Under the pieces are notes generated by a model. It was not told the DNA's origin. It did no database searches and saw only the letters and a list, made by a program, of their open reading frames with translations. A DNA stretch of 64,000 nt. It comes from Planctomycetota bacterium (lineage in GTDB: Bacteria > Planctomycetota > Planctomycetia > Pirellulales > Thermoguttaceae). The position numbers and the translations under genes were made by a program. The DNA is taken from the NCBI GenBank assembly GCA_029550925.1, contig JAKPGL010000037.1:1-64000 (forward strand), given 5' to 3'. Below are positions 1-64,000 of the stretch, one piece after another (within the stretch, counting starts at the first letter, position 1; every line of letters starts with the position of its first letter).

Positions 1-23
1 AATCCTCCCACCTGATCTTTATG

Positions 24-218
24 GAGAAAATTTCAGCCGAATGCAAAGGGGGCTTATGTTAGGGCAAAATTTGCCCTGTATTGTCATTCCCGCTCTAGCG
101 GGAATCCAGGGGCCTATGAGGCGGCTACGTTGTTATTCCCCCCAAGTAGAGGCTACAAGAAACCTAGATTCCCGCCTGCGCGGGAATGACATGGTACTGC
201 ATTCAGCTAAAATGTTAC
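24..218. repeat. Composite palindromic repeat (MITE-like copy)
   Basis: The ends are imperfect inverted copies of one motif: AATTTCAGCCGAATGCA near 28-45 and TGCATTCAGCTAAAATG with GTTAC at 198-218. Inside lies a second inverted pair, TGTCATTCCCGC..GCGGGAATCCAGG at 82-110 and CCTAGATTCCCGCC..GCGGGAATGACA at 162-191. The outer motif recurs at 50745-50932 and the inner one at 22269-22296. The left end lacks the full GTAAC terminus, so this copy is decayed. The peptide that can be read through it is an artefact of the repeat. The rest of 1-644 holds no recognisable gene. Confidence 0.7.
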
Positions 219-220
219 CC

Positions 221-240
221 GTGTTGACAGACGGTGTTCC
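221..240. repeat. Partial copy of GTCTAACAGACGGTGTT repeat
   Basis: The string GTTGACAGACGGTGTTCC closely matches the right half of the 52-bp units at 19723-19826 and of the unit at 30427-30498. It directly abuts the composite repeat, so two repeat families are juxtaposed here. Only this half is visible. Confidence 0.4.
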
Positions 241-516
241 ATGCAAGAGGCAGCTGTCCTAAAACTGGTTTCCAAACGTTCTCTTGGACCGCCATATATT
301 GTGGTTGCATCGACATGCCATACTACTAATAGCGTTCTGCACGGTTCTTCTTGCGTTTTCCTGAAAACAAAGGGAGGGAAGATACAGAAGATGGGACTAT
401 TTTAGCAATTTTTTGGGGAACATGGTTTGGCGAAAGGGACTCTGGACGTGTGGTCCGAAGGAGGGAGTCTGCCTAAGTGATAAGGGGGAGTTCTCTCCTG
501 GAAGTCTAAGAGGTGG

Positions 517-522
517 TATAAT
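517..522 (+). promoter_or_regulatory. Candidate -10 box (TATAAT) for the exported TPR gene
   Basis: A perfect TATAAT lies about 120 bases before the start codon of the TPR gene at 645. No convincing -35 hexamer sits 16-18 bases upstream, so this is a weak call based on one hexamer and its position. Confidence 0.3.
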
Positions 523-644
523 TGGGAAACCTGAGGTTTTCTCTCCCGGCTGGTAAAGCGGGGGGAGGTGTGGTGGAAAACTCGGTGCGGAAAATCGGGA
601 AGTAGGTTCTGTCTGTTTCACCTTCAGTTTTGGGGAGAGGATTC

Positions 645-1985
645 ATGAGAGCGGGTTGTCAGCGCAGGTACATGGTAGGGTTGATGGTGGGCCTGTTGGG
701 GATGTGGGCGGCGACGGTATGCTCGGCGGAGCCGGTGCCTGTGGGCGAGACGCCGCCTGTAGGAGAGCCGCCTCAACAGATTCAGGAAGTGCAGGACGCA
801 GTAACGCGGTTTCGGAACGGGGACATTGAAGGCGCCCGGGCGTTGCTGGCGGCGGCGTGCAAGAAACACGCCGACTTGCCGCCGCCCGACGTGATCATGG
901 CCCAATTGTTCGCTTCGGTGAATCAATTGGATCGGGCGATTCTTTCATTGGAGTCGGCCATTAAGGAATCGCCTACGGATCCGGAAGCGCTTGTGATTTT
1001 GGCCGATCTGGCGTTTCGAGGCGGACGGCAGACGGAAGCCAAGTTTCTTTACACGGAAGCGCAGCGGCTAATGAACGAGTTTAAGGGGACGGCCCGGCGG
1101 AAAAAGCTGATTTTGCAGCGGATGTGTTCTGGGTTGGCCGGTTTGGCCGAGGCGGCCGAAGATTGGGCGACTGCCCAGAAACATCTGGAAACTTGGCTCA
1201 AAGAGGACCCGGACAATGTGATGGCCTTGCAGCGGCTGGGTCGGGCTTTGTTCCAACAGAATAAAGCAGACGAAGCGATGGAGAAATTTCGGGCGGCTAA
1301 AAAGGCCAACGACCAGGTGCTGACTCCCGAAGCGATCATGGCGCAGTTATACGAATCGGCGGGTCAGCGGGAACAGGCGGCCAAGATGATGGTGGCGGCC
1401 CTGAACGCGGAACCGAAAAACTTACAGACCCGTTTGGCTGCCGCCCAATGGGCCTTCGATACCGAACAGTACGACCAGGCCAAACAACAAGTGGAAATCG
1501 CCCTAAAGCTCGACCCCGATTCTTTCCAGGCGAAGATGCTGGCCGGGTTGGTGGCCTATTTTATGAAGGACTATAAGACGGCGGAAAGCCATTTTCAGTC
1601 GGCCCATCTACAATCGCCCGGCAATTTCGCCGCCTTGAACAACTGGGCGTTGGCCCTGACAGAACAAGACGAAGAAGCCAAAAAACGGAAGGCCCTCGAA
1701 GTGGCCCAGATCGGCGCTCAAGCATTCGGCAATGTGGCCGAAGCTTGGTCCACCTATGGGTGGGTGTTGTATCGGTTAGGTCGGCTCAACGAGGCGGACC
1801 AGGCCTTAGGCCGGGCGGCTTCCAGCGGCCAGCTCAGCCCCGACACCGCTTTTTATATCGCCCGGGTGATGGTCGATCGAGGCCAAACCGACCGGGCCAA
1901 GGAACTGCTCAAACAAGCCCTCCAAACCAAACGGCCTTTCTCCAAACGTCAAGAGGCCGAGGCCCTGCTCAAAGGGCTCCGATAG
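645..1985 (+). CDS. Exported tetratricopeptide-repeat protein
   Basis: The protein has about 446 residues and starts with a signal peptide: a basic start (RAGCQRR), a hydrophobic stretch MVGLMVGLLGMWAATVCSA, and probable cleavage before EPVPVGE. The rest is a string of TPR helices with typical spacing, for example VMAQLFASVNQLDRAILSLE and AEAWSTYGWVLYRLGRLNEA, so it is probably a periplasmic scaffold with no enzymatic motif. ATG 645 was chosen because GGAGAGG lies five bases before it. An in-frame TTG at 630 has no ribosome site. The gene stands alone and converges on the fatty-acid-type cassette. Its binding partner cannot be deduced. Confidence 0.85.
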   Translation: MRAGCQRRYMVGLMVGLLGMWAATVCSAEPVPVGETPPVGEPPQQIQEVQDAVTRFRNGDIEGARALLAAACKKHADLPPPDVIMAQLFASVNQLDRAILSLESAIKESPTDPEALVILADLAFRGGRQTEAKFLYTEAQRLMNEFKGTARRKKLILQRMCSGLAGLAEAAEDWATAQKHLETWLKEDPDNVMALQRLGRALFQQNKADEAMEKFRAAKKANDQVLTPEAIMAQLYESAGQREQAAKMMVAALNAEPKNLQTRLAAAQWAFDTEQYDQAKQQVEIALKLDPDSFQAKMLAGLVAYFMKDYKTAESHFQSAHLQSPGNFAALNNWALALTEQDEEAKKRKALEVAQIGAQAFGNVAEAWSTYGWVLYRLGRLNEADQALGRAASSGQLSPDTAFYIARVMVDRGQTDRAKELLKQALQTKRPFSKRQEAEALLKGLR

Positions 1986-2020
1986 CGGCTGAAGGCCAGA
2001 AAAGGGGACTTTCATTCTCC

Positions 2021-2047
2021 GCCCTCTTATAGGAACAAACAGAGGGC
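2021..2047. terminator. Weak bidirectional hairpin between convergent genes
   Basis: GCCCTCT at 2021-2027 pairs with AGAGGGC at 2041-2047 around a 13-base loop, midway between two convergent stop codons. There is no clear T tract, so termination activity is only suggested by position. Confidence 0.35.
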
Positions 2048-2064
2048 AGAGAGGTTCCCTCGTT

Positions 2065-3348
2065 TCAGCCGGTGAAACGTTCGACGATCAGGGCGACATT
2101 CTGGCCGCCAAAGCCGAAACTGTTGGACATGGCCCGTCGGCAGGGAGCGGGGCGGGCTATATTGGGCACATAGTCCAGGTCGCAATCGGGGTCGGGTTCT
2201 TCATAGTTGATCGTTGGCGGCAGGATGTTGTCGCGGAGAGCCAGCAAGCAGATGATCAGTTCTGTGGCGCCGGCCGCCGCAATCAAATGGCCCATCATGC
2301 TCTTGGTGCTGGAGACGGGGACTTTATACGCCTGCGGTCCGAACACCTCCTTGATGGCCAATGTTTCGACCCGGTCGTTGACGGCGGTGCTGGTGCCGTG
2401 GGCGTTGATATAGTCGATCTGTTCTGGGGCCACTCGGGCGTCCTGCAAGGCTAGACGCATGCAACTAATGGCGCCGCGCCCCTCAGGATGGACATCGGTG
2501 ATTCGGAAGGCGTCGGCTGTTGAGCCGTAACCGATTAGCTCTCCATAGATTTTTGCCCCTCGGCGTTTGGCCCGCTCCAATTCCTCCAGGATGATCATGC
2601 TAGCGCCTTCGCCTAGTACAAAGCCATCCCGTCGCCGGTCGAACGGTCGGGATGCCTTGGTAGGCTCTTCGTTGTAGGTGCTCAGGGCCGTCAGTAGATT
2701 GAAGCCGGTCAGGCCGAATGGATGGATCATCGAATGGGCGCCGCCGGCGAGCATTAGGTCGGCTTCATCTCGGCGGATGATTTCGGCGGCTTCACCGATG
2801 GCTTGGCTGCTGGCGGCGCAAGCGGTCAGGCAATTCAGATTGGGGCCTTCCGCGCCGAACAGGCTGGCCAGATGGCCGGCGGGCATGTTCGGCTCCTGTT
2901 CCAATTCGGACATAGGATGGAGGACCTCCATGCCTTTACGCATGAACTGGGCCAGATCAAACTGTCCTCCCCTCAAGGCGGCCGCCATCATCTGCGAGAA
3001 CCGATGGAAATCCTGCTGTCCCTCGCCGCTGCCCAGATACACGCCGAAACGGGTTGGATCAAGTGGGGTGTCGAGAATGCCGGAGTCGGCCACGGCCTTT
3101 TTGGCCGCCCCAACCGCAAAATGGGTGTGCCGACCTTGATGCTTCCAATCTTCCGGATTTTCCCCCACCTCGGCAATGGACCACCGGCGGACTTCCGCGG
3201 CAATTTTGGTAGGGAAGTGACTGGCGTCGAACAGGCTGATATAGTCAACGCCGGATCGGCTTTCCAAAAGGGCCTTCCACACGCCTTCGATGTCGGCGCC
3301 CAATGGCGTCACCCAACCGATTCCGGTAATCACGACCCGTCGTCGCAT
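2065..3348 (-). CDS. fabF: Beta-ketoacyl-ACP synthase II-type condensing enzyme (FabF-like)
   Basis: This 427-residue thiolase-fold enzyme should condense malonyl-ACP with an acyl-ACP in the cytoplasm. The catalytic triad is visible: Cys177 in TACAASSQ, His317 in INAHGTSTAVND and His354 in KSMMGHLIAAAGATE, with Lys349. The glycine-rich end SNSFGFGGQN is also present. ATG 3348 is preferred because AAGGAG lies nine bases before it. A GTG three codons upstream would leave no spacer. It is the last gene of a five-gene cassette of two dehydratases, FabG and an unusually long ACP, rather than a usual fabD-containing operon. This suggests a dedicated acyl product rather than housekeeping fatty acids. 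The substrate is unknown. Confidence 0.9.
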   Translation of the reverse strand: MRRRVVITGIGWVTPLGADIEGVWKALLESRSGVDYISLFDASHFPTKIAAEVRRWSIAEVGENPEDWKHQGRHTHFAVGAAKKAVADSGILDTPLDPTRFGVYLGSGEGQQDFHRFSQMMAAALRGGQFDLAQFMRKGMEVLHPMSELEQEPNMPAGHLASLFGAEGPNLNCLTACAASSQAIGEAAEIIRRDEADLMLAGGAHSMIHPFGLTGFNLLTALSTYNEEPTKASRPFDRRRDGFVLGEGASMIILEELERAKRRGAKIYGELIGYGSTADAFRITDVHPEGRGAISCMRLALQDARVAPEQIDYINAHGTSTAVNDRVETLAIKEVFGPQAYKVPVSSTKSMMGHLIAAAGATELIICLLALRDNILPPTINYEEPDPDCDLDYVPNIARPAPCRRAMSNSFGFGGQNVALIVERFTG

Positions 3349-3439
3349 TCCATCCACTCCTTGAACAACACTCCCAGAGCAAAATCAACACGCTTAGGCC
3401 GATTATGGGAGGAATGTCCCCTCAGTCCGACTTGGCGGC

Positions 3440-3970
3440 TTAATCAGGGGTGGTGATTTCGGCCTGGCGCATCCATTCCGGCTCTTGCAGGGGGGAACCA
3501 TCGGGGAGTCGGCCCACCTGGAACGTCCCCAACGCCCGGAGCCAGAATAGAAGGGTTTTCGGCTTGAACAACATTTTATCCGCAAAATCGCCGTTCAGAT
3601 GGGCGAACATGAGTTGGAGTTCGGCCAGGAGTTCTTCGTTTCGATGCACCGTTGCACGAACGGAGGCTCCATCCTTCTGTAGGGCTTCGATGACGGCGGT
3701 ATAGACGAGGCTGTCGCCGGGTGTAGCCTCGGCGTAGAATCGGGCGGAACTGATCTTGGCCAAAACGACTTTTTCCCGGAAATCGGAACACTGAGCTACC
3801 AAAAGACCGCCCGTCTGCGCCACCCCTTCGACGATCAAACTGGCCGGCATGACCGGATAACCGGGAAAATGGTCCTGCAAGTGCTCCTCGGCCAGGGAGA
3901 TATTTTTGATCGCCTTGGCCCGGCGTCCGCATTCAAACTCTAAAAACCGATCTATCCAGAACCAACGCAT
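3440..3970 (-). CDS. FabZ-like 3-hydroxyacyl-ACP dehydratase (first paralogue)
   Basis: A hot-dog-fold dehydratase of 176 residues. The FabZ signature is clear: HFPGYPVMP with catalytic His34, then LIVEGVAQTGG with Glu48, and the 14-residue His-Glu spacing of the family. It should remove water from 3-hydroxyacyl-ACP. AGGAGA lies ten bases before the ATG. The protein is longer than E. coli FabZ because of a C-terminal tail (from about residue 140) that matches nothing I recognise. A second paralogue with the same residue numbering begins the cassette, so the two probably act at different chain lengths or form a hetero-oligomer. That division of labour is inference. Confidence 0.85.
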   Translation of the reverse strand: MRWFWIDRFLEFECGRRAKAIKNISLAEEHLQDHFPGYPVMPASLIVEGVAQTGGLLVAQCSDFREKVVLAKISSARFYAEATPGDSLVYTAVIEALQKDGASVRATVHRNEELLAELQLMFAHLNGDFADKMLFKPKTLLFWLRALGTFQVGRLPDGSPLQEPEWMRQAEITTPD

Positions 3971-4199
3971 AACGTTTGAATCTCCTGGCCGGGAAAAATG
4001 CCTCGCCCGACAGGGGACGCTACTTTCTGATTTCCCTTGCCGCCCTCGAAATTAGTCCGAAGCCTCTCCGCAGGCACGGCAACATACTCTGCACGCCCTT
4101 TCTGTAGAAACGCACCCCGCGAGTCGGACAACTCGTGAACCCAACGGGGAAAGCCTCCTTAGGAAGAAGGCGGTACGAGGACGCCTGTCGGAAGACCGC

Positions 4200-4586
4200 T
4201 CAGACCCCCAGTTTCATTTCCACATACCGGCAAATATCGCCGACGGTCATCACATTCGGGAAATCCTGGACCACAGGGTTTTCTGCAAACTTATCCAGGT
4301 TGACAAACGGGATTCGCTGCCGAAGGGCCGTCAGACCTTCGGGAGTTAGCTTGCCGTCTTTAACGTACTGGGCGTTGGTAAGGATGTCTTGGGGCACCAA
4401 GTCGCCTTGAGGAATCTTGATGTCGAAGGTCTTTTCCAGGCGAAAGACGATGTCCAGGAAGTCGATCGACTCGGCCCCCAGATCGCCGACCAAAGTCGCT
4501 TCCGGAGTTACTTCTTCCTCATCGACGCCCAAAGCATCCACTAAAGCCGCTTGCACCTTCGCGAAAATCTCTTCTTTACTTGGCAT
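4200..4586 (-). CDS. Acyl carrier protein, elongated type
   Basis: The phosphopantetheine site is DLGAESIDFLDIVFRLE with Ser40, and acidic helix I and helix II read as a normal ACP. At 128 residues it is about 50 longer than a housekeeping ACP. The extra segment, about residues 60-105 (GDLVPQDILTNAQY to PFVNLDKF), lies between the recognition helix and the terminal helix, which carries VGDICRYVEMKLG. GGGAGGTGATAC precedes the ATG at ideal spacing. Its place between fabG and the first dehydratase suggests it is the dedicated carrier for this cassette. The insert may mediate docking to the partner enzymes. Confidence 0.88.
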   Translation of the reverse strand: MPSKEEIFAKVQAALVDALGVDEEEVTPEATLVGDLGAESIDFLDIVFRLEKTFDIKIPQGDLVPQDILTNAQYVKDGKLTPEGLTALRQRIPFVNLDKFAENPVVQDFPNVMTVGDICRYVEMKLGV

Positions 4587-4796
4587 GTATCACCTCCCGA
4601 AACGTCAAACCTTGTGAACTTGTGAACTGTTTTATCTTTGGATTGGCCTATTGGATTGGAACCAACGCAATTCCGCTCGTTTTCTCATCCAATAGGATAT
4701 TTCCTTTTTTTCTTCCCTGGGAACCGCTGTTCGCTCTGAGGTGGAGAACGTTGCGATTCGGTAAATGGTTTCCGTCTTCCTAGCAGAAGGAAATCC

Positions 4797-5537
4797 TCAC
4801 ATGGCCATGCCGCCGTCCACGGCCAAGACTTGCCCGGTGATATAACCGGCCTCGTCGCTGGCCAGAAAACACACCGCTGCGGCCACATCTTCGACCGAGC
4901 CCATCCGGCCCAAAGGAATAAGGGATATCGCCCGCTCTTTCGCTTTGTCGGGTAGGACCCGAGTCATTTCCGTATCAATAAACCCCGGGGCCACCGCATT
5001 GCAACAGATATGTCGTCCCGCCATTTCTCGAGCCACGGTTTTGGTAAAACCGACCACCCCGGCTTTAGATGCGGAGTAATTGGCCTGCCCCGGATTGCCC
5101 ATCAGGCCAGACACGCTGGCGATGTTGACGATCCGGCCGCTGCGCTGCCGCATCATAATCCGACAGGCGTGTTTCGTCATCAGGAAGGTACCCTTCAAAT
5201 TCACCGTCAGTACGGCGTCCCAATCTTCCTGACTCATCGCCACCAGCAGTCCGTCCCGGGTGATGCCGGCGTTATTGATCAGGATATCGACTCGGCCGGT
5301 CTTGGCGGTTACCTCCTCGAAGAGTTTTTCCACCGCATCTTCTTGGGTGACATTCACCACGAAGGTATGCACCCCGCCGGGGGCGTTGGCCAGCGAGGCA
5401 GCGGCTTCCTGCAACGCCTGCTCCAGCATATCGACCAACACCACCGTAGCGCCGCCCTCGGCCAATCGCCGGGCAATCGCCAAGCCGATCCCACGAGCCG
5501 CCCCTGTTACAATCGCTGTTTTCCCCTGAAATTTCAT
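4797..5537 (-). CDS. fabG: 3-oxoacyl-ACP reductase (FabG-like SDR)
   Basis: A 246-residue short-chain dehydrogenase, the family's normal length. It has the cofactor motif TGAARGIG (residues 11-18), NNAG at 88-91 and the catalytic set Ser141, Tyr154 and Lys158 in SVSGLMG and YSASKAG. It should reduce 3-oxoacyl-ACP with NADPH. GAGGGAG lies about nine bases before the ATG. Between the second dehydratase and the long ACP, it completes the reductase-dehydratase part of an elongation cycle. The cassette contains no enoyl reductase, so the product may stay unsaturated or use FabI encoded elsewhere. Confidence 0.92.
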   Translation of the reverse strand: MKFQGKTAIVTGAARGIGLAIARRLAEGGATVVLVDMLEQALQEAAASLANAPGGVHTFVVNVTQEDAVEKLFEEVTAKTGRVDILINNAGITRDGLLVAMSQEDWDAVLTVNLKGTFLMTKHACRIMMRQRSGRIVNIASVSGLMGNPGQANYSASKAGVVGFTKTVAREMAGRHICCNAVAPGFIDTEMTRVLPDKAKERAISLIPLGRMGSVEDVAAAVCFLASDEAGYITGQVLAVDGGMAM

Positions 5538-5704
5538 CGACCTTGCTCCCTCAAGCGTTCTACCACTGCTTGCAACAACCTATCCCACCTCCCTGAGGCA
5601 CATTCCTTACTCGAAAATCAAAAAAACGTCTCCTCGAAAATCTGTGTTTTGTCTTCTTTTCGGAACTTACCGGCAGGAATAGAGGCCCCTCCTGGGGCGG
5701 CCTT

Positions 5705-6214
5705 CTACGAACCGGCATGGGCCGAACTGGCTGTCTCGACTTCTCCTCCAAGATATAAAAGCCGAAATTTCTTCCGCAGTTCTTTTCGGACCCAATCGTC
5801 GGCGTATTTGCGTTCGGGTTGGGTGTCGGCCAAATTATAACGCACCAGCACCAGCCGTCCACCCACCGCAAACTGCCCCTCCACCGTACCCTGAGCCTTC
5901 AGCCGGGTCTCCTCTGCGGTTTGTCCAAGGATTTCCGCTTCCACGCGCAAGGTCTGCCCAGGCACCACAAAACGTCCATATTTGACGTTCGACGCCTGCC
6001 GAAGGACCACCATACTATGGGCAAAATCTTCGCTGGCCCGCACCAGCCACGCTCCTGCCTGCACCATCGCCTCTAACATCAACACCCCGGGCATCACCGG
6101 AAATTGGGGGAAATGGTCGGCCAGGTATTCCTCTGCCAATGAGAGGTTTTTCAGGGCCGTAATCCGCCGCCCCGGCGTCAACTCCACGATGCGATCAATC
6201 AACGAAAAATGCAT
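5705..6214 (-). CDS. FabZ-like 3-hydroxyacyl-ACP dehydratase (second paralogue)
   Basis: A 169-residue hot-dog protein with His34 in DHFPQFPVMPG and Glu48 in LMLEAMVQAG, the same positions as the paralogue at 3440-3970. ATG 6214 gives MHFSLIDRIVEL, which aligns end to end with the paralogue's MRWFWIDRFLEF. An in-frame TTG five codons earlier is less likely. It is the first gene of the cassette and lies about 75 bases behind a TTGTAG/TATATT promoter. Its C-terminal tail (from about residue 140) differs from the paralogue's. Dehydratase chemistry is well supported. Chain-length preference is not visible. Confidence 0.85.
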   Translation of the reverse strand: MHFSLIDRIVELTPGRRITALKNLSLAEEYLADHFPQFPVMPGVLMLEAMVQAGAWLVRASEDFAHSMVVLRQASNVKYGRFVVPGQTLRVEAEILGQTAEETRLKAQGTVEGQFAVGGRLVLVRYNLADTQPERKYADDWVRKELRKKFRLLYLGGEVETASSAHAGS

Positions 6215-6291
6215 AGCTTTCTGATCCAAGAGATAAAATTCTCTTCGCTGCCGTAGAGAACTTCGCCCTCTCCGGCTGACGTAAATCCTCT

Positions 6292-6320
6292 AATATACTT
6301 AGCCGACTGCCAACCTACAA
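6292..6320 (-). promoter_or_regulatory. Promoter of the fatty-acid-type cassette
   Basis: On the minus strand, TTGTAG (6320-6315) is followed after 17 bases by TATATT (6297-6292), a reasonable housekeeping promoter that would start transcription about 70 bases before the dehydratase ATG. The remaining bases to 6618 contain no gene or strong hairpin that I can support. Confidence 0.5.
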
Positions 6321-6618
6321 CTCCTAAATCTCTCCGATAAGGTACGAATTTTGGCCTTTTTGCCAGATGGCCCACCCAATAGATACCACTAAAGAGGTAG
6401 AACAAAGACGCCTTTGTAGGTAAATATGCTTGGGTCTTTGTTCGACTTCACCCGGTTGAATTAGCCTGTGTTCTGCCTTTTCGCCTATCCGGGACATAAG
6501 ATAGGTCGTTTGCACCGGGCGCAGTAAGGATACCCTCCTTGTCATCCCTATCTGGACGGTAATAAGAGGGGGGCTTCTACTCGGCCGAAATGTTCCTGCC
6601 TAGGGAGAAAAGGCCTCC

Positions 6619-8178
6619 TTACACATTCCCTATCCAGCTGAGCCGATACATCCGGGCAAAGGCTTTGAACCGCCGGGCGTCGCCTCGGTCGCCGCAAAAG
6701 AACACCGGATGCGGCCCGGCATACGCCTGGCACACATCGTCCAGACCCTCCAGTTCTACCAGCACCCGGGTGGCACAACCGCCGGTCGGCGGACAGCCGG
6801 GCGAACTGACCACCTTGCCACGCCAACAGCAGAGGCTATCCTTGCCCACATTATACCGGACCAAAAGCACCGGCTCGCCCGGCTTCCACTCGACGTCCAA
6901 AGCGGGCGTCTTGGGCAACTGATGGAAAAACGGCCGGACCATGAACTTCTGCGAAGGGCCCTCCGGCCCGTGCAGCTTCCAGGCACAGGTACAGTGGGCG
7001 CCGAAATAGAGGTTTTCGCTGGTGTCGAACTCCGGGTTGTGTTGGAAGCCGGCCCGGTCCAGAAGCCATCGCCCCAGCATCAGAGTCAGGGTCGGGTCCA
7101 GGTGGTTTTCACAGCCACAGGGAAACAATTGCCCATTGTGCCATGCGAAACTATAACAGGGTTTCCGATGTTTGAGCATCAGGCATTGGATGGTAATGGC
7201 GTCGGCCCCATACCGCTGGATCATCCGACGCACCGCATGGTGGGCCCGGATGGCATCGACAAACGCCTCGTCGGCCACATCCATTACCCGCTCCGCTTGC
7301 TTTTTGAATGCCATGGCCTCCTGCTGAATGGCCGGGGTGGCTTCGATAGCGTCGAACGCAGCGTTGAACTCCTCGGCTGGGATGGCCACGATCTCCACGC
7401 CAAGCGTCTTTTCCACATCTTGGGTCATCTGTCGGACGCCGCCGGCAATGCGGAGCAATCGGCTTTGGGCGAGCATTTTGCGGGCGTGCACCGCCCGAAG
7501 GCCCCGCTCAATCTCAGGAAAATTTTCTATCGAGTGGATGTAATAAAAACCTTCGGATTTGCGGAGCGGTTCGGGCGGCAACTGATGGTTGGCCCCCAGG
7601 GCATGATACACAATGGCCGTCGGCGCAGCCTCTGTAGCAATCCGATAGGCCGCCCCGGAAAGCGTGTTATAGAAATTGACCACCAGCACCGCATCCAACC
7701 CCGCGTCTTTCGCCTGGGCGATGAACTCTTCCAGTTTTGCTTTTTGATAGATCGGCTCAGGCCGGATGGTCATCTCCAGACCCAACTGCTGGGACAACTG
7801 TTCGATCTGGTGGGCGAACTTTTTCTGTTGCTCGGCGTACTGGAACTGGCCGCCCGGCCAGGTGAACCATTGGTGCTTGGCCCAACTATCCTCCATTTGA
7901 CCGGCCAACACCACTTCCTCCGGCGGGTAGAGAAAGACGGTCCAGATGCGGGCGGGCTTTTTTTCTTTTGGCGGCAAGAGGGGCTTTTCTCCTTCGGAGG
8001 CCGCCGCTTCCACCCAGGCGGCTTGGCTCCAAACCGCCGCCGCCCCGGCCAGGCCCGTAGAAGTCAAAAATTCTCGCCGCCCCAGAAGCAATTTCTCTTC
8101 TCCGTCAGGTAAGCGATCCTGGTTTGAGTTGTTCTTGGAAAACGCTCGATTCCCCCCGGCTTCACAAGATTCGCACAT
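6619..8178 (-). CDS. Tat-exported FucI/AraA-fold protein of unknown function
   Basis: The N-terminus carries a twin-arginine signal, GRREFLTSTGLAGAAAVW, with the arginines at residues 34-35, so the folded protein is probably exported. The remainder resembles L-fucose/L-arabinose isomerase folds. An alpha/beta N-terminal domain contains DAVLVVNFYNTLSG. A C-terminal part reads CENHLDPTLTLML, then DTSENLYFGAHCTCAWKLHGPEG, the region where isomerases bind metal through Glu, Asp and His. At 519 residues it is near the size of those isomerases plus a signal. AAAGGAG lies eight bases before the ATG. Nearby carbohydrate genes (GH51, YjbQ opposite) fit sugar use. An exported isomerase is odd, so the reaction is left open. 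Confidence 0.6.
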   Translation of the reverse strand: MCESCEAGGNRAFSKNNSNQDRLPDGEEKLLLGRREFLTSTGLAGAAAVWSQAAWVEAAASEGEKPLLPPKEKKPARIWTVFLYPPEEVVLAGQMEDSWAKHQWFTWPGGQFQYAEQQKKFAHQIEQLSQQLGLEMTIRPEPIYQKAKLEEFIAQAKDAGLDAVLVVNFYNTLSGAAYRIATEAAPTAIVYHALGANHQLPPEPLRKSEGFYYIHSIENFPEIERGLRAVHARKMLAQSRLLRIAGGVRQMTQDVEKTLGVEIVAIPAEEFNAAFDAIEATPAIQQEAMAFKKQAERVMDVADEAFVDAIRAHHAVRRMIQRYGADAITIQCLMLKHRKPCYSFAWHNGQLFPCGCENHLDPTLTLMLGRWLLDRAGFQHNPEFDTSENLYFGAHCTCAWKLHGPEGPSQKFMVRPFFHQLPKTPALDVEWKPGEPVLLVRYNVGKDSLCCWRGKVVSSPGCPPTGGCATRVLVELEGLDDVCQAYAGPHPVFFCGDRGDARRFKAFARMYRLSWIGNV

Positions 8179-8353
8179 CGCTTTAGCTCCTTTATCGGAA
8201 TGAGATTGGCGGTGCGGCAGCCGCCCCTATTCTATCTGCCGCCATTTTGCCAGTCCAGAATCAAACCCCTAGGCGACCAGAAAAAGCTGGTTTATATTTA
8301 TGGACATTAGGTTTGGGCCTTCAAGGCCGGATATTGCCGGAGAGGACTGCCGT

Positions 8354-8806
8354 ATGGCTTGGTTTCAGCACCCGTTGCAATTGCCGCCGTTGCCGCCGGG
8401 ACTGCATGACATTACCCGCCATGTGCTTCAGGCGGCGCCGGAACTGCGGCAAATCCGGATCGGGCTGATGCACCTGTTTTTGCAGCATACGTCAGCGTCG
8501 CTTACGATCAACGAAGCGGCCGATCCGAATGTGCCAAAGGATCTGGATCGGCTCCTGGACCACCTAGCCCCGGCCGATTTTCCCTATGCGCATCAAGAAG
8601 AAGGGCCGGACGATATGCCCGGCCACGCCAAAAGTTCTCTATTAGGATGTTCCCTTGCTGTGCCGATCCGGGACGGCAGGCTTTGCCTGGGCGCCTGGCA
8701 GGGGATATTCTTGTGCGAACACCGCCGGCGCAGCACCGGCCGACGCCTGATGATCACCCTCCAAGGCGAACTGCTATCCGACCGGCCGGACGCTTCGGAA
8801 AGGTAA
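8354..8806 (+). CDS. YjbQ/UPF0047 family protein
   Basis: About 150 residues carrying the whole UPF0047 signature: LQHTSASLTINEAADPNV, then GPDDMPGHAKSSLLG, then LGAWQGIFLCEHRRR. The conserved histidines and acidic residues line the presumed active site. Members such as E. coli YjbQ show low thiamine-phosphate-synthase-like activity, but the physiological role is unsettled. ATG 8354 has GAGAGG eight bases before it and gives the family's usual length. A more upstream ATG (8300) would add an unconserved tail. It is divergent from the FucI-like gene and convergent with the arabinofuranosidase gene. Confidence 0.88.
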   Translation: MAWFQHPLQLPPLPPGLHDITRHVLQAAPELRQIRIGLMHLFLQHTSASLTINEAADPNVPKDLDRLLDHLAPADFPYAHQEEGPDDMPGHAKSSLLGCSLAVPIRDGRLCLGAWQGIFLCEHRRRSTGRRLMITLQGELLSDRPDASER

Positions 8807-8854
8807 CAGCAGCCCGTCGGTTCGGTTGGCAGTCCAGCAGGACTTTCGCAACTT

Positions 8855-11230
8855 TTACTGCTTGGGCCGGGCCTGGAGTTTTAGGAGCGTTACGCTGTAG
8901 GGGGCCAACCGAACCGTATCTTTCAGCCCCCCCACGGCCGACTCGACAATCTGTACCTTCGCCGGCTGGCCCGGGTCGTTAAAGAGCATCGGGTCGGCCC
9001 CGGCGATTTCATACCGCACGCCGCTGCCGGTCAGTTCCGCTCCGGCAACCTGCAGCGGTACTTCGAGCGATTGGCCTGTAGGGTTGACAATGCCGATAGT
9101 GAGCGTCTTTTTATCTTCGCTCCAAGCGGCGGCAGCGTCCAATGGGGCAGATTCTTTCAAATCCACGGCCGCCGGCGTTTGTCCAAAATGCCGACGATAC
9201 AGCTTCAGCACTAGCCCGGTGGTTTCCAAGGCGGCCGCCATTTTCGAGGTCTTAATGGCCCCCAGGACGTTTACCGTCTGAGCGTAGTTGGCCATGAAGA
9301 CCATATCGCTTTGCCGAGCGTATTCATGCAGTCCGGCCGCCACGCCCAGGGCGTCTTTCAAAAAGTATCGAGGGCTAATTTCGCCGAACACTTCCGGCCC
9401 ATACCAGTAGTTCCACTCATCCATGGCAATCCGAATGTCTTTGCCCCGGAGGCTATCGAACCGTTTGCGATAATCCCGGTGGGCCTGCACAATGCGGCGA
9501 ATTTGGTTCGGAATTTGCCGAACGTGGCTCATCAGACCGGGCACTTGGCCGCAGTAAAAATGTTCGCTCACAAGGTCCATGTGGTCGGCGCAGTGTTGCA
9601 TCATGCCTTCGCTCCAAGGGCCGACGTTGCCCACGGCAATGAGCTTAATGCTGGGATCCTTTTTTCGCATCGCCTCGGCAAACTGGTTATGTTTTTGGAT
9701 GTATTTTTCCAGCGGCATGTGGCCGAGTTGCCAGTTGCCGTACATCTCATTGCCGATGCCCCACCAGCGGACCTTGTACGGTTCGGGATGGCCGTTTTTG
9801 GCCCGTAGGCTGCCCATGGGCGAATCGGCCGGGCCGTTGGCGTACTCTAATTCTTCGACCGCCATCTGCACATCGCCCAGGCCGCTATTGACGACCACAA
9901 GCGGCTCGGTGCCGAGGTATCGACAAAACCGCATGAACTCGTCGATGCCGAAGTCATGGTGTTCCAGGCCGCGCCATGCCGGGTTTTTCATGGGCGGACG
10001 GCGGTCGGGGTCGCCAATGGCTTTGCGCCAGTCGTAGCCGCTGACGAAATTGCCGCCCGGCCAACGATAGATCGGCGCATCCAGTTCTTTGAGCACGGCC
10101 AAGGTGTCCGGACGCATGCCGTCGATGTTATCGGCGGGCATCAGGGAAACCGGTCCGATCCAGACCTGGCCCTGTTGGCCGGTGGCTTGGATTTCCAGCC
10201 GACCTTCCAGCGTGGAGGCACCGGCGGTAAACCGAAGCGGCTGTTTGGCGTATTCGGGCCCGATCTGGGTGATGGTGATAGTTTGTCTGCCATCGGGGCC
10301 GTCGGCCCAAACCAGGCTGACCTGTATGGGCCCGGCGGATTGGTCGCCCCGGAGCCAGATTCGGCCCACATATTCTTTGCCTTTGACCAGGCCCAGGCCG
10401 CCGTGTACTATGCCGGCCGGGGCGGTCAGGCGCGGCGAATGCTCGCCGACAAACGGCTGCTGTTTATCCATGGTTACCCGGTCTGGCTGGCCCAGCACCT
10501 TCCACGGCGATTCCTTATGCCCGACCGGATAGAAGAACTTTCGGTCTTCGAGCATTTCGGCCCAGATGCCGCCGTAAATGCACCGGCCCAGATGTTCGAT
10601 GAATTGGCCGTAGATATAGGGCGAAATCGGCTCGCCGGTTTTGGCCGCATCGATCACGATCTTCGGTTCCCAATGGCCTGCTTTCAGTTGCACGAGTTCC
10701 AGGTCGTCGAACCAGGCCCGTCCGGTGGCCAGGCCCCAACCGCCAAAAAGGCAGTTCATTTGCAGCGTGTCTTGGTCTTCTACTTCAAAGACCACTTCCA
10801 CGCGGGTCCAATCCTGCGTGCCGGTGAGGGCCTGGGTGGCCACCGGTTGGAGGTTATGGATATTCAGCAGTGCCCCTCGGCCGCCTTTTGTTACTACGTT
10901 TTCCGTCTTGATCCAGCCGGAAAGCCGATACGTCGCCCTCGGCTCCACCGGAACAACGATCTGCCAGCCAACATCGGCCCCCTCGGCCGACTCGATCAGA
11001 AGCGAGCGTTTTCCGGTCCGGCCAGTCTCTGCATAGATAAAATTGCCTTTTCCCTGCCAGGTATCCGGTTTCCAACCTACCGGCTTACCTTCCCGCTCCA
11101 GTTCCATCGAGGGGTTTCGGATGAGGTTGGGCGGTCCGGCCGACTCTGCGGCGAAAACAGCCCGCCCAACCGCTAGCACCAACGCCAACCCAGCAAACCA
11201 CACACCCACTTTTCTGCCAACACATCGCAT
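8855..11230 (-). CDS. Secreted alpha-L-arabinofuranosidase (GH51) with N-terminal carbohydrate-binding module
   Basis: A 791-residue exported hydrolase. A signal peptide (VGVWFAGLALVLAVGRAVFA) is followed by a CBM4/9-like jelly roll (NLIRNPSMELEREGKPVGW to about residue 170) and the GH51 catalytic barrel. The acid/base Glu495 is in WWGIGNEMYG and the nucleophile Glu605 in IAMDEWNYWYG, with a C-terminal beta domain ending in SVTLLKLQ. It should release arabinofuranose from hemicellulose. Of the two in-frame ATGs, the one at 11230 is favoured because AGGAGG lies seven bases before it. The other sits one base from the ribosome site. About 290 bases separate it from the HDOD gene upstream, with no clear promoter. 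Confidence 0.9.
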   Translation of the reverse strand: MRCVGRKVGVWFAGLALVLAVGRAVFAAESAGPPNLIRNPSMELEREGKPVGWKPDTWQGKGNFIYAETGRTGKRSLLIESAEGADVGWQIVVPVEPRATYRLSGWIKTENVVTKGGRGALLNIHNLQPVATQALTGTQDWTRVEVVFEVEDQDTLQMNCLFGGWGLATGRAWFDDLELVQLKAGHWEPKIVIDAAKTGEPISPYIYGQFIEHLGRCIYGGIWAEMLEDRKFFYPVGHKESPWKVLGQPDRVTMDKQQPFVGEHSPRLTAPAGIVHGGLGLVKGKEYVGRIWLRGDQSAGPIQVSLVWADGPDGRQTITITQIGPEYAKQPLRFTAGASTLEGRLEIQATGQQGQVWIGPVSLMPADNIDGMRPDTLAVLKELDAPIYRWPGGNFVSGYDWRKAIGDPDRRPPMKNPAWRGLEHHDFGIDEFMRFCRYLGTEPLVVVNSGLGDVQMAVEELEYANGPADSPMGSLRAKNGHPEPYKVRWWGIGNEMYGNWQLGHMPLEKYIQKHNQFAEAMRKKDPSIKLIAVGNVGPWSEGMMQHCADHMDLVSEHFYCGQVPGLMSHVRQIPNQIRRIVQAHRDYRKRFDSLRGKDIRIAMDEWNYWYGPEVFGEISPRYFLKDALGVAAGLHEYARQSDMVFMANYAQTVNVLGAIKTSKMAAALETTGLVLKLYRRHFGQTPAAVDLKESAPLDAAAAWSEDKKTLTIGIVNPTGQSLEVPLQVAGAELTGSGVRYEIAGADPMLFNDPGQPAKVQIVESAVGGLKDTVRLAPYSVTLLKLQARPKQ

Positions 11231-11518
11231 CGCCATACCTCCTCGAAAAAAAGACTCCAACCGATACCCCTTCCGATAGGACTATGGGGGAACTGTTCTG
11301 AGACAAGTCCCCGCTGAGGCAGGTCCGTGTCCCTCTGCACCGGATTATAAAATGGCCTCTGGCGGCTAGCAACAAAAATGGCGCAAAAAAACTGCGGATT
11401 TTGCGCAAAAAAACAGAGGTCCTGAGGAGAAAACCGAAGAACTGTGCATAGGGAAGGTACACTTTCCCAGGCTGCAACCGGTGGCCACGGAGATCAGCTG
11501 GGCATGGAACGGCGGAGG

Positions 11519-13393
11519 TCAATAGATTTCGATGCTTTTGACCACGCCGCCGCCGCACGTATGGGAACCGAAGAGACACCGGGCCGCCGCTTCCAGCAGG
11601 TCTTCGGCCGGGAAGTTTTTCGGGGGCATATCGACGCTGGCCACTCCGACGCCCAGAGCCACTCCGCCCCGACTGCTCCAGATGCCTCCCCACGACGCTT
11701 GTCGCATGGCGGCAATGAGTTGATTGCCCAGCCGAACCGCTTCTTGCCGATCGCAATCGGGCAATATGGCCGCCGTTCCCCAATCGCCATAAGGCAGGAG
11801 GATGCTTCCTTCATATCCCAGGGATTCGGCGGCCTTCTGAAGCAGCGAACGAAACCGGTCCATGCCTTCCGGTCCATATCGGAGCAGAAGATCATCTTGT
11901 TCGGACGGCTCGGCCAAAAGCAGGCTCACCGGCGCCCGGGCGTTTCGGCAGGCGACGACCGTAGCTTTCAAATGCCCCAGCAGTCCCGGATCAGAAAGAG
12001 TTTGACTGATGGTCGCTGTGGGTCTGGCCGCCGCCGCTGTTTTCCCGAAACGCCCCGAACCACGCAAACCGTCCATGCTGGGGATCGCCGGAGAAGATCG
12101 AAATGCTGTTTTTCCCGACGTGGTGCTACTACCGGCAAATTCTGATCCGGGTTTGTTCTTCCCTGGTTGGCCAACGTCCGGGGCCAACATTTCCGCCAAC
12201 GCCGAGGCCGACATCGGCGAAGTCTCCGGAATGGGCCTTTGTTCCCTTGTTTCGGGTATGCCGGACTTTTCGGGTTCTACCTCTTCTTCCTCCTTCGTGA
12301 AGGCCGAAACAGGCTCGGATTTTTTCCCTTTTCGCGTCGGCTTCGGTCTGGTGAGCCGATCTAACGCCTCAGAGAGTTGGGCCAGATGCGGCTGCAAGGG
12401 TTCAGGTACTTCTTCAGTAGGGGAGGTGGTGGATTTTCGGCTCAAAAGGGTTTGCACCGCTTCGGCGGCGGCTTCGGAAAGCCGACGATGCGCCTCCAGC
12501 AGCACGGCCCGATAATCTTCGGTAGGCGGCAGGTTCAGATGGAGCACCTCGGCCAATTGGGTTACCTTGGTTTCCAAGTCCGCCGTAATCGCCTCGAGTT
12601 GATTCTGGGTTAGCCCCCGGTATTTGGCCCCGGCGGTAAGCACTTCGTTTAAGTACTCTGGTTGCCGATCGGCCAACACCCGGGCCAACCCCTCGGCCAG
12701 ATGAATCACCTGCGCTAATACCGGCGGCTGTGGAGCAGGTTCTTGGAGCCGTTGATGGATCTCCTCCCAACTGATCCATCGGACAACCCCTTCGGGCAAT
12801 CGCCAATGCGCCAATAGCCGGGCCGTCAAGGCCGTGTGATCGAACCCCAATACCTGCCTCTGGAGGGCGATCAGGTCTTTGCCCATGCTGCGGACCCGTT
12901 GGACGAACTCCTGATATGTCGGGCCGACGCTCTGGATCAGAAGCAACATCCCCAGGTCCTGCAACAGGCCGACCAAAAAGGCATCGTCGCCTGGTTTCCG
13001 CCACAGAGTCTGGCACAACTGCCGGGCAGCCACCGCTTTGGTCAACGTACGACGCCAATACCACTGGAGCACATCGGCCGAGACGCCCGCATACAGCCCT
13101 TCTGGCAAGCTAAAGCCTAACACCAACAGTTTCAGCGGCTTGACGCCCAGCAAGGTGAGTGCCTGACCTAGATCGGCCACCGGCGAGGTCAACCCAAACA
13201 GCGAACTATTCACCACCCGGAGGATTCGGCTAGTCAAGGCCGGATCGTTTTCGATACACTCTTTAAGCCGGGGGGTGTCCAGTTGAGGATCGTCGGCCAA
13301 CTGGAGCACCTTGACCGCCACGGCAGGTAGGCTGTACAGGGCGCCTGCCCGCTGGAGGAACCGTTCCACAAGGATGTCGAGTTGGCTTTTCAC
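11519..13393 (-). CDS. HDOD-domain protein with degenerate C-terminal GGDEF-like domain
   Basis: Residues 1 to about 220 form an HDOD domain, a signalling relative of HD hydrolases: LQRAGALYSLPAVAVKVLQL, IENDPALTSRILRVVNSSLFG, LGQALTLLGVKPLKLLVLG. A Pro/Ser/Lys-rich linker (about 330-450) follows, then a GGDEF-like fold in which the signature is replaced by YGDWGTAAILPD, so no diguanylate cyclase activity is expected. The start is uncertain. GTG 13393 begins just before the conserved region but has no strong ribosome site, and an in-frame TTG at 13540 would add a hydrophobic stretch. It probably acts as a protein-interaction hub. The bases 13394-13790 hold no supported gene. Confidence 0.75.
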   Translation of the reverse strand: MKSQLDILVERFLQRAGALYSLPAVAVKVLQLADDPQLDTPRLKECIENDPALTSRILRVVNSSLFGLTSPVADLGQALTLLGVKPLKLLVLGFSLPEGLYAGVSADVLQWYWRRTLTKAVAARQLCQTLWRKPGDDAFLVGLLQDLGMLLLIQSVGPTYQEFVQRVRSMGKDLIALQRQVLGFDHTALTARLLAHWRLPEGVVRWISWEEIHQRLQEPAPQPPVLAQVIHLAEGLARVLADRQPEYLNEVLTAGAKYRGLTQNQLEAITADLETKVTQLAEVLHLNLPPTEDYRAVLLEAHRRLSEAAAEAVQTLLSRKSTTSPTEEVPEPLQPHLAQLSEALDRLTRPKPTRKGKKSEPVSAFTKEEEEVEPEKSGIPETREQRPIPETSPMSASALAEMLAPDVGQPGKNKPGSEFAGSSTTSGKTAFRSSPAIPSMDGLRGSGRFGKTAAAARPTATISQTLSDPGLLGHLKATVVACRNARAPVSLLLAEPSEQDDLLLRYGPEGMDRFRSLLQKAAESLGYEGSILLPYGDWGTAAILPDCDRQEAVRLGNQLIAAMRQASWGGIWSSRGGVALGVGVASVDMPPKNFPAEDLLEAAARCLFGSHTCGGGVVKSIEIY

Positions 13394-13790
13394 CGTTGCC
13401 ACAGTCCCAAGACCCGGAGCCAGACCCCTTACGACGCCCAAAGGAGCTTTGGGCAGCCTTGGGCGCAAGCAGAGTATCAAAAGAGCGCCCTTGTACAACT
13501 CTAGCCCACAGAAGAGCCAGATAGAAAGAAAGATGAACAACAGGGAGAGCAGGAAACTTTACCCAATCGTTAAAACTCTCCTGATTGTTCTTTTTGGAAT
13601 CCTTTTACGAGTCGAAACCTGATCCCCGGACGCCGCTTTCCTACCTTCTCCCCCAAAGAGGTTACGAAGTAAGAGCATAGCCAGGCTTCCTGTTGCCCAG
13701 CAACCCCCTCCTGCCACGCAGACCCAATGCACCCCTTGGCGTCCTTGGCCAGCGCAGTTTCTTCCCGGATGTTCTATCCCACCGAAGGGA

Positions 13791-13880
13791 TTATTTCTTG
13801 CGATGTCGAATTTTGGACCGGAGCCGACGTTTCTTTCGGCCTAATTTCCGTCGGCCTTTTCCTGTCTTCTTGACTCCCAC
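13791..13880 (-). CDS. 29-residue basic peptide resembling the AURKAIP1/COX24 (bS22/mS38) family
   Basis: A GTG at 13880 opens a 29-codon frame (GVKKTGKGRRKLGRKKRRLR followed by SKIRHRKK) preceded by AAAGGA at six bases. Twenty of 29 residues are Lys, Arg or His, and the pattern matches small AURKAIP1/COX24-domain peptides, which include bS22 and mitochondrial mS38 of the small ribosomal subunit. Because it is so short and starts with GTG, automated gene calling would easily miss it. A ribosomal role is inferred from composition and pattern. Another short nucleic-acid-binding peptide is possible. Confidence 0.65.
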   Translation of the reverse strand: MGVKKTGKGRRKLGRKKRRLRSKIRHRKK

Positions 13881-14071
13881 GGCTTGTCCTTTCTCACGCC
13901 ATCATGAACTGATCCGCTTCCAGAAAACCACCCTTCTGGAAGCATGAACGTTAAAAAGCAACGTTACTATACCACGTTACGCCCCTAAGAACAAGTCCCT
14001 CTGGAAGGCGAAAACTTGCAGGGGAAAGAGATGGCCCACCTTGCGACTGACGCACCGCCTATGGTGATGTT

Positions 14072-15976
14072 TCAAGGAAATTGTCTTTTACCTTTTTGTA
14101 CCTTTTCGATCATGATTTCGGCGGCGTTACCAAGAGGGATCGTTTCTTTTTGGCCGGTGCGGCGGTATTTGACTTCTACTTGTCCCTGCTCGAAATTTTT
14201 CGGACCAAGCACCACCTGCCACGGCACGCCCAACAGGTCTGCATCGTAGAACTTCACGCCGGGCCGAAGCTCTCGATCATCCAGCAGCACTTCCACCCCG
14301 GCCGTTTGCCAAGCCTCGTAAAGCCGCTCCGCAGCACCCATGACCACTTCATTTTGGGGCGCAAGGCAAAGGAGCAGGATATCGAACGGAGCAACCCATT
14401 CCGGCCAAACCATTCCAAACGAATCGTGATGGACCGCCGCCGCAGCGCTGAGCAAACAGGCAAAGTCGATCTGGAGTCGGTTGACCAGCACTGGTTGGAG
14501 CGTCTCCTGGGCGTCATGGAACCGGAGTCCTAACCCAGGGCTCTCCTGATCGCCCCAACAGACCGATTCCGCCGCCGGAAGTCCCGAACCAATTTGCAAA
14601 ACAGCCGAGCATTCGGGGCATGGATCGCCGGGCAAAACCAGACGGAGATCGGCGAAAAAGTCCGGCCGGAAATCTCGCCCGATCGACGCACCCACCAAAT
14701 GAGCGTCCGCCTGATTGGCGCCCACCACGACATTTTGGGCGTGTTGTACGTCCCAATCGGCCCAGATGGGGATACGCTCTTTCAAACCGATTGGTCCCGA
14801 AAAACCCACCGGAGCGCCGGTAACCCGTTCCACTACGCCGGGGTCCGCCATTTCTAATCGCCGGATTCCAAAGGCCCGCTGAATCTTCGTCGGGCTTGCT
14901 TCATGATCGCCTCGGATCAGGATGGCTACCGGTTTGTCGTCCGCCAGATAAAGCAGCGTTTTCAGGAATTGATGGGCTGGTCGGCCTAGAAACGCTGTTA
15001 CCTCGGCGATGGTGCGGGCGCCGGGCGTCGATACACATCGGAGCTGCTCTTGGGCCGGTTCTGAACTCTCGCCGGCTGGACCAACCTGCACCGTAAGCAC
15101 CGAGGCGGCGGCAACCGGCCCCGGCACACGCCCGCCGATCCGGGCCGAACGCCGAACCGCCGTATAACCACACTGCTCGCAAAAAGCCACTTCTTCCCAG
15201 CAGAAACGTCGCCGCAGCTCTTGCCCGGGCGACTCGTTCGGAGATTCCTGAGTTGGCGTTGGACTGGACGCTTCGTTCAGAGTGGAAAACGACTGGTTTT
15301 TCAGTGATTGCCGATAGGAAAGTCCCCCTTTATCAAGCCGAACTACAACCAAATGGGCGGCTGGTTCGCTTGCTGAATCGCTCCGAGCTACCCAATAGGG
15401 AAGTTCCAAAAGTTCCAAAAGCGATTCACACTGCCGGATTAGCTTTTGGTAGCTGCTATGAAGCGACGCCGGCGTACTGTGAAAACCATATACCTGAACC
15501 GCCGGTCGGAGCAGCGAGTCGGCCAAGCAACCGGAAGCGGTCCCTTCCGCGGAACAAACCGCCGTCATTTGGAAAAGCACCAAGGGGAGATTCCGATAGC
15601 TGGCCAGCCAACCCGCCAACAAGTCCGCCAAAACCGGCTCTTGCCAACCGCCCAACAGATACCGCGTTTTTCGCTCCTGCTGGGCTAGGTCCAAACGGAG
15701 GCCGGTTTTCTCGCTCGGTTCGTCGGTCCCCACTCGTTCCCATACGCTCACCGGGGTCAGAATCGGCAGGCCGATCTCTTGACCTCCCGCCTCGGCCAGC
15801 AGGCTACGGACCTGATGCTGGAGTTTTTGGAGCATTCGGATTCCCAAGGGGAACCAGGCGTATCCGGTGGTGGTCGGAGCGATCAGGCCCGCCCGGATCA
15901 ACCACTGTTCCGGGCCGCCCCGCAGCGCTGGCGGCGCCTCTTTCAACGTCGGTAGAAACGCCTTCGTCCATCGCAT
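14072..15976 (-). CDS. Prolyl-tRNA-synthetase-like protein with degenerate catalytic core and preserved editing domain
   Basis: The 634-residue protein follows bacterial ProRS from end to end. Motif 2 aligns without gaps, but the FRDE arginine is Ser142 and the RPR and R..R.EF residues are gone. In motif 3, GIGVTR has become QIDFAC (502-507). The proline-site LGPTHEE reads LGGWQEP (108-114). By contrast the inserted editing domain (about 318-455) keeps Lys339 in FLKTLLY, LIRGDHEA, and GANQADAHLVG with His426. The anticodon domain (about 528-634) keeps VAPFDILLL, DDRELRPGVKFYDADLLGVP. It is therefore unlikely to make prolyl-tRNA and may clear mischarged tRNA or regulate. Automated annotation would probably label it proS. 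Confidence 0.8.
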   Translation of the reverse strand: MRWTKAFLPTLKEAPPALRGGPEQWLIRAGLIAPTTTGYAWFPLGIRMLQKLQHQVRSLLAEAGGQEIGLPILTPVSVWERVGTDEPSEKTGLRLDLAQQERKTRYLLGGWQEPVLADLLAGWLASYRNLPLVLFQMTAVCSAEGTASGCLADSLLRPAVQVYGFHSTPASLHSSYQKLIRQCESLLELLELPYWVARSDSASEPAAHLVVVRLDKGGLSYRQSLKNQSFSTLNEASSPTPTQESPNESPGQELRRRFCWEEVAFCEQCGYTAVRRSARIGGRVPGPVAAASVLTVQVGPAGESSEPAQEQLRCVSTPGARTIAEVTAFLGRPAHQFLKTLLYLADDKPVAILIRGDHEASPTKIQRAFGIRRLEMADPGVVERVTGAPVGFSGPIGLKERIPIWADWDVQHAQNVVVGANQADAHLVGASIGRDFRPDFFADLRLVLPGDPCPECSAVLQIGSGLPAAESVCWGDQESPGLGLRFHDAQETLQPVLVNRLQIDFACLLSAAAAVHHDSFGMVWPEWVAPFDILLLCLAPQNEVVMGAAERLYEAWQTAGVEVLLDDRELRPGVKFYDADLLGVPWQVVLGPKNFEQGQVEVKYRRTGQKETIPLGNAAEIMIEKVQKGKRQFP

Positions 15977-16056
15977 CCGAAAAGCCTCGCCGGATAACTA
16001 GGGAAAATCACGAAGAGAGCGTTGTGCCAGCTCCTCAAAGGACCAAGTGTCTTCGA

Positions 16057-17346
16057 CTACCCTTGGGTGGATTCACACTCGGCGATTACATACGGCCCTT
16101 TAGGGATGACGGCGATCGTGGCCTGAGGGCCGTAGTCGGCCAAACACTCGGCCACAGCCGACTCCACGCTTTCGGCCGGTTCGACAAACAACCGTTGCAA
16201 TACTTCGGGCGGTAGCCCCCGGCTAACCACTTTGATACGGGCCTTTCGCCACACCTTGGCCATTTCCTCTAATTGCCATTGGTCCATCACAAAGTAATCG
16301 GATTGCCGATCCAAAATTCGCTCCAGGAAGGCGTCCAGGCTGGGATGTTCTTCGAAAAGGCGCTGAAATTCTGGGCTGCCGATGCCTTCCGACAGACTGG
16401 CCGCCAGAATGACCGTGCCGCCCGGTTTCACGATTCCCAGGGCCGCCACCATTCCTTTGACCGATTGATAGAAGGTGACGTCGAGCGGATACCCGGCCGA
16501 AGAGGTTATCACAATATCCACCGGTTCTGGCAGGGTATCTTGAACCATAGGCCGGACCTTTTGGACCCCTTCCAAAAAGGCGGCCTCCATATCGCCGGCA
16601 ACCACTTCGACGATCCGCCGCTTTTCGTCCAGAGCGACATTGACGATAAAATCGCAGCCGGCCCGTCGGCCGATCCAGGTATTTTCCTCGTGTACGGGGT
16701 TGCCGTCCAGACAACCGGCCCGGGCGCAGGGATGTTCCAGAAAGTTCGGCCCATGCCAGACCCGCACCGTATCCAAATGGGCCAGACCGGGGCAGATGAG
16801 TTTTCGCCCGCCGGAAAACCCGGCCATAAAGTGCGGTTCAATCAGACCGGTCGTAATTTTCAGGTCCGCCTCCACATACCGACGGTCGATCCAGACCGGT
16901 ACGCCACGGGGGCTGCGCCCCAGAAAAACATGTTCGTTCCGATCTTGGCCGTGGTGGTTCTCGATCCGGTACTGGGCCGCTATCTCCGGGCCGACCATCT
17001 CCACCAGTTCGTCGCCCAGATTGGGCCGATGAAGCCCGGTGGCCACTAGGATCAAAATCCTGTCTCGTCCGATCCCATTTTCTTCCAAGGTGCGCAAAAT
17101 GGGCGGCAACAGAACCGCATTTGGCACAGGCCGGGTGATGTCGCAGATGACCACACACGCACTCGATCGGCCGCGGGCCAGATCAGCCAAAGGGGCGGCG
17201 CCAGTAGGATGAGCCAGCCGCTCGGAAATGACCTTTCCCGGATTCTCCAGAGGTTGAGCGGGCCGATACCCAAGACATTTGACCACATTGCGGTCGGGCA
17301 GCTCTACTTCCAACCCAGACCGCCCATAGTCCAACCGCACGCGCAT
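16057..17346 (-). CDS. larA: LarA-family nickel-pincer racemase/epimerase (DUF2088)
   Basis: The 429 residues match lactate racemase LarA, whose nickel-pincer cofactor is tethered to a lysine. Key residues fall almost at the Lactobacillus positions: His106 in ATGLHRPN, His172 in [11 protein letters not shown], Lys182 in GGRKLICPG and His198 in [14 protein letters not shown] at 69-76 is also typical. The enzyme would racemise or epimerise a 2-hydroxy acid in the cytoplasm. LarA relatives use many substrates, so lactate is not assured. The cofactor genes larB, larC and larE are not in the window. It lies between the ProRS-like gene and the small basic protein gene on the same strand, with an 80-base gap downstream. 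Confidence 0.85.
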
Positions 17347-17458
17347 CGTTCATCCGTCCACGCCCGCCCCACCGCCGGAGGAGAAAAGGAACCGCCCCCC
17401 TCCGGCGCCAGAAAAACTTTTGCAAGGAAGAAAGAAGAACAAAGAGAGAAGTCGGAGG

Positions 17459-17740
17459 CTATTTTTTGGCTTCGGACGCTTTTTTAGCTTCCGGCGCTGT
17501 TTCGCCGGCAGCTCCGGCAGCCGCTTCGCCGGCAGCCCCGGCAGTCGCCTCCTCTTTCTTGGACTTCTTCTTTTTCTTCATGCTAATTTTATATACCCGG
17601 ACCTTCGGCAGGCCAAAGGGACTTTCCCCTTCCTGCCACCGATCCAACTCCTTGAGCCGGGCTATCCGCTCCGTACGCTTCAGGACACTCCGATTCCGGA
17701 CCGACGCCCGCCGAATCTTCAGACTTTTATCAATCGACAT
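17459..17740 (-). CDS. Small basic protein of the Chlamydiae/Verrucomicrobia/Planctomycetes family
   Basis: The 93-residue protein begins MSIDKSLKIRRASVRNRSVL and continues ERIARLKELDRWQEGESPFG, LPKVRVYKI, the signature of a short basic family restricted to the PVC bacteria. After a run of lysines (MKKKKKSKK) it has an Ala/Gly/Glu-rich tail with a GEAAAGAAGE repeat that looks like low-complexity extension. GGAGG lies eight bases before ATG 17740. Fourteen in-frame codons upstream are unlikely to be translated. The family's job is unknown. Its charge suggests RNA or ribosome association. Its main value is as a lineage marker. Confidence 0.9.
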   Translation of the reverse strand: MSIDKSLKIRRASVRNRSVLKRTERIARLKELDRWQEGESPFGLPKVRVYKISMKKKKKSKKEEATAGAAGEAAAGAAGETAPEAKKASEAKK

Positions 17741-18037
17741 ACTCAAAACCTCCGTCTGATTCTCAATAGATCGCAGAAACATCTATTGTAACCGAACCTT
17801 TTCTTTCGACAAGCGGGTTTCCCGACCCCTTCAGCCCCCCCAATCTCCTTCCTCCTCATCCCCCGCCTCTCGCTCCCGAATCGCTACAACGCAACCGGAC
17901 CGACTCTTTTGGCTTCCCCAAACGAAGAGGGTTATCCATATTGCTGGGAAAAAAGAGGTATTGCCCGACTTTGGGGTTGGATTCCCCCCTCCCTCCCCCG
18001 CTTTGAGTAATGGCCTGCCCCTCCTGGAATCGGATTC

Positions 18038-19417
18038 CTATGTCCATACCCCGGCAATCGCCCGGCCGCAGGAGGAGCATTTGCCCCCTTGCAGTTCGTT
18101 ACGGACGACAAAATACCCATCCCGATAGATCAATTCCTTTCCACAATGCGGGCAAGAGGTGATCCCGGCATCCTGCACCTCATGGACATTGCCAATATAG
18201 ACATAATGCAGTCCACATTCTCGGGCGATTCGCCGGGCTTCGATCAGTACACTGGCTGGCGTTGGCGGCAAGTTCGTCAGTTTATGGGCTGGCCGAAACC
18301 GTGAGAAATGTAATGGAAAGTCCGGCCCCAGTTCATCGACCATCCATCGGCACATCCGCCGGATCATCTCCAGGTCATCTGTGTAGGTGGGCACCACTAA
18401 GTTGGTTACCTCAAACCACACCCCCTCCTCTTTCAAAATCTTCAGGCACCGAAGCACCGGCTCCAATTTCCCTGTATTCAGAGTGCGGTAAATCTCCTGG
18501 CTGAAACTTTTCAGATCGACATTGGCCGCATCAATCACCCGAGCAAGTTCCCGCAGCGGCTTTTCCTGAATATAACCGCAGGTTACCCAGACATTCTTCA
18601 GCCCTTTCCTGTGGGCCAGTTGGGCCGTGTCGTACATGTATTCATACCAAACCGTCGGCTCCGAATAGGTATAGGCAATCGACGGACCGCCCAAATACTC
18701 CGCCAGTTCTACTACATCCTCCGGGAAAAGGCTTAGCCGATCAATGTCCTCGGCGGTCAACTTTCGAAGAGTGTCCGGTCTTAACCGAAACGACTCCCCC
18801 CGAGGGTCTTTGCTCTCTTCCGGTTTCCGCTGAGAAATGTCCCAGTTCTGGCAGTTCAGACAACGAAACCCACACCCGGAAATCGCAAACGAAAACACCT
18901 TCGTCCCGGGCAGAAAATGATACAGCGGTTTCTTCTCGATCGGATCGTTATTGAACGAGCAGGCATTGCCGTAGGCTAGCGTGTATAAAACGCCCTCTTT
19001 GTTCACCCGGTTTCGGCAATGGCCGCGGTCTTCGGGGGCCAATCGGCATTCGTTCGGGCAGAGTTTACAGTGGATGTTTTGGCCCAGTTTCAGATAGTGC
19101 CGGGCCTCTCGGACCCAACCCCGCCGCTGCCAGGCCTCCCACAGTTCCCCCCGGGGAGCATCGCCCTTAAAGACATCGGCCGAGTCGGCCGAAAGGGTTT
19201 CTCCCAGAGTCCTTTTCAGCGAATCGATCCAAGAGCTGCCTTCCCCTCTGCGAAGCCAATGCCAACCATAATAGGCCCCCCCTGCCGCTGCCGCACACCC
19301 GGCGGCACAGGCCCCGTAGGCCAACAACCGGCGCCGGCTGAACCTGGGTCTCTCTCCCGCCGCCTGGGACGCCGCTGCGGTTACCTCCTGGGTTCGGAAG
19401 CTCTTGGCTTGCTCCAT
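18038..19417 (-). CDS. Membrane-anchored AmrS-like radical SAM enzyme
   Basis: The protein has 459 residues. A CX3CX2C cluster site is present, Cys182, Cys186 and Cys189 in GCGFRCLNCQNW. It is preceded by a CKLCPNEC..GHC site (117-134) typical of AmmeMemoRadiSam-system enzymes and followed by a C-terminal zinc ribbon (CPHCGKE..CSSCGRA). Unusually, the N-terminus has a SRRRLLAYGACAAGCAAAAGG segment, a twin-arginine-like signal or single membrane anchor. AGGAG lies six bases before ATG 19417, and the start overlaps the end of the upstream membrane gene by 37 bases. AmrS partners (AmmeMemoSam-type AmrA/AmrB) are absent here. The target reaction is unknown. Confidence 0.78.
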   Translation of the reverse strand: MEQAKSFRTQEVTAAASQAAGERPRFSRRRLLAYGACAAGCAAAAGGAYYGWHWLRRGEGSSWIDSLKRTLGETLSADSADVFKGDAPRGELWEAWQRRGWVREARHYLKLGQNIHCKLCPNECRLAPEDRGHCRNRVNKEGVLYTLAYGNACSFNNDPIEKKPLYHFLPGTKVFSFAISGCGFRCLNCQNWDISQRKPEESKDPRGESFRLRPDTLRKLTAEDIDRLSLFPEDVVELAEYLGGPSIAYTYSEPTVWYEYMYDTAQLAHRKGLKNVWVTCGYIQEKPLRELARVIDAANVDLKSFSQEIYRTLNTGKLEPVLRCLKILKEEGVWFEVTNLVVPTYTDDLEMIRRMCRWMVDELGPDFPLHFSRFRPAHKLTNLPPTPASVLIEARRIARECGLHYVYIGNVHEVQDAGITSCPHCGKELIYRDGYFVVRNELQGGKCSSCGRAIAGVWT

Positions 19418-19659
19418 CCCCATCTCCTCAGGGCAAAGTAGATTTCCAGCCCCGAATGCACCGAAAACATGGCGACCAACGGCCAAACCAACTTCTGATG
19501 GATCCCTAGCGCAAGTTCTAGTTCGATCGTCTCTTGCAAGTTGAAATCCCCCCGGAGCGTCAGGCCAGTAATGATGTAAATCAGCATGAGAAAAAAAAGG
19601 AGCCAGCCGCTCAAACGGGCGAGTTTGATCAAGTAATAATGAATCGATCGGCCAGCCAT
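19381..19659 (-). CDS. Small two-helix membrane protein, candidate b-haem carrier
   Basis: The 92 residues form two membrane helices (about 17-33, GWLLFFLMLIYIITGLT, and 55-75, QKLVWPLVAMFSVHSGLEIY) and a basic tail. His54 and His68 are 13 residues apart (H-X13-H) along the second helix, the spacing with which cytochrome b helices hold two haems. It overlaps the radical SAM gene by 37 bases, which suggests translational coupling and an electron-transfer partnership at the membrane. The start is uncertain: ATG 19659 has a poor ribosome site and an in-frame TTG exists at 19683. I recognise no family with certainty. Confidence 0.6.
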   Translation of the reverse strand: MAGRSIHYYLIKLARLSGWLLFFLMLIYIITGLTLRGDFNLQETIELELALGIHQKLVWPLVAMFSVHSGLEIYFALRRWGWSKPRASEPRR

Positions 19660-19722
19660 CGGTAGATCAGGATTCCATGCCAATTGGTCATTCCTGCCGA
19701 CGCAGCGAGTGTCGAGTGTGTT

Positions 19723-19826
19723 GTAACCGAATCTGTTAAACTGGCTTGAAGACCGTCATCACAGACGGCGTTACGTAACCCAGTGTGCTAGACTGGCCTG
19801 GCGTACCGTCTAACAGACGGTGTTAC
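19723..19826. repeat. Two tandem 52-bp palindromic repeats
   Basis: Units 19723-19774 and 19775-19826 are each 52 bases, start GTAAC and end GTTAC, and share an internal TAAACTGGC/TAGACTGGC part and a GACCGTC..CAGACGG / ACCGTCTAACAGACGGT hairpin. They are upstream of the membrane/radical SAM gene pair. A third copy with a 20-base enlargement lies at 30427-30498. The rest of the 19660-19983 gap holds the terminator of the pilin-like gene. Confidence 0.75.
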
Positions 19827-19892
19827 GAAGACTCCACTAAAAACCCATTACCCCCACCGTCTGGATTTACTTCCATTCTAAGCCAAAAAGAA

Positions 19893-19940
19893 GAGGGGGA
19901 AAGAGCGAATCGCCCACGAGGCGTCTGCTCTTTCCCCCTC
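19893..19940 (-). terminator. Rho-independent terminator of the pilin-like gene
   Basis: A perfect 14-bp stem (GAGGGGGAAAGAGC at 19893-19906, its complement at 19927-19940) closes a 20-base loop. Read on the minus strand it is followed by TTCTTTTTGGC. It lies about 45 bases past the stop of the pilin-like gene. Confidence 0.85.
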
Positions 19941-19983
19941 TGGGGTAGCATTTAAGCGGGGACTCAAAGAGGTCGAAGATTCC

Positions 19984-20175
19984 TTATGGTCCAGGCGGCG
20001 TACATTGCAAGGCGGCGATGCAGTTGGCCAGGTCTTGCAACTCGCACAAGATGGCGTTTCGCACCGCGGACAGACCTCCGATGATCCCGATCACCAGAAG
20101 CGAGATCAACAGAATCCACTCAAACGTTACCATGGCCCGACGGCGGTTCGGTCGGTTTGTCCGTTTCGACTTCAT
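19984..20175 (-). CDS. Short Flp/type IVb pilin-like membrane peptide
   Basis: A 63-residue peptide with a basic leader (MKSKRTNRPNRRRA) then MVTFEWILLISLLVIGIIGG, LSAVRNAI, and a tail with CELQDLANCIAALQC. The basic leader, Glu five residues into the hydrophobic segment (here at FE) and helix length recall Flp/type IVb prepilins, where Glu follows the prepilin peptidase site. GAGGGG lies close before ATG 20175, and its own hairpin terminator follows. Similar short VTFEWILLI-type peptides occur in other planctomycetes as I remember them. Pilus function is not proven, and no tad genes are visible except the signalling operon 2 kb away. Confidence 0.68.
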   Translation of the reverse strand: MKSKRTNRPNRRRAMVTFEWILLISLLVIGIIGGLSAVRNAILCELQDLANCIAALQCTPPGP

Positions 20176-20307
20176 AGTAACCCCTCTTAAGAAGTAAACG
20201 TAAACTCCCATCGGCTCACTCTCAAAGCCTACATACACCCACTTCTTCATTAGGCACACCTTGTGCCAACCGGGTGTGTTCTTTTCTTTTCCGCCATAAG
20301 GCCATGA

Positions 20308-20313
20308 ATTATA
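20308..20313 (-). promoter_or_regulatory. Candidate -10 box (TATAAT) of the pilin-like gene
   Basis: A perfect minus-strand TATAAT about 130 bases before the pilin-like ATG. A -35 hexamer is not obvious. The leader would contain the small hairpin GGCACA..TGTGCC at 20253-20267. The rest of 20176-20603 shows a CACCAAA/TTTGGTG inverted repeat near 20413-20435 and nothing else I can support. Confidence 0.35.
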
Positions 20314-20603
20314 AAGAGTTAGAGCAAAAAAAATCTTACGGGGTCTGCGGTTTTTTGCAAAGCGGTTGAAAAATCGAAACATCCAGCCCTTTCGAGTGTT
20401 TTAGAAAACTTACACCAAATTCCCCCCTTTTGGTGCATACGGGCTGCCTACTCCTGGCCCTTCCATGCCTGCTTCCGATCCGCTTCCGTCCAGTTCTGAG
20501 GGGACTGCCAAACTGCCGGGCTTTCACTCCGGTATTGATCCGACCAAGATTTTGCAGTAGAACACTGCCCTCCTCTTTTTTTCTTGGGACGGGAAACCTT
20601 TCT

Positions 20604-22034
20604 ATGGAACTCCACCAGCGGCCCTTGATCCGAATGCTTTTCCGAGGGCTACTCATGCTCCTGGGGTTGCAGGTCGCTGTCCCACTGCTGGCCCAGAATG
20701 GTTTACTGCATTCGGGCGGGGGGTATTTCACTCCGTGGAGCTGCCCCAAAAAAACAACCCTGTATCTTGCCGATAGTTCCTACCCATCCTCGGTAGATAT
20801 GCCTTGGATGTCTCGTGTTCTTCGCCGGCCAGCCCAACTCCCTTCTCTCTCTATGGAAAATCTCCTAGGGCTAGAAGATTTTCTTTTCGGAGAAAGTCCC
20901 CAGGAAAAACGCCGACTCTTTTTAGTTGCCGACCCATCTCCCGCTTCTCCAAGCAGCCAGAACCCCTCGGCAACAGGTTCCGGGGGAATGTCGGTGATAC
21001 TGTCGGCCCCTGCAAATAGCCCGAACTCGCCAAACAGTCCATTTTCGCAATCTTTCCCGTCCTCCCATCTTCAGCCAACTTCACCACCGGCCCTCGCCCA
21101 ACCTGCCATCGTCATTGAGCCTGCCATGCCCGGCTTTGAAAATCGAGGGATCGAAGCCTATGTACCGAATTCTTTGCCTCCCTCTACAGGGGTAACCATC
21201 CTGGAAGGTGGATGGCTTTCGGACCAAGCCAGGACGTTCCTCCTGCGTAATCTGTTGGTCTTTTTCGGCGTGCATGGGTTCAAAGGGCCGACCGATTTAG
21301 GCCACAGCGGCAATTTCGGCTTCCATGAGGGGGTCAACTGGGCTGTGCCGCTTTGGGAACCCTGGGGCTGGGGGTTCCAACTGGGTATGGAAGCCCTCCA
21401 TAGCAACTTCTTAGGCACTCAGGCCGTAGAGGTCGGCTTCGGGCCGTCGCTGCAAATGGCCGACCGAAACCAAATCTTCTTTACCGGCGGCGTGTTCCAT
21501 CGCCAGATGGAACAAGGAATGCAAGGCGGCCTTGCCGTGGACCTTTTTTACGATCATTACTACACCGACACGACCCTCTGCCAACTCCGCTCAGAGACCT
21601 CGATCGTGTTGAATCCCTACCATGAGTTGGGCTATTGGGGAGCGTATGCCGTCAGCCGAACTGCTGTTCGAGGCGTCGGCCCCGACGACGCCATGATTCG
21701 GCCCAACGATCTGTTTGCCCTTTTTTATCGGCGGCGGTTTACCGGCGGCGGTGTTGGACGGATTTGGACCGGACTGAGCACCTACGGCGATCTGGTCTTG
21801 GGCATAGAAGGCACGGCGCCTTTGGGTACCCAATGGGCCATTGATAATAACTTCACCTGCCTATTCCCTAAGCACGGACGCGGCGCCGGCGATCGGCCCG
21901 AAGAATGCTGGAGTGTGTCGATCCACTTGGTCTGGTACCCCGGTCGGCAGTCCAACCCGGTGGTTAGCAACCCCTATCATCCGCTCTTTTACGTGGCCGA
22001 CAATTCCTGGTTCCTGGTCAAACGCCGTCCATAG
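20604..22034 (+). CDS. Exported DUF6666-like protein, predicted outer-membrane barrel
   Basis: About 477 residues with a signal peptide (MLFRGLLMLLGLQVAVPLLA), a Pro/Ser-rich region (about residues 95-160, with PNSPNSPFSQSFPSS) and a C-terminal half of alternating aromatic strands such as NWAVPLWEPWGWGFQLGME, IFFTGGVFHRQMEQGMQGG and HLVWYPGR, as in an outer-membrane beta barrel. The layout matches planctomycete proteins grouped as DUF6666, whose role is unknown. ATG 20604 gives a proper signal peptide, although its ribosome site (GGGA) is weak. It is divergent from the pilin-like gene. Nothing ties it to a pathway. Confidence 0.75.
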   Translation: MELHQRPLIRMLFRGLLMLLGLQVAVPLLAQNGLLHSGGGYFTPWSCPKKTTLYLADSSYPSSVDMPWMSRVLRRPAQLPSLSMENLLGLEDFLFGESPQEKRRLFLVADPSPASPSSQNPSATGSGGMSVILSAPANSPNSPNSPFSQSFPSSHLQPTSPPALAQPAIVIEPAMPGFENRGIEAYVPNSLPPSTGVTILEGGWLSDQARTFLLRNLLVFFGVHGFKGPTDLGHSGNFGFHEGVNWAVPLWEPWGWGFQLGMEALHSNFLGTQAVEVGFGPSLQMADRNQIFFTGGVFHRQMEQGMQGGLAVDLFYDHYYTDTTLCQLRSETSIVLNPYHELGYWGAYAVSRTAVRGVGPDDAMIRPNDLFALFYRRRFTGGGVGRIWTGLSTYGDLVLGIEGTAPLGTQWAIDNNFTCLFPKHGRGAGDRPEECWSVSIHLVWYPGRQSNPVVSNPYHPLFYVADNSWFLVKRRP

Positions 22035-22080
22035 CATGCAGGAGTTTTTTTCCACCGGTCCCAGCTTCCGCAATCTGTAA

Positions 22081-22206
22081 CTGGAGTTTTGCAAATTTGG
22101 GATTTCCCCCGATCTTGTACACTACCGACCCTCAAAAATCACGGGATTTTTGAGGGACCTGTTCAGTGTACGAACACCTGAACAAGCCCATTTTGCAAAA
22201 CTCCAG
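22081..22206. repeat. 126-bp MITE-like inverted repeat with internal hairpins
   Basis: CTGGAGTTTTGCAAA at the left end is inverted at the right end (TTTGCAAAACTCCAG). Between them lie CCCTCAAAAATC..GATTTTTGAGGG and GTTCAGTGT..AACACCTGAAC hairpins. The bases CTGTAA flank both ends and could be a target-site duplication. There is no coding capacity. Confidence 0.65.
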
Positions 22207-22268
22207 CTGTAACATTTCGGCTGAGAAGAGTGAATCGCCTATTTTTGGGCAGAAGGGCACCTTAGATT

Positions 22269-22296
22269 GTCATTCCCGCGCACGCGGGAATCCAGG
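22269..22296. repeat. TGTCATTCCCGCxxxGCGGGAATCCAGG repeat
   Basis: A short palindrome nearly identical to the inner repeat at 82-110. It lies about 60 bases right of a GTAACATTTC string (22209) that resembles the terminus of the element at 50745, so parts of the same composite family recur here. The rest of the 22035-22382 gap is repeat-derived. Confidence 0.6.
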
Positions 22297-22382
22297 CATG
22301 TTTCCACATCAGCGGGAAATCAAAAAGATTGACAGAGAACCACGGGATTCCTGTCTATGCAGGATGGGAGGAGGGGTATGGC

Positions 22383-23723
22383 TCAGCACACTGCGGCGCC
22401 AAGTTGTTTCGCTTTTTCCAGGTCAGCGGCGGCTTTGGAATGGTCGCCTTTTTGTTCGTAGGCAACGGCTCGGTTTTGATAGGCTCGACCGTAGTTCGGG
22501 TCGATCCGCAGGACCTGACTAAACGCTTCGACGGCTTCGTCCCATTTACCTAAAATCCGATACAGCAATCCCCGGTTATAGTGAGCTGCCAGGTAATTGG
22601 GATCCCGTTCCAACGCTGCTTCATAGTCGGCCAATGCTTGGGTGAAATGATGTTTCTTTGCGTAAATGACGCCTCGATGACACCAGGGATGGGGGTCCTT
22701 CGGGTCCAGATGGATGGCCTGGGTATAATCCTGCAGGGCGCTATCTAATCGGCCTTCCAAACCGTGTAGCACGCCGCGATGAAAGTGTGCCTTGGCGGAG
22801 TTGGGATTCAGGCGGATGGCTTCGTTATAGTCTTGTAGGGCTTCGTCCCTGCGGCCCAAAGCACAATGGGCAGAGCCGCGGGCGATATAGGCTTCCACAT
22901 TTTTCGGCTCAAGTCGGATGGCTTCGTCAAAATCTTCGATGGCCTTCTGGTTTTCATGTTTTTTGGAATAGACCAGACCTCGATTGAGATAGATTTTCGC
23001 ACTTTTCGGATTCAACCGGGCGGCTTCGGTAAAATCGGCAATGGCCTCTGCGTATCGTCCCATCCGAAAATAGACCAATCCCCGGTTCAAGTAGGCCTTC
23101 GCATCTTTCGGGTTGATTCGGAGCACTTCGGTATATCCTGCCACCGCCTCTTCATATTTTCCTTGCATCTCGAAGAGGTTGGCTCGGTTGCCGTGGGCTT
23201 TCAGATGGGTGGGTTGGAGTTGGATGGCTTTTTCGTAGTCCGCCAAAGCGGCGGGAAAGTTCCGTTGCACGGTATAGACTAGACCTCTTGAGACGTAGAA
23301 ATCCGGATCATTCGGCAGGAGCCGGATCGCCTCTTGAAAATCCGTCATCGCCCGCTCTAGTTCGCCCCGTTTGAAGTAGAGGACGCCTCGGTTGTAATAG
23401 GCTTTGGCGTATTCAGGGTCCAGTTCGATGGCTTTGGTGTAGTCCGCTAGGGCTTGGGTGCGGTCCCCTTTTTTACTGTAAGCGCATCCTCGGTTGTAAT
23501 AGGCCGCGGGTTCCCGCGGGCTGAACCGAAGCACTTCATTGTAGTTGGCGATCGCCTCCTCATGCAGTCCTTGCTCTTCGTAGCAATTGCCCCGGGCGTA
23601 GTACGCCTCGGCGAATCGGGGGTTGATTTTAATGACCTCCGAGAAAATGGCGATGGCCTGGTCGTAGTCTTTCTTCTCCCGAAATGCTTCCCCGCGGCGC
23701 ATCAGGTCCACTTCGTCGAACAT
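22383..23723 (-). CDS. TPR-repeat protein of a signalling operon
   Basis: Nearly the whole 446-residue protein consists of about twelve 34-residue TPR units (for example AYYARGNCYEEQGLHEEAIA, AYLNRGLVYFRMGRYAEAIA). There is no signal peptide, so it is cytoplasmic. Such solenoids dock peptides or partner proteins and have no enzymatic residues. GGGGGG lies close before the ATG. It starts 13 bases after the GGDEF-like gene and ends the operon of AAA ATPase, receiver and GGDEF-like protein, which suggests it is an output or scaffold component. The partner is unknown. Confidence 0.88.
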   Translation of the reverse strand: MFDEVDLMRRGEAFREKKDYDQAIAIFSEVIKINPRFAEAYYARGNCYEEQGLHEEAIANYNEVLRFSPREPAAYYNRGCAYSKKGDRTQALADYTKAIELDPEYAKAYYNRGVLYFKRGELERAMTDFQEAIRLLPNDPDFYVSRGLVYTVQRNFPAALADYEKAIQLQPTHLKAHGNRANLFEMQGKYEEAVAGYTEVLRINPKDAKAYLNRGLVYFRMGRYAEAIADFTEAARLNPKSAKIYLNRGLVYSKKHENQKAIEDFDEAIRLEPKNVEAYIARGSAHCALGRRDEALQDYNEAIRLNPNSAKAHFHRGVLHGLEGRLDSALQDYTQAIHLDPKDPHPWCHRGVIYAKKHHFTQALADYEAALERDPNYLAAHYNRGLLYRILGKWDEAVEAFSQVLRIDPNYGRAYQNRAVAYEQKGDHSKAAADLEKAKQLGAAVC

Positions 23724-23736
23724 AGCAGAGCCCCCC

Positions 23737-25062
23737 TTAGAGGATAATTTCTATCTCTTGAGCGCCGAGGTTTGGCGCTTCCACAGGTTCGGATTGTCGT
23801 CCGTTGTGGAAGAAGATGTGGTTTCGGCCGACCCGTCTGGCGTCTCGAAGCGTTTCCTGAAGGCGTTTGACGACTCCCTCGTCCGAGTCGTCCGGGCGAA
23901 CTTCCACCACCGCTCCGGTAAGGGTCAGATGGAACGTCTCCTCCTCATGGCGAAAGATCATTTTTTCCAGCGTCTGTCGCAGCAGTTCGGCGTTTTTGAT
24001 GGCTGCTCGCGGGCCGACATCCGCCATCATTATTAGAAAACTTTCGCCCGTAAAACGTCCTACCAAGTCGCTCGGAGACGTGTTCTTTTTGAGCAGTTCC
24101 GCTACATGCACAAGCACCCGATCACCGATCAAAGAACCGTGCTTTTCGTTGACCTTGCCAAAGGCGTCCAGGTCCAGAAGCACTCCGGCGAGTTGGCGGT
24201 TTTGGTGTCGGGATTGTTTCCACCATTCGGCCAAGGCCACTTCCAGGCCGATCCGGCTCCGCAGCCGAGTGAGCTGATCGTGCCAGAGTTGGCGTTCGAT
24301 GCTTTGCAGCCGGCCTTCGTAGCGTGCGACCGCCAGAAAGGCCGCCTCTTGCATGTCCCGGAGCCAATGGCGGGCGATTCGCAGATTGTGTATCTCGGCC
24401 AACAGACGCCGATTGGCCGCCTCCAGGTCCGACTCGAAGTCCATGTGTTGCAAGTTGCTGAGCGTTGTTTCCAATTGGGCGGACTGTTCCAGATTGGCCA
24501 GCTCGATCTCTTCGCCCAAGCTACGCAACTCGCCCAATTCGCTGATACGGGCGGTAAACTTTTCCGCCGCCTCCCGCTGTTGCTGGAGATACGTTTCGCA
24601 GTCCTCTTTGAGTTCTTCCAAACAGCGATGGATTGTTTCCGCATCGCTCCGACCAGCAACGGCCCGCAATCGCATGTCGATTTCCTGCGTGCGGAGCCCG
24701 CTTTTGATCATCGCAACGTTCAATTTCAAAATCGACGTTTCTACATACTTCTCGTTTAGGTCCCAGTATTCAGGCTGATCGGGCTGGAAGAATTCCGCTA
24801 TATCTTCGTCATAATGTTCCTCATGGGGCTGAAGCTCCACCGATTCCTCTTCTAAACCATCTAGAAGGGAATCCACCGATTGGCTTGCTGCCTTCTGCAG
24901 CCAAACGACGTCGGCTTGGTCCAAAGTTCGCGGCCGAGCAAAGACTAAAGCAGTCCATGCATCCCGGAGTGTGGGCGGCCCAAAACCCAAAAGCACCGCC
25001 GCCGCATACCCCACCGCTATATTCACCGCCGCAATAATCAACGTAAGGACCACTAACATCAT
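23737..25062 (-). CDS. Membrane-anchored GGDEF-like protein with degenerate active site
   Basis: The 441-residue protein starts with a membrane helix (MMLVVLTLIIAAVNIAVGYA). A long coiled coil (about 90-230: LEELKEDCETYLQQQREAAE, LSNLQHMDFESDLEAANRRL) follows, then a GGDEF fold (DQLTRLRSRIGLEVALA to RVGRNHIFFHNG). The substrate loop reads GRFTGESFLI where an active enzyme has GG(D/E)EF, so cyclase activity is doubtful and it may bind nucleotide as a sensor. ATG 25062 overlaps the receiver stop as ATGA, giving tight coupling to that gene. Together they look like a membrane signalling unit. Confidence 0.8.
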   Translation of the reverse strand: MMLVVLTLIIAAVNIAVGYAAAVLLGFGPPTLRDAWTALVFARPRTLDQADVVWLQKAASQSVDSLLDGLEEESVELQPHEEHYDEDIAEFFQPDQPEYWDLNEKYVETSILKLNVAMIKSGLRTQEIDMRLRAVAGRSDAETIHRCLEELKEDCETYLQQQREAAEKFTARISELGELRSLGEEIELANLEQSAQLETTLSNLQHMDFESDLEAANRRLLAEIHNLRIARHWLRDMQEAAFLAVARYEGRLQSIERQLWHDQLTRLRSRIGLEVALAEWWKQSRHQNRQLAGVLLDLDAFGKVNEKHGSLIGDRVLVHVAELLKKNTSPSDLVGRFTGESFLIMMADVGPRAAIKNAELLRQTLEKMIFRHEEETFHLTLTGAVVEVRPDDSDEGVVKRLQETLRDARRVGRNHIFFHNGRQSEPVEAPNLGAQEIEIIL

Positions 25063-25454
25063 ACCGGAGCATTCAACTCCCGCAGACACTCCAGCACGTC
25101 GGCCGGCTGGATCGGCTTGACCAAAAAGTACTCACATCCCTCTCGAAAAGCACGAATACACTCTTCGGCGTCTTCTTTGCCCGTCGTAATGACAATTTTT
25201 ACTCCGTCTCCGCCCATAATGCCTCGGTTCCGTTCCATAGTACGGATGGTCTCCAGCATCTGATGACCGTTCATCTGCGGCATCATAATATCTACAAAGA
25301 GATAATCATACGGATCGCCGTCTTCCAGGGCGATCCGGAATGCATTGAGCCCCTCGCCTCCGTCGTAGGCCGTATGGCACACGCCAAACTGCGAAAGAAC
25401 CTTCTGCAAAAAAATCCGAAAGAACTTGTCGTCGTCGACCACCAGAAATTTCAT
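25059..25454 (-). CDS. Single-domain response regulator (CheY-like)
   Basis: A 131-residue receiver with no output domain. The acidic pocket is DDD at 8-10, the phosphorylation site Asp55 is in YLFVDIMMP, the switch Thr is in VITTG, and Lys113 is in FLVKPIQP. AAGGAG lies about nine bases before ATG 25454. Sixteen upstream in-frame codons are not conserved. Its stop is fused to the GGDEF-like gene start. No histidine kinase is nearby, so the phosphodonor is unknown. It probably works through protein contacts with the neighbouring gene products. Confidence 0.92.
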   Translation of the reverse strand: MKFLVVDDDKFFRIFLQKVLSQFGVCHTAYDGGEGLNAFRIALEDGDPYDYLFVDIMMPQMNGHQMLETIRTMERNRGIMGGDGVKIVITTGKEDAEECIRAFREGCEYFLVKPIQPADVLECLRELNAPV

Positions 25455-25538
25455 AGGGGCGTTCTCCTTTGTAGAGAGAAAACTCAGAATGTATAACACT
25501 CGAAACTAAGAAATCCTTCTATCTGCCCTGTTTCGTCC

Positions 25539-27056
25539 TTACATAACCGAAAAGTAATTTTCTACCGCCAGGTCGAAGTATTCCGGCGTCATCTCCAGCG
25601 GCCGTTTCGTAAACGCACAATAATTGGCAATCTGAAGCATCAGGTCGCGGGGATGGCAGCACCGGAACGGTCGGCCAACTGTCCGATAGTGCTTGGCAAT
25701 CAGATAGTCGATCGCCTCTTCCCGATAGGGGCATCCCAACTGCTCGGCCATTTTACGGAACAATGCCCGGAACTCTTCTTCCGTCGGATCGGACACCTCG
25801 ATCTTATACGGAATTCGCCGCAAAAACGCCTCATCGACCAACTCTCTCGGCTCCAGATTGGTCGAAAAGATGATCAACTGGTCGAACGGCACCTGAATTT
25901 TTTTACCGTTCGGCAGGTTCAAAAAGTCCACTCGTTTTTCTAGCGGCACGATCCACCGGTTCAAAAGCTCGTGCGTGCTGATCCGTTGCCGACCAAAGTC
26001 GTCGATGACCAATGTGCCGCAATTGCTCTTCAGTTGCAGCGGCGCCTCGCAGATGCCGGTCGATGTGTTCAGCGTTACTTCCAAGGCCGACATGGTCAAT
26101 TCGCCGCCGGCGATGATAGTCGGACGCCGGATGCGGACCCAACGCCGGTCCACCTTTCGGCCGTCCCACAAACCCTGTCCCGACGCCAACGGCACTTCCT
26201 CATGGTTAACCGGATCAAAAAGCCGAATGATTTCCCCATCCACCCCCAGCGCCCGAGGTATCCAAATGGTCGGCCCGAACGCCCGGGTGATCCGTTCCGC
26301 AATACTCGATTTGCCGTTGCCCGGGGCGCCATACAAAAACAGGCCCCGGCCAGAGTTCACTGCCGGCCCAAGCCGATGAAGTATCCTTTCGCTCACCAAA
26401 AGGTCGGCAAAGGCCCGGCGCAGGTCCTCCGGCTGAGGGTGTTGGCAGGTAAGCGACTGCGCCTGAACGCTGGCAATATAGTCTTTGAGTGACACCGGCG
26501 CCGACCCATAGTACGTGCAATGGGCCGAATAACGCCGGGCTCGTTCCCGGCCCAGTTCCGTCAACTGATATATAAAGTCGTTCATCGGCGCAGCCCCCTT
26601 ATGAACGACCACCTGCTCCTGCTTCAGCCGACGCAACATCTCGTCTATCAACACAAACGGAAGCTTGATCTGCTCAGCCACTTCTCGACCGGATGCCTCT
26701 CCGCGGGCCAATAAAAATTTCATGGCCAAGGCTTCCACTTCCGTATCGGTCAGTTGGGCCTCGGCAAAACTGCGCGGCTCGACCGGCGCAAATTCTCCCG
26801 GCGAGATTCCAAGGGCTTCGGAAGGATCGGTCCTCTTGGCGTCCGAGCCGCGGCCTCCATCCTCTGCATGCCGAGTCAGGCTTTGAATCCGCTCTAAGAG
26901 CATGTTCAATTTTTCATCGCCATCCGCCGCCGGTTCCGTTCCGGCGGCAACACCCTGAGCAGAAGACGCTCCGGCGCTTCGCAATGACTCCCGACGCCCT
27001 TCGGACGCTACGCCTCGGGGAATGGGAGAAGTCGGGTCAAAGGATGTCTCATTCAT
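25539..27056 (-). CDS. AAA ATPase with N-terminal winged-helix region
   Basis: About 505 residues. After a disordered start, residues 95-190 form a winged-helix-like region (VEALAMKFLLARGEASGREV, LIDEMLRRLKQEQVVVHKG). The AAA module has Walker A GAPGNGKSS (243-251), Walker B LVIDDFG and sensor 1 IIFSTNL, and ends with RPFRCCHPRDLMLQIANYC. Such planctomycete ATPases often sit beside signalling or pilus genes, but the substrate is unknown. ATG 27056 is used. An upstream TTG would add twelve unconserved codons. It is first in the operon, and the next gene lies 84 bases on. Confidence 0.78.
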   Translation of the reverse strand: MNETSFDPTSPIPRGVASEGRRESLRSAGASSAQGVAAGTEPAADGDEKLNMLLERIQSLTRHAEDGGRGSDAKRTDPSEALGISPGEFAPVEPRSFAEAQLTDTEVEALAMKFLLARGEASGREVAEQIKLPFVLIDEMLRRLKQEQVVVHKGAAPMNDFIYQLTELGRERARRYSAHCTYYGSAPVSLKDYIASVQAQSLTCQHPQPEDLRRAFADLLVSERILHRLGPAVNSGRGLFLYGAPGNGKSSIAERITRAFGPTIWIPRALGVDGEIIRLFDPVNHEEVPLASGQGLWDGRKVDRRWVRIRRPTIIAGGELTMSALEVTLNTSTGICEAPLQLKSNCGTLVIDDFGRQRISTHELLNRWIVPLEKRVDFLNLPNGKKIQVPFDQLIIFSTNLEPRELVDEAFLRRIPYKIEVSDPTEEEFRALFRKMAEQLGCPYREEAIDYLIAKHYRTVGRPFRCCHPRDLMLQIANYCAFTKRPLEMTPEYFDLAVENYFSVM

Positions 27057-27314
27057 GGCTACTGCAAAATAGTGAAAATGGATAGATTGCAAGGACTCCT
27101 AGAATCCCTTACACCCTTACGTTGGAGAGAAAGCCCTTCAGGGGTGCGCCTCTGGCCAATAAACAGAGGGGGACCATTCCCCCAATAAGGACGATGGGGA
27201 GGTCTCCTCCTTTCTCTAGGAAAACTTAGCTTTTCCCTTCTACCCACGCAAATAAAACAAAACGTCTTCCCCAGAGGAGCATTTCGAGGGTTTGGCATGG
27301 GAAAACAGAGGTTC

Positions 27315-27343
27315 TTTCTGGCCAGAAGAGCAACCTCTATAAT
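27315..27343 (+). promoter_or_regulatory. mqnA promoter with palindromic element
   Basis: A perfect TATAAT lies at 27338-27343. Seventeen bases upstream the -35 position (TTTCTG) is poor, but it overlaps the exact 12-bp palindrome TTCTGGCCAGAA (27316-27327). A poor -35 covered by a palindrome suggests an activator or repressor site. A GC-rich hairpin (CCGCCC..GGGCGG near 27405-27420) follows in the leader. The rest of 27057-27456 is empty. Confidence 0.45.
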
Positions 27344-27456
27344 ACGTTTAGGTCGCTTTTTTTCCGGGAACGAAAAATCAACGGCAAGGAGAGAAACCGC
27401 ACCGCCCTTCAGGGGGGGCGGCTTGCAAAATAGCTCGTTTTGAAAAGGAAATCTCG

Positions 27457-28260
27457 GTGCGGATTGGTGCAGTGGTGTATTTGAATACTTGTCCCTTGGT
27501 GGCCGAGTTGCCCCGACTCGCCCCCGATGTGGAAATCCTCTTCGATGTCCCCAGCCGACTGGCCCAGATGCTGGCCGAGGGCCGCATTGACGCCGGCGTG
27601 GTCCCTTCGATCGAAGCAGCTCGACACCCCGACTGGGTGATCGTTTCCGATGCCTGCATTGCGTGCCGAGGCCAGGTCAAAAGCGTCAAACTCTTTAGCC
27701 GAGTTCCTATCCCCTCCATCAAACTCTTGGCCCTGGACGAAGGGTCCCGAACCAGTGCGGTGCTTGTGCGTATCTTGCTTCAAGAGCGCTATGGCCTCCG
27801 ACCAGAACTGACCACCCTGCCGATCGGGTTTCCCGCCTGGAACTCGCCGGCGGATGCGATCGTACTGATCGGAGATCGAGCCATCCAGGCCCCGGAAGAC
27901 GGCTTTTGCGAGGTCTGGGACCTAGGCCACGAGTGGGTCCGTTGGACGGGGCTACCGATGGTTTTTGCTCTATGGGCTGCCCGCCCGGACGCCGATCTGG
28001 CGGCCTTGGATCGCCTGCTCCGACAAAGTCGGGATGCCGGCCTAGAGAAACTCCCCGAAATCGCCCGTCGCGAAGCCCCCAGCCGCCAATTGTCCGAACA
28101 ACAGTGTCTCCAGTACTTCCAAGATCATCTGGTTTTTATCTTTGGAGAACAAGAAAAAGCAGGTCTCCGCCGTTTTTATGACCTGGCCCGCCAATATGGT
28201 TTTCTTACTATGGAGGGCTTCCGGATGTCTTCAGACACATCCCAGAAGGCGGCCAGCTAA
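27457..28260 (+). CDS. mqnA: Chorismate dehydratase of the futalosine menaquinone pathway
   Basis: The 267-residue protein reads as MqnA throughout: IGAVVYLNTCPLVAEL, VEILFDVPSRLAQMLAEGRI, DAGVVPSIEA, then LFSRVPI and LDEGSRTSAVLVRILL, and IGDRAIQ. MqnA converts chorismate to 3-enolpyruvylbenzoate, the first step of menaquinone synthesis by the futalosine route, in the cytoplasm. The start is GTG 27457 with AAGGAAA before it. mqnC follows after 21 bases, so the two are an operon. mqnB and mqnD are not in this window. The amidohydrolase at 32920 could supply the aminofutalosine deaminase. Confidence 0.92.
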   Translation: MRIGAVVYLNTCPLVAELPRLAPDVEILFDVPSRLAQMLAEGRIDAGVVPSIEAARHPDWVIVSDACIACRGQVKSVKLFSRVPIPSIKLLALDEGSRTSAVLVRILLQERYGLRPELTTLPIGFPAWNSPADAIVLIGDRAIQAPEDGFCEVWDLGHEWVRWTGLPMVFALWAARPDADLAALDRLLRQSRDAGLEKLPEIARREAPSRQLSEQQCLQYFQDHLVFIFGEQEKAGLRRFYDLARQYGFLTMEGFRMSSDTSQKAAS

Positions 28261-28281
28261 AAACCAAAGGGGAAAACTCGG

Positions 28282-29403
28282 GTGGTTGACGCAGATCGGA
28301 TTCTGGAACAGGTTTTGATCGGCAAACGGTTGACGCCGGAACAAGGCTTACGCCTTTTGGAGTCGGCGTCATTGGCCGCTTTGGCCGAAGCAGCGGAGCA
28401 ATGGACCCAGCGGGTGCATCCCCACCCTTACCGAACATATCATATCGACCGAAACATCAATTACACCAATGTATGTATTAGCGGGTGCAAGTTTTGTGCG
28501 TTTTCACGTCGGCTGGGGGATAGGGACGGTTGGGTGATCGACCAGCAGACCCTGTTTCGGAAGATCGAAGAGACCATCGAGTTGGGGGGGGATCAAATAC
28601 TACTTCAGGGAGGACTCCATCCAGAACTCCCTCTTTCCTGGTACGAAGAATTGTTGCAAACGATCCGTCGGCAGTTTCCGAAAATCAACATTCATGGATT
28701 CAGCCCGCCGGAAATCGCCCATTTTTCCCAAATTTCCAAGTTGCCAATCCGAGAGGTTCTCCTTCGGCTAAAAGAGGCCGGTTTAGGGAGCCTCCCCGGT
28801 GGAGGGGCAGAAATTTTGGTGGATCGGGTCCGCCGCGAAATCAGTCCCTGCAAAGTATCCTCCGATGGGTGGATAGAAGTATGCCGAACGTGGCATGAAC
28901 TAGGCGGCCGAGGGTCCGCCACCATGATGTTCGGTCATGTGGAATCCCTAGCCGACCGGATCGAACACCTCGAGCGCCTCCGCCGACTCCAGGACGAAAC
29001 TGGCGGATTTACCGCCTTTATCCCTTGGACGTTTCAGCCGAGCAACACCGCCCTCCAGCATCTACCTAAAACTGGCGTTTTCGATTATCTTCGCACCCTG
29101 GCCGTTAGCCGACTTTATCTTGATAATTTCCCCAATATCCAGGCCAGTTGGGTCACCCAGGGGTTAAAAGTGGCCCAAATGGCCCTCCGATTTGGAGCGA
29201 ACGACCTAGGCAGTTTGATGATCGAAGAAAACGTGGTGGCGGCGGCAGGGACTCGGTTTCGGGCCACATTGCACGAAATTCAGAAGGCCATCCGTGCCGC
29301 CGGGTTTATACCCCGGCGACGCAACGTGTTTTACCAGTGGCTTGGCCCTCCGGACTTAGTTTCCGAACAGAATACCTCTTTTGGGTGTACAGTATCGACA
29401 TAG
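28282..29403 (+). CDS. mqnC: Cyclic dehypoxanthinyl futalosine synthase (radical SAM, MqnC)
   Basis: The 373-residue protein is a radical SAM enzyme of the MqnE/MqnC-ThiH-CofH group. The cluster cysteines are Cys65, Cys69 and Cys72 in NVCISGCKFCAFSRR. Other family stretches are LQGGLHPELP, KINIHGFSPPEI, SLPGGGAEIL, and FIPWTFQPSNT. MqnC cyclises dehypoxanthinyl futalosine. Adjacent mqnA and the ending LIEENVVAAAG support MqnC over MqnE. The start is GTG 28282 with AAGGGGAAA upstream. The next 210 bases to natA contain a GGGGC/GCCCC hairpin around 29427-29441 without a T tract. Confidence 0.9.
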   Translation: MVDADRILEQVLIGKRLTPEQGLRLLESASLAALAEAAEQWTQRVHPHPYRTYHIDRNINYTNVCISGCKFCAFSRRLGDRDGWVIDQQTLFRKIEETIELGGDQILLQGGLHPELPLSWYEELLQTIRRQFPKINIHGFSPPEIAHFSQISKLPIREVLLRLKEAGLGSLPGGGAEILVDRVRREISPCKVSSDGWIEVCRTWHELGGRGSATMMFGHVESLADRIEHLERLRRLQDETGGFTAFIPWTFQPSNTALQHLPKTGVFDYLRTLAVSRLYLDNFPNIQASWVTQGLKVAQMALRFGANDLGSLMIEENVVAAAGTRFRATLHEIQKAIRAAGFIPRRRNVFYQWLGPPDLVSEQNTSFGCTVST

Positions 29404-29616
29404 CGTAAGTATTCCCCCTTTTTGTGGGGCTGATTGCCCCAAAAGTACCATAGGCGTTCCTATTTTCAAAGGTGGAGCATCCTATGAGGGCATTCACCCC
29501 GAAGGGTTGGCATCCTGGTTGCATGGATGGGAGATTGGGTACCATGAAACGGCCTTTGGAAAGTCCGTTGCTGCGGGGGGGGTGTACACAGACTATCCAG
29601 GGGGATTGAATCCTCG

Positions 29617-30399
29617 ATGATTTGCGTGGACCGACTGACCAAGCATTACACGGATTTACGGCGGGGCCAATTTACGGCCCTGGCCGGGTTGAGTTTCCGC
29701 GCCTATCCGGGCCAGATTTACGGCCTGTTAGGTCCCAATGGGGCGGGCAAAACAACCACCTTGCGCATCCTGAGCACCCTACTTCAGCCTACCTCCGGCG
29801 CCGCCACGCTGAACGGCTACGACATCGTTCAGCAGGCGGCCCAGGCCCGTCGGCAGATCGGCTTTGTCTCCACCTCCACGGCCGTCTATGACCGGATGAC
29901 CGCCTGGGAGATGGTTCAGTATTTTGGCCGTCTCCATGACCTGGACGAAAAGCTTCTCGGGGAGCGGATGGAGCAGATTTTCGATCGGCTCCGGATGAAT
30001 GACATCCGGGACGTACTTGGGGCGAAGATGTCCACCGGCATGAAGCAAAAGGTTTCTATTGCCAGGGCGTTGATCCATGACCCGCCGATTTTGATCTTCG
30101 ACGAACCGACGGTTGGCCTGGACGTATTGGCGGCCAGGTCGCTACTAGAGATCATTGCCCAACTCCGAGATCAAGGCAAATGTATCCTTTTTTCCACCCA
30201 TATTATGCGGGAGGCGGAAAAACTTTGCGACCGGATCGCCATCCTGTACTGTGGGCGACTCTTGGCCGAGGGCGCCCTGGACGAACTCCGTCAGCAGTAC
30301 GGCCAGGAGGATTTGGAGGAACTTTTCTTCCGGCTCATTCAAGAGTATGAGCAGCATCATCCGCCGCCGACGGCCCAGATGGGCCAAACTGTCAGCTAA
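29617..30399 (+). CDS. natA: ABC exporter ATP-binding protein (NatA-type)
   Basis: A 260-residue ATPase with Walker [10 protein letters not shown] (39-47), signature [14 protein letters not shown], Walker [13 protein letters not shown] and the switch His in [10 protein letters not shown]. This variant signature and the length match NatA and related ABC-2 drug or Na+ export ATPases. The permease partner begins 150 bases later, with a palindromic repeat between. The substrate is not predictable. The name natA reflects family resemblance only. Confidence 0.85.
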
Positions 30400-30426
30400 A
30401 TCGGCGGCAGAAGCAGGATGCTGTTT

Positions 30427-30498
30427 GTAATCCAGTCTGTGTTAGACTGGCTTGACTATCGAGGGTCCGGAAACTTACCGTCTAACAGACGGTGTTCC
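30427..30498. repeat. Enlarged copy of the 52-bp palindromic repeat in the natA-natB gap
   Basis: GTAATCCAGTCTGTGTTAGACTGG and ACCGTCTAACAGACGGTGTT match the two halves of the tandem units at 19723-19826, separated here by about 20 extra bases. Both halves can form hairpins (CCAGTCT..AGACTGG and ACCGTCT..AGACGGT), so the intergenic RNA of the exporter operon may fold and tune natB expression. Confidence 0.7.
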
Positions 30499-30550
30499 AT
30501 AAGAAGACGATTTCCTTTACCCGATAGCAGGGATTTTGAAAGCGGCGACG

Positions 30551-32947
30551 ATGAATTGGCGGCATGTGTGGTTGGTGTTTTGTCGGGAGGTTCGGGATCA
30601 GTTCCGGGACCGTCGCACGCTATTTATGATCGTGGTGTTGCCCCTGGTGCTCTATCCGCTGTTGGGGATGAGTCTGTTCCAGATTCGGCAATTTATGCAG
30701 GAGAAGGCCACCCGGGTATTGGTGGTCGGGATAGAACATCTGGCGGGGGTGGAGCCGCCGCTAGTAGATGGCGGCCAGTTTGCGGTAGAACTGTTTGACG
30801 ATCCAGAGCGGGCCAAGCTTTTGGAACTGGTCGATGCCCGGCAGGCGGCAGGTTTCGCAAAAGGCTGGACCGAGTCGCAGAAGCAGGAACAAGCCAAACT
30901 GGCGGTCCAGGCGGGGGTGTATGAGGCGGCGCTATATATCCCGTCCGATTTTGCCCGGCGACTAGCCGACATCCGAGATGCCATGAAGGCCCAGTTCCAC
31001 GAAACGAAGCCGTCGGCCCAACCAACGCCACCGGCTTCCGAACCCCCTGCGAGGTCGAACGGGCGTTCGACCAAAGGAGCGGATTCTTCCGAATCGTCGT
31101 CAGGCAAGTCGCCAGCCGGTGTGAGTGGGCCGAAGATGTCGGTCCCTGCGCCAGAGGTCTTTTACTCGACGGCCACGGAGCGGTCGCAGTTGACATTTGC
31201 CCGGCTTATGGAGCTTATCGAGCGGTGGCGGGAGGCCATTGCCGCTCGTAACCTGGAAGCCAGCGGGGTTCCCGTGCAGGCCGCCAGACCTTTTGATCTC
31301 CAAAAGGCCGATGTCGCCGAGCAGACCGCTTTCCGCGGAGCAGCCGTTTGGGCCAAAATCCTGCCCGTCATGTTGCTCCTGTGGGCGCTGACCGGAGCGT
31401 TTTACCCAGCCATTGACCTCTGCGCCGGCGAAAAGGAACGGGGTACCCTGGAGACGCTGCTTTCCAGTCCGGCCGAGCGGGAGGATATTGTCGTCGGCAA
31501 ACTGCTGACGGTGATGCTTTTCAGCATAATGACGGCCCTGTTGAACGTAGGGGCCATTGGGCTAACCGGTTGGCTGCTGCTGTCGAAACTACCTGGCGTC
31601 GGCGCGCCGCCGATTTGGTCGGTGGTTTGGCTTTTGGCGGCTTTGGCGCCGATGTCGGCCTTGTTTGGGGCGTTGTGTTTGGCTTTGGCCGCCCTGGCCC
31701 GAAGCACTAAAGAAGGCCAATACTACCTAATGCCCCTTCTTTTAGTGTCGATGCCGCTGGCGATTTGGCCGATGGCCCCCGGTGTAGAACTCACCCTGGG
31801 CAGTAGCCTGATTCCGGTCTCTGGTGTAGTGCTGGTTTTGCGTACCGCAATGGAAGGCAACGGTTGGCAGGCCCTGGAATTCTTGCCGCCGGTAGTGGCG
31901 GTTACCCTGGGTTGTTGTGCGCTGGCGGTTCGGTGGGCGGTCGAACAGTTCAATTCGGAAAAGGTGCTCTTTCGATCTGGGGATCGGCTGGAACTGGGGC
32001 TTTGGCTTCGGCATTTGGTACGCAGTCGCCAGGCCACTCCGACGGCCGGGGCAGCCCTGGCCTGCGCCGTAATGATCTTGATGCTCAAGTTTTTCCTGAC
32101 CATTGGCCTGGCCCAATTGGACGATTTTGTCCTGAATGTGCTTTTTAGCCAATTGGTGGTGGTGTTAGCGCCGGCAGTGCTGTTTGGATTATTGCTGGCC
32201 CGAAGTCTCCGGCAGACGTTTCTTTTGCGTTGGCCCGAAGCGGGCTGGAGGGGACTTCTACCGATCGGAGCGGCTTGTGTGCTGGCGGCGGCGATCCATC
32301 CGACGGCCATGCTGGTGCAGGCGGCTATTATGCATTTATATCCTATTGATCCGGCGGTCTTGCGGGCCTTAGAACACACGTTGCGGAGTGTACCGAGTTT
32401 TTGGCAGTTGCTTCTGTTGGCCGCCCTGTTGCCCGCCGTGTGCGAAGAGTTGGCCTTCCGGGGATTTATTCTTTCTGGATTCCTCCGAACAGGCCGACCG
32501 GCCAGGGCGATCTTTTATACGGCCTTATTCTTCGGCATGACCCATCCGGTCTTACAGCAGGCAATCGGCGCCTGTGCGGTGGGGATGGTGATCGGATTTT
32601 TAGCCTTTCGGACCGGCAGCATCCTGCCGCCCATGGCTTTCCACTTGGTGTATAATGCGATTTCGTTGAGCCTAGGGTTTTGGGCCGACCAGAAGGCCGC
32701 CGCTGGTTTGGTCTATCCGTGGACTGTGGTCGCTGGGAGCGTGGCGGTAAGCGCTTTGCTCCTGATATGGTTCTGGAAATGGTCGCCCTCTTCCAACGGC
32801 GTGCAGCATTCTCTCCTCGCCGCAGCCCGCCCCTCGGTTTTAGCCGCCCCGTTGGAAGCGTTTCCTCCTTCTGCCGCCGCTGCCGCCGGGGACAATCTAG
32901 CCTGTCTTGACGCCGCCCCATGCCTAAAAACGGAGTGCAAACCCTAA
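30551..32947 (+). CDS. natB: ABC-2 permease fused to a CPBP intramembrane protease
   Basis: About 798 residues. The first part (to about 450) is a NatB-like permease. A membrane helix (RRTLFMIVVLPLVLYPLLG) is followed by a large polar loop (about 70-220) with a Pro/Ser-rich stretch, then six membrane segments with ALTGAFYPAIDLCAGEKERG, TLETLLSSPA. The C-terminal half is a CPBP/CAAX protease: Glu632-Glu633 with Arg637 in CEELAFRG, His665 in FFGMTHP, His698 in AFHLVYN. The fusion may process the exported peptide or regulate the pump. ATG 30551 is preferred to a TTG at 30536. The end overlaps the amidohydrolase start. Confidence 0.85.
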   Translation: MNWRHVWLVFCREVRDQFRDRRTLFMIVVLPLVLYPLLGMSLFQIRQFMQEKATRVLVVGIEHLAGVEPPLVDGGQFAVELFDDPERAKLLELVDARQAAGFAKGWTESQKQEQAKLAVQAGVYEAALYIPSDFARRLADIRDAMKAQFHETKPSAQPTPPASEPPARSNGRSTKGADSSESSSGKSPAGVSGPKMSVPAPEVFYSTATERSQLTFARLMELIERWREAIAARNLEASGVPVQAARPFDLQKADVAEQTAFRGAAVWAKILPVMLLLWALTGAFYPAIDLCAGEKERGTLETLLSSPAEREDIVVGKLLTVMLFSIMTALLNVGAIGLTGWLLLSKLPGVGAPPIWSVVWLLAALAPMSALFGALCLALAALARSTKEGQYYLMPLLLVSMPLAIWPMAPGVELTLGSSLIPVSGVVLVLRTAMEGNGWQALEFLPPVVAVTLGCCALAVRWAVEQFNSEKVLFRSGDRLELGLWLRHLVRSRQATPTAGAALACAVMILMLKFFLTIGLAQLDDFVLNVLFSQLVVVLAPAVLFGLLLARSLRQTFLLRWPEAGWRGLLPIGAACVLAAAIHPTAMLVQAAIMHLYPIDPAVLRALEHTLRSVPSFWQLLLLAALLPAVCEELAFRGFILSGFLRTGRPARAIFYTALFFGMTHPVLQQAIGACAVGMVIGFLAFRTGSILPPMAFHLVYNAISLSLGFWADQKAAAGLVYPWTVVAGSVAVSALLLIWFWKWSPSSNGVQHSLLAAARPSVLAAPLEAFPPSAAAAAGDNLACLDAAPCLKTECKP

Positions 32948-34407
32948 AGGCCCGATATGTGCTTCCCGTTCTGGGGCCGCCGATTCGGGACGGTCTGGTC
33001 CGGATTGCCGAGGACCGGATTGTCGCCGTGGAAAAAGCGGCCGGCGCGGCGCCAGCCGAAGACCTGGGCCAGGTGGCTCTCTTGCCAGGCCTGATCAACG
33101 CACATACTCATCTGGAATTTAGTTTACTGGATCGTCCGATCGGCCAGCCGGGCGTTTCGTTTTCCCAGTGGGTTCGGCTTGTGGTGGAGGGGTTCCGGTT
33201 TGAGCTTCCGAAGGGCCAGCCACCGGATGCCGCTCCGAGGTTACCATCGCCCAGGGTTCAAAAGACCGAGGACGTTTTCGGGGAAAACGGCGTTCGATGG
33301 CCTTCTGCGGTAAAGGCCACTGAAGCGGGACAGGGAGAGTTGATCCGCACCGGTACTACCGGCGTTGCCGAGATTGCCCAGCCGGGGTTTCCTTTCGGCC
33401 TGTGGCGTAAGACGCCCATGAAAGCCGTTGTGTTCCTGGAACTGCGAGGGCCGACCCGAAGCCGGGCATTTCAAGCGATTCAGCAGGCCCAGGACCATCT
33501 GGAGGCGTGGTTACTGCCCCCGTCCCCCCCGGCGGGAGAGGGTAGGGTAAGGGGGAATATGTTCTCACCAACCAGTGGGCAAGAAAAGCAACCTGAGAAG
33601 AATTGGGGAGGGCAGGTCGCCGTTGCCAAAGCCTTCGATGAACATTATCCTGAGAACCGCTGGCAATTGGGCTTTAGTCCCCATGCCCCTTATACAGTCC
33701 GGCCGGAACTTTTGGAGGCGGCTGTTGCCTTGGCCAAGAAATATCGGCTTCCAATGGCCATGCACCTAGCAGAGTCGCCGGAAGAAATCCAACTGCTCCA
33801 GAGCGGGCAGGGCCCTTTGCACAGCTTGCTGGAAGAGCTGGGCCAATGGGAACCGGGTTTGGTTCTGGCGCCTTGTCGGCCGCTGGATTACCTTCGGCAA
33901 TTGGCCAAGGTCGAACGGGCGTTGGTAATTCACGGCAACTATCTGGATGAGGAGGAATGGGCCTTTTTGGCCGCCCGTCGGGAGCAAATGGCCGTGGTCT
34001 TTTGCCCCCGTAGCCATGCTCATTTCGACCACCCGCCGTATCCACTTTCGGAGATGCTCCAGTGGGGTGTGCGGGTGATCCTGGGGACCGATAGCCGGGC
34101 TTCGGCGCCGGATACGGATATGCTTGCCGAATTGCGCTGGGCGGCGGCCCATTTTCCGCAGCTTGCGCCGCAAAAGATTCTGGAACTAGCCACTCTGGAG
34201 GCAGCCCAGGCGCTTGGCTGGGGCGAGGAGCTTGGCGCATTGGCCCCTGGCCGACGGGCCGATCTCGTGGCAGTGGCCATGCCCGATCAGATTGATACAG
34301 ATGACCCCTATGAACTTCTGCTTCACCATGATTTGCCGGTGGCGGCCGTCTGGATTGCCGGGCAAAAGGTCTTCCCGGCTGGCGAGGCCCCCTACTCGGA
34401 ACCATGA
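32920..34407 (+). CDS. Metal-dependent amidohydrolase, candidate aminofutalosine deaminase, with repeat-derived insert
   Basis: A 495-residue amidohydrolase of the chlorohydrolase/nucleoside-deaminase group: metal His in LINAHTHLEFS, then GFSPHAPYTV, MHLAESPEE, and Asp in ILGTDSRASAPDTDM. These enzymes deaminate purine-type substrates. LINAHTHLEFS also resembles bacterial aminofutalosine deaminases, which fits with mqnA and mqnC nearby, but this is inference. Residues about 202-228 (PPSPPAGEGRVRGNMFSPTS..KNWGG) are encoded by a palindromic repeat and probably form a surface loop. A second odd segment, about 95-125, may be another insert. It overlaps natB by 28 bases, and its stop overlaps miaA's alternative start as ATGA. 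Confidence 0.82.
   Translation: MPKNGVQTLKARYVLPVLGPPIRDGLVRIAEDRIVAVEKAAGAAPAEDLGQVALLPGLINAHTHLEFSLLDRPIGQPGVSFSQWVRLVVEGFRFELPKGQPPDAAPRLPSPRVQKTEDVFGENGVRWPSAVKATEAGQGELIRTGTTGVAEIAQPGFPFGLWRKTPMKAVVFLELRGPTRSRAFQAIQQAQDHLEAWLLPPSPPAGEGRVRGNMFSPTSGQEKQPEKNWGGQVAVAKAFDEHYPENRWQLGFSPHAPYTVRPELLEAAVALAKKYRLPMAMHLAESPEEIQLLQSGQGPLHSLLEELGQWEPGLVLAPCRPLDYLRQLAKVERALVIHGNYLDEEEWAFLAARREQMAVVFCPRSHAHFDHPPYPLSEMLQWGVRVILGTDSRASAPDTDMLAELRWAAAHFPQLAPQKILELATLEAAQALGWGEELGALAPGRRADLVAVAMPDQIDTDDPYELLLHHDLPVAAVWIAGQKVFPAGEAPYSEP
33517..33555. repeat. REP-type palindromic sequence inside the amidohydrolase gene
   Basis: The GC-rich run CCCCCGTCCCC..GGCGGGAGAGGGTAGGGTAAGGGGG resembles the CTCCCC..GGGAGAGG..GGTGAGGGGG core of the element at 50745-50932. 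It is translated as PPSPPAGEGRVRGN, the typical peptide of such repeats, and keeps the reading frame open. Confidence 0.6.
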
Positions 34408-34430
34408 CCCGTCTGCCGGAGGTCTCTGGT

Positions 34431-35387
34431 ATGTCGGAAGAGAATCTGCCGACAATTGACCCAATCCAGGGCGACTACTGGGTCCTGACCGGCCCGACAG
34501 CTAGCGGCAAAACCGATGTCGGCCTGGCCTTGGCGGAATTGCTGGGGGCCGAAATCATCTCCATGGATTCTATGGCGGTTTACCGAGGCATGGACATCGG
34601 CACGGCCAAACCCACAGTCGAGCAGCGCCAGCGGGTCCCGCATCATCTGATCGACCTGGTCGAGCCGCATGAAGAGTTCAGTCTGGCGCAGTATCTCGTA
34701 GCGGCCCATCGGACAGCGGCGGATATACGGGCCAGGGGCCGGACGCCGCTTTTTGTCGGTGGAACGCCGCTTTATTTGAAGGCCCTGCTACGGGGGATTT
34801 TCCAAGGGCCGCCGGCCGACCCGCTCTTTCGCCGCCGGATGTACGAGGAGGCCCAGCGGTTCGGCCACGAGCACCTGCACCGACGATTGGCCGAGGTAGA
34901 TCCGGCTGCCGCCCGGCGTTTGCATCCCCACGACCTGCGGCGGGTAATCCGGGCCTTGGAAGTGTACGAAAAAACCGGCGTTCCAATCAGCACCTGGCAG
35001 CAGCAATTCGACCGCGCCCGGCCTACCGAGCAGTGCCGGGTCTTCGTGCTTCATTGGCCAACCGATCAACTGGCCGAGCGGATCAACCGCCGGGTGGAGG
35101 CCATGTTTGCCGTCGGATTCGTTGAAGAGGTACGGCGGCTTCGGGCCGATCCCCGGGGCCTGGGCAAAACCGCCCGACAGGCGGTCGGCTACCGGGAAGT
35201 GCTGGAATACCTGGAGGGTGTGCGGGACCTGCCAGAGACGATCGCCCTGGTGCAACAGCGGACCCGGCAATTCGCCAAGCGCCAGCGCACCTGGTTCCGC
35301 AGCCTTTCGGAATGCCGATTTATCCCAATGGAAGAGCCGCTAGCGCCGTCCGCCATAGCCCGTCGCATCGCCGCCGAAGGCCTCTAG
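34431..35387 (+). CDS. miaA: tRNA dimethylallyltransferase
   Basis: MiaA adds a dimethylallyl group to N6 of A37 in tRNAs reading U-starting codons. The 318-residue product has the P-loop GPTASGKT (21-28), then IISMDSMAVYRGMDIGTAKP, VPHHLIDLV, and FVGGTPLYLKALLRG, then RVIRALEVYEKTG, and near the end RTRQFAKRQRTWFR. GGAGG lies eight bases before ATG 34431. An ATG nine codons earlier overlaps the amidohydrolase stop (ATGA) but has a weaker ribosome site, so it is the alternative. It ends the plus-strand gene run. Confidence 0.93.
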   Translation: MSEENLPTIDPIQGDYWVLTGPTASGKTDVGLALAELLGAEIISMDSMAVYRGMDIGTAKPTVEQRQRVPHHLIDLVEPHEEFSLAQYLVAAHRTAADIRARGRTPLFVGGTPLYLKALLRGIFQGPPADPLFRRRMYEEAQRFGHEHLHRRLAEVDPAAARRLHPHDLRRVIRALEVYEKTGVPISTWQQQFDRARPTEQCRVFVLHWPTDQLAERINRRVEAMFAVGFVEEVRRLRADPRGLGKTARQAVGYREVLEYLEGVRDLPETIALVQQRTRQFAKRQRTWFRSLSECRFIPMEEPLAPSAIARRIAAEGL

Positions 35388-35450
35388 GGGCGTCGTCTGG
35401 GGTAGGGAAAGGCGGAAATCGCCCCGGAGAGGAAAACGGGAAGCCGAGGG

Positions 35451-37292
35451 CTAATCGGCGGCGGAAGCCACAGATTCTTGGATCGCTTGGGAACGATCTA
35501 CATAATGCGTGTGCAACAAACGATGGGAGAGTTTGCCCAGGGGTTTGTGGAGGAAGTCCTGATAGAGCTGTTGGATTTCGGGATTGAGATGAGATTTGCG
35601 AAGTGGCAGAAGCCGGTCTTCGCGGTTTAGGGCCTGGAGGCGTGCTTGCCGGATGGCCAGATTGGTGGGGACCGGCTGTCCGCCGCCGCCAATACAGCCG
35701 CCTTCACAGGCCATGAATTCGATGAAATGGAATTGGGCAAACTCCCCGCCCTCCCGGACAGACTGGCAGACCTGCCGGGCGTTGCCCAAACCGTGGACCA
35801 CCGCCACCCGCAGCGTCGTACCGTCCAGAGCGATCTGGGCCGTCTTGACTCCTTCCAGTGTTCCGAGGGGTTCAAACTCAAGCTGCGCCAAGGGTTTTCC
35901 GGTGATGACTTCGTAGGCGGTGCGAAGGGCGGCCTCCATCACGCCGCCAGTTCGTCCGAAGATGGTAGCGGCGCCGGTGTATTGGCCCAGAAGTGGATCG
36001 GGGTCTTCTTCTGGCAGCTCGGCCAAGGAGATTTTGGCCATTTTCAGCAGTTTGACGGCCTCCCGACTGGTCAGGACATAATCTACATCGGGGAAACGCT
36101 CCTGGGGTTGTACTCGTCCTAAGTCGCGCCAATAGCGATAGGCGGCGTCCATTTCTTCGCGGGCGGCTTCCGCTTTTTTGGCCGTGCAGGGCATGATCGA
36201 CACGACCACGATCCGCTGAGGCTCGACGCCCAACGCCTGGGCGGCAAAGGTTTTGGCGATCGCCCCGAACATTTGCTGGGGCGACTTGGCAGTCGATAGA
36301 TGCGGCAACAGGTCCGGGTAAAACATTTCGCAATACCGAATCCATCCGGGCGAACAGGACGTAAACATCGGAAGCCGACCGCCGTTTTGGACGCGATGGA
36401 TCAATTCGTGTCCTTCTTCCATGATGGTCAAATCGGCGCTGAAATTGGTATCCCAAACCCGCCGGAAACCCAACCGACGGAAGGCGGCGTAAAGCCTTCG
36501 GGTGGTCAAACTGCCTGGGGGAAGTCCAAACTCCTCACCCAACGTAGCACGAACCGCCGGGGCTACCTGAACCACCACGAACTTTCCCGGGTCATGAAGG
36601 ACTTTCCAAACATCTCCGGTCTGATCCATCTCCCGCATGGCGCCCAACGGACGCGAATACGGGCACAACAGGCATCCCATCAACTGGACAAAGACATTCG
36701 AAACCTTGCGGAACCCCATCGGACAACTGTGGATGCATTGCCCACAACGGGTGCAACGGGCTTCGTCGATGAGGATGCCCTCTTTTTCGTCCAACCGGAG
36801 CGCACCGACGCCTTGGAAATTATTGCAGGTATCGACGCAGGCCTGGCAACGAACACAGAGATTCGGATCATGATAGATGGACGGCCGACTGACGCGCGGC
36901 GTAAGCCGCCACTGAGCACGTTGCTCCCGATCGACAAACCCCGAAGCCTCCGCCTCCAATGCGGCAAACTCCTGACACTGCCGGATAAAATAGCAATGGC
37001 CTTCCTGAAGCAACGAAAGCCTTTCCTCCAGGGCGCTACGGAGCGAAGGCGAATCCGTATGAATCGTCATGCCCTCTTTCACCAGACGATTGCCCACAAG
37101 ATCGAGCGACGTTGTTCGACCGTCCACTTCTACGACATGGATCAGCGGACACCGTGGATTGGAAATATAGCGGACTTCTTCATACCCGGCAGGACGATAG
37201 AAAGGCGGCTTTTGCCAGGCCAACAGTTCCAATAGGGTCAAAGGACGTTCCAGGGCGATAGGCTTTCCGTTCAAGTGGACCATCATGGACAT
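35451..37292 (-). CDS. hydA: [FeFe] hydrogenase large subunit with altered N-terminal cluster sites
   Basis: A monomeric 613-residue [FeFe] hydrogenase. The H-cluster motifs are TSCSPGW (311-317), MPCTAKKAE (Cys369) and EFMACEGGCIGGGGQP (Cys529, Cys533). Two [4Fe-4S] sites are complete: Cys146/149/152/156 and Cys180/183/186/190. The N-terminal [2Fe-2S]-type domain has only Cys48 left in the stretch ISNPRCPLIHVVEVDG, and the His-ligated site reads QEGHCYFIRQCQEF without the usual cysteines. An insert around 195-212 holds CLLC. L1 has Ser314 where the usual motif has a second Cys. It reversibly reduces protons, probably with ferredoxin as donor. It has its own promoter next to the maturase operon. 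Confidence 0.9.
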   Translation of the reverse strand: MSMMVHLNGKPIALERPLTLLELLAWQKPPFYRPAGYEEVRYISNPRCPLIHVVEVDGRTTSLDLVGNRLVKEGMTIHTDSPSLRSALEERLSLLQEGHCYFIRQCQEFAALEAEASGFVDREQRAQWRLTPRVSRPSIYHDPNLCVRCQACVDTCNNFQGVGALRLDEKEGILIDEARCTRCGQCIHSCPMGFRKVSNVFVQLMGCLLCPYSRPLGAMREMDQTGDVWKVLHDPGKFVVVQVAPAVRATLGEEFGLPPGSLTTRRLYAAFRRLGFRRVWDTNFSADLTIMEEGHELIHRVQNGGRLPMFTSCSPGWIRYCEMFYPDLLPHLSTAKSPQQMFGAIAKTFAAQALGVEPQRIVVVSIMPCTAKKAEAAREEMDAAYRYWRDLGRVQPQERFPDVDYVLTSREAVKLLKMAKISLAELPEEDPDPLLGQYTGAATIFGRTGGVMEAALRTAYEVITGKPLAQLEFEPLGTLEGVKTAQIALDGTTLRVAVVHGLGNARQVCQSVREGGEFAQFHFIEFMACEGGCIGGGGQPVPTNLAIRQARLQALNREDRLLPLRKSHLNPEIQQLYQDFLHKPLGKLSHRLLHTHYVDRSQAIQESVASAAD

Positions 37293-37339
37293 GGTGGTAT
37301 GTTCCTTTTTACCGGAGGATGAAGTTTTCGTGGAGTGAG

Positions 37340-37364
37340 TATTACAAAATCAAAAAACGTAATA
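37340..37364 (-). promoter_or_regulatory. Shared hyd operator, hydA copy
   Basis: On the minus strand the 25 bases read TATTACG, eleven bases, TGTAATA, beginning five bases after the -10 box of hydA. The same spacing and ends occur 41521-41545 in front of hydE. The position at the transcription start suggests a repressor site. Confidence 0.65.
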
Positions 37365-37369
37365 TCGTA

Positions 37370-37397
37370 ATTTTACGCAAATGAGATTTCCTGTCAA
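37370..37397 (-). promoter_or_regulatory. hydA promoter
   Basis: Minus strand: TTGACA (37397-37392), 16-base spacer, TAAAAT (37375-37370). This is a near-consensus housekeeping promoter. The leader of about 70 bases ends in AAAGGA ten bases before the hydA ATG. Confidence 0.8.
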
Positions 37398-37430
37398 TGT
37401 GATTGGGGACGAAAAACGGACCCCGCCCCT

Positions 37431-38786
37431 CTACCGAGAGCCGTCATAATCTCCTGAGACCGATGGCGAAACGTCTTCGGCGTGGTTTAGCCGGTCTGGG
37501 GCGTTGGGAGAGACGCTGGAGACGAACCGGCCAGCCCGATGCCTTGAGGCCGGCGGCGATTGTCTTTGGCTATTGTAGGCTGCCAGGGCTTCGGGAAATG
37601 GCCTCAACACCCGGTCGGCCAACCCCAGACAGTGGGCAATGGTCATGCCGTAGTTGGAAATCGGCGTTCCGGACTGTTGGCCGCGAAGTAGGCGGGTGAG
37701 CATTTCGCGTCGGGTAAACATGCAGGCGCCGCAATGGACCACCAGGCGATAGGGACTCAGGTCGGCGGGAAAATCATGGCCTTGGACGGTCTGGAAGTGC
37801 AAAGGACCGCCGACGTACTGGCTGAGCCAGCGGGGGATTTTCACCCGTCCGATGTCGTCGCCGATCGGATGATGGGAGCAGGCTTCGGCCACCAGGACGC
37901 GATCTCCGGGCCGGAGCCGGTCGATGGCCGCCGTTGCCGCCGCCAATAGGGGAAGATCGCCTTTCTGTCGGGCCATCAGGATGGAAAAGGTCGTCAGGGG
38001 GACGGACTCGGGGGTGGATGCCGCTACGTGCTCGAGGGCCTGGGAGTCGGTAACTACCAGAGCGGGGGGGCGGTTCAACCGGTGTAAGGCCTGAGGCAAA
38101 TCTCGCTCCTTGACCACCAAACAATACGCCTCCCCGTCCAAAACATCTCGGATGACTTGTACCTGGGGGAGGATGAGACGTCCTTTGGGCGCCTCCAGAT
38201 CGATCGGCGTCACCAGCACCGCCAATTCGCCGGGCGGCGTCAGGTCGGCCACAAGCGGCGGCGGATGTAAAAAGTCCTCCGGCGCCATGCGAATCAACGC
38301 CTCCCGCACTTCCAAAATGCCTTGGCCTTGCGAGGCGATCGTCTCGACAAATGGCACGCCCTCCTCTCGAAGTCGGCGTTGCACCTGCGCAGACGGCGGC
38401 GAACGATCCACTTTGTTGAACACGACCAGCACTGGCCTACGCCGACGTTGCAACTCCTGCAGAATTTCTTCTTCCCACGGCGTCCATCGGTCCGATTCGA
38501 CCACCAGCAGACCAACGTCGATACGGTCGAGAATGCGGCGAGTTTTTTCGATCCGTTTTTGTCCCAGCAGACCTTCGTCGTCCAGACCGGCCGTGTCGAT
38601 CCAAAGCACCGGCCCCAACGGGAGAAGTTCCATCGGCTTTTCCACCGGATCGGTCGTTGTGCCGGGCGTTTCGGAAACAATGGAGACCTCTTGCCGGGTG
38701 ATCGCATTCAGCAGCGACGACTTCCCGACATTGCGTCGGCCAAAAAGCCCAATGTGCAGGCGCAATCCCTTGGGTGTATGTTGCAT
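37431..38786 (-). CDS. hydF: [FeFe] hydrogenase maturation GTPase
   Basis: HydF carries the assembled diiron subcluster and delivers it to apo-HydA. The 451-residue protein has a GTPase domain (G1 GRRNVGKSS, residues 16-24; TPGTTTDPV; WIDTAGLDDEG; NKVD), a dimerisation part, and a C-terminal cluster domain with ACSHHPIGDDIGRVKIP near 300 and HCGACMFTRREM near 350, which bind the [4Fe-4S] cluster. GAGGT lies about ten bases before the ATG. It is the third gene of the hydE-hydG-hydF run, 60 bases after hydG. The C-terminus is longer than usual, with a Ser/Arg-rich tail. Confidence 0.93.
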   Translation of the reverse strand: MQHTPKGLRLHIGLFGRRNVGKSSLLNAITRQEVSIVSETPGTTTDPVEKPMELLPLGPVLWIDTAGLDDEGLLGQKRIEKTRRILDRIDVGLLVVESDRWTPWEEEILQELQRRRRPVLVVFNKVDRSPPSAQVQRRLREEGVPFVETIASQGQGILEVREALIRMAPEDFLHPPPLVADLTPPGELAVLVTPIDLEAPKGRLILPQVQVIRDVLDGEAYCLVVKERDLPQALHRLNRPPALVVTDSQALEHVAASTPESVPLTTFSILMARQKGDLPLLAAATAAIDRLRPGDRVLVAEACSHHPIGDDIGRVKIPRWLSQYVGGPLHFQTVQGHDFPADLSPYRLVVHCGACMFTRREMLTRLLRGQQSGTPISNYGMTIAHCLGLADRVLRPFPEALAAYNSQRQSPPASRHRAGRFVSSVSPNAPDRLNHAEDVSPSVSGDYDGSR

Positions 38787-38846
38787 TGGCGCTGTTACCT
38801 CGGTAGAGGGAATCGATTTTCGCTGTTTTGCCCCAACAGCAGCGAG

Positions 38847-40271
38847 TTAAAAACGGACGTCCCGCTCCTGATCTTCAGCGATCCGACGGAGCCGGTCGAT
38901 CAGCATTTGTTTTCGCGGACTGGGAGGAATCTTTTCCAATTCCTGCTGGATGACGGTTTGTCCGAGCCGCCGCGTCTCCGGAGAGGCATAGTCCTGGAGA
39001 TATTCCATCAAGGTGCAAAGGGCGTTGGGTGTGCAAAAATCTCGAATAAATCCAGGGATGGCGAATTCCATGAAATGTTCGCCGGTTCGGCCTAGCCGAT
39101 AGCAAGCCGTGCAAAAACTCGGAATATCTCCTTCCCGCAACAACTCTCGGATGACCTCGTCCAACGAACGTACATCGCCTAAAAGGAATTGTTCTCGGTC
39201 CATCTGCTGGGCGTCAGCGGTTTCGGTATAACCGGCTAGCTCGATCCGGCTGCCGGCGTCGATCTGGGAGACGCCAAACCGCATCACTTCCCGCCGGATT
39301 TCCGGACGCTCTCGGGCCGTCAAAATCAGCCCGGTATAAGGGACCGCCAGGCGCAAAATCGCCACCAATCGTTTAAAATCCCCATCGCTGACTCGATGGG
39401 GCCATTGCCTGGTTACCCCTTGGGCCGGTTGCAGACGTGGGAAACTGATCGTATGTGGTCCACACCCGTAATGCTTCTGAAGATGCCGGGCATGGCAGAC
39501 CAACCCTAACAGTTCAAACCGCCAATCATACAGGCCAAATAAGACCCCAAGGCCCACATCGTCGCAGCCGGCCTCCATGGCGCGGGCCAGGGCGTCCAAC
39601 CGCCAGAAATAGTCCCCCTTGGGCGTGGACGGTGGATGCACCTCGGCATACGTCGCACGATGATAGGTTTCCTGAAAGACCTGGTACGTCCCAATGCCTG
39701 CGGCCTTGACCACTCGATATCCTTCATGATCCAACGGCGCGGCGTTGATATTCACGCGGCGGATTTCTCCACGCCCGCTTCGGGTCGCATACACCTGCCG
39801 CACACACTCCGCAATGAACGATGGACTATACCGCGGATGTTCGCCAAAGACTAAAATCAGCCGCTTGTGCCCCCTATCCTCTAACGCCTGCACCTGCCGT
39901 CGAATCTCCTCGAAGGTGAGCGTCCTACGAACCTGATCCGCATTGGATCGGCGGAACCCGCAGTATTGACAATCATTCACGCATTCGTTACCGACATACA
40001 ACGGGGCAAAAAGAACAATCCGATTGCCATAGACCTCGCGCTTCAATCGCCGGGCGGTTTCCAAAATCTCTTCTACCAGTTCCGGATCGTCGGCCTTTAG
40101 TAGCACGGCGGTTTCTTCCGGATCGAGCGGCTGTTTGGCCAGACTTTTCGCCAATACCTCCTGCACCTGACGGCGATCCACTTGCCCTTCCAAAAGATGA
40201 TGCAGATACGCTTCGTCAATAAAATCGTAGGCGCTTTCGCTAAGTCGGCCTAGCGTCCGAGTGCAAGCCAT
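38847..40271 (-). CDS. hydG: [FeFe] hydrogenase maturase, tyrosine lyase
   Basis: HydG is a radical SAM enzyme that cleaves tyrosine to give CO and cyanide for the H-cluster. The 474 residues, typical length, show the radical SAM cysteines Cys97, Cys101 and Cys104 in NECVNDCQYCGF and the auxiliary cluster region CTACYRLGRTGEHFMEFAIPG near the C-terminus. Other marks are VFGEHPRY, VNINAAPLDHEG and GVLFGLYDW. The ribosome site AAAGGAGGT before ATG 40271 is nearly ideal. A longer frame upstream overlaps hydE and is not the start. It follows hydE after 19 bases. Confidence 0.95.
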   Translation of the reverse strand: MACTRTLGRLSESAYDFIDEAYLHHLLEGQVDRRQVQEVLAKSLAKQPLDPEETAVLLKADDPELVEEILETARRLKREVYGNRIVLFAPLYVGNECVNDCQYCGFRRSNADQVRRTLTFEEIRRQVQALEDRGHKRLILVFGEHPRYSPSFIAECVRQVYATRSGRGEIRRVNINAAPLDHEGYRVVKAAGIGTYQVFQETYHRATYAEVHPPSTPKGDYFWRLDALARAMEAGCDDVGLGVLFGLYDWRFELLGLVCHARHLQKHYGCGPHTISFPRLQPAQGVTRQWPHRVSDGDFKRLVAILRLAVPYTGLILTARERPEIRREVMRFGVSQIDAGSRIELAGYTETADAQQMDREQFLLGDVRSLDEVIRELLREGDIPSFCTACYRLGRTGEHFMEFAIPGFIRDFCTPNALCTLMEYLQDYASPETRRLGQTVIQQELEKIPPSPRKQMLIDRLRRIAEDQERDVRF

Positions 40272-40290
40272 GAGTACCTCCTTTCGACGC

Positions 40291-41373
40291 CTAAGAGGCG
40301 ACAACTTGGCAACGGATACGGTAGTTCGGCGAATCGCCGCGTCCTCGGCCAGGGTAACGGCCCAACTCGGCCAGAAAGGCGTCCAAACCCGCCGGGTCGT
40401 CGCCGATCGGCTGCCCTTTGTGAGGATAGATCTCATACAGCCGACGATAGGCAGGCGGCGTCAGATTGGGCATCAGCACGTTAGCGCCCCGCTGCAACCC
40501 CAATCGCCGACCACGCTGGCCGCCTTGGACTCCCAAAGCCGTTGTGGCCGGGATGTTCGCCCTGGGGCAGACCAACCGTGCCAAGGCAATCACTTTGTAT
40601 GTCATTTCTTCCCCCGCCGGCGTCTGATGACCCGGAGAGGCTACCGGCCAGGCCGATCGGTCGGCTAAGGGGGTCTCCGGATGCACTAAATACGGCCCAA
40701 CGCCGATCATGTCCAAATCCAATCGGGCAAACCAGCGAATGTCCTCGGCCAAATCCTCATACGTCTGCCCAGGCAACCCGATCAACACACCGCTGCCTAC
40801 CTCATAACCGATTTGCCGCAACTGCTTCAATAGCCTCAATCTCGGATGTTCCTCTGCACGCGGCCCATACGCCGACGGCTCTTCACCCTGGGGCGGGTGC
40901 AACCGTCGAAATAGCGCCGGATTGGATGTCTCGAACCGAAGAAAGTACCGGTCCGCTCCCGCCCGCCGCCACCGGATCAATTCTTCCTCGGTCCGTTCGC
41001 CTAGACTCAGCGTTACCGCCACCGGCGTCGCCGATTTAATCCGTTCGATCAGCCGTGCTACCCGATCTCCGGTCCACCACGGGTCCTCGCCCGACTGAAG
41101 CACCACCGTCCCATAACCACGATTCACTGCTATTCGGACGCAGCTCATGATTTCTTCGTCCGAAAGCCGATACCGCGGCAAATTGTTCCGTCCCCGCCGC
41201 AGCCCACAATAAGCACATTGACGGACGCAATGGTTCGATATTTCGATCAATCCGCGCAGATGGACCTCCGGCCCAACGTGTTGCTGGCGAGTCTGGTCCG
41301 CCCGTTGCCATAACTCCGATAGTCGCTCTTGGTCCGATTCCCGAAGCCACTGAAGAATCTCCTGTCCGTCCAT
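40291..41373 (-). CDS. hydE: [FeFe] hydrogenase maturase, radical SAM HydE
   Basis: HydE is the third maturase, a radical SAM enzyme helping build the azadithiolate bridge. The 360-residue product has Cys49, Cys53 and Cys56 in ISNHCVRQCAYCGLRR, then GTVVLQSGEDPWWT, LRFETSNPALFRRLHP, GSGVLIGLPGQTYEDLAED and MIGVGPYLVHPETPL. GGAAGGG lies ten bases before the ATG. It is first in the operon, about 170 bases behind a strong promoter with an operator over the transcription start. Confidence 0.94.
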   Translation of the reverse strand: MDGQEILQWLRESDQERLSELWQRADQTRQQHVGPEVHLRGLIEISNHCVRQCAYCGLRRGRNNLPRYRLSDEEIMSCVRIAVNRGYGTVVLQSGEDPWWTGDRVARLIERIKSATPVAVTLSLGERTEEELIRWRRAGADRYFLRFETSNPALFRRLHPPQGEEPSAYGPRAEEHPRLRLLKQLRQIGYEVGSGVLIGLPGQTYEDLAEDIRWFARLDLDMIGVGPYLVHPETPLADRSAWPVASPGHQTPAGEEMTYKVIALARLVCPRANIPATTALGVQGGQRGRRLGLQRGANVLMPNLTPPAYRRLYEIYPHKGQPIGDDPAGLDAFLAELGRYPGRGRGDSPNYRIRCQVVAS

Positions 41374-41520
41374 ACCGCATCATCCCTTCCGCCGCCCATA
41401 GGGCGTCCCCTCCTTTCTCTCGCCGCCAATCGGCAGGTTCCTTTTACGGCCGGGAGGGTAGAAACATCCGGCGCCCACCGGCAGGACCGATAGGGGAAAC
41501 CGGGGGAAAGCATCGCTGGA

Positions 41521-41545
41521 TATTACGATTTTAGAAATCGTAATA
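41521..41545 (-). promoter_or_regulatory. Shared hyd operator, hydE copy (perfect palindrome)
   Basis: TATTACGATTT and AAATCGTAATA form a perfect 11-bp inverted repeat with a three-base centre. It begins seven bases after the hydE -10 box. Outer ends and length are the same as in the hydA copy at 37340-37364. Confidence 0.75.
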
Positions 41546-41552
41546 CTATTTC

Positions 41553-41580
41553 ATTATAGAATGAGACGCTAAAGAGTCAA
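41553..41580 (-). promoter_or_regulatory. hydE-hydG-hydF promoter
   Basis: Minus strand: TTGACT (41580-41575), 16-base spacer, perfect TATAAT (41558-41553). The same spacer length as in the hydA promoter. With an operator at the start site, strong expression relieved by a signal is the likely logic. Confidence 0.85.
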
Positions 41581-41608
41581 GGATCGCCAAAAACCACTCC
41601 AGAGAAGA

Positions 41609-43681
<2,073 letters not shown>

Positions 43682-44027
43682 TACCGAATTACCTCCTGCC
43701 CCCGGAAAGTACCGGCCTAGCATCTGGGAAATTTTTCCGGGGGTTCTATGATCTATCCTATCGGGTTCGGCGTGGAGGGGGAATTGGAAAAGGGATAAGC
43801 GGACGGAAATAGCCTTCTGCAGAGGGGTAATGGGTAATTAATTGGTGGGGCAGGATAAGGCGCCCGTTTTCTCAGTTTTTCAAAATTTTCGGTTTTGCCT
43901 CTTGCCAAGGGAAGTGGGAAAAGGCAAAATAAACTAGGTATCTGTGGGGAGAATGCCCGGCCGAAGCCGATCCATACCAAGCCGGGCCTGAACTCCCCGG
44001 TTGATCGATGTAGGAGAAGAGCGGACG

Positions 44028-44111
44028 ATGCACAGTCTCCGGCCTGCTACCTTTGGGTTCTACTTTTATTTTTATAGCCCGCCGGGTCGCGGGGCCGGAG
44101 GAGGTCTGTAG
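44028..44111 (+). CDS. Phe/Tyr-rich leader peptide of the DAHP-synthase attenuator
   Basis: A 27-codon reading frame starts at ATG 44028 with AGGAGA ten bases upstream and ends at TAG 44109. Residues 9-16 read FGFYFYFY: seven of eight are Phe or Tyr, the end-products of the pathway that the next gene starts. A pro/gly-rich tail follows. This is the hallmark of attenuation leaders such as pheL and trpL. It was too short for ordinary gene calling. The stop codon lies just before the hairpins described next, so ribosome position could decide which hairpin forms. Confidence 0.85.
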   Translation: MHSLRPATFGFYFYFYSPPGRGAGGGL

Positions 44112-44149
44112 CCGATAAAAACCTTCTACCAAGACCTAAAAAAGCCCCG
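44090..44149 (+). promoter_or_regulatory. Antiterminator helix of the DAHP-synthase attenuator
   Basis: CGGGGC at 44090-44095 can pair with GCCCCG at 44144-44149, and nested within it AGGTCT (44102-44107) pairs with AGACCT (44132-44137). This takes up the left arm of the terminator. A ribosome stalled on the Phe/Tyr codons (44052-44075) leaves it free; a ribosome at the stop codon (44109-44111) covers its left part. Confidence 0.7.
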
Positions 44150-44182
44150 AGACCCGTAAGGTTCTCGGGGCTTTTTGTTTTT
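44139..44182 (+). terminator. Attenuator terminator in the DAHP-synthase leader
   Basis: AAAAAGCCCCGAGA (44139-44152) and TCTCGGGGCTTTTT (44163-44176) make a perfect 14-bp stem with a ten-base loop, followed by GTTTTT. It lies 28 bases past the leader-peptide stop and about 75 bases before the DAHP-synthase ATG. Confidence 0.9.
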
Positions 44183-44255
44183 ACTGCCACAGAAATCGGT
44201 CCAAACAGTTTTTCCCCAAGTCCTTGGAAGCCTTTTACCATGGGAGGACGTAGCG

Positions 44256-45305
44256 ATGATCGTTGTGATGAGGACGGATGCCACGCCAGAGCAGATTCAG
44301 CATGTGATCCAACTGGTGCAACAGTTGGGCATGAAGGCCCATCCGATTTACGGGACGGAACGGACGGTGATCGCCGCCATTGGGTCCAAACGGGATGAAT
44401 ATCGGCAGTCGTTGGCCAGTAGTCCCGGCGTGGATTCGGTGGTGCCGATCTTGGCCCCCTACAAGGTGGCTAGCCTGGAGGTCAAGCGAGAGCGGACCGT
44501 GGTACGGGTTGGGCCGTTGTGGGTCGGCAATAGCCATCTGGGCATTATTGCCGGACCGTGTTCTGTAGAAAGCGAAGAGCAGACGCTGGCCACTGCCCGG
44601 GCCGTCAAAGCAGCCGGGGCCACCGCCCTACGCGGCGGAGCGTTCAAACCTCGGACCAGTCCCTATAGCTTCCAAGGACTCAAAGAGGATGGGTTGAAGA
44701 TTTTGGCGACGGCTCGGGCCGAGACCGGACTACCGATTGTAACCGAAGTGATGGCCGCCACCGATGTCGAACTGGTCGCCTCGTATGCCGATCTGTTGCA
44801 GATCGGCGCCCGGAACATGCAGAACTATCGGCTTTTGGAAGAGGCCGGCCAGAGCGGCAAACCGGTGCTTTTGAAACGAGGGCCAGCGGCCACCTTGGAA
44901 GAACTGCTCCTGGCCGCCGAGTATATCCTGAACACCGGTAACCAGCAGGTGATCCTTTGCGAGCGTGGCATCCGGACCTTTGAGACCCATACTCGTTACA
45001 CGCTGCCGCTGGCGAGCGTGCCCTGGCTGCATCAGCATACACACTTGCCGATCATTGTCGATCCGAGCCATGGGACCGGCCATACGGCCCTGGTGCCGGA
45101 CATGGCCGCCGCCGCGGTAGCTGCCGGTGCGGACGGCCTGATCATCGAAGTCCACCCCAACCCCGAAACCGCCCTGAGCGACGGGTACCAATCGCTCACC
45201 TTCCAGCAGTTCGCCGAGACGATGGACCTGGTACGCCGGGTGGCCGAGGCTGTCGGCAAACAGATCAACGCCCCGGAACCCGCCGAGGCCATCTGCCTGC
45301 CGTAA
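44256..45305 (+). CDS. aroF: 3-deoxy-7-phosphoheptulonate (DAHP) synthase, type I-beta with N-terminal regulatory domain
   Basis: The enzyme joins phosphoenolpyruvate and erythrose 4-phosphate as the first step of aromatic synthesis. The 349 residues have an N-terminal ferredoxin-like regulatory domain ([20 protein letters not shown] to about 70), as in Thermotoga DAHPS, then the barrel with [47 protein letters not shown] and [17 protein letters not shown] lies about eight bases before ATG 44256. A Phe/Tyr leader and attenuator precede it, so transcription is likely controlled by charged tRNA-Phe and tRNA-Tyr, while the ferredoxin-like domain probably allows allosteric control by the same amino acids. 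Confidence 0.94.
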
Positions 45306-45412
45306 TTGCGACAGGCGGAGGGGTGAACACAGAGCCGCGACCGTAAGGGAGCGGTTTGGAGTTGGGGGCGGCGCGATCAGCGATCCGCAATTAGCGATTT
45401 GCGATCCGTCCT

Positions 45413-46405
45413 TCATCCGACTGCGTCGGCGGCCAGGGCCAGGGCGCCGTGCAGGACGACCTCTTCGCCCAGGGCTGCCGACACGATCCGGTAGCTATCT
45501 CGCAACGGAGGAAAGACGTATCGGCGGACATATTCCCGCACCGGTCGGAGGAAAAGGTCTTCCCCGGCTAGCGACACGCCGCCGCCCAGCACCAGCACAT
45601 CCGAGGCGATCAGCGTAATGACCTGAGCCAGCGCCCAGCCGTAGGCCTGGCACGCCCGCTGCCAGACCAGCCGGGCCAGCAAGTTTCCGCCGGCGGCAGC
45701 CTCGGCCACATGCCGGGCAGTGAGCCGATCGAGCTGGCCCCCGGCACGCTCCAAAAGCTCCGCCTGATAAGATTCCAGCGGTTGGGGAAGCTTGTCGCAC
45801 CATTGCCGAAGAAGCGGACTTTCCGCCGGGTTTTTCAGAACCTCTCTAGCAGCCGCCTCAATCCCCCACCCGGCAGCTAGGGATTCCAGATTTTGCTCCG
45901 GTTCGAGGAAATCCAGGCCGGGCCGAAGATGTCCCACCTCGCAGGCCACCCCGGCCGAACCGGTGTAAAGTCGGCCGCCGATCACCAGCGAACCGCCAAT
46001 CCCGGTGCCCACATTGGAATAGAAGCAGACCTTGGCGCCTCGGCCTGCGCCGAAACGTGCTTCGCCCAGGCCGGCCATATCGGCGTCGTTGCCCAGGGCG
46101 GTGGGCAGACCGAAAGTCTCCCGGCACCAGGCGACAAGAGGAAAATTTGTCCATCCTTCCACATGATGGCTTTTGAGCGTTCGGCCTGCGGCCGGATCGA
46201 CCGGCCCGCCGAAACCGATCCCAATCGCACGCACGTGGTGCTTTTGGATCAGGTCGGGCGCCGCCCGGGCAATCTGCCGTCGGATGCCCTCGGCCCCCTG
46301 GGACCGATCCACCGGAAACCGACATAAATCCACCAGCGGCGGTCCCTGAGCGGCCCCCACGGCCAACTGCAACTTGGTGCCGCCAATTTCGATCGCTAGA
46401 TACAT
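45413..46405 (-). CDS. ROK-family sugar kinase
   Basis: A 330-residue ASKHA kinase: phosphate-1 motif AIEIGGTKLQLA, IGIGFGGPVDPAAGR, NDADMAGLGEARFG, and NVGTGIGGSLVIGGRLYTGSAG. Glu-Val-Gly-His at CEVGHLRPG matches the ROK catalytic region, but the zinc-binding cysteine cluster that follows in many members (CGCG..GC) is replaced by LDFLEPEQNLE, so a zinc-free subgroup. It phosphorylates a hexose or its derivative, which one is unclear. It is the last gene after DUF1080 and the MFS transporter on the same strand, 15 bases behind the transporter, which suggests uptake and phosphorylation of one substrate. Confidence 0.85.
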   Translation of the reverse strand: MYLAIEIGGTKLQLAVGAAQGPPLVDLCRFPVDRSQGAEGIRRQIARAAPDLIQKHHVRAIGIGFGGPVDPAAGRTLKSHHVEGWTNFPLVAWCRETFGLPTALGNDADMAGLGEARFGAGRGAKVCFYSNVGTGIGGSLVIGGRLYTGSAGVACEVGHLRPGLDFLEPEQNLESLAAGWGIEAAAREVLKNPAESPLLRQWCDKLPQPLESYQAELLERAGGQLDRLTARHVAEAAAGGNLLARLVWQRACQAYGWALAQVITLIASDVLVLGGGVSLAGEDLFLRPVREYVRRYVFPPLRDSYRIVSAALGEEVVLHGALALAADAVG

Positions 46406-46420
46406 TTCCTTTTGTCTCCT

Positions 46421-47737
46421 CTAGGAGCAGGGACGGGTGTTTTCCCGTAGGGCTTGGCGTCGGCCTTCATCCACGTTGACCTTGGCCGTAATCGCCCAGC
46501 CAAGCAGGAAAAATACCAGTAGGCTCAAAATGGCCGGCCGGGCCGATCCGGTCAGTCGAAGTATCGCTCCAAAGACAAACGAACCCATAAAACTGGTCGC
46601 TTTGCCGGAGAAGTTGAAAAATCCGAAGAATTGCCCCGTATGCCGTTCCGGGGTAAGCACGCCCATCAAGGCCCGGCTGACCGATTGGGTGCCGCCCATG
46701 ACCATCGCCGCCGCACCGCCCAGAATCCAAAACTGCCACTTAGCATGGATAAACCAGGCCGAACTGAGTAGCACCACCCAAACGACTATGCAGCCAATAA
46801 TCGTCGGCTTTTGCCCCCAACGATCGGCCAACCAACCCACCAGTAGCGACCCCGGCAACGCCAAAAATTGGATCATCAAGATCACCAACACCAATTCGCC
46901 GGTGGTAAACTCCAATTCTTTGGTGGCGAACGTGGATGCCTGATTCAGGACCGTTTGTACCCCTTCGTTATAGAAAAGAAATCCGATCAGAAAAAAGGCC
47001 AGCATTCGGTAACGGCGGATGTTTTGCAGGGTGTGGCCGATCTCTTGCATGGCCGATCGGGCGGCCTGGAGAAACCGTTGCCGATGAGTTGGTTGGCCTC
47101 GGTCTCGAAGTAGCAGGAGCGTGGGCAGAGAAAATCCGCCCCACCATAGGGCCATTAACAATATGCCCATCCGGAGCCGAAATGCCTCGTCGCCCCAGCC
47201 CCACCGCTTGCCCAGCACTTCGATCAGCAAAGCCAAGATCAACGCCAACGCCCCGCCAATATACCCCGCGCCGAAACCCCAGGCAGACACCCGATTGACC
47301 GTCTGTTCCGTGGTAATCTCTGGCAAAAAGGCATTATAGATACCCAGGGACAGCTCAAAACAAAGGCTCACCAGGGTGAACAGCACTAGGATAGGAACAG
47401 CCCAATGGGTGGGCAGCAGTGCCAGCAGGACGCCGCCGCCTGCTCCACCCAGGGCTGTCAGGGCCAGCCATCGGCGCTTGCTGCAATTCAGATCGGCCAG
47501 TGCGCCCAACGGCGGCGAAAGCACCGCCGCCGTCATCATCGACGTCCCAATACACCAGGCATACAACGTCGATCCCCACCAGTTCTCGGCCTCGAAGACC
47601 TGCGTGGTCAGATATTGATACAGAATGGTAATCAGGATGGTCGAATAGGCGCTATTGGCCCAGTCGTATAGCACCCAGGCAAAGACTTCTCCCCGGCGGC
47701 GCCCAAAGGCGGTAGGCGATACGTCCGTGATAGACAT
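46421..47737 (-). CDS. MFS transporter of the UMF1/Atg22-like family
   Basis: The 438-residue protein has about twelve membrane helices and the group's signature FAWVLYDWANSAYSTILI near the N-terminus, plus LPEITTEQTVNRVSAWGFGA and GGTQSVSRALMGVLTPERHT. These transporters are effluxers or amino-acid/sugar importers. The substrate here is unknown. Its place between a DUF1080 protein and a ROK kinase suggests sugar transport. It lies 54 bases after the DUF1080 gene. Confidence 0.85.
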   Translation of the reverse strand: MSITDVSPTAFGRRRGEVFAWVLYDWANSAYSTILITILYQYLTTQVFEAENWWGSTLYAWCIGTSMMTAAVLSPPLGALADLNCSKRRWLALTALGGAGGGVLLALLPTHWAVPILVLFTLVSLCFELSLGIYNAFLPEITTEQTVNRVSAWGFGAGYIGGALALILALLIEVLGKRWGWGDEAFRLRMGILLMALWWGGFSLPTLLLLRDRGQPTHRQRFLQAARSAMQEIGHTLQNIRRYRMLAFFLIGFLFYNEGVQTVLNQASTFATKELEFTTGELVLVILMIQFLALPGSLLVGWLADRWGQKPTIIGCIVVWVVLLSSAWFIHAKWQFWILGGAAAMVMGGTQSVSRALMGVLTPERHTGQFFGFFNFSGKATSFMGSFVFGAILRLTGSARPAILSLLVFFLLGWAITAKVNVDEGRRQALRENTRPCS

Positions 47738-47791
47738 AAGTTGTCCATTAAACGGTCCAACATTCCAATCGGACCGGCATGGAAAAATCGG

Positions 47792-48478
47792 TTACAGTTC
47801 CTTAATGCGGATGTTGCGAAATTCCACCCGGTCGCCGTGGCCCAAAAAGCCGATATAGCCTTTCTTGTTGTGCAGGCCCGGATGCTTCTGGTGGTCCATC
47901 GTATTATTGGGGTCGATTTTGCTGATGTCGGCATCGACGATGACCACACCGTTCAGGGTAACCCGGATGTGCGACCCCTTGGCGTAGATTTCCTCGGTGT
48001 TCCACTCGCCGGGCGGTTTCAGGTGGCCTCGTTTGGCCGGCACCACACCATAAATCGAACCATGAAATTGGTAAGGCTGAAGATTTTGGTATTTTGGATG
48101 CGAGTCATCGAGAATTTGGATTTCCATACCGTGATAGGCGGCGTTTTTGCCTAGTTCGGCGCGGATGCCCACCCCGTTATTGCCCCCGGGAGGCACTTTG
48201 AACTCAAAACGGAAGATGAAATCGGCGTATTCTTTCTCTGTATAGAGATTGCCGCCCGGTTTGCACACCATGAGGCCATTTTCTACCACATAGCCTTTCG
48301 TGTCGCCCTGCCAACCTTTCAGCGTTTTACCGTCAAATAGGCTGACAAAACCTTCCTGGATTTCTTCTGGGGTCAGTCCTTCTGTCTTCTGAGAGGTCTC
48401 AGCCGCCCATAGGGCAGCCATGCCAACCGCCGCCACTGAACCAACTACACAAAAACCAATCCACCATACGCGGTTCAT
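47792..48478 (-). CDS. Exported DUF1080 (3-keto-disaccharide hydrolase-like) protein
   Basis: The 228 residues comprise a signal peptide ([22 protein letters not shown]) and one DUF1080 jelly-roll domain: [72 protein letters not shown], and [20 protein letters not shown]. Some relatives cleave 3-keto-glycosides, so an extracytoplasmic carbohydrate role is likely. AAAGGAG lies eight bases before ATG 48478. A longer frame to 48808 overlaps the next gene and is not used. A run of DUF4838, DUF1080, MFS and ROK genes follows the same direction. Confidence 0.9.
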
Positions 48479-48626
48479 CGTCAGTGCTCCTTTCCCATGA
48501 AGAAAAACATCACGTGCTGGTGCAACCGTTGAGAAACGGAGGCTCATCGGCCCATCCGAGTCCCAACCCATACCGGGATTATTTCCTCCCGACCTCAATC
48601 CACGCAAGCCCCCCGCCGAAAAAAAC

Positions 48627-50528
48627 CTATTCTTTGAGGAACAATTTCCGAAGAACGGGTTCGTATTTGCTAAAGGGTTGGCCTTGCCGGTACTCGCCGA
48701 CCCGATGCTTGTGGGCCAACTGGAGATATTCCAGGCAACCCTTGGCCGGGTCGGTAGGCCCCAGAAACTCTTTACCCTCTCGGGCCGCCTGCTGCCGGAA
48801 CTCCTCATACCGCTGAAGCCAGACCAAATCCACCGGCAATCGCTTCCGACGGACCCGCTCGAAAAGGACTGGATCGTCCCGAACCGCCTCCAGCGCCTGC
48901 TGGAAAAGCCGGGTGGCTTGGTTCAGATCGTCCAAGGTGAGCCACTTTTTGGTGTCCGGCATATAACAGCGAAGATAAACGCCCGATCGTTGCCCCGCCC
49001 GGCTCATCAGGTGGATGTACTCCGCCAGATACGGGGCCGCCGGACCGTAGTAACCTTCCAAAAACTCCTTGATCAGTTTCCCCTCGTCGGCTTCGGGATT
49101 CCACAATAGATGCGACAGCATCCAGGCCCGAAGGCGAACAAACTCGCCGATTCGGCTTCCGCTATCGCCCTGCTCGAAAATGCCTACCGCTTTATGACGG
49201 ACAAAATACCGGATGTTCGGCGCCAGCACATGCCAGTTGGGATGCGGGATCAAATAGGCGGAAAAATTGGTTACATAATCCCAGATGTAAAGCTGCGGGG
49301 CGATCTGGCTCCAGCCTTCCAGGTCCCGGCGGAACGGCTCGTTCTGTGGGCCGGTCTCCAACGGCTGGGAAAAGCTGCACTCGATGGTACACAGGCGAAC
49401 GATGACGTTCCGTCGGGGCCGGGCCTGCCGCGGCGGCTTCCGCGTATATTGATACGCCAATGTATCCACCAGCACCTGAGGAAAATGCTTTTCGATTTCC
49501 TCGGCCACCCGATTGACAAACCGGATCACCAGGCCCGACGGCGCACCTTCCTCTTCTTCGACAGCCCGGCACCGCTCGCATTGGCACCGGCGATTGTTGT
49601 CGTTCTGGCTGATGGAGATGATCGTGGCGTCGGGATGGGCTTTCAGCCGCTCTAGAGCCTGCCGGGTCAATTCCTTGCGCATCTCCTCATTGGTAAGGCA
49701 AAGCTGGGCGCCGTATTTCTGGCGTTTGCCATCCACCAGGGCGTACCAGTCCGGATGCGGGTCGAAGTATTGGTCTGGCGGCAAGAGCGGCTTGATGCCG
49801 GGAAAACTGGTTTCCGAGAAGGTATGGACCCAGCCCAATAGCCGATCCCGACCGCCGTATTCCGCTGGAATAGTGTACATATCTTCCCCATTCAGCCGCA
49901 GCCGGGCCGCAAATATCCCCATCTGCCGCTGCTCCGAGGGCCGCAAATGATCATGCGAAAAGGCCACCCCATCCGACGTAGCCACCAGATACCGCACCGC
50001 CCGGTCGATTACCTTGGGACTGTAGGTGATATCCAACGGCGGTACCTGCATGGTAGGCCGACGCGGGATCGTCGCTTCCGTAGGCGTCCACCATCGCACG
50101 CCCAGATGCTCTTCCAGAAAGGTAAACACCGCATACAAGGCCCCACGCCGGGGATGGCCGGTGAGAATCAGGTCTCGGCCTACGGTTTTGATGACGATCG
50201 TATCCGGCGGAAGCCGGGCCGGGGCCAGTCCGGCCAACGCCTGACGCACCAACCGGCAATCGCCGACCAAAATCCGCCCTTTGCCGTCGGGGGCCTGGCT
50301 TTCGGCAAAAATCGGTAAATGTGCTCCGGTGATCTCAGCCAGATGGGTTTGCAACTCCTGGGCCGCCGTGGTTTCCACTGGGGTAGGCTTATCCGACAAA
50401 AGAATCACATACTCACTTTTGCCCTCCCGGCTTAGGGTAATCACCCCTTCCTGGCCGGCAAATCCAAGCGTACAGGCTTCCAGAACGATCCACCCCACCG
50501 CTGCATATCCAACGCCGAGTTTTCGCAT
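48627..50528 (-). CDS. Exported DUF4838 protein, putative glycoside-hydrolase-like
   Basis: A 633-residue protein with signal peptide ([19 protein letters not shown]), an N-terminal glucuronidase-like domain ([47 protein letters not shown]) and the DUF4838 barrel-like core ([63 protein letters not shown]). The family probably acts on glycans with no established reaction. ATG 50528 is chosen because AAAGG lies six bases before it; another ATG two codons earlier touches the ribosome site. Head of the DUF1080-MFS-ROK run, 148 bases ahead. Confidence 0.85.
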
Positions 50529-50744
50529 ACACATCCTTTCTATCTTTCTATTTATGCGACCCGACCAGTCGCATTTTTCCATTGCCCTCAAAAACCGCTG
50601 CAAACGGTTAAAATATCGCCTTTTTCCAAGCTACTCCACATGGCAGCAGATCACAAGAAAACGAAGTAGAAAAAATGCGTCAAAATTATTGACGATTTTT
50701 GCCAATCCATTGATTTCCGCCATTTTGGGTTTTATACAAAACAA

Positions 50745-50932
50745 GTAACATTTCAGCGGAATGGAGAAAATTCGCCTCTCCCCACCGTGGGAGAGGCCGG
50801 CCTGCTTCGCAGGCCGGGTGAGGGGGCAAAAAAGCTACGTTGTCTCCTGCTTTCCCTCTGGAGCCTAACCCTCTTGGAGCGGTGGGCAGGGAGGAAAAAC
50901 CTAGGCCCCACTTCATTCGGCTGAAATGTTAC
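50745..50932. mobile_element. 188-bp MITE with 19-bp terminal inverted repeats and 7-bp target duplication
   Basis: The ends are GTAACATTTCAGCGGAATG (50745-50763) and its near-perfect inverse (50914-50932, one mismatch). AAAACAA flanks both sides (50738-50744 and 50933-50939), a clean 7-bp target duplication. The inside holds a GC-rich hairpin cluster (CCTCTCCCC..GGGAGAGG, GGCCTGCTTCGCAGGCC) and no reading frame of note. The gap 50529-51047 holds nothing else supported. The cognate transposase is not in the window. Confidence 0.8.
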
Positions 50933-51047
50933 AAAACAAAAAGGGTGTGCGGTCAAAGCGCAGAAATGGTGTTTTGCGTCCTTTGGCACTTTTAGTTTCT
51001 GGCGGCCAAAAGAGCGATCCATGCCGCCAGGTAGGAAGGAATGTTCC

Positions 51048-52871
51048 ATGGCCAATGCGCAAGAGAAAGCCCAGCATTTTTTGGAGCATGAACAGGCGTT
51101 TCGGCTTGGGGCGTTGCCCACGGAACAGCCGCATCCGGTTACCGCTCGGCTTTCGCAGACCATTGCTACCGAGCCGGTGGAAGGGGTTCGTCTCTTGATG
51201 CAAGTCGATGAAGATATTCCGCCCACATTGGATCGGGTGTTGGCCGGGCCGGAGTTTGCCCGGCTTGTCCAAGCGATTCAGGAAGCGGTACGGGCGGGCC
51301 GACGGGTCTTCTGGACCGGCTGCGGGGCAACGGGGCGACTAGCCATCTTGCTGGAGGCCGCCTGGCGCACCTTCTGGGAAGAACTGCGGGAAAACCATCC
51401 CGAACTGTACGCCCGCTTGCCGGAGGCCGACCGCTGGCAGGAGGCTTTTTACAGTCTGATGGCCGGCGGCGACTACGCCCTGATCCGCTCCGTGGAAGGC
51501 TTTGAAGATTCGCCCCAATTGGGCCGGTATCAACTGGCTCAGGCCGGCGTGCAAAAGGGCGATGTGGTCACAGCGGTTACCGAAGGCGGGGAGACCTCGT
51601 TTGTCATCGGCACTGCCTGGCAAGGTTTGGAGGTCGGGGCTACCGTCTTTTTCGTCTATAACAATCCCTCCGAGGTGCTCCGCCAGCATGTCGAACGAAG
51701 CCGACAAGTCATCGACGAACCCCGCATCACCAAACTGGACCTTTTTACCGGCCCGATGGCCATTGCCGGTTCCACCCGGATGCAGGCCACCACGACCGAA
51801 ATGGTAGTTCTGGCCGCCGCGGTGGAACTGGCCCTGGCCGGGCTGCTTCGGCAGTATTTGCCGCCGGAAGCCATGGAACAACTTGGTTTGGCCGGGCTGT
51901 CGGCGTCCGATTATCCCGCCCGGTTCCGCCGGTTGCTGGCCGAGTTGCACGCCCCTGAAAACGCCGAAGCCCTGGCCCAGGCTATCTTGTGGGAAGAGGC
52001 GATCTATCGTCGGCAGGGCCTGATAACGTATCTGGCGGATCGGTTCCTGCTAGATGTACTGACGGATACGACGGAGCGGTCGCCTACCTTCTGCCTGCCG
52101 CCGTTCCGTAAATGCGATGACACCAGCTCCCCCCGGAGCTGGGCGTTTGTGAAAAATCCCCGCTTTTCCACGTCCCAGACCTGGCACCGGGTGTTTCGGC
52201 GGCCGCTTCGAGGCATCGATTGGCCGGCCAGCGTGTATGAAGAGCTTGGCGTTTCGCTCTGGCTTCGACAGAAACCGCCAAAACTGGATAATGCCGAAAT
52301 CCTGAAGTTCCAGATCGGCAACGAGCCAGACCCATCCCGCTGGGAGGCGGAAGAAACCGGCCTGATGCTAATTCTGGTCGGCCAGGAAGTGGGCCAAAAC
52401 AGCCAGACAAAGGATTCTTTTGACAGGTACCTTGTCGAGTGGGGCCCTCGGTTTACCCAAACGGCGGTTTTATCCATCGGGCCTAGCAGGCCGGATCGAC
52501 CGGTGGAGCGGGCCTTTGCGATTCTTTGTTCGTTGCCCGCCTCGCCGCTTCGGCTTTGGGATCGGCTGGCATTAAAACTTACACTGAACATTCTTTCCAC
52601 GGGCACCATGGCCCGCCTCGGCCGGGTCGAAGGCAACTGGATGTCCCATGTCGAACCGACCAATAAAAAGCTCATCGACCGCGGCACTCGGCTGGTATCC
52701 CTTTTGGCCGGGGTGGATTACCAGACCGCCTGCTACGCCCTGCATGAGGCGATGGAGGCGGCGGCTGGCCAGCAGCAGCGCACCCAGTACACCCCTTCGC
52801 CGGTTACGGTGGCAGTCCAGATGTTTCGGGCCGGCTGGCGTCCCGAGCAAAACGCCCCCCACGAATCTTAA
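51048..52871 (+). CDS. GKRP/MurQ-like protein with two SIS domains
   Basis: About 607 residues with two sugar-isomerase (SIS) domains. The first has FWTGCGATGRLAILLEAAW, IRSVEGFEDSPQLGRYQLAQ, TEGGETSFVIGTAWQGLEVG and TGPMAIAGSTRMQATTTEMVVL, which parallel MurNAc-6-phosphate etherase, but the whole length is twice that of MurQ and near that of glucokinase regulatory protein. It likely binds a phosphorylated amino sugar or fructose phosphate. Whether it cleaves or regulates is open. ATG 51048 has GGAAGGA about eight bases before it. It is alone between a MITE and the LamG gene. Confidence 0.8.
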   Translation: MANAQEKAQHFLEHEQAFRLGALPTEQPHPVTARLSQTIATEPVEGVRLLMQVDEDIPPTLDRVLAGPEFARLVQAIQEAVRAGRRVFWTGCGATGRLAILLEAAWRTFWEELRENHPELYARLPEADRWQEAFYSLMAGGDYALIRSVEGFEDSPQLGRYQLAQAGVQKGDVVTAVTEGGETSFVIGTAWQGLEVGATVFFVYNNPSEVLRQHVERSRQVIDEPRITKLDLFTGPMAIAGSTRMQATTTEMVVLAAAVELALAGLLRQYLPPEAMEQLGLAGLSASDYPARFRRLLAELHAPENAEALAQAILWEEAIYRRQGLITYLADRFLLDVLTDTTERSPTFCLPPFRKCDDTSSPRSWAFVKNPRFSTSQTWHRVFRRPLRGIDWPASVYEELGVSLWLRQKPPKLDNAEILKFQIGNEPDPSRWEAEETGLMLILVGQEVGQNSQTKDSFDRYLVEWGPRFTQTAVLSIGPSRPDRPVERAFAILCSLPASPLRLWDRLALKLTLNILSTGTMARLGRVEGNWMSHVEPTNKKLIDRGTRLVSLLAGVDYQTACYALHEAMEAAAGQQQRTQYTPSPVTVAVQMFRAGWRPEQNAPHES

Positions 52872-53013
52872 ATCCTGACCGCCCCCTCGTTCCGCTCGAC
52901 GGAAAAGCAGTGGAGTGTTATCTGCCGGGGTGTGCCCCAGAAGATATCCGATTGATAGGGGGCGAAACGCACCCCCATTTTGCAGGGGGAATTCTCTTTT
53001 CCTTCCTTTTTTG

Positions 53014-53042
53014 TTGAGCGAATTGTCTGCTGGAGTTAAAAT
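53014..53042 (+). promoter_or_regulatory. Promoter of the LamG-HzsA-like operon
   Basis: TTGAGC (53014-53019), 17 bases, TAAAAT (53037-53042), about 115 bases before the LamG ATG. Acceptable but not strong. Confidence 0.5.
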
Positions 53043-53157
53043 GGTAGGTGTTAGGGACTACGCTTCACATCCTTGGAGGAATGTGAGCGGAAGCTGTATA
53101 TGAACATTTGATTTCAATAGGGGTTGGCATGTCGGCTTTTTTAGAAAGGGGGTTGCC

Positions 53158-56100
53158 ATGAAAAAGGCTCATGTTCCGGGGAAAGGGGATGGCGGTGGGG
53201 CGTCAGCAGTTAGCAATGTCCGGCTTCTCGGGCGTCGGCCGCACCTTTCGCTTCCGCGGCTCTGCCTCCCCATGCCGAAGTCCGAGAAGCTTTGGCGGGG
53301 CTTTGTGTGGGTATTCCTCTGGTGGATTGCCGTCGGACCGACGGGGCTTTTGGCCGGGCCGTTCGACGACTGGGCCTACCGGGCCAAAATCGGCATCAAT
53401 AACGCCCCAGGCACAGAAACCCTCACGGATTTCCCGCTTCTGGTAACCCTGAACGCCAGCAATTTCGACTTCGCCAAGGCAAAAGCCGATGGCACTGATC
53501 TGCGATTCACCACGCCGACCGGCACGCCGCTGAGCTATGAGATTGAAAAATGGGACCCGGCTGGCCGAACCGGCGCCGTCTGGGTGAAAGTGCCGCAGAT
53601 CGATCTGGGTTCCACGGCCGGCTATATCCAGATGTACTTCGGCAACCCGAGCGCATCGGACGGCCAAAACGTGGCCGATGTCTGGTCTAACGGCTATGTA
53701 GGCGTCTGGCACTTGGGCGGCACAGGCACCGCGGTCGATTCGACCGGCGTACATCCCGGAACGATCAATGGCAGCGGCGTAACCACCACAGCCGGCCTCA
53801 TCGGCGATGCCCGCTCCTTTGCCGGCGATGGAAGCCGAATTACCGCCTCTGGCACGGCTCTGGATATGGCCGATAACCTTACCATTTCCTACTGGATGAA
53901 AGGGGCGGCGGCCAATCAACCGGGCAGTTATACACGCGTCATTTCTAAAAACACGGACACAGTAACCGGCTGGGAATATCAGCGGGGCGGCGCCGATTCG
54001 CATCAAAATATTCGGATCGACACGGCCACCAGCGGCTCGCAAAACAACCAAGTTCGGCTGGTGGGATCGAATGCCTTTGACGGCAATTGGCATTTTATTG
54101 GAACGACCATCGGTAGCGGCACGGTCCGAGGCTACCTGGACGGCGAATCACCCACCACGAACAGCTATACTCATGGCCCCGGCTTTGGCAACACCGAATC
54201 GCTTACCATCGGCGCCCGGGTCGGCGGCGGTAACCCGTTCCGCGGACTGATCGACGAAGTGCGAATTTCCAACGTCGTCCGCACCACCAGCTGGATGAAT
54301 GCCGAGTATCGGTCCCAGAGCGGCCAGATGGCCATGGTAGGTCCCACTCAGCTCATGACCGGCCTGGTGGCCGAGTATTCCCACGAAGACCCGCTGAACC
54401 GGACTGCGGACACTTCCGGCCACGGCCACCAGGCCACCGCAGTAAACGGCGTTAGTTTTATCACCCCGCCCACGACGGGCGGTTTTGCCGCCGGCCTGGA
54501 AAGTACCGTGGCCAGCTTCACCTACACGGCCAACCAGTATATCGACCTGCCCAGCAGTCTTTTGAACCCGCTGGCTGGCGGTCTGGATCAGACCCAGGGA
54601 TATACGTTCACTGCTCTGGTGTATAGCGATGGGGCTTCGCCCTGGCATCGAACCATTCTCGGGGCCGACCGATTCCGGTTCCAGCAAGCCCCCGGCGGGG
54701 TATTTCGGCTGGATATAAAAAATAGCACCGGCAATCAGTCGTTGGTTAGTAGCGGAGTGTTCCAGGACAATACATGGTATTTTGTGGCATTGCGCTACGA
54801 TGCCACCGGCAATTTGGTCCAGGGTTATTTATTACCTTCGACCGGGGTGCTCACCTCGCCAACATTTTCGGGCACTCCCACAGAGCCGCTGACCAATATC
54901 ACCGCCATGCGCATCGGCATGGACGGGCTGAGCGGCATTGGCGGAGTGGATGGCTGGGGCGGCATGATCGATAATGCCCGCTTCTTCCAGGGGGCGCTTA
55001 CCAAACGCCAGCTTCGGGATGTGTTTTACTCCTATCTTGGGTACAGCGGCGGCCCGATCGGTCTGGTGGCCCGATATAGCCATGAAAACGCCGCCAATCG
55101 CCTGGCCGACGACACCGGCCACGGACTGACGCTTGCCAATTCGGGGGTGGATTTCGTGGATGCATCGGCTACTGCGGGCGGCTTTGCTTCCACCCTGGGA
55201 ACGACCGTCGGCCGATACGTGCGAACCGAAACCGATTATCTCACCGTGCCAGAACTTTACACCCCAGGCGATGATTTTACGTTCATCGCCATGGTACGAA
55301 AGGATAATGTCGATCCCACCGCCTATCAAACAATCCTGGCCAGCGAAAACTTCCGGTTCCAGTATCAAAACGGCCGATTGGCTATCAACTATCGAGACGG
55401 CGCTACGATCCGCACCCTCCAATCCCCTACCGGCGTCTTTCCCACCGAGCAGTGGCAGATGGTGGTGATGACCTACAACGCCGCCACGGACACCTTGCAG
55501 GCCTATTTGCAGCCGGATAGTCCGGTCTGGATGGGCCCGATCTTTTCCGGCACGGGTTCCGGGATCAATGTAGTGGAGACAATGCGCCAATTGCGAATTG
55601 GCCGAGATGGAGTAAGCGGCATTGGCGGCGCTGACCCGTTTGGCGGCTGGATCGACGAAATCCGATTTTACGACCAGGCTTTCACGAAAAAGCAACTACG
55701 GGACATTTTCTGGCAGTATCGGCCCGGCACAGGACCTGGACCGATTGGCCTACTGGCCCAGTACAGCCATGAAGGCCCCAATCCCCTGGCCGACGATACC
55801 GGACATATGGTTACCCTCCAGAATCAGGGCAGTGTAACTTTTGTCGATCCAAGCACCCTGAGCGGAACCACCACGTTCCAGCTTGGCAGCCAGGTGGGCC
55901 AATACACCCGGGTCAACGGCCTGGATATCCCCTCCTTCTATACAGAAGGGGATGCATTCACTTTTGTCGCCCTAGTACGCAAAGACAGCGACGAAACCGG
56001 CGGCCATCAAACCATCCTTTCCAGCAACCTCTTCCGCTTTCAATTCCGGAACACCGGTACCACCGACGACGGCGCAGGCACCCTTCGCCTGGATATTAAA

Positions 56101-57885
56101 AACGTTGGCACCAACGAAACGGGCGACGGCACTTTCCTGGTGAATCAGTGGTATTTTGCGGCCCTGGTCTATGATCCGGCCACTCAAACGGTCCGCTCCT
56201 ATTTCCAGTCGGAAAACCCCGTGTTCCGAGGGCCGGTCTTCTCTCGGACTGCTGATCTATCCGGCATGACCGTCTTCCGCCTGGGCAACGATGGGCTGAG
56301 CGGCATCGGCGGCGGGGATCCCTGGGGCGGCTGGATCGACGGCGCTCGCTTCTACGACCAGGCCCTTACGCCCCGCCAACTCCGGGATATTTTCCGCTCC
56401 TTGCAGGGTTTGCCGCCCGGCCCCATCGGACTGGTCGTGCGTTATGATCACGAGAACCCGGCCAATCGGCTGGAAGACACCTCGGGCAACGACCTGCACG
56501 CTACCAACGGCGGCAGTGTGACTTTCGGCCTGCCGACTACTCCCGGCCCGTTGCAACTCGGCACGGTCGGCCAATATCCCGGCGGCAGCACCAGCTATCT
56601 AGATGTGCCGAACATCCATACCCCCGGCGATGATTTCACCTTTGTGGCTATGGTCCGCAAACAGGGCGGTTCCAGCGGGCATCAGACCATCCTCGGGGCC
56701 GATCGCTTCCGCCTCCAATACCGAAGTGCCGACGGGTATAACGGGGTACTTCGGCTGGATTTGACTTCCTCGGCCGGCGGCGGCACTCGAGAAAGTCCGG
56801 CCGGTAGCTTCCTGGCCGATCAGTGGTATTTTGTGGCCCTCCAGTACAACGCCACCACTGGCCAACTTACCGGGTGGCTTCAGGACGATTCGCCGGTATT
56901 CCTCGGCTCAGACCTGACGTTTCCCATTAGCAATTTGGCCGGGTTTGATGTAGTCTCCAAGTTCCGGATCGGCATGGACGGCCTGAGCGGCATTGGTAGT
57001 GCAGATGCATTCATTGGCCAGATTGACGCCATTCGCTTCTACGACACCCTGCTTACTAAACGCCAACTGCGCGAGATCTTCCGGGAGTATAATCCGGTGC
57101 CCAGTGGTTATGTGGGGTTGGTGGCCGAATATTCCCATGAAAATCCGTCTAACCGGCTGGCCGACGACACCGGCCACCGGGTGCCCGCCACCAACCGAGG
57201 GGCGGTGCAATTTGTTCCGCCGCCGCCCGGCGGCATCTTCCAGCCCGGTCTGGGAACCACCGTCGGCTTCTACAGCCGACAGGAGACCGCCTCGCTGGAT
57301 TTTGACCAGTTCTACACGGCCGGCGACGATTTCACCTTCACCGCCCTGGTTCGGAAAGACGTTACCGAAACCGAGTCCCATGAAACCATCCTGGCCACCA
57401 ACCGGTTTCGGCTCCAGTTCCATAACACTGGTTCTTTTGACGACGGAGTAGGGGAATTGTTTTTGCAGGTCAACGGCGACGGCGCTTCTGGTCCCATGTA
57501 CGCTGGAGCAGGTACCTTTCTGACGGACCAGTGGTATTTTGTCGCGCTACGGTATAACGCCACAAGCCATGTCCTGGAAGCTTTCCTCGACAACACCGGC
57601 GGCCTGGGCTCGCCGGTGATCTCCCAGGTGGTGCTCGGAGCGGTGGGGCTGGATGATATGGTGCAGTTCCGGGTAGGGGCCGATGGGCTAACCGGCCTGG
57701 GCAGTGTGGATCCCTTCGGCGGCTGGATCGACCGTATCCAGTTCTACGATCGGTTCTTGACTGATGAGGAGCTACATGCTATTTTGTCAGCTAATGTGCC
57801 GGAACCGGCCACGCTGGGCCTGCTGGGTCTGGGACTGATCCTGCTGGCCCTTTTGCGACGAAAATTGGCCCTCAGCAGGCGATGA
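53158..57885 (+). CDS. Giant cell-surface LamG-repeat protein with PEP-CTERM anchor
   Basis: The 1575-residue protein has a long basic leader and a membrane helix (FVWVFLWWIAVGPTGLLA) near residue 60, a DUF2341 domain (WAYRAKIGINNAPGTETLTD) and a first LamG domain, then five tandem LamG repeats of about 228 residues starting near 400, 633, 861, 1089 and 1317. Each begins GLVAxYSHENP.NRLADDTGH and carries RIGMDGLSGIGG, GGWIDxIRFYD. The end is VPEPATLGLLGLGLILLALL plus a basic tail, a PEP-CTERM sorting signal processed by an exosortase. A surface adhesin or glycan-binding role is likely. The start is ATG 53158 with AAAGGGGG. ATG 53272 is an alternative that yields a more ordinary signal peptide. 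Confidence 0.88.
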   Translation: MKKAHVPGKGDGGGASAVSNVRLLGRRPHLSLPRLCLPMPKSEKLWRGFVWVFLWWIAVGPTGLLAGPFDDWAYRAKIGINNAPGTETLTDFPLLVTLNASNFDFAKAKADGTDLRFTTPTGTPLSYEIEKWDPAGRTGAVWVKVPQIDLGSTAGYIQMYFGNPSASDGQNVADVWSNGYVGVWHLGGTGTAVDSTGVHPGTINGSGVTTTAGLIGDARSFAGDGSRITASGTALDMADNLTISYWMKGAAANQPGSYTRVISKNTDTVTGWEYQRGGADSHQNIRIDTATSGSQNNQVRLVGSNAFDGNWHFIGTTIGSGTVRGYLDGESPTTNSYTHGPGFGNTESLTIGARVGGGNPFRGLIDEVRISNVVRTTSWMNAEYRSQSGQMAMVGPTQLMTGLVAEYSHEDPLNRTADTSGHGHQATAVNGVSFITPPTTGGFAAGLESTVASFTYTANQYIDLPSSLLNPLAGGLDQTQGYTFTALVYSDGASPWHRTILGADRFRFQQAPGGVFRLDIKNSTGNQSLVSSGVFQDNTWYFVALRYDATGNLVQGYLLPSTGVLTSPTFSGTPTEPLTNITAMRIGMDGLSGIGGVDGWGGMIDNARFFQGALTKRQLRDVFYSYLGYSGGPIGLVARYSHENAANRLADDTGHGLTLANSGVDFVDASATAGGFASTLGTTVGRYVRTETDYLTVPELYTPGDDFTFIAMVRKDNVDPTAYQTILASENFRFQYQNGRLAINYRDGATIRTLQSPTGVFPTEQWQMVVMTYNAATDTLQAYLQPDSPVWMGPIFSGTGSGINVVETMRQLRIGRDGVSGIGGADPFGGWIDEIRFYDQAFTKKQLRDIFWQYRPGTGPGPIGLLAQYSHEGPNPLADDTGHMVTLQNQGSVTFVDPSTLSGTTTFQLGSQVGQYTRVNGLDIPSFYTEGDAFTFVALVRKDSDETGGHQTILSSNLFRFQFRNTGTTDDGAGTLRLDIKNVGTNETGDGTFLVNQWYFAALVYDPATQTVRSYFQSENPVFRGPVFSRTADLSGMTVFRLGNDGLSGIGGGDPWGGWIDGARFYDQALTPRQLRDIFRSLQGLPPGPIGLVVRYDHENPANRLEDTSGNDLHATNGGSVTFGLPTTPGPLQLGTVGQYPGGSTSYLDVPNIHTPGDDFTFVAMVRKQGGSSGHQTILGADRFRLQYRSADGYNGVLRLDLTSSAGGGTRESPAGSFLADQWYFVALQYNATTGQLTGWLQDDSPVFLGSDLTFPISNLAGFDVVSKFRIGMDGLSGIGSADAFIGQIDAIRFYDTLLTKRQLREIFREYNPVPSGYVGLVAEYSHENPSNRLADDTGHRVPATNRGAVQFVPPPPGGIFQPGLGTTVGFYSRQETASLDFDQFYTAGDDFTFTALVRKDVTETESHETILATNRFRLQFHNTGSFDDGVGELFLQVNGDGASGPMYAGAGTFLTDQWYFVALRYNATSHVLEAFLDNTGGLGSPVISQVVLGAVGLDDMVQFRVGADGLTGLGSVDPFGGWIDRIQFYDRFLTDEELHAILSANVPEPATLGLLGLGLILLALLRRKLALSRR

Positions 57886-57915
57886 GACTGGCTAATTCGT
57901 GGAAAAGGAGTTACT

Positions 57916-60900
57916 ATGCGAGTATGGCGCGTGGCTTTTTGGGCGGGGATCGTATTGACTTTTACCGGATGGGGAACTTCTATCCAGCAGATGGCTGGAG
58001 AAACTGCCAGTCCGGGCCAGGGGTTGGAAATCGGCCTGGCCCAGGTGCAGATCGACGGCCAGCCGGCCGCGCTGTCCAGCCGCTCGGCCTTCGGGTTTTT
58101 GCTGGCGTATCGGGAAGGCGGTTCGCAGGCGGCCCTAATGCGGGGCGCTAACCGATGCGTGGTCAGTTGCGCCGCCGGGCAGACCGTCCAGATCGCTGTA
58201 CCGCTAACGTGGCCTCCCTCGGCAAGCAGTGGGCAAAATGCCTCTTCATTACCTCAACTAGCCGGGAAACTTACCTGCCGGGCCATCGGATTGGGGCCCG
58301 GACCGGTGGAGGCGGTCCTTGGTTGGCAAGCTGGCGCCGATCCGGCCAAACCGCCCGAACAGCCAAAAAGCAGCCTCTCCTGGCAGACCATTCAACCGGG
58401 CCAAGCCGTGGACCTGCAAACGCCGCTAGCTGCGGCGGATCGCCAAGGGATGATTGTTTTGCTTGTCCGAACCCCGGCTGGCGACAAGGCAGGGGCCATT
58501 CGGTGGCAGGACCTTCGGCTTGTAACTGGTAGCGAAGATTCTGGGGCTGGTAGGCCGGGGGCTGACCAAACCAAGGCCCACTGCACGTCGATTCCCATTT
58601 GGACGGAGCCGCCTGATCCGAACCGGTTTCCCCTGCCGGAGTTGCCTCCGCTGCAGCCGGCCATTCAGGAGGCGATGATCGAATGGGATTGGCGGATGCA
58701 GGACGGCCTGGGAACCCCCTTGTGTCCCAGTACCCTGGCCGAGGCCATTCAGCGATGCTTGGACCGGGGCGATCGATTAGTCGCCGACCTGCAAGCGGCC
58801 GGCCTGTTTCCGCCGGAACTGGCAGCCCCCTGGGCGGCACTTCGGCCCCGGTATGACAAGCTTCGCCATAGCGGCCAAGTGGAAGGCCCGGAAGGCGAAG
58901 CGTTGTGGCAAGAGGCCCATCGGCTCCGTCGGCAGATCGCCCTGGCCAATCCGCTGTTTCCCCGGGGGCCGATTGTCTTCGTGAAACAGCCGCACAGCCT
59001 CTTCAGCCATCAATTGACCCAATACCCCGGCAACTGCGCCCGGCCGGGCGGTGGGGTGTTTGTGCTGGAAAAGCCGGGCCAGTCCATGCAATGCCGATCG
59101 CTTACGGCCGGGAAACTGCCCACCGGCTCCTATCAGTTTGCCGATGTCTCCTACGATGGACGGCGGATCCTTTTTTCCTACTGCCAGGTGGATCGGCCGC
59201 CGCCAACCCGGGAAGCCCATATGGACAAATATTTCCATCTGTATGAAATTCAGGTGGATGGTTCTTGGCTTCGGCAGCTCACCGACGGCTCCTACGACGA
59301 TTTTGCGGGCCGATACCTACCGGACGGCCGGATCGTGTTTGTTTCCACTCGGCGCGGCGGATTCCATCGGTGCGGCCAAGGACCATGTGCGGTGTACACG
59401 CTGGCCCTGTGCGAAGCCGACGGGGCCAATCCCCGAATCATTTCGTATCATGAGACCCATGAATGGGACCCGGCTGTTTTGAACGACGGTCGGATCATCT
59501 ACACCCGGTGGGACTACGTGGATCGAAACGCCATATTTTATCAGCAACTGTGGACGGTTCGGCAAGACGGCACCGATGTACGCATTTTCTACGGCAACAA
59601 CACGTTCAATCCAGTCGGCATTTGGGAGGCGCAGCCTGTGCCGGGCTCCCATCGGGTGATGGCCACGGCCTCTGCCCACCACGCCATGAGCGCCGGGTCG
59701 ATCATCCTGCTGGATGTCCGTCGGGGAGTGGACGGTCTGGCGCCGATCGAGCGGCTTACACCGGACGCCTTGTTTCCCGAAAGCGAGATACCGGTGATCC
59801 GGGGCGACGGTCGGCCGATCTGGCACAATCCGGTCGGCGTCAGTTCGCCGCCGCCGTCAATGGTGGATCATCAGCGCTGGCCGGGCCATTGCTACAAAAG
59901 CCCCTGGCCGATCTCGGAGACTTATTTCCTGGCGGCCTACAGTTTTGATCGGCTCATTGGGGAGCCGAGCGCCTGCCAGCCGAACATGTTCGGTCTGTAC
60001 TGGATGGACCGGTTTGGAAATAAGGAACTTTTATATCGTGATCTGAATATCAGCAGTCTTTGGCCTGTGCCGCTTCAGCCCCGGCCCAGGCCGCCGACTC
60101 TCCCCTCCCAGGCGGTCGCTGGGAATACCTCCTCATCCGGCCAGCTTCGGTTGTCGGCCTCTCAAGCCAGAGACGATGGTGGGGCCTCGGCGCATAGGGC
60201 GTCCGTTTCCCTTTCTGCCGCCCCTTCCGAGTCCAAGGCGACGGGGAGCGATTCGGCGGAGTTGGCCCATTTGGCGGCCCAGCGGGAGGGCATCTTTTTC
60301 CTTCAGGATGTCTATCGCAGTTGGCCAACGCTTCCGGCCGGTGTGAAAATCACCAGGCTCCGGGTGGTGCAGGTGTTGCCGAAAAGCACCTGGCACATCA
60401 ACCAGCCGACCGTCGGCCTACCGAATGCTTCGCCTGGGCGACAAGTGCTGGGCACGACGCCAGTGGAACCGGACGGGTCGGCGCTGTTTCGTGCGCCGGC
60501 CGGGTTGCCGCTGGCATTTCAAGCCCTGGACGAAATGGGCCAGGCCGTCCAAACCATGCGTAGCGTCACCTATCTGCAACCGGGCGAAGTGGTCTCCTGC
60601 ATCGGGTGCCATGAACGCCGGCATGACGCCCCAACAGCCGGCCCGGCCCGAGTGCCGCTGGCCCTGCGCCGGGCGCCTTCTCCGATTACTCCCGGCCCGG
60701 ACGGTTCCAAACCGTTCAGCTATCCCCTGCTGGTGCAGCCGGTGCTGGATAAGCACTGCGTGCGCTGCCATAATCCGGAGAAAAAGGACGGCGGTATTGC
60801 GCTGACGGGCCAGCCGGACGGCCGATACACGGTGTCCTACAATGTGCTGGCCCCTCGGGTACCGTATTCGGCCTGGGGCGGCAAACCAGGCGATTTCCGG

Positions 60901-61128
60901 CAGGTGAACTCTGAGCCGATGACCCAGCCCGACTTCTTCGGCGCCCGGGCAAGCACGCTAACGCAACTTTTGCGTAAGGGGCACTACGACGTTCGGCTTT
61001 CGCCGGAAGATTGGGAGCGGCTCATTACCTGGATGGACACGAACGCCCTGTTTTACGGCACGTTTGACCCGGCCGACCAGGCCCGCCAACAACGCGGCGA
61101 GCGGATCCCCGGTCCCGCCCTCCAGTAA
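57916..61128 (+). CDS. Hydrazine-synthase-alpha-like dihaem c protein
   Basis: A 1070-residue exported protein (signal peptide about 1-27). The middle is a WD/TolB-like propeller with blades such as SYDGRRILFSYCQVDRPP, LPDGRIVFVSTRRGGFHRCG and LNDGRIIYTRWDYVDRNAIF; this matches the HZS-alpha middle-domain family found in many planctomycetes. The C-terminus has two haem c sites, Cys895-Cys898-His899 (CIGCH) and Cys948-Cys951-His952 (CVRCH), as in the anammox hydrazine synthase alpha subunit. No beta or gamma subunit genes are near, so hydrazine synthesis is not implied. AAAAGGAG lies five bases before the ATG, 30 bases after the LamG gene, with which it forms an operon. Confidence 0.85.
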   Translation: MRVWRVAFWAGIVLTFTGWGTSIQQMAGETASPGQGLEIGLAQVQIDGQPAALSSRSAFGFLLAYREGGSQAALMRGANRCVVSCAAGQTVQIAVPLTWPPSASSGQNASSLPQLAGKLTCRAIGLGPGPVEAVLGWQAGADPAKPPEQPKSSLSWQTIQPGQAVDLQTPLAAADRQGMIVLLVRTPAGDKAGAIRWQDLRLVTGSEDSGAGRPGADQTKAHCTSIPIWTEPPDPNRFPLPELPPLQPAIQEAMIEWDWRMQDGLGTPLCPSTLAEAIQRCLDRGDRLVADLQAAGLFPPELAAPWAALRPRYDKLRHSGQVEGPEGEALWQEAHRLRRQIALANPLFPRGPIVFVKQPHSLFSHQLTQYPGNCARPGGGVFVLEKPGQSMQCRSLTAGKLPTGSYQFADVSYDGRRILFSYCQVDRPPPTREAHMDKYFHLYEIQVDGSWLRQLTDGSYDDFAGRYLPDGRIVFVSTRRGGFHRCGQGPCAVYTLALCEADGANPRIISYHETHEWDPAVLNDGRIIYTRWDYVDRNAIFYQQLWTVRQDGTDVRIFYGNNTFNPVGIWEAQPVPGSHRVMATASAHHAMSAGSIILLDVRRGVDGLAPIERLTPDALFPESEIPVIRGDGRPIWHNPVGVSSPPPSMVDHQRWPGHCYKSPWPISETYFLAAYSFDRLIGEPSACQPNMFGLYWMDRFGNKELLYRDLNISSLWPVPLQPRPRPPTLPSQAVAGNTSSSGQLRLSASQARDDGGASAHRASVSLSAAPSESKATGSDSAELAHLAAQREGIFFLQDVYRSWPTLPAGVKITRLRVVQVLPKSTWHINQPTVGLPNASPGRQVLGTTPVEPDGSALFRAPAGLPLAFQALDEMGQAVQTMRSVTYLQPGEVVSCIGCHERRHDAPTAGPARVPLALRRAPSPITPGPDGSKPFSYPLLVQPVLDKHCVRCHNPEKKDGGIALTGQPDGRYTVSYNVLAPRVPYSAWGGKPGDFRQVNSEPMTQPDFFGARASTLTQLLRKGHYDVRLSPEDWERLITWMDTNALFYGTFDPADQARQQRGERIPGPALQ

Positions 61129-61380
61129 AGCAAAGGCCGAGCGGCGCCAGTTCCAAGAGCGAAGAAGAAACCTCCAACAGGAGCGGATGAGGCTTGGTCC
61201 GCATTGCTGCGGAAAGGGGGGGGCCCGCTCGGCCTCGCCCAGTGGTGCGGATACCCATAACCCCTGGGAAGATGCGATTCGGGATTCCCCTTTGCGCGGC
61301 AGTAAGAAGAAAGGGCCTCAATATAGCTTTCTCTTTATTGAGCCATTGAGCTACATTGGTATCTCTTACCAGCCGGTATC

Positions 61381-62655
61381 CTAGACTTGCCACGGGGCGC
61401 GGTAGGCCACGTGCAGAAGGCGGTTGGCTTCTTCGTCGCCTGGAAACTCCTCCTTGGCTGGGTCCCATCGCACCGGTCGGCCAAGCCGATAGGCGATATT
61501 GCCTAGATGACTCCAGGAGGTTACCCGATGGCCTAGCTCCACATCATAGACGGGGAGTTGTCGGCTCTGGATAGACTCGATCCAGTTACCCAGGTGGTTA
61601 TCGCTCCGCGGCAATTGGATTTCGTTGGGCTTGGTGGGGCTGAGGTCGGCTTGACCCTGGGTTACTTGGAACTCCCAGAATCCGCTCAGGGTGGCCTGTT
61701 GGCCGATGAACTCGATATTGAGTTTGTGCCCCGCCTTTTGCTCCCAGAGGACCGTACAGGCCGGATCGGCAAACTCCAGGCGGACTTCCATTTCGACCGG
61801 CACATCGTAGAGGTTATTGGGCTGTTGTCGGCCGGTGGCTTCGATGCGGACCGGGCCGGTATGATCCGCCCCCAAAGCCCAGGAAACAACACCGAACATA
61901 TGCACCCCATTGTCCGCCAGCGCCCCCGACCCATAGTCCATAAAATACCGGAACGTGAAATGGCACCGGGCCGGGTGATACGGCGCCCAAGGGGCTGGTC
62001 CAAGCCACATGTCCCAGTCTAGCTCCGGCGGCACGGGCTGCGGCGGCTCACACGGCCGGGCCGGGTTCGGCCCGTGAGTCATCCGAACCGTATGCACCTT
62101 ACCCAGCCGGCCGTTGCGCACCCATTCACAAACTTGCCGAGTGCGGGCAATGGAGCGGTATTGGCTTCCCATCTGGATCATCCGGCCGTAGCGGCGGGCG
62201 ACCTGGATCATAGCCTGGCCTTCACCGATGGTGCGGGTGAGCGGCTTTTCGCAGTAAACATCTTTTCCTGCCTGGCAGGCCAGGATGGTCATCACGGCGT
62301 GCCAGTGGTCCGGCGTGCCCAGCACCACCGCATCGATATCCTGCCGATCCAGAATGCGGCGGAAATCGGTGTAGGTCTGGCAGGGAGTTGACACCCGTTT
62401 GGCGGCAGCGGCCAGATGCTGTTTGTCCACATCGCACAAGGCCGCCAATCGACACCGCCGCTCCTGGAGGATACTCTCCAACAGTCCCATGCCTCGGCCT
62501 CCCACGCCGATAAGCCCGACGGTAACCTGCTGGCTGGGCGGGGTGGGCTTCGGTTGCCCCATCGCCTGTCGGCCCAACAACAAAACTGGCCCTCCGCTAA
62601 ACGCCGAATACTGGAGAAAACGGCGGCGATTCCACAAGGTCCTGCTACGCTGCAT
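61381..62655 (-). CDS. Tat-exported Gfo/Idh/MocA oxidoreductase
   Basis: A 424-residue NAD(P)-linked dehydrogenase of the glucose-fructose-oxidoreductase family. A twin-arginine signal (NRRRFLQYSAFSGGPVLLLG) precedes the Rossmann domain with GLIGVGGRGMG, ALCDVDKQH, VVLGTPDHWHA and the EKP motif VYCEKPLTRT. The C-terminal part has DMWLGPAPWAPYHPARCHF and DYGSGALADNGVHMFGVVSW. Such exported forms are frequent in planctomycetes, and the cofactor is presumably loaded before export. The sugar substrate is unknown. AGGAG lies ahead of the ATG. It is divergent from the DegT gene and converges on the HzsA-like gene, with a 250-base gap that shows no clear hairpin terminator. Confidence 0.9.
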   Translation of the reverse strand: MQRSRTLWNRRRFLQYSAFSGGPVLLLGRQAMGQPKPTPPSQQVTVGLIGVGGRGMGLLESILQERRCRLAALCDVDKQHLAAAAKRVSTPCQTYTDFRRILDRQDIDAVVLGTPDHWHAVMTILACQAGKDVYCEKPLTRTIGEGQAMIQVARRYGRMIQMGSQYRSIARTRQVCEWVRNGRLGKVHTVRMTHGPNPARPCEPPQPVPPELDWDMWLGPAPWAPYHPARCHFTFRYFMDYGSGALADNGVHMFGVVSWALGADHTGPVRIEATGRQQPNNLYDVPVEMEVRLEFADPACTVLWEQKAGHKLNIEFIGQQATLSGFWEFQVTQGQADLSPTKPNEIQLPRSDNHLGNWIESIQSRQLPVYDVELGHRVTSWSHLGNIAYRLGRPVRWDPAKEEFPGDEEANRLLHVAYRAPWQV

Positions 62656-62919
62656 GGTAATCTCCTTTTGATAAAATTCGACTCGGTTTTGCGGCAGAAA
62701 AACTTTCCCGTCTCCACTTGCAGCTTACTGGAGCGACAATGGCTGGTCAATCGAAATCTTGAACCTGATTTTTTTCCTTCGGATCAACGATGATCCAACT
62801 ATTGACAACCGAGTCGGAAAGACTCACCATAAAAGGGTAGGCGTTTTGGTAAGTTTTTCTTCAGTTTTAGAAAACCACCCAAAAGCCGAGACTTTCTTTT
62901 TGAACAAAGGAGCAAAACG

Positions 62920-64000
62920 ATGGCTCGGAAAGCGACGCGTAGGCGGTTTCTGGAATCGGTTGGGTTGGCGGGGGCGGCGTTGGGGGCGGCAAAAACCCGC
63001 AGTTTGGCCGCCATGCTCGAAGAAGGCAAACCGCCCATCCTGGCCGCCGCTGAGACGGAAAAGCCGGCCCTTTTGGGCGGCAAACCAGTCTGCCGTACCA
63101 ATTGGCCCGGTTGGCCAAAGCCTCGCCAATCCGATGAAGAGTTGGTCCTGGAGGCCCTTCGGGCTGGCCGATGGTACCGAAGTCGATCTGTGCCGGAGTT
63201 CGAGGAAAAATACGCCGCCTTGAACCAGGCTAAATATTGCATCGCCACCTCCAGCGGCACCACTGCTCTTTATACTTCCTTGGGCGCCCTGGGCGTAGGC
63301 CCCGGCGACGAGGTGATCGTAGCCCCTTATACCTTCATGGCTTCGGTCACGGTGATCCTGCTTCACTATGCGTTGCCGGTGTTTGTGGATTCCGACCGGG
63401 AAAGTTTCCTGATGGACCCGGCCAAGCTGGAAGCCGCCATCACCGAACGGACCAAGGCAATTATCCCGGTCCATATTGGCGGCAATGTGGCCGATTTGGA
63501 CCGCATCCTGGCCGTGGCCGAAAAGCATAAAATCCCGGTGGTGGGCGATGCTTGTCAGGCGCATTTGGCCCAGTGGCGAGGCCGAAGCGCCGGCAGTTGG
63601 GGGACCACCGGCTGCTACAGCTTCCAACTGAGCAAGAATCTCTGTTCCGGCGAAGGCGGGGCCATCCTGACCAATGACGAGGCCGTGGCCGACGCCTGTT
63701 TTGCCTTCCACAATTGCTGCCGTGGTCGCCCGAAGGGACGAGGGGCGGTTAGTTATCGGTTTGGCCGGAACGGTAACTTCCGCATGACCGAGCTACAAGG
63801 GGCGCTCCTGTTAAGCCAGATGCAAGGTCTGGAGGAACGGGCCAACTTGCGGAGCGAAAACGCCGCCCATCTGACGAAGCTGCTTCGGCAAATTCCGGGC
63901 ATCCATCCGGCCAAGGAGTACGAGGGCTGTACGCGGAATGCCTATCATTTGTATATGTTCCGGTATGATCCCAGCCAGTTTGCCGGTTTGTCCCGGACCC
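62920..64000 (+). CDS. Tat-signal DegT/DnrJ/EryC1 aminotransferase (cut by window end)
   Basis: The frame is open through the last base, so the C-terminus is missing. It starts at ATG 62920 with AAAGGAG seven bases before it. A TRRRFLESVGLAGAALGAA twin-arginine signal is followed by a PLP aminotransferase: SSGTTALYTSLGALGVGPGDEVI, VAPYTFMASVTVIL, DACQAHLAQWRG and the PLP lysine in SFQLSKNLCSGEGGAIL. DegT enzymes aminate keto sugars. A PLP enzyme with a Tat signal is unusual but seen in planctomycetes. It is adjacent to and divergent from the exported oxidoreductase; the pair could act on an exported sugar (inference). Confidence 0.85.
   Translation, partial: MARKATRRRFLESVGLAGAALGAAKTRSLAAMLEEGKPPILAAAETEKPALLGGKPVCRTNWPGWPKPRQSDEELVLEALRAGRWYRSRSVPEFEEKYAALNQAKYCIATSSGTTALYTSLGALGVGPGDEVIVAPYTFMASVTVILLHYALPVFVDSDRESFLMDPAKLEAAITERTKAIIPVHIGGNVADLDRILAVAEKHKIPVVGDACQAHLAQWRGRSAGSWGTTGCYSFQLSKNLCSGEGGAILTNDEAVADACFAFHNCCRGRPKGRGAVSYRFGRNGNFRMTELQGALLLSQMQGLEERANLRSENAAHLTKLLRQIPGIHPAKEYEGCTRNAYHLYMFRYDPSQFAGLSRT

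Follow-up and report, generated by a model that had tools for sequence, protein, structure and literature searches.

The window analyzed here is the whole 64-kb stretch of planctomycete DNA, and all coordinates are positions in it. A gene for a type I-beta DAHP synthase (3-deoxy-7-phosphoheptulonate synthase, DAHPS) starts with the ATG at 44256, and both NF006421 (E=2.5e-148) and TIGR01361 (E=6e-117) matched it above their cut-offs. This confirmed that the proposed attenuator stands directly ahead of the first gene of aromatic synthesis, as a previous sequence-only reading had stated. The upstream neighbor, uvrB (41609-43723), is oriented opposite to the leader, which therefore needs its own promoter. 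That reading had supposed transcripts beginning ahead of the leader, and a promoter-like site was found there, in which TTGYCA and CAAAATAAA are kept in three genus members (the window and two other species) while the flanks diverge. The leader transcript probably originates at this site. The features of the locus are listed below.

43902-43930, + strand: promoter-like site TTGCCA-17-CAAAAT, the sole sigma-70-like match in 43720-44260, probable origin of the leader transcript.
44012-44016, + strand: Shine-Dalgarno AGGAG of the leader peptide, 11 nt upstream of its ORF.
44028-44111, + strand: leader peptide ORF MHSLRPATFGFYFYFYSPPGRGAGGGL, 27 codons plus TAG, with an aromatic leader in nearly all close relatives.
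44037-44044, + strand: genus-specific long-range segment 1, CTCCGGCC, pairing with 44093-44100 in the ribosome-free fold (MFE of 44028-44176).
44052-44075, + strand: control codons TTT GGG TTC TAC TTT TAT TTT TAT (FGFYFYFY), from comparison of relatives.
44078-44082, + strand: segment 1 (CCCGC), forming a local hairpin with 44089-44093 (GCGGG), likely protector, from hairpin folds in relatives.
44083-44095, + strand: segment 2 (CGGGTCGCGGGGC), antiterminator 5' strand, from pair counts and folding.
44102-44111, + strand: inner antiterminator hairpin, 5' strand, including the leader stop codon, from folds and a permutation test.
44126-44137, + strand: inner antiterminator hairpin, 3' strand, from folds and a permutation test.
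44139-44181, + strand: intrinsic terminator, stem 44139-44152/44163-44176 and T tract to 44181, from folding and covariation.
44144-44156, + strand: segment 3, antiterminator 3' strand, from pairing, two-sided changes, and shuffles.
44243-44248, + strand: Shine-Dalgarno GGAGGA of DAHPS.
44256-45305, + strand: type I-beta DAHP synthase, the putatively regulated gene.

The 27-codon leader reported in the sequence-only reading is present with its Shine-Dalgarno sequence, and residues 9-16 read FGFYFYFY as claimed, with seven of the eight aromatic. The whole window has 1,197 small ORFs, of which 14 contain at least five aromatics per 10 residues and only the leader reaches seven. An aromatic small ORF followed by a terminator occurs just twice in this set, in the leader and at 7766-7900. 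The second candidate was rejected as a chance pairing of an aromatic ORF with a terminator-like hairpin, both antisense inside a gene.

The terminator comprises 14 consecutive pairs followed by GTTTTT, and 44112-44176 folds with an MFE of -26.9 kcal/mol (z -6.1). The perfect 14-bp stem with a T tract described earlier was thus recovered, although it begins 27 bases past the leader stop codon rather than 28. Both helices of the nested antiterminator drawn before (44090-44095/44144-44149 and 44102-44107/44132-44137) are present as well, and the full structure is larger: the main helix combines 44083-44088/44151-44156 with 44090-44095/44144-44149 into 12 pairs with one mismatch, and 44080-44160 folds into this 12-pair helix enclosing the inner hairpin at -37 kcal/mol (z -4.3). 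Since positions 44144-44152 are common to the antiterminator 3' strand and the terminator 5' arm, the two structures are mutually exclusive. As expected from this exclusion, RNAalifold on the family alignment returned the terminator and a small local hairpin and not the antiterminator, which was therefore scored on the alignment as a named structure. A local hairpin at the protector position folds in all 31 family sequences, with a predicted mean of -10.1 kcal/mol versus -7.4 kcal/mol in shuffles; in these models, 44078-44082/44089-44093 is likely the protector that a stalled ribosome would cover. The CCGGCC of the long-range segment CTCCGGCC is kept in three genus members. An Rfam 15 scan of the whole window, with the Trp, Phe, His, Thr, and Leu leaders and the T-box included, returned no family at threshold.

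As a separate observation, GGCCGGAGGAGGT at 44093-44107, after the antiterminator strand, is conserved beyond the need of the mapped pairs and looks like a strong Shine-Dalgarno sequence inside the end of the leader. It may have a role in ribosome pausing or release.

For the comparison with relatives, we collected 145 DAHPS upstream regions from same-family genomes and from named genomes found by tblastn, and applied a strict detector that requires an aromatic-dense small ORF and then a terminator 10-80 nt later. As a result, 72 of the 145 regions were positive, against 0/145 reverse strands and none in three shuffled sets; loci L038-L075 contributed 20 positives out of 38. The distance from stop codon to hairpin is mostly 24-38 nt. 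The F/Y-rich leader, for which the earlier reading had suggested a search ahead of DAHPS in relatives, is therefore conserved there with a terminator at a similar distance. Leaders of the close group end in [FYW]-F-Y-F-S-P-P-G-R-G-A-G-G-G, and aromatic leaders are kept even where the DAHPS is only ~50% identical, for example FLFTRYYYYYYYYRF. DAHPS genes of Pirellulaceae, Geobacteraceae, other Desulfuromonadales, Calditrichota, and Anaerolineae have such leaders as well. For the family of a Gemmataceae MAG, 14 of the 29 loci searched were positive, versus 0/29 reverse strands. In three close family members (L020, L030, and L035), leader and terminator are absent before an otherwise similar DAHPS.

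The antiterminator pairing was evaluated on an alignment of 31 family members. Segments 44083-44095 and 44144-44156 are paired in 92.2% of cells, and two-sided changes occur in 24 cells, compared with a shuffle average of 7.6 and with 0/500 shuffles as high. A one-column shift of the partner lowers the pairing to about 51-52%. The compensatory changes that the earlier reading proposed to look for in relatives were thus found in the antiterminator. The terminator covaries too in this alignment; however, the outer antiterminator pairs (columns 47 and 48 with 136 and 135) lie outside its 14-pair stem, and the most variable pairs (CGGGTC/GACCCG, CAGGTC/GACCTG, GAGGTC/GACCTC, and GAGGCC/GGCCTC) lie partly in its loop. 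Covariation at these places indicates that the antiterminator itself is under selection. Additionally, pairing between the leader segment and the terminator 5' arm is better within a species than across species, and the inner hairpin pairs better in its own combination than in swapped ones (0/2000 permutations in both cases, with relatedness not removed). The leader, the terminator, and the antiterminator are present and are under joint evolutionary constraint. These counts bear on a rival explanation, in which a constitutive terminator lowers basal DAHPS transcription and the aromatic ORF is an untranslated product of chance. The terminator is indeed thermodynamically dominant in the full-length RNA, but chance ORFs do not account for 72/145 occurrences against 0 in controls or for aromatic codons retained across phyla, nor does a constitutive terminator account for covariation outside its own stem, so that we judge this explanation extremely unlikely.

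The two halves of the leader evolve differently. In the first half, aromaticity is kept while F, Y, and W exchange, a behavior explained by tRNA supply and not by a fixed arrest peptide. In the second half, the L025 leader reads the same GGTCGCGGGGCCGGAGGAGG in another frame (PARSRGRRRC), the start of GGTCGCGGGGCCGGAGGAGG in L045 falls after the leader stop codon, and changes of R to C and of G-R to D-C match changes of the terminator GACC to CAACC or CAATC. It is thus the RNA rather than the peptide that is conserved after the aromatic run, where coding is incidental. The same pattern weakens the alternative of a TnaC-like arrest peptide, whose nascent chain would stall the ribosome on binding a free aromatic amino acid within the exit tunnel. 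Most family members do share an F-Y-F core followed by P-P or P-R, as such a peptide might. However, F, Y, and W differ in order and identity from genus to genus and from phylum to phylum, the C-terminal residues are frame-changed in L025 or absent in L045 and otherwise track the RNA pairing, and with the polarity of this element stalling would have to signal shortage instead of excess. A conserved peptide sequence of the TnaC kind was not found among the relatives' leaders, and we regard an arrest peptide as highly improbable.

We consider it very likely, therefore, that the element is a classical ribosome-mediated transcription attenuator for DAHP synthase. We infer control by tRNA charging as well as the start site, the size of the response, and the relative weight of Phe and Tyr. 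RNA polymerase would start near 43937 and make the leader with a ribosome behind it. When Phe-tRNA or Tyr-tRNA is short, the ribosome would stall on codons 9-14 and cover the protector strand 44078-44082, leaving segment 2 (44083-44095) free. Aided by the inner hairpin 44102-44111/44126-44137, segment 2 would pair with segment 3 (44144-44156) before the terminator 3' arm exists; with the antiterminator formed, no terminator would arise and DAHPS would be transcribed. When aromatics are plentiful, the ribosome would reach the stop codon (44109-44111), where it would block both the inner hairpin and a portion of segment 2; behind it the protector would re-form, and the terminator 44139-44176 would end transcription. 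Ribosomes would probably turn the pathway on only when Phe/Tyr run short.

Minimum free energy folds of the growing RNA with ribosome-sized masks fit this scheme. With a ribosome on F9, Y12, or Y14, the antiterminator gives the best fold over part of 44148-44170; it is never best with the ribosome at the stop codon, and without a ribosome it is best only briefly. The earlier suggestion that stalling at the aromatic codons frees the antiterminator was thus borne out in the model for codons 9-14, as was its loss at the stop. With the assumed footprint, a ribosome at the last aromatic codon (Y16) already blocks segment 2. After the whole terminator 3' arm has been made, the terminator has the lowest energy of all folds whatever the modelled state of the ribosome, so antitermination would have to be kinetic. 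The same anatomy might also be controlled mainly by Rho, pausing, or translational reinitiation and not at the intrinsic terminator. For planctomycetes, effects of leader reinitiation have been proposed where the spacing is 10-11 bp (PMC4833913), but the gap between leader stop and DAHPS start is 144 nt here, with the strong terminator in between, and we give this variant hardly any probability.

Regarding amino-acid specificity, the Phe/Tyr assignment of the sequence-only reading holds for the window's genus, whose leaders lack Trp codons, but not for most relatives, since Trp codons occur in 22 of the 31 aligned family leaders (L025 counted). The G among the control codons of the window leader is often W (TGG) or R (CGG) in relatives; several genera have GGG or CGG where most relatives have TGG, and the window's genus has GGG. 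A DAHPS tree of 26 of these family members shows four changes of the Trp label, at least three of them forced by well-supported branches. The Trp codons in most relatives' leaders suggest that the ancestral sensor was probably Phe/Tyr/Trp and that the window's genus carries a Phe/Tyr-only derivative, with the direction of change inferred.

Of 119 family genomes, 34 matched a covariance model of the element, each exactly once; the other 85 did not, and in many of these the DAHPS was only a more distant one or was not detected. Among loci not used for training (335 kb), all 19 matches were situated just upstream of DAHPS, and wherever a match had enough contig downstream, DAHPS follows. The model also matched the culturable relative Roseimaritima sediminicola (L044, E=1.4e-6). 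Scanning 294 sampled genomes of the phylum gave seven matches outside the family. A type I-beta DAHPS follows six of them, and the seventh (L170, another planctomycete family) precedes an AroG-like enzyme assigned to type I-alpha by sequence inspection. The L170 leader VNVRTGFYFGYSYFGWRQPGRRGAA on the reverse strand (about 1490-1650) contains TGFYFGYSYFGW and is followed by the terminator AAAGCCCTGAGCGATCCTCAGGGCTTTTTTT. The presence of an attenuator before a type I-alpha enzyme suggests that the switch follows the reaction, and not one enzyme subfamily.

In the window's own genome, the second DAHP synthase is of type II (PF01474, G000:C158:61704-63008), with no aromatic-dense leader near its start. 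A second PF00793 gene was set aside as a KDO8P synthase, not a DAHPS, and has no leader. No convincing similar leader was found before the prephenate dehydratase and two chorismate-binding (TrpE-like) genes.

Two further groups of leaders were observed outside the planctomycetes. In Desulfuromonadales/Geobacteraceae (L077, L081, L083, L084, L086, L087, L093, and L107), DAHPS leaders end in FYFWFGFYFRPSARG or similar, and the best hairpin often lies some 90 nt downstream instead of about 30; no description of these leaders was found in open literature. In Anaerolineae (L099 and L101) and Calditrichota (L092 and L104), aromatic leaders such as FYFYFYFGF and then terminators precede DAHPS, and those of Anaerolineae lie 450-550 nt upstream and may precede an intervening gene.

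The sequence-only reading knew of no Phe/Tyr attenuation in planctomycetes, and we likewise found no case of planctomycete amino-acid attenuation in a search of the open-access literature; a precedent exists outside planctomycetes. The element is accordingly an attenuator of a known kind, with aroR-aroF of Corynebacterium glutamicum as precedent, apparently undescribed in Planctomycetota. A wider proposal, to which we assign somewhat less than an even chance, is that it belongs to a widespread undescribed Planctomycetota class of aromatic 'OR-gate' attenuators, in which mixed Phe, Tyr, and (ancestrally) Trp codons would let a shortage of any one open the common first step. Such a class would be attached to two DAHPS subfamilies, would have been retuned by repeated loss of Trp codons, and would show coupled transcription-translation.

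The element accounts for how an enzyme of the common pathway can be tied to several end products without a repressor. A separation of transcription and translation has been claimed for the planctomycete phylum (PMC5394234; PMC6212462), and the nucleus-like reading has been disputed (PMC6554331). Since the mechanism needs a ribosome right behind RNA polymerase, the attenuator offers a genetic test of this disputed coupling. For Pirellulales and for the family of the Gemmataceae genome, the selected attenuator is independent genetic evidence of coupling. This evidence does not extend to G. obscuriglobus itself, because the large single-contig genomes in the Gemmataceae-family sample matched only with a distant DAHPS, at about 46-53% identity.

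Textbook examples of attenuators are those of the Phe, Trp, and His operons, and that of trp (trpL) works by a segment logic of 1:2, 2:3, and 3:4 coupled to translation. The window element combines the features of a leader-peptide attenuator: codons for pathway products, a Rho-independent terminator, an exclusive antiterminator, and an aromatic-pathway gene. It would share the segment logic and the coupling to translation of trpL, which, however, senses a single amino acid (Trp), whereas the window element has its predicted protector strand just after the control codons and an extra hairpin inside the antiterminator loop. E. coli pheA (pheL) and pheST likewise have a Phe-rich leader and a terminator/antiterminator switch (cited in PMC11802643), but they control Phe-branch genes, while the window leader mixes Phe and Tyr. 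The DAHPS genes of E. coli are controlled by repressor proteins (PMC11802643). In C. glutamicum, the leader aroR, which contains Phe-Tyr-Phe, lies upstream of aroF (PMC11802643; Neshat et al. 2014, cited there; Mentz et al. 2013, PMC4046766), and transcription is reported to rise under Phe limitation, with no answer to Tyr. Our control search showed that C. glutamicum also has a type II DAHPS, like the window's genome. The aroR/aroF system resembles the window element in having a Phe-Tyr-Phe leader before a DAHP synthase and in ribosome stalling that raises transcription, as it would in the window; it differs in belonging to another phylum and in the three aromatic residues named, versus seven in the window leader, and the likeness is one of functional analogy only.
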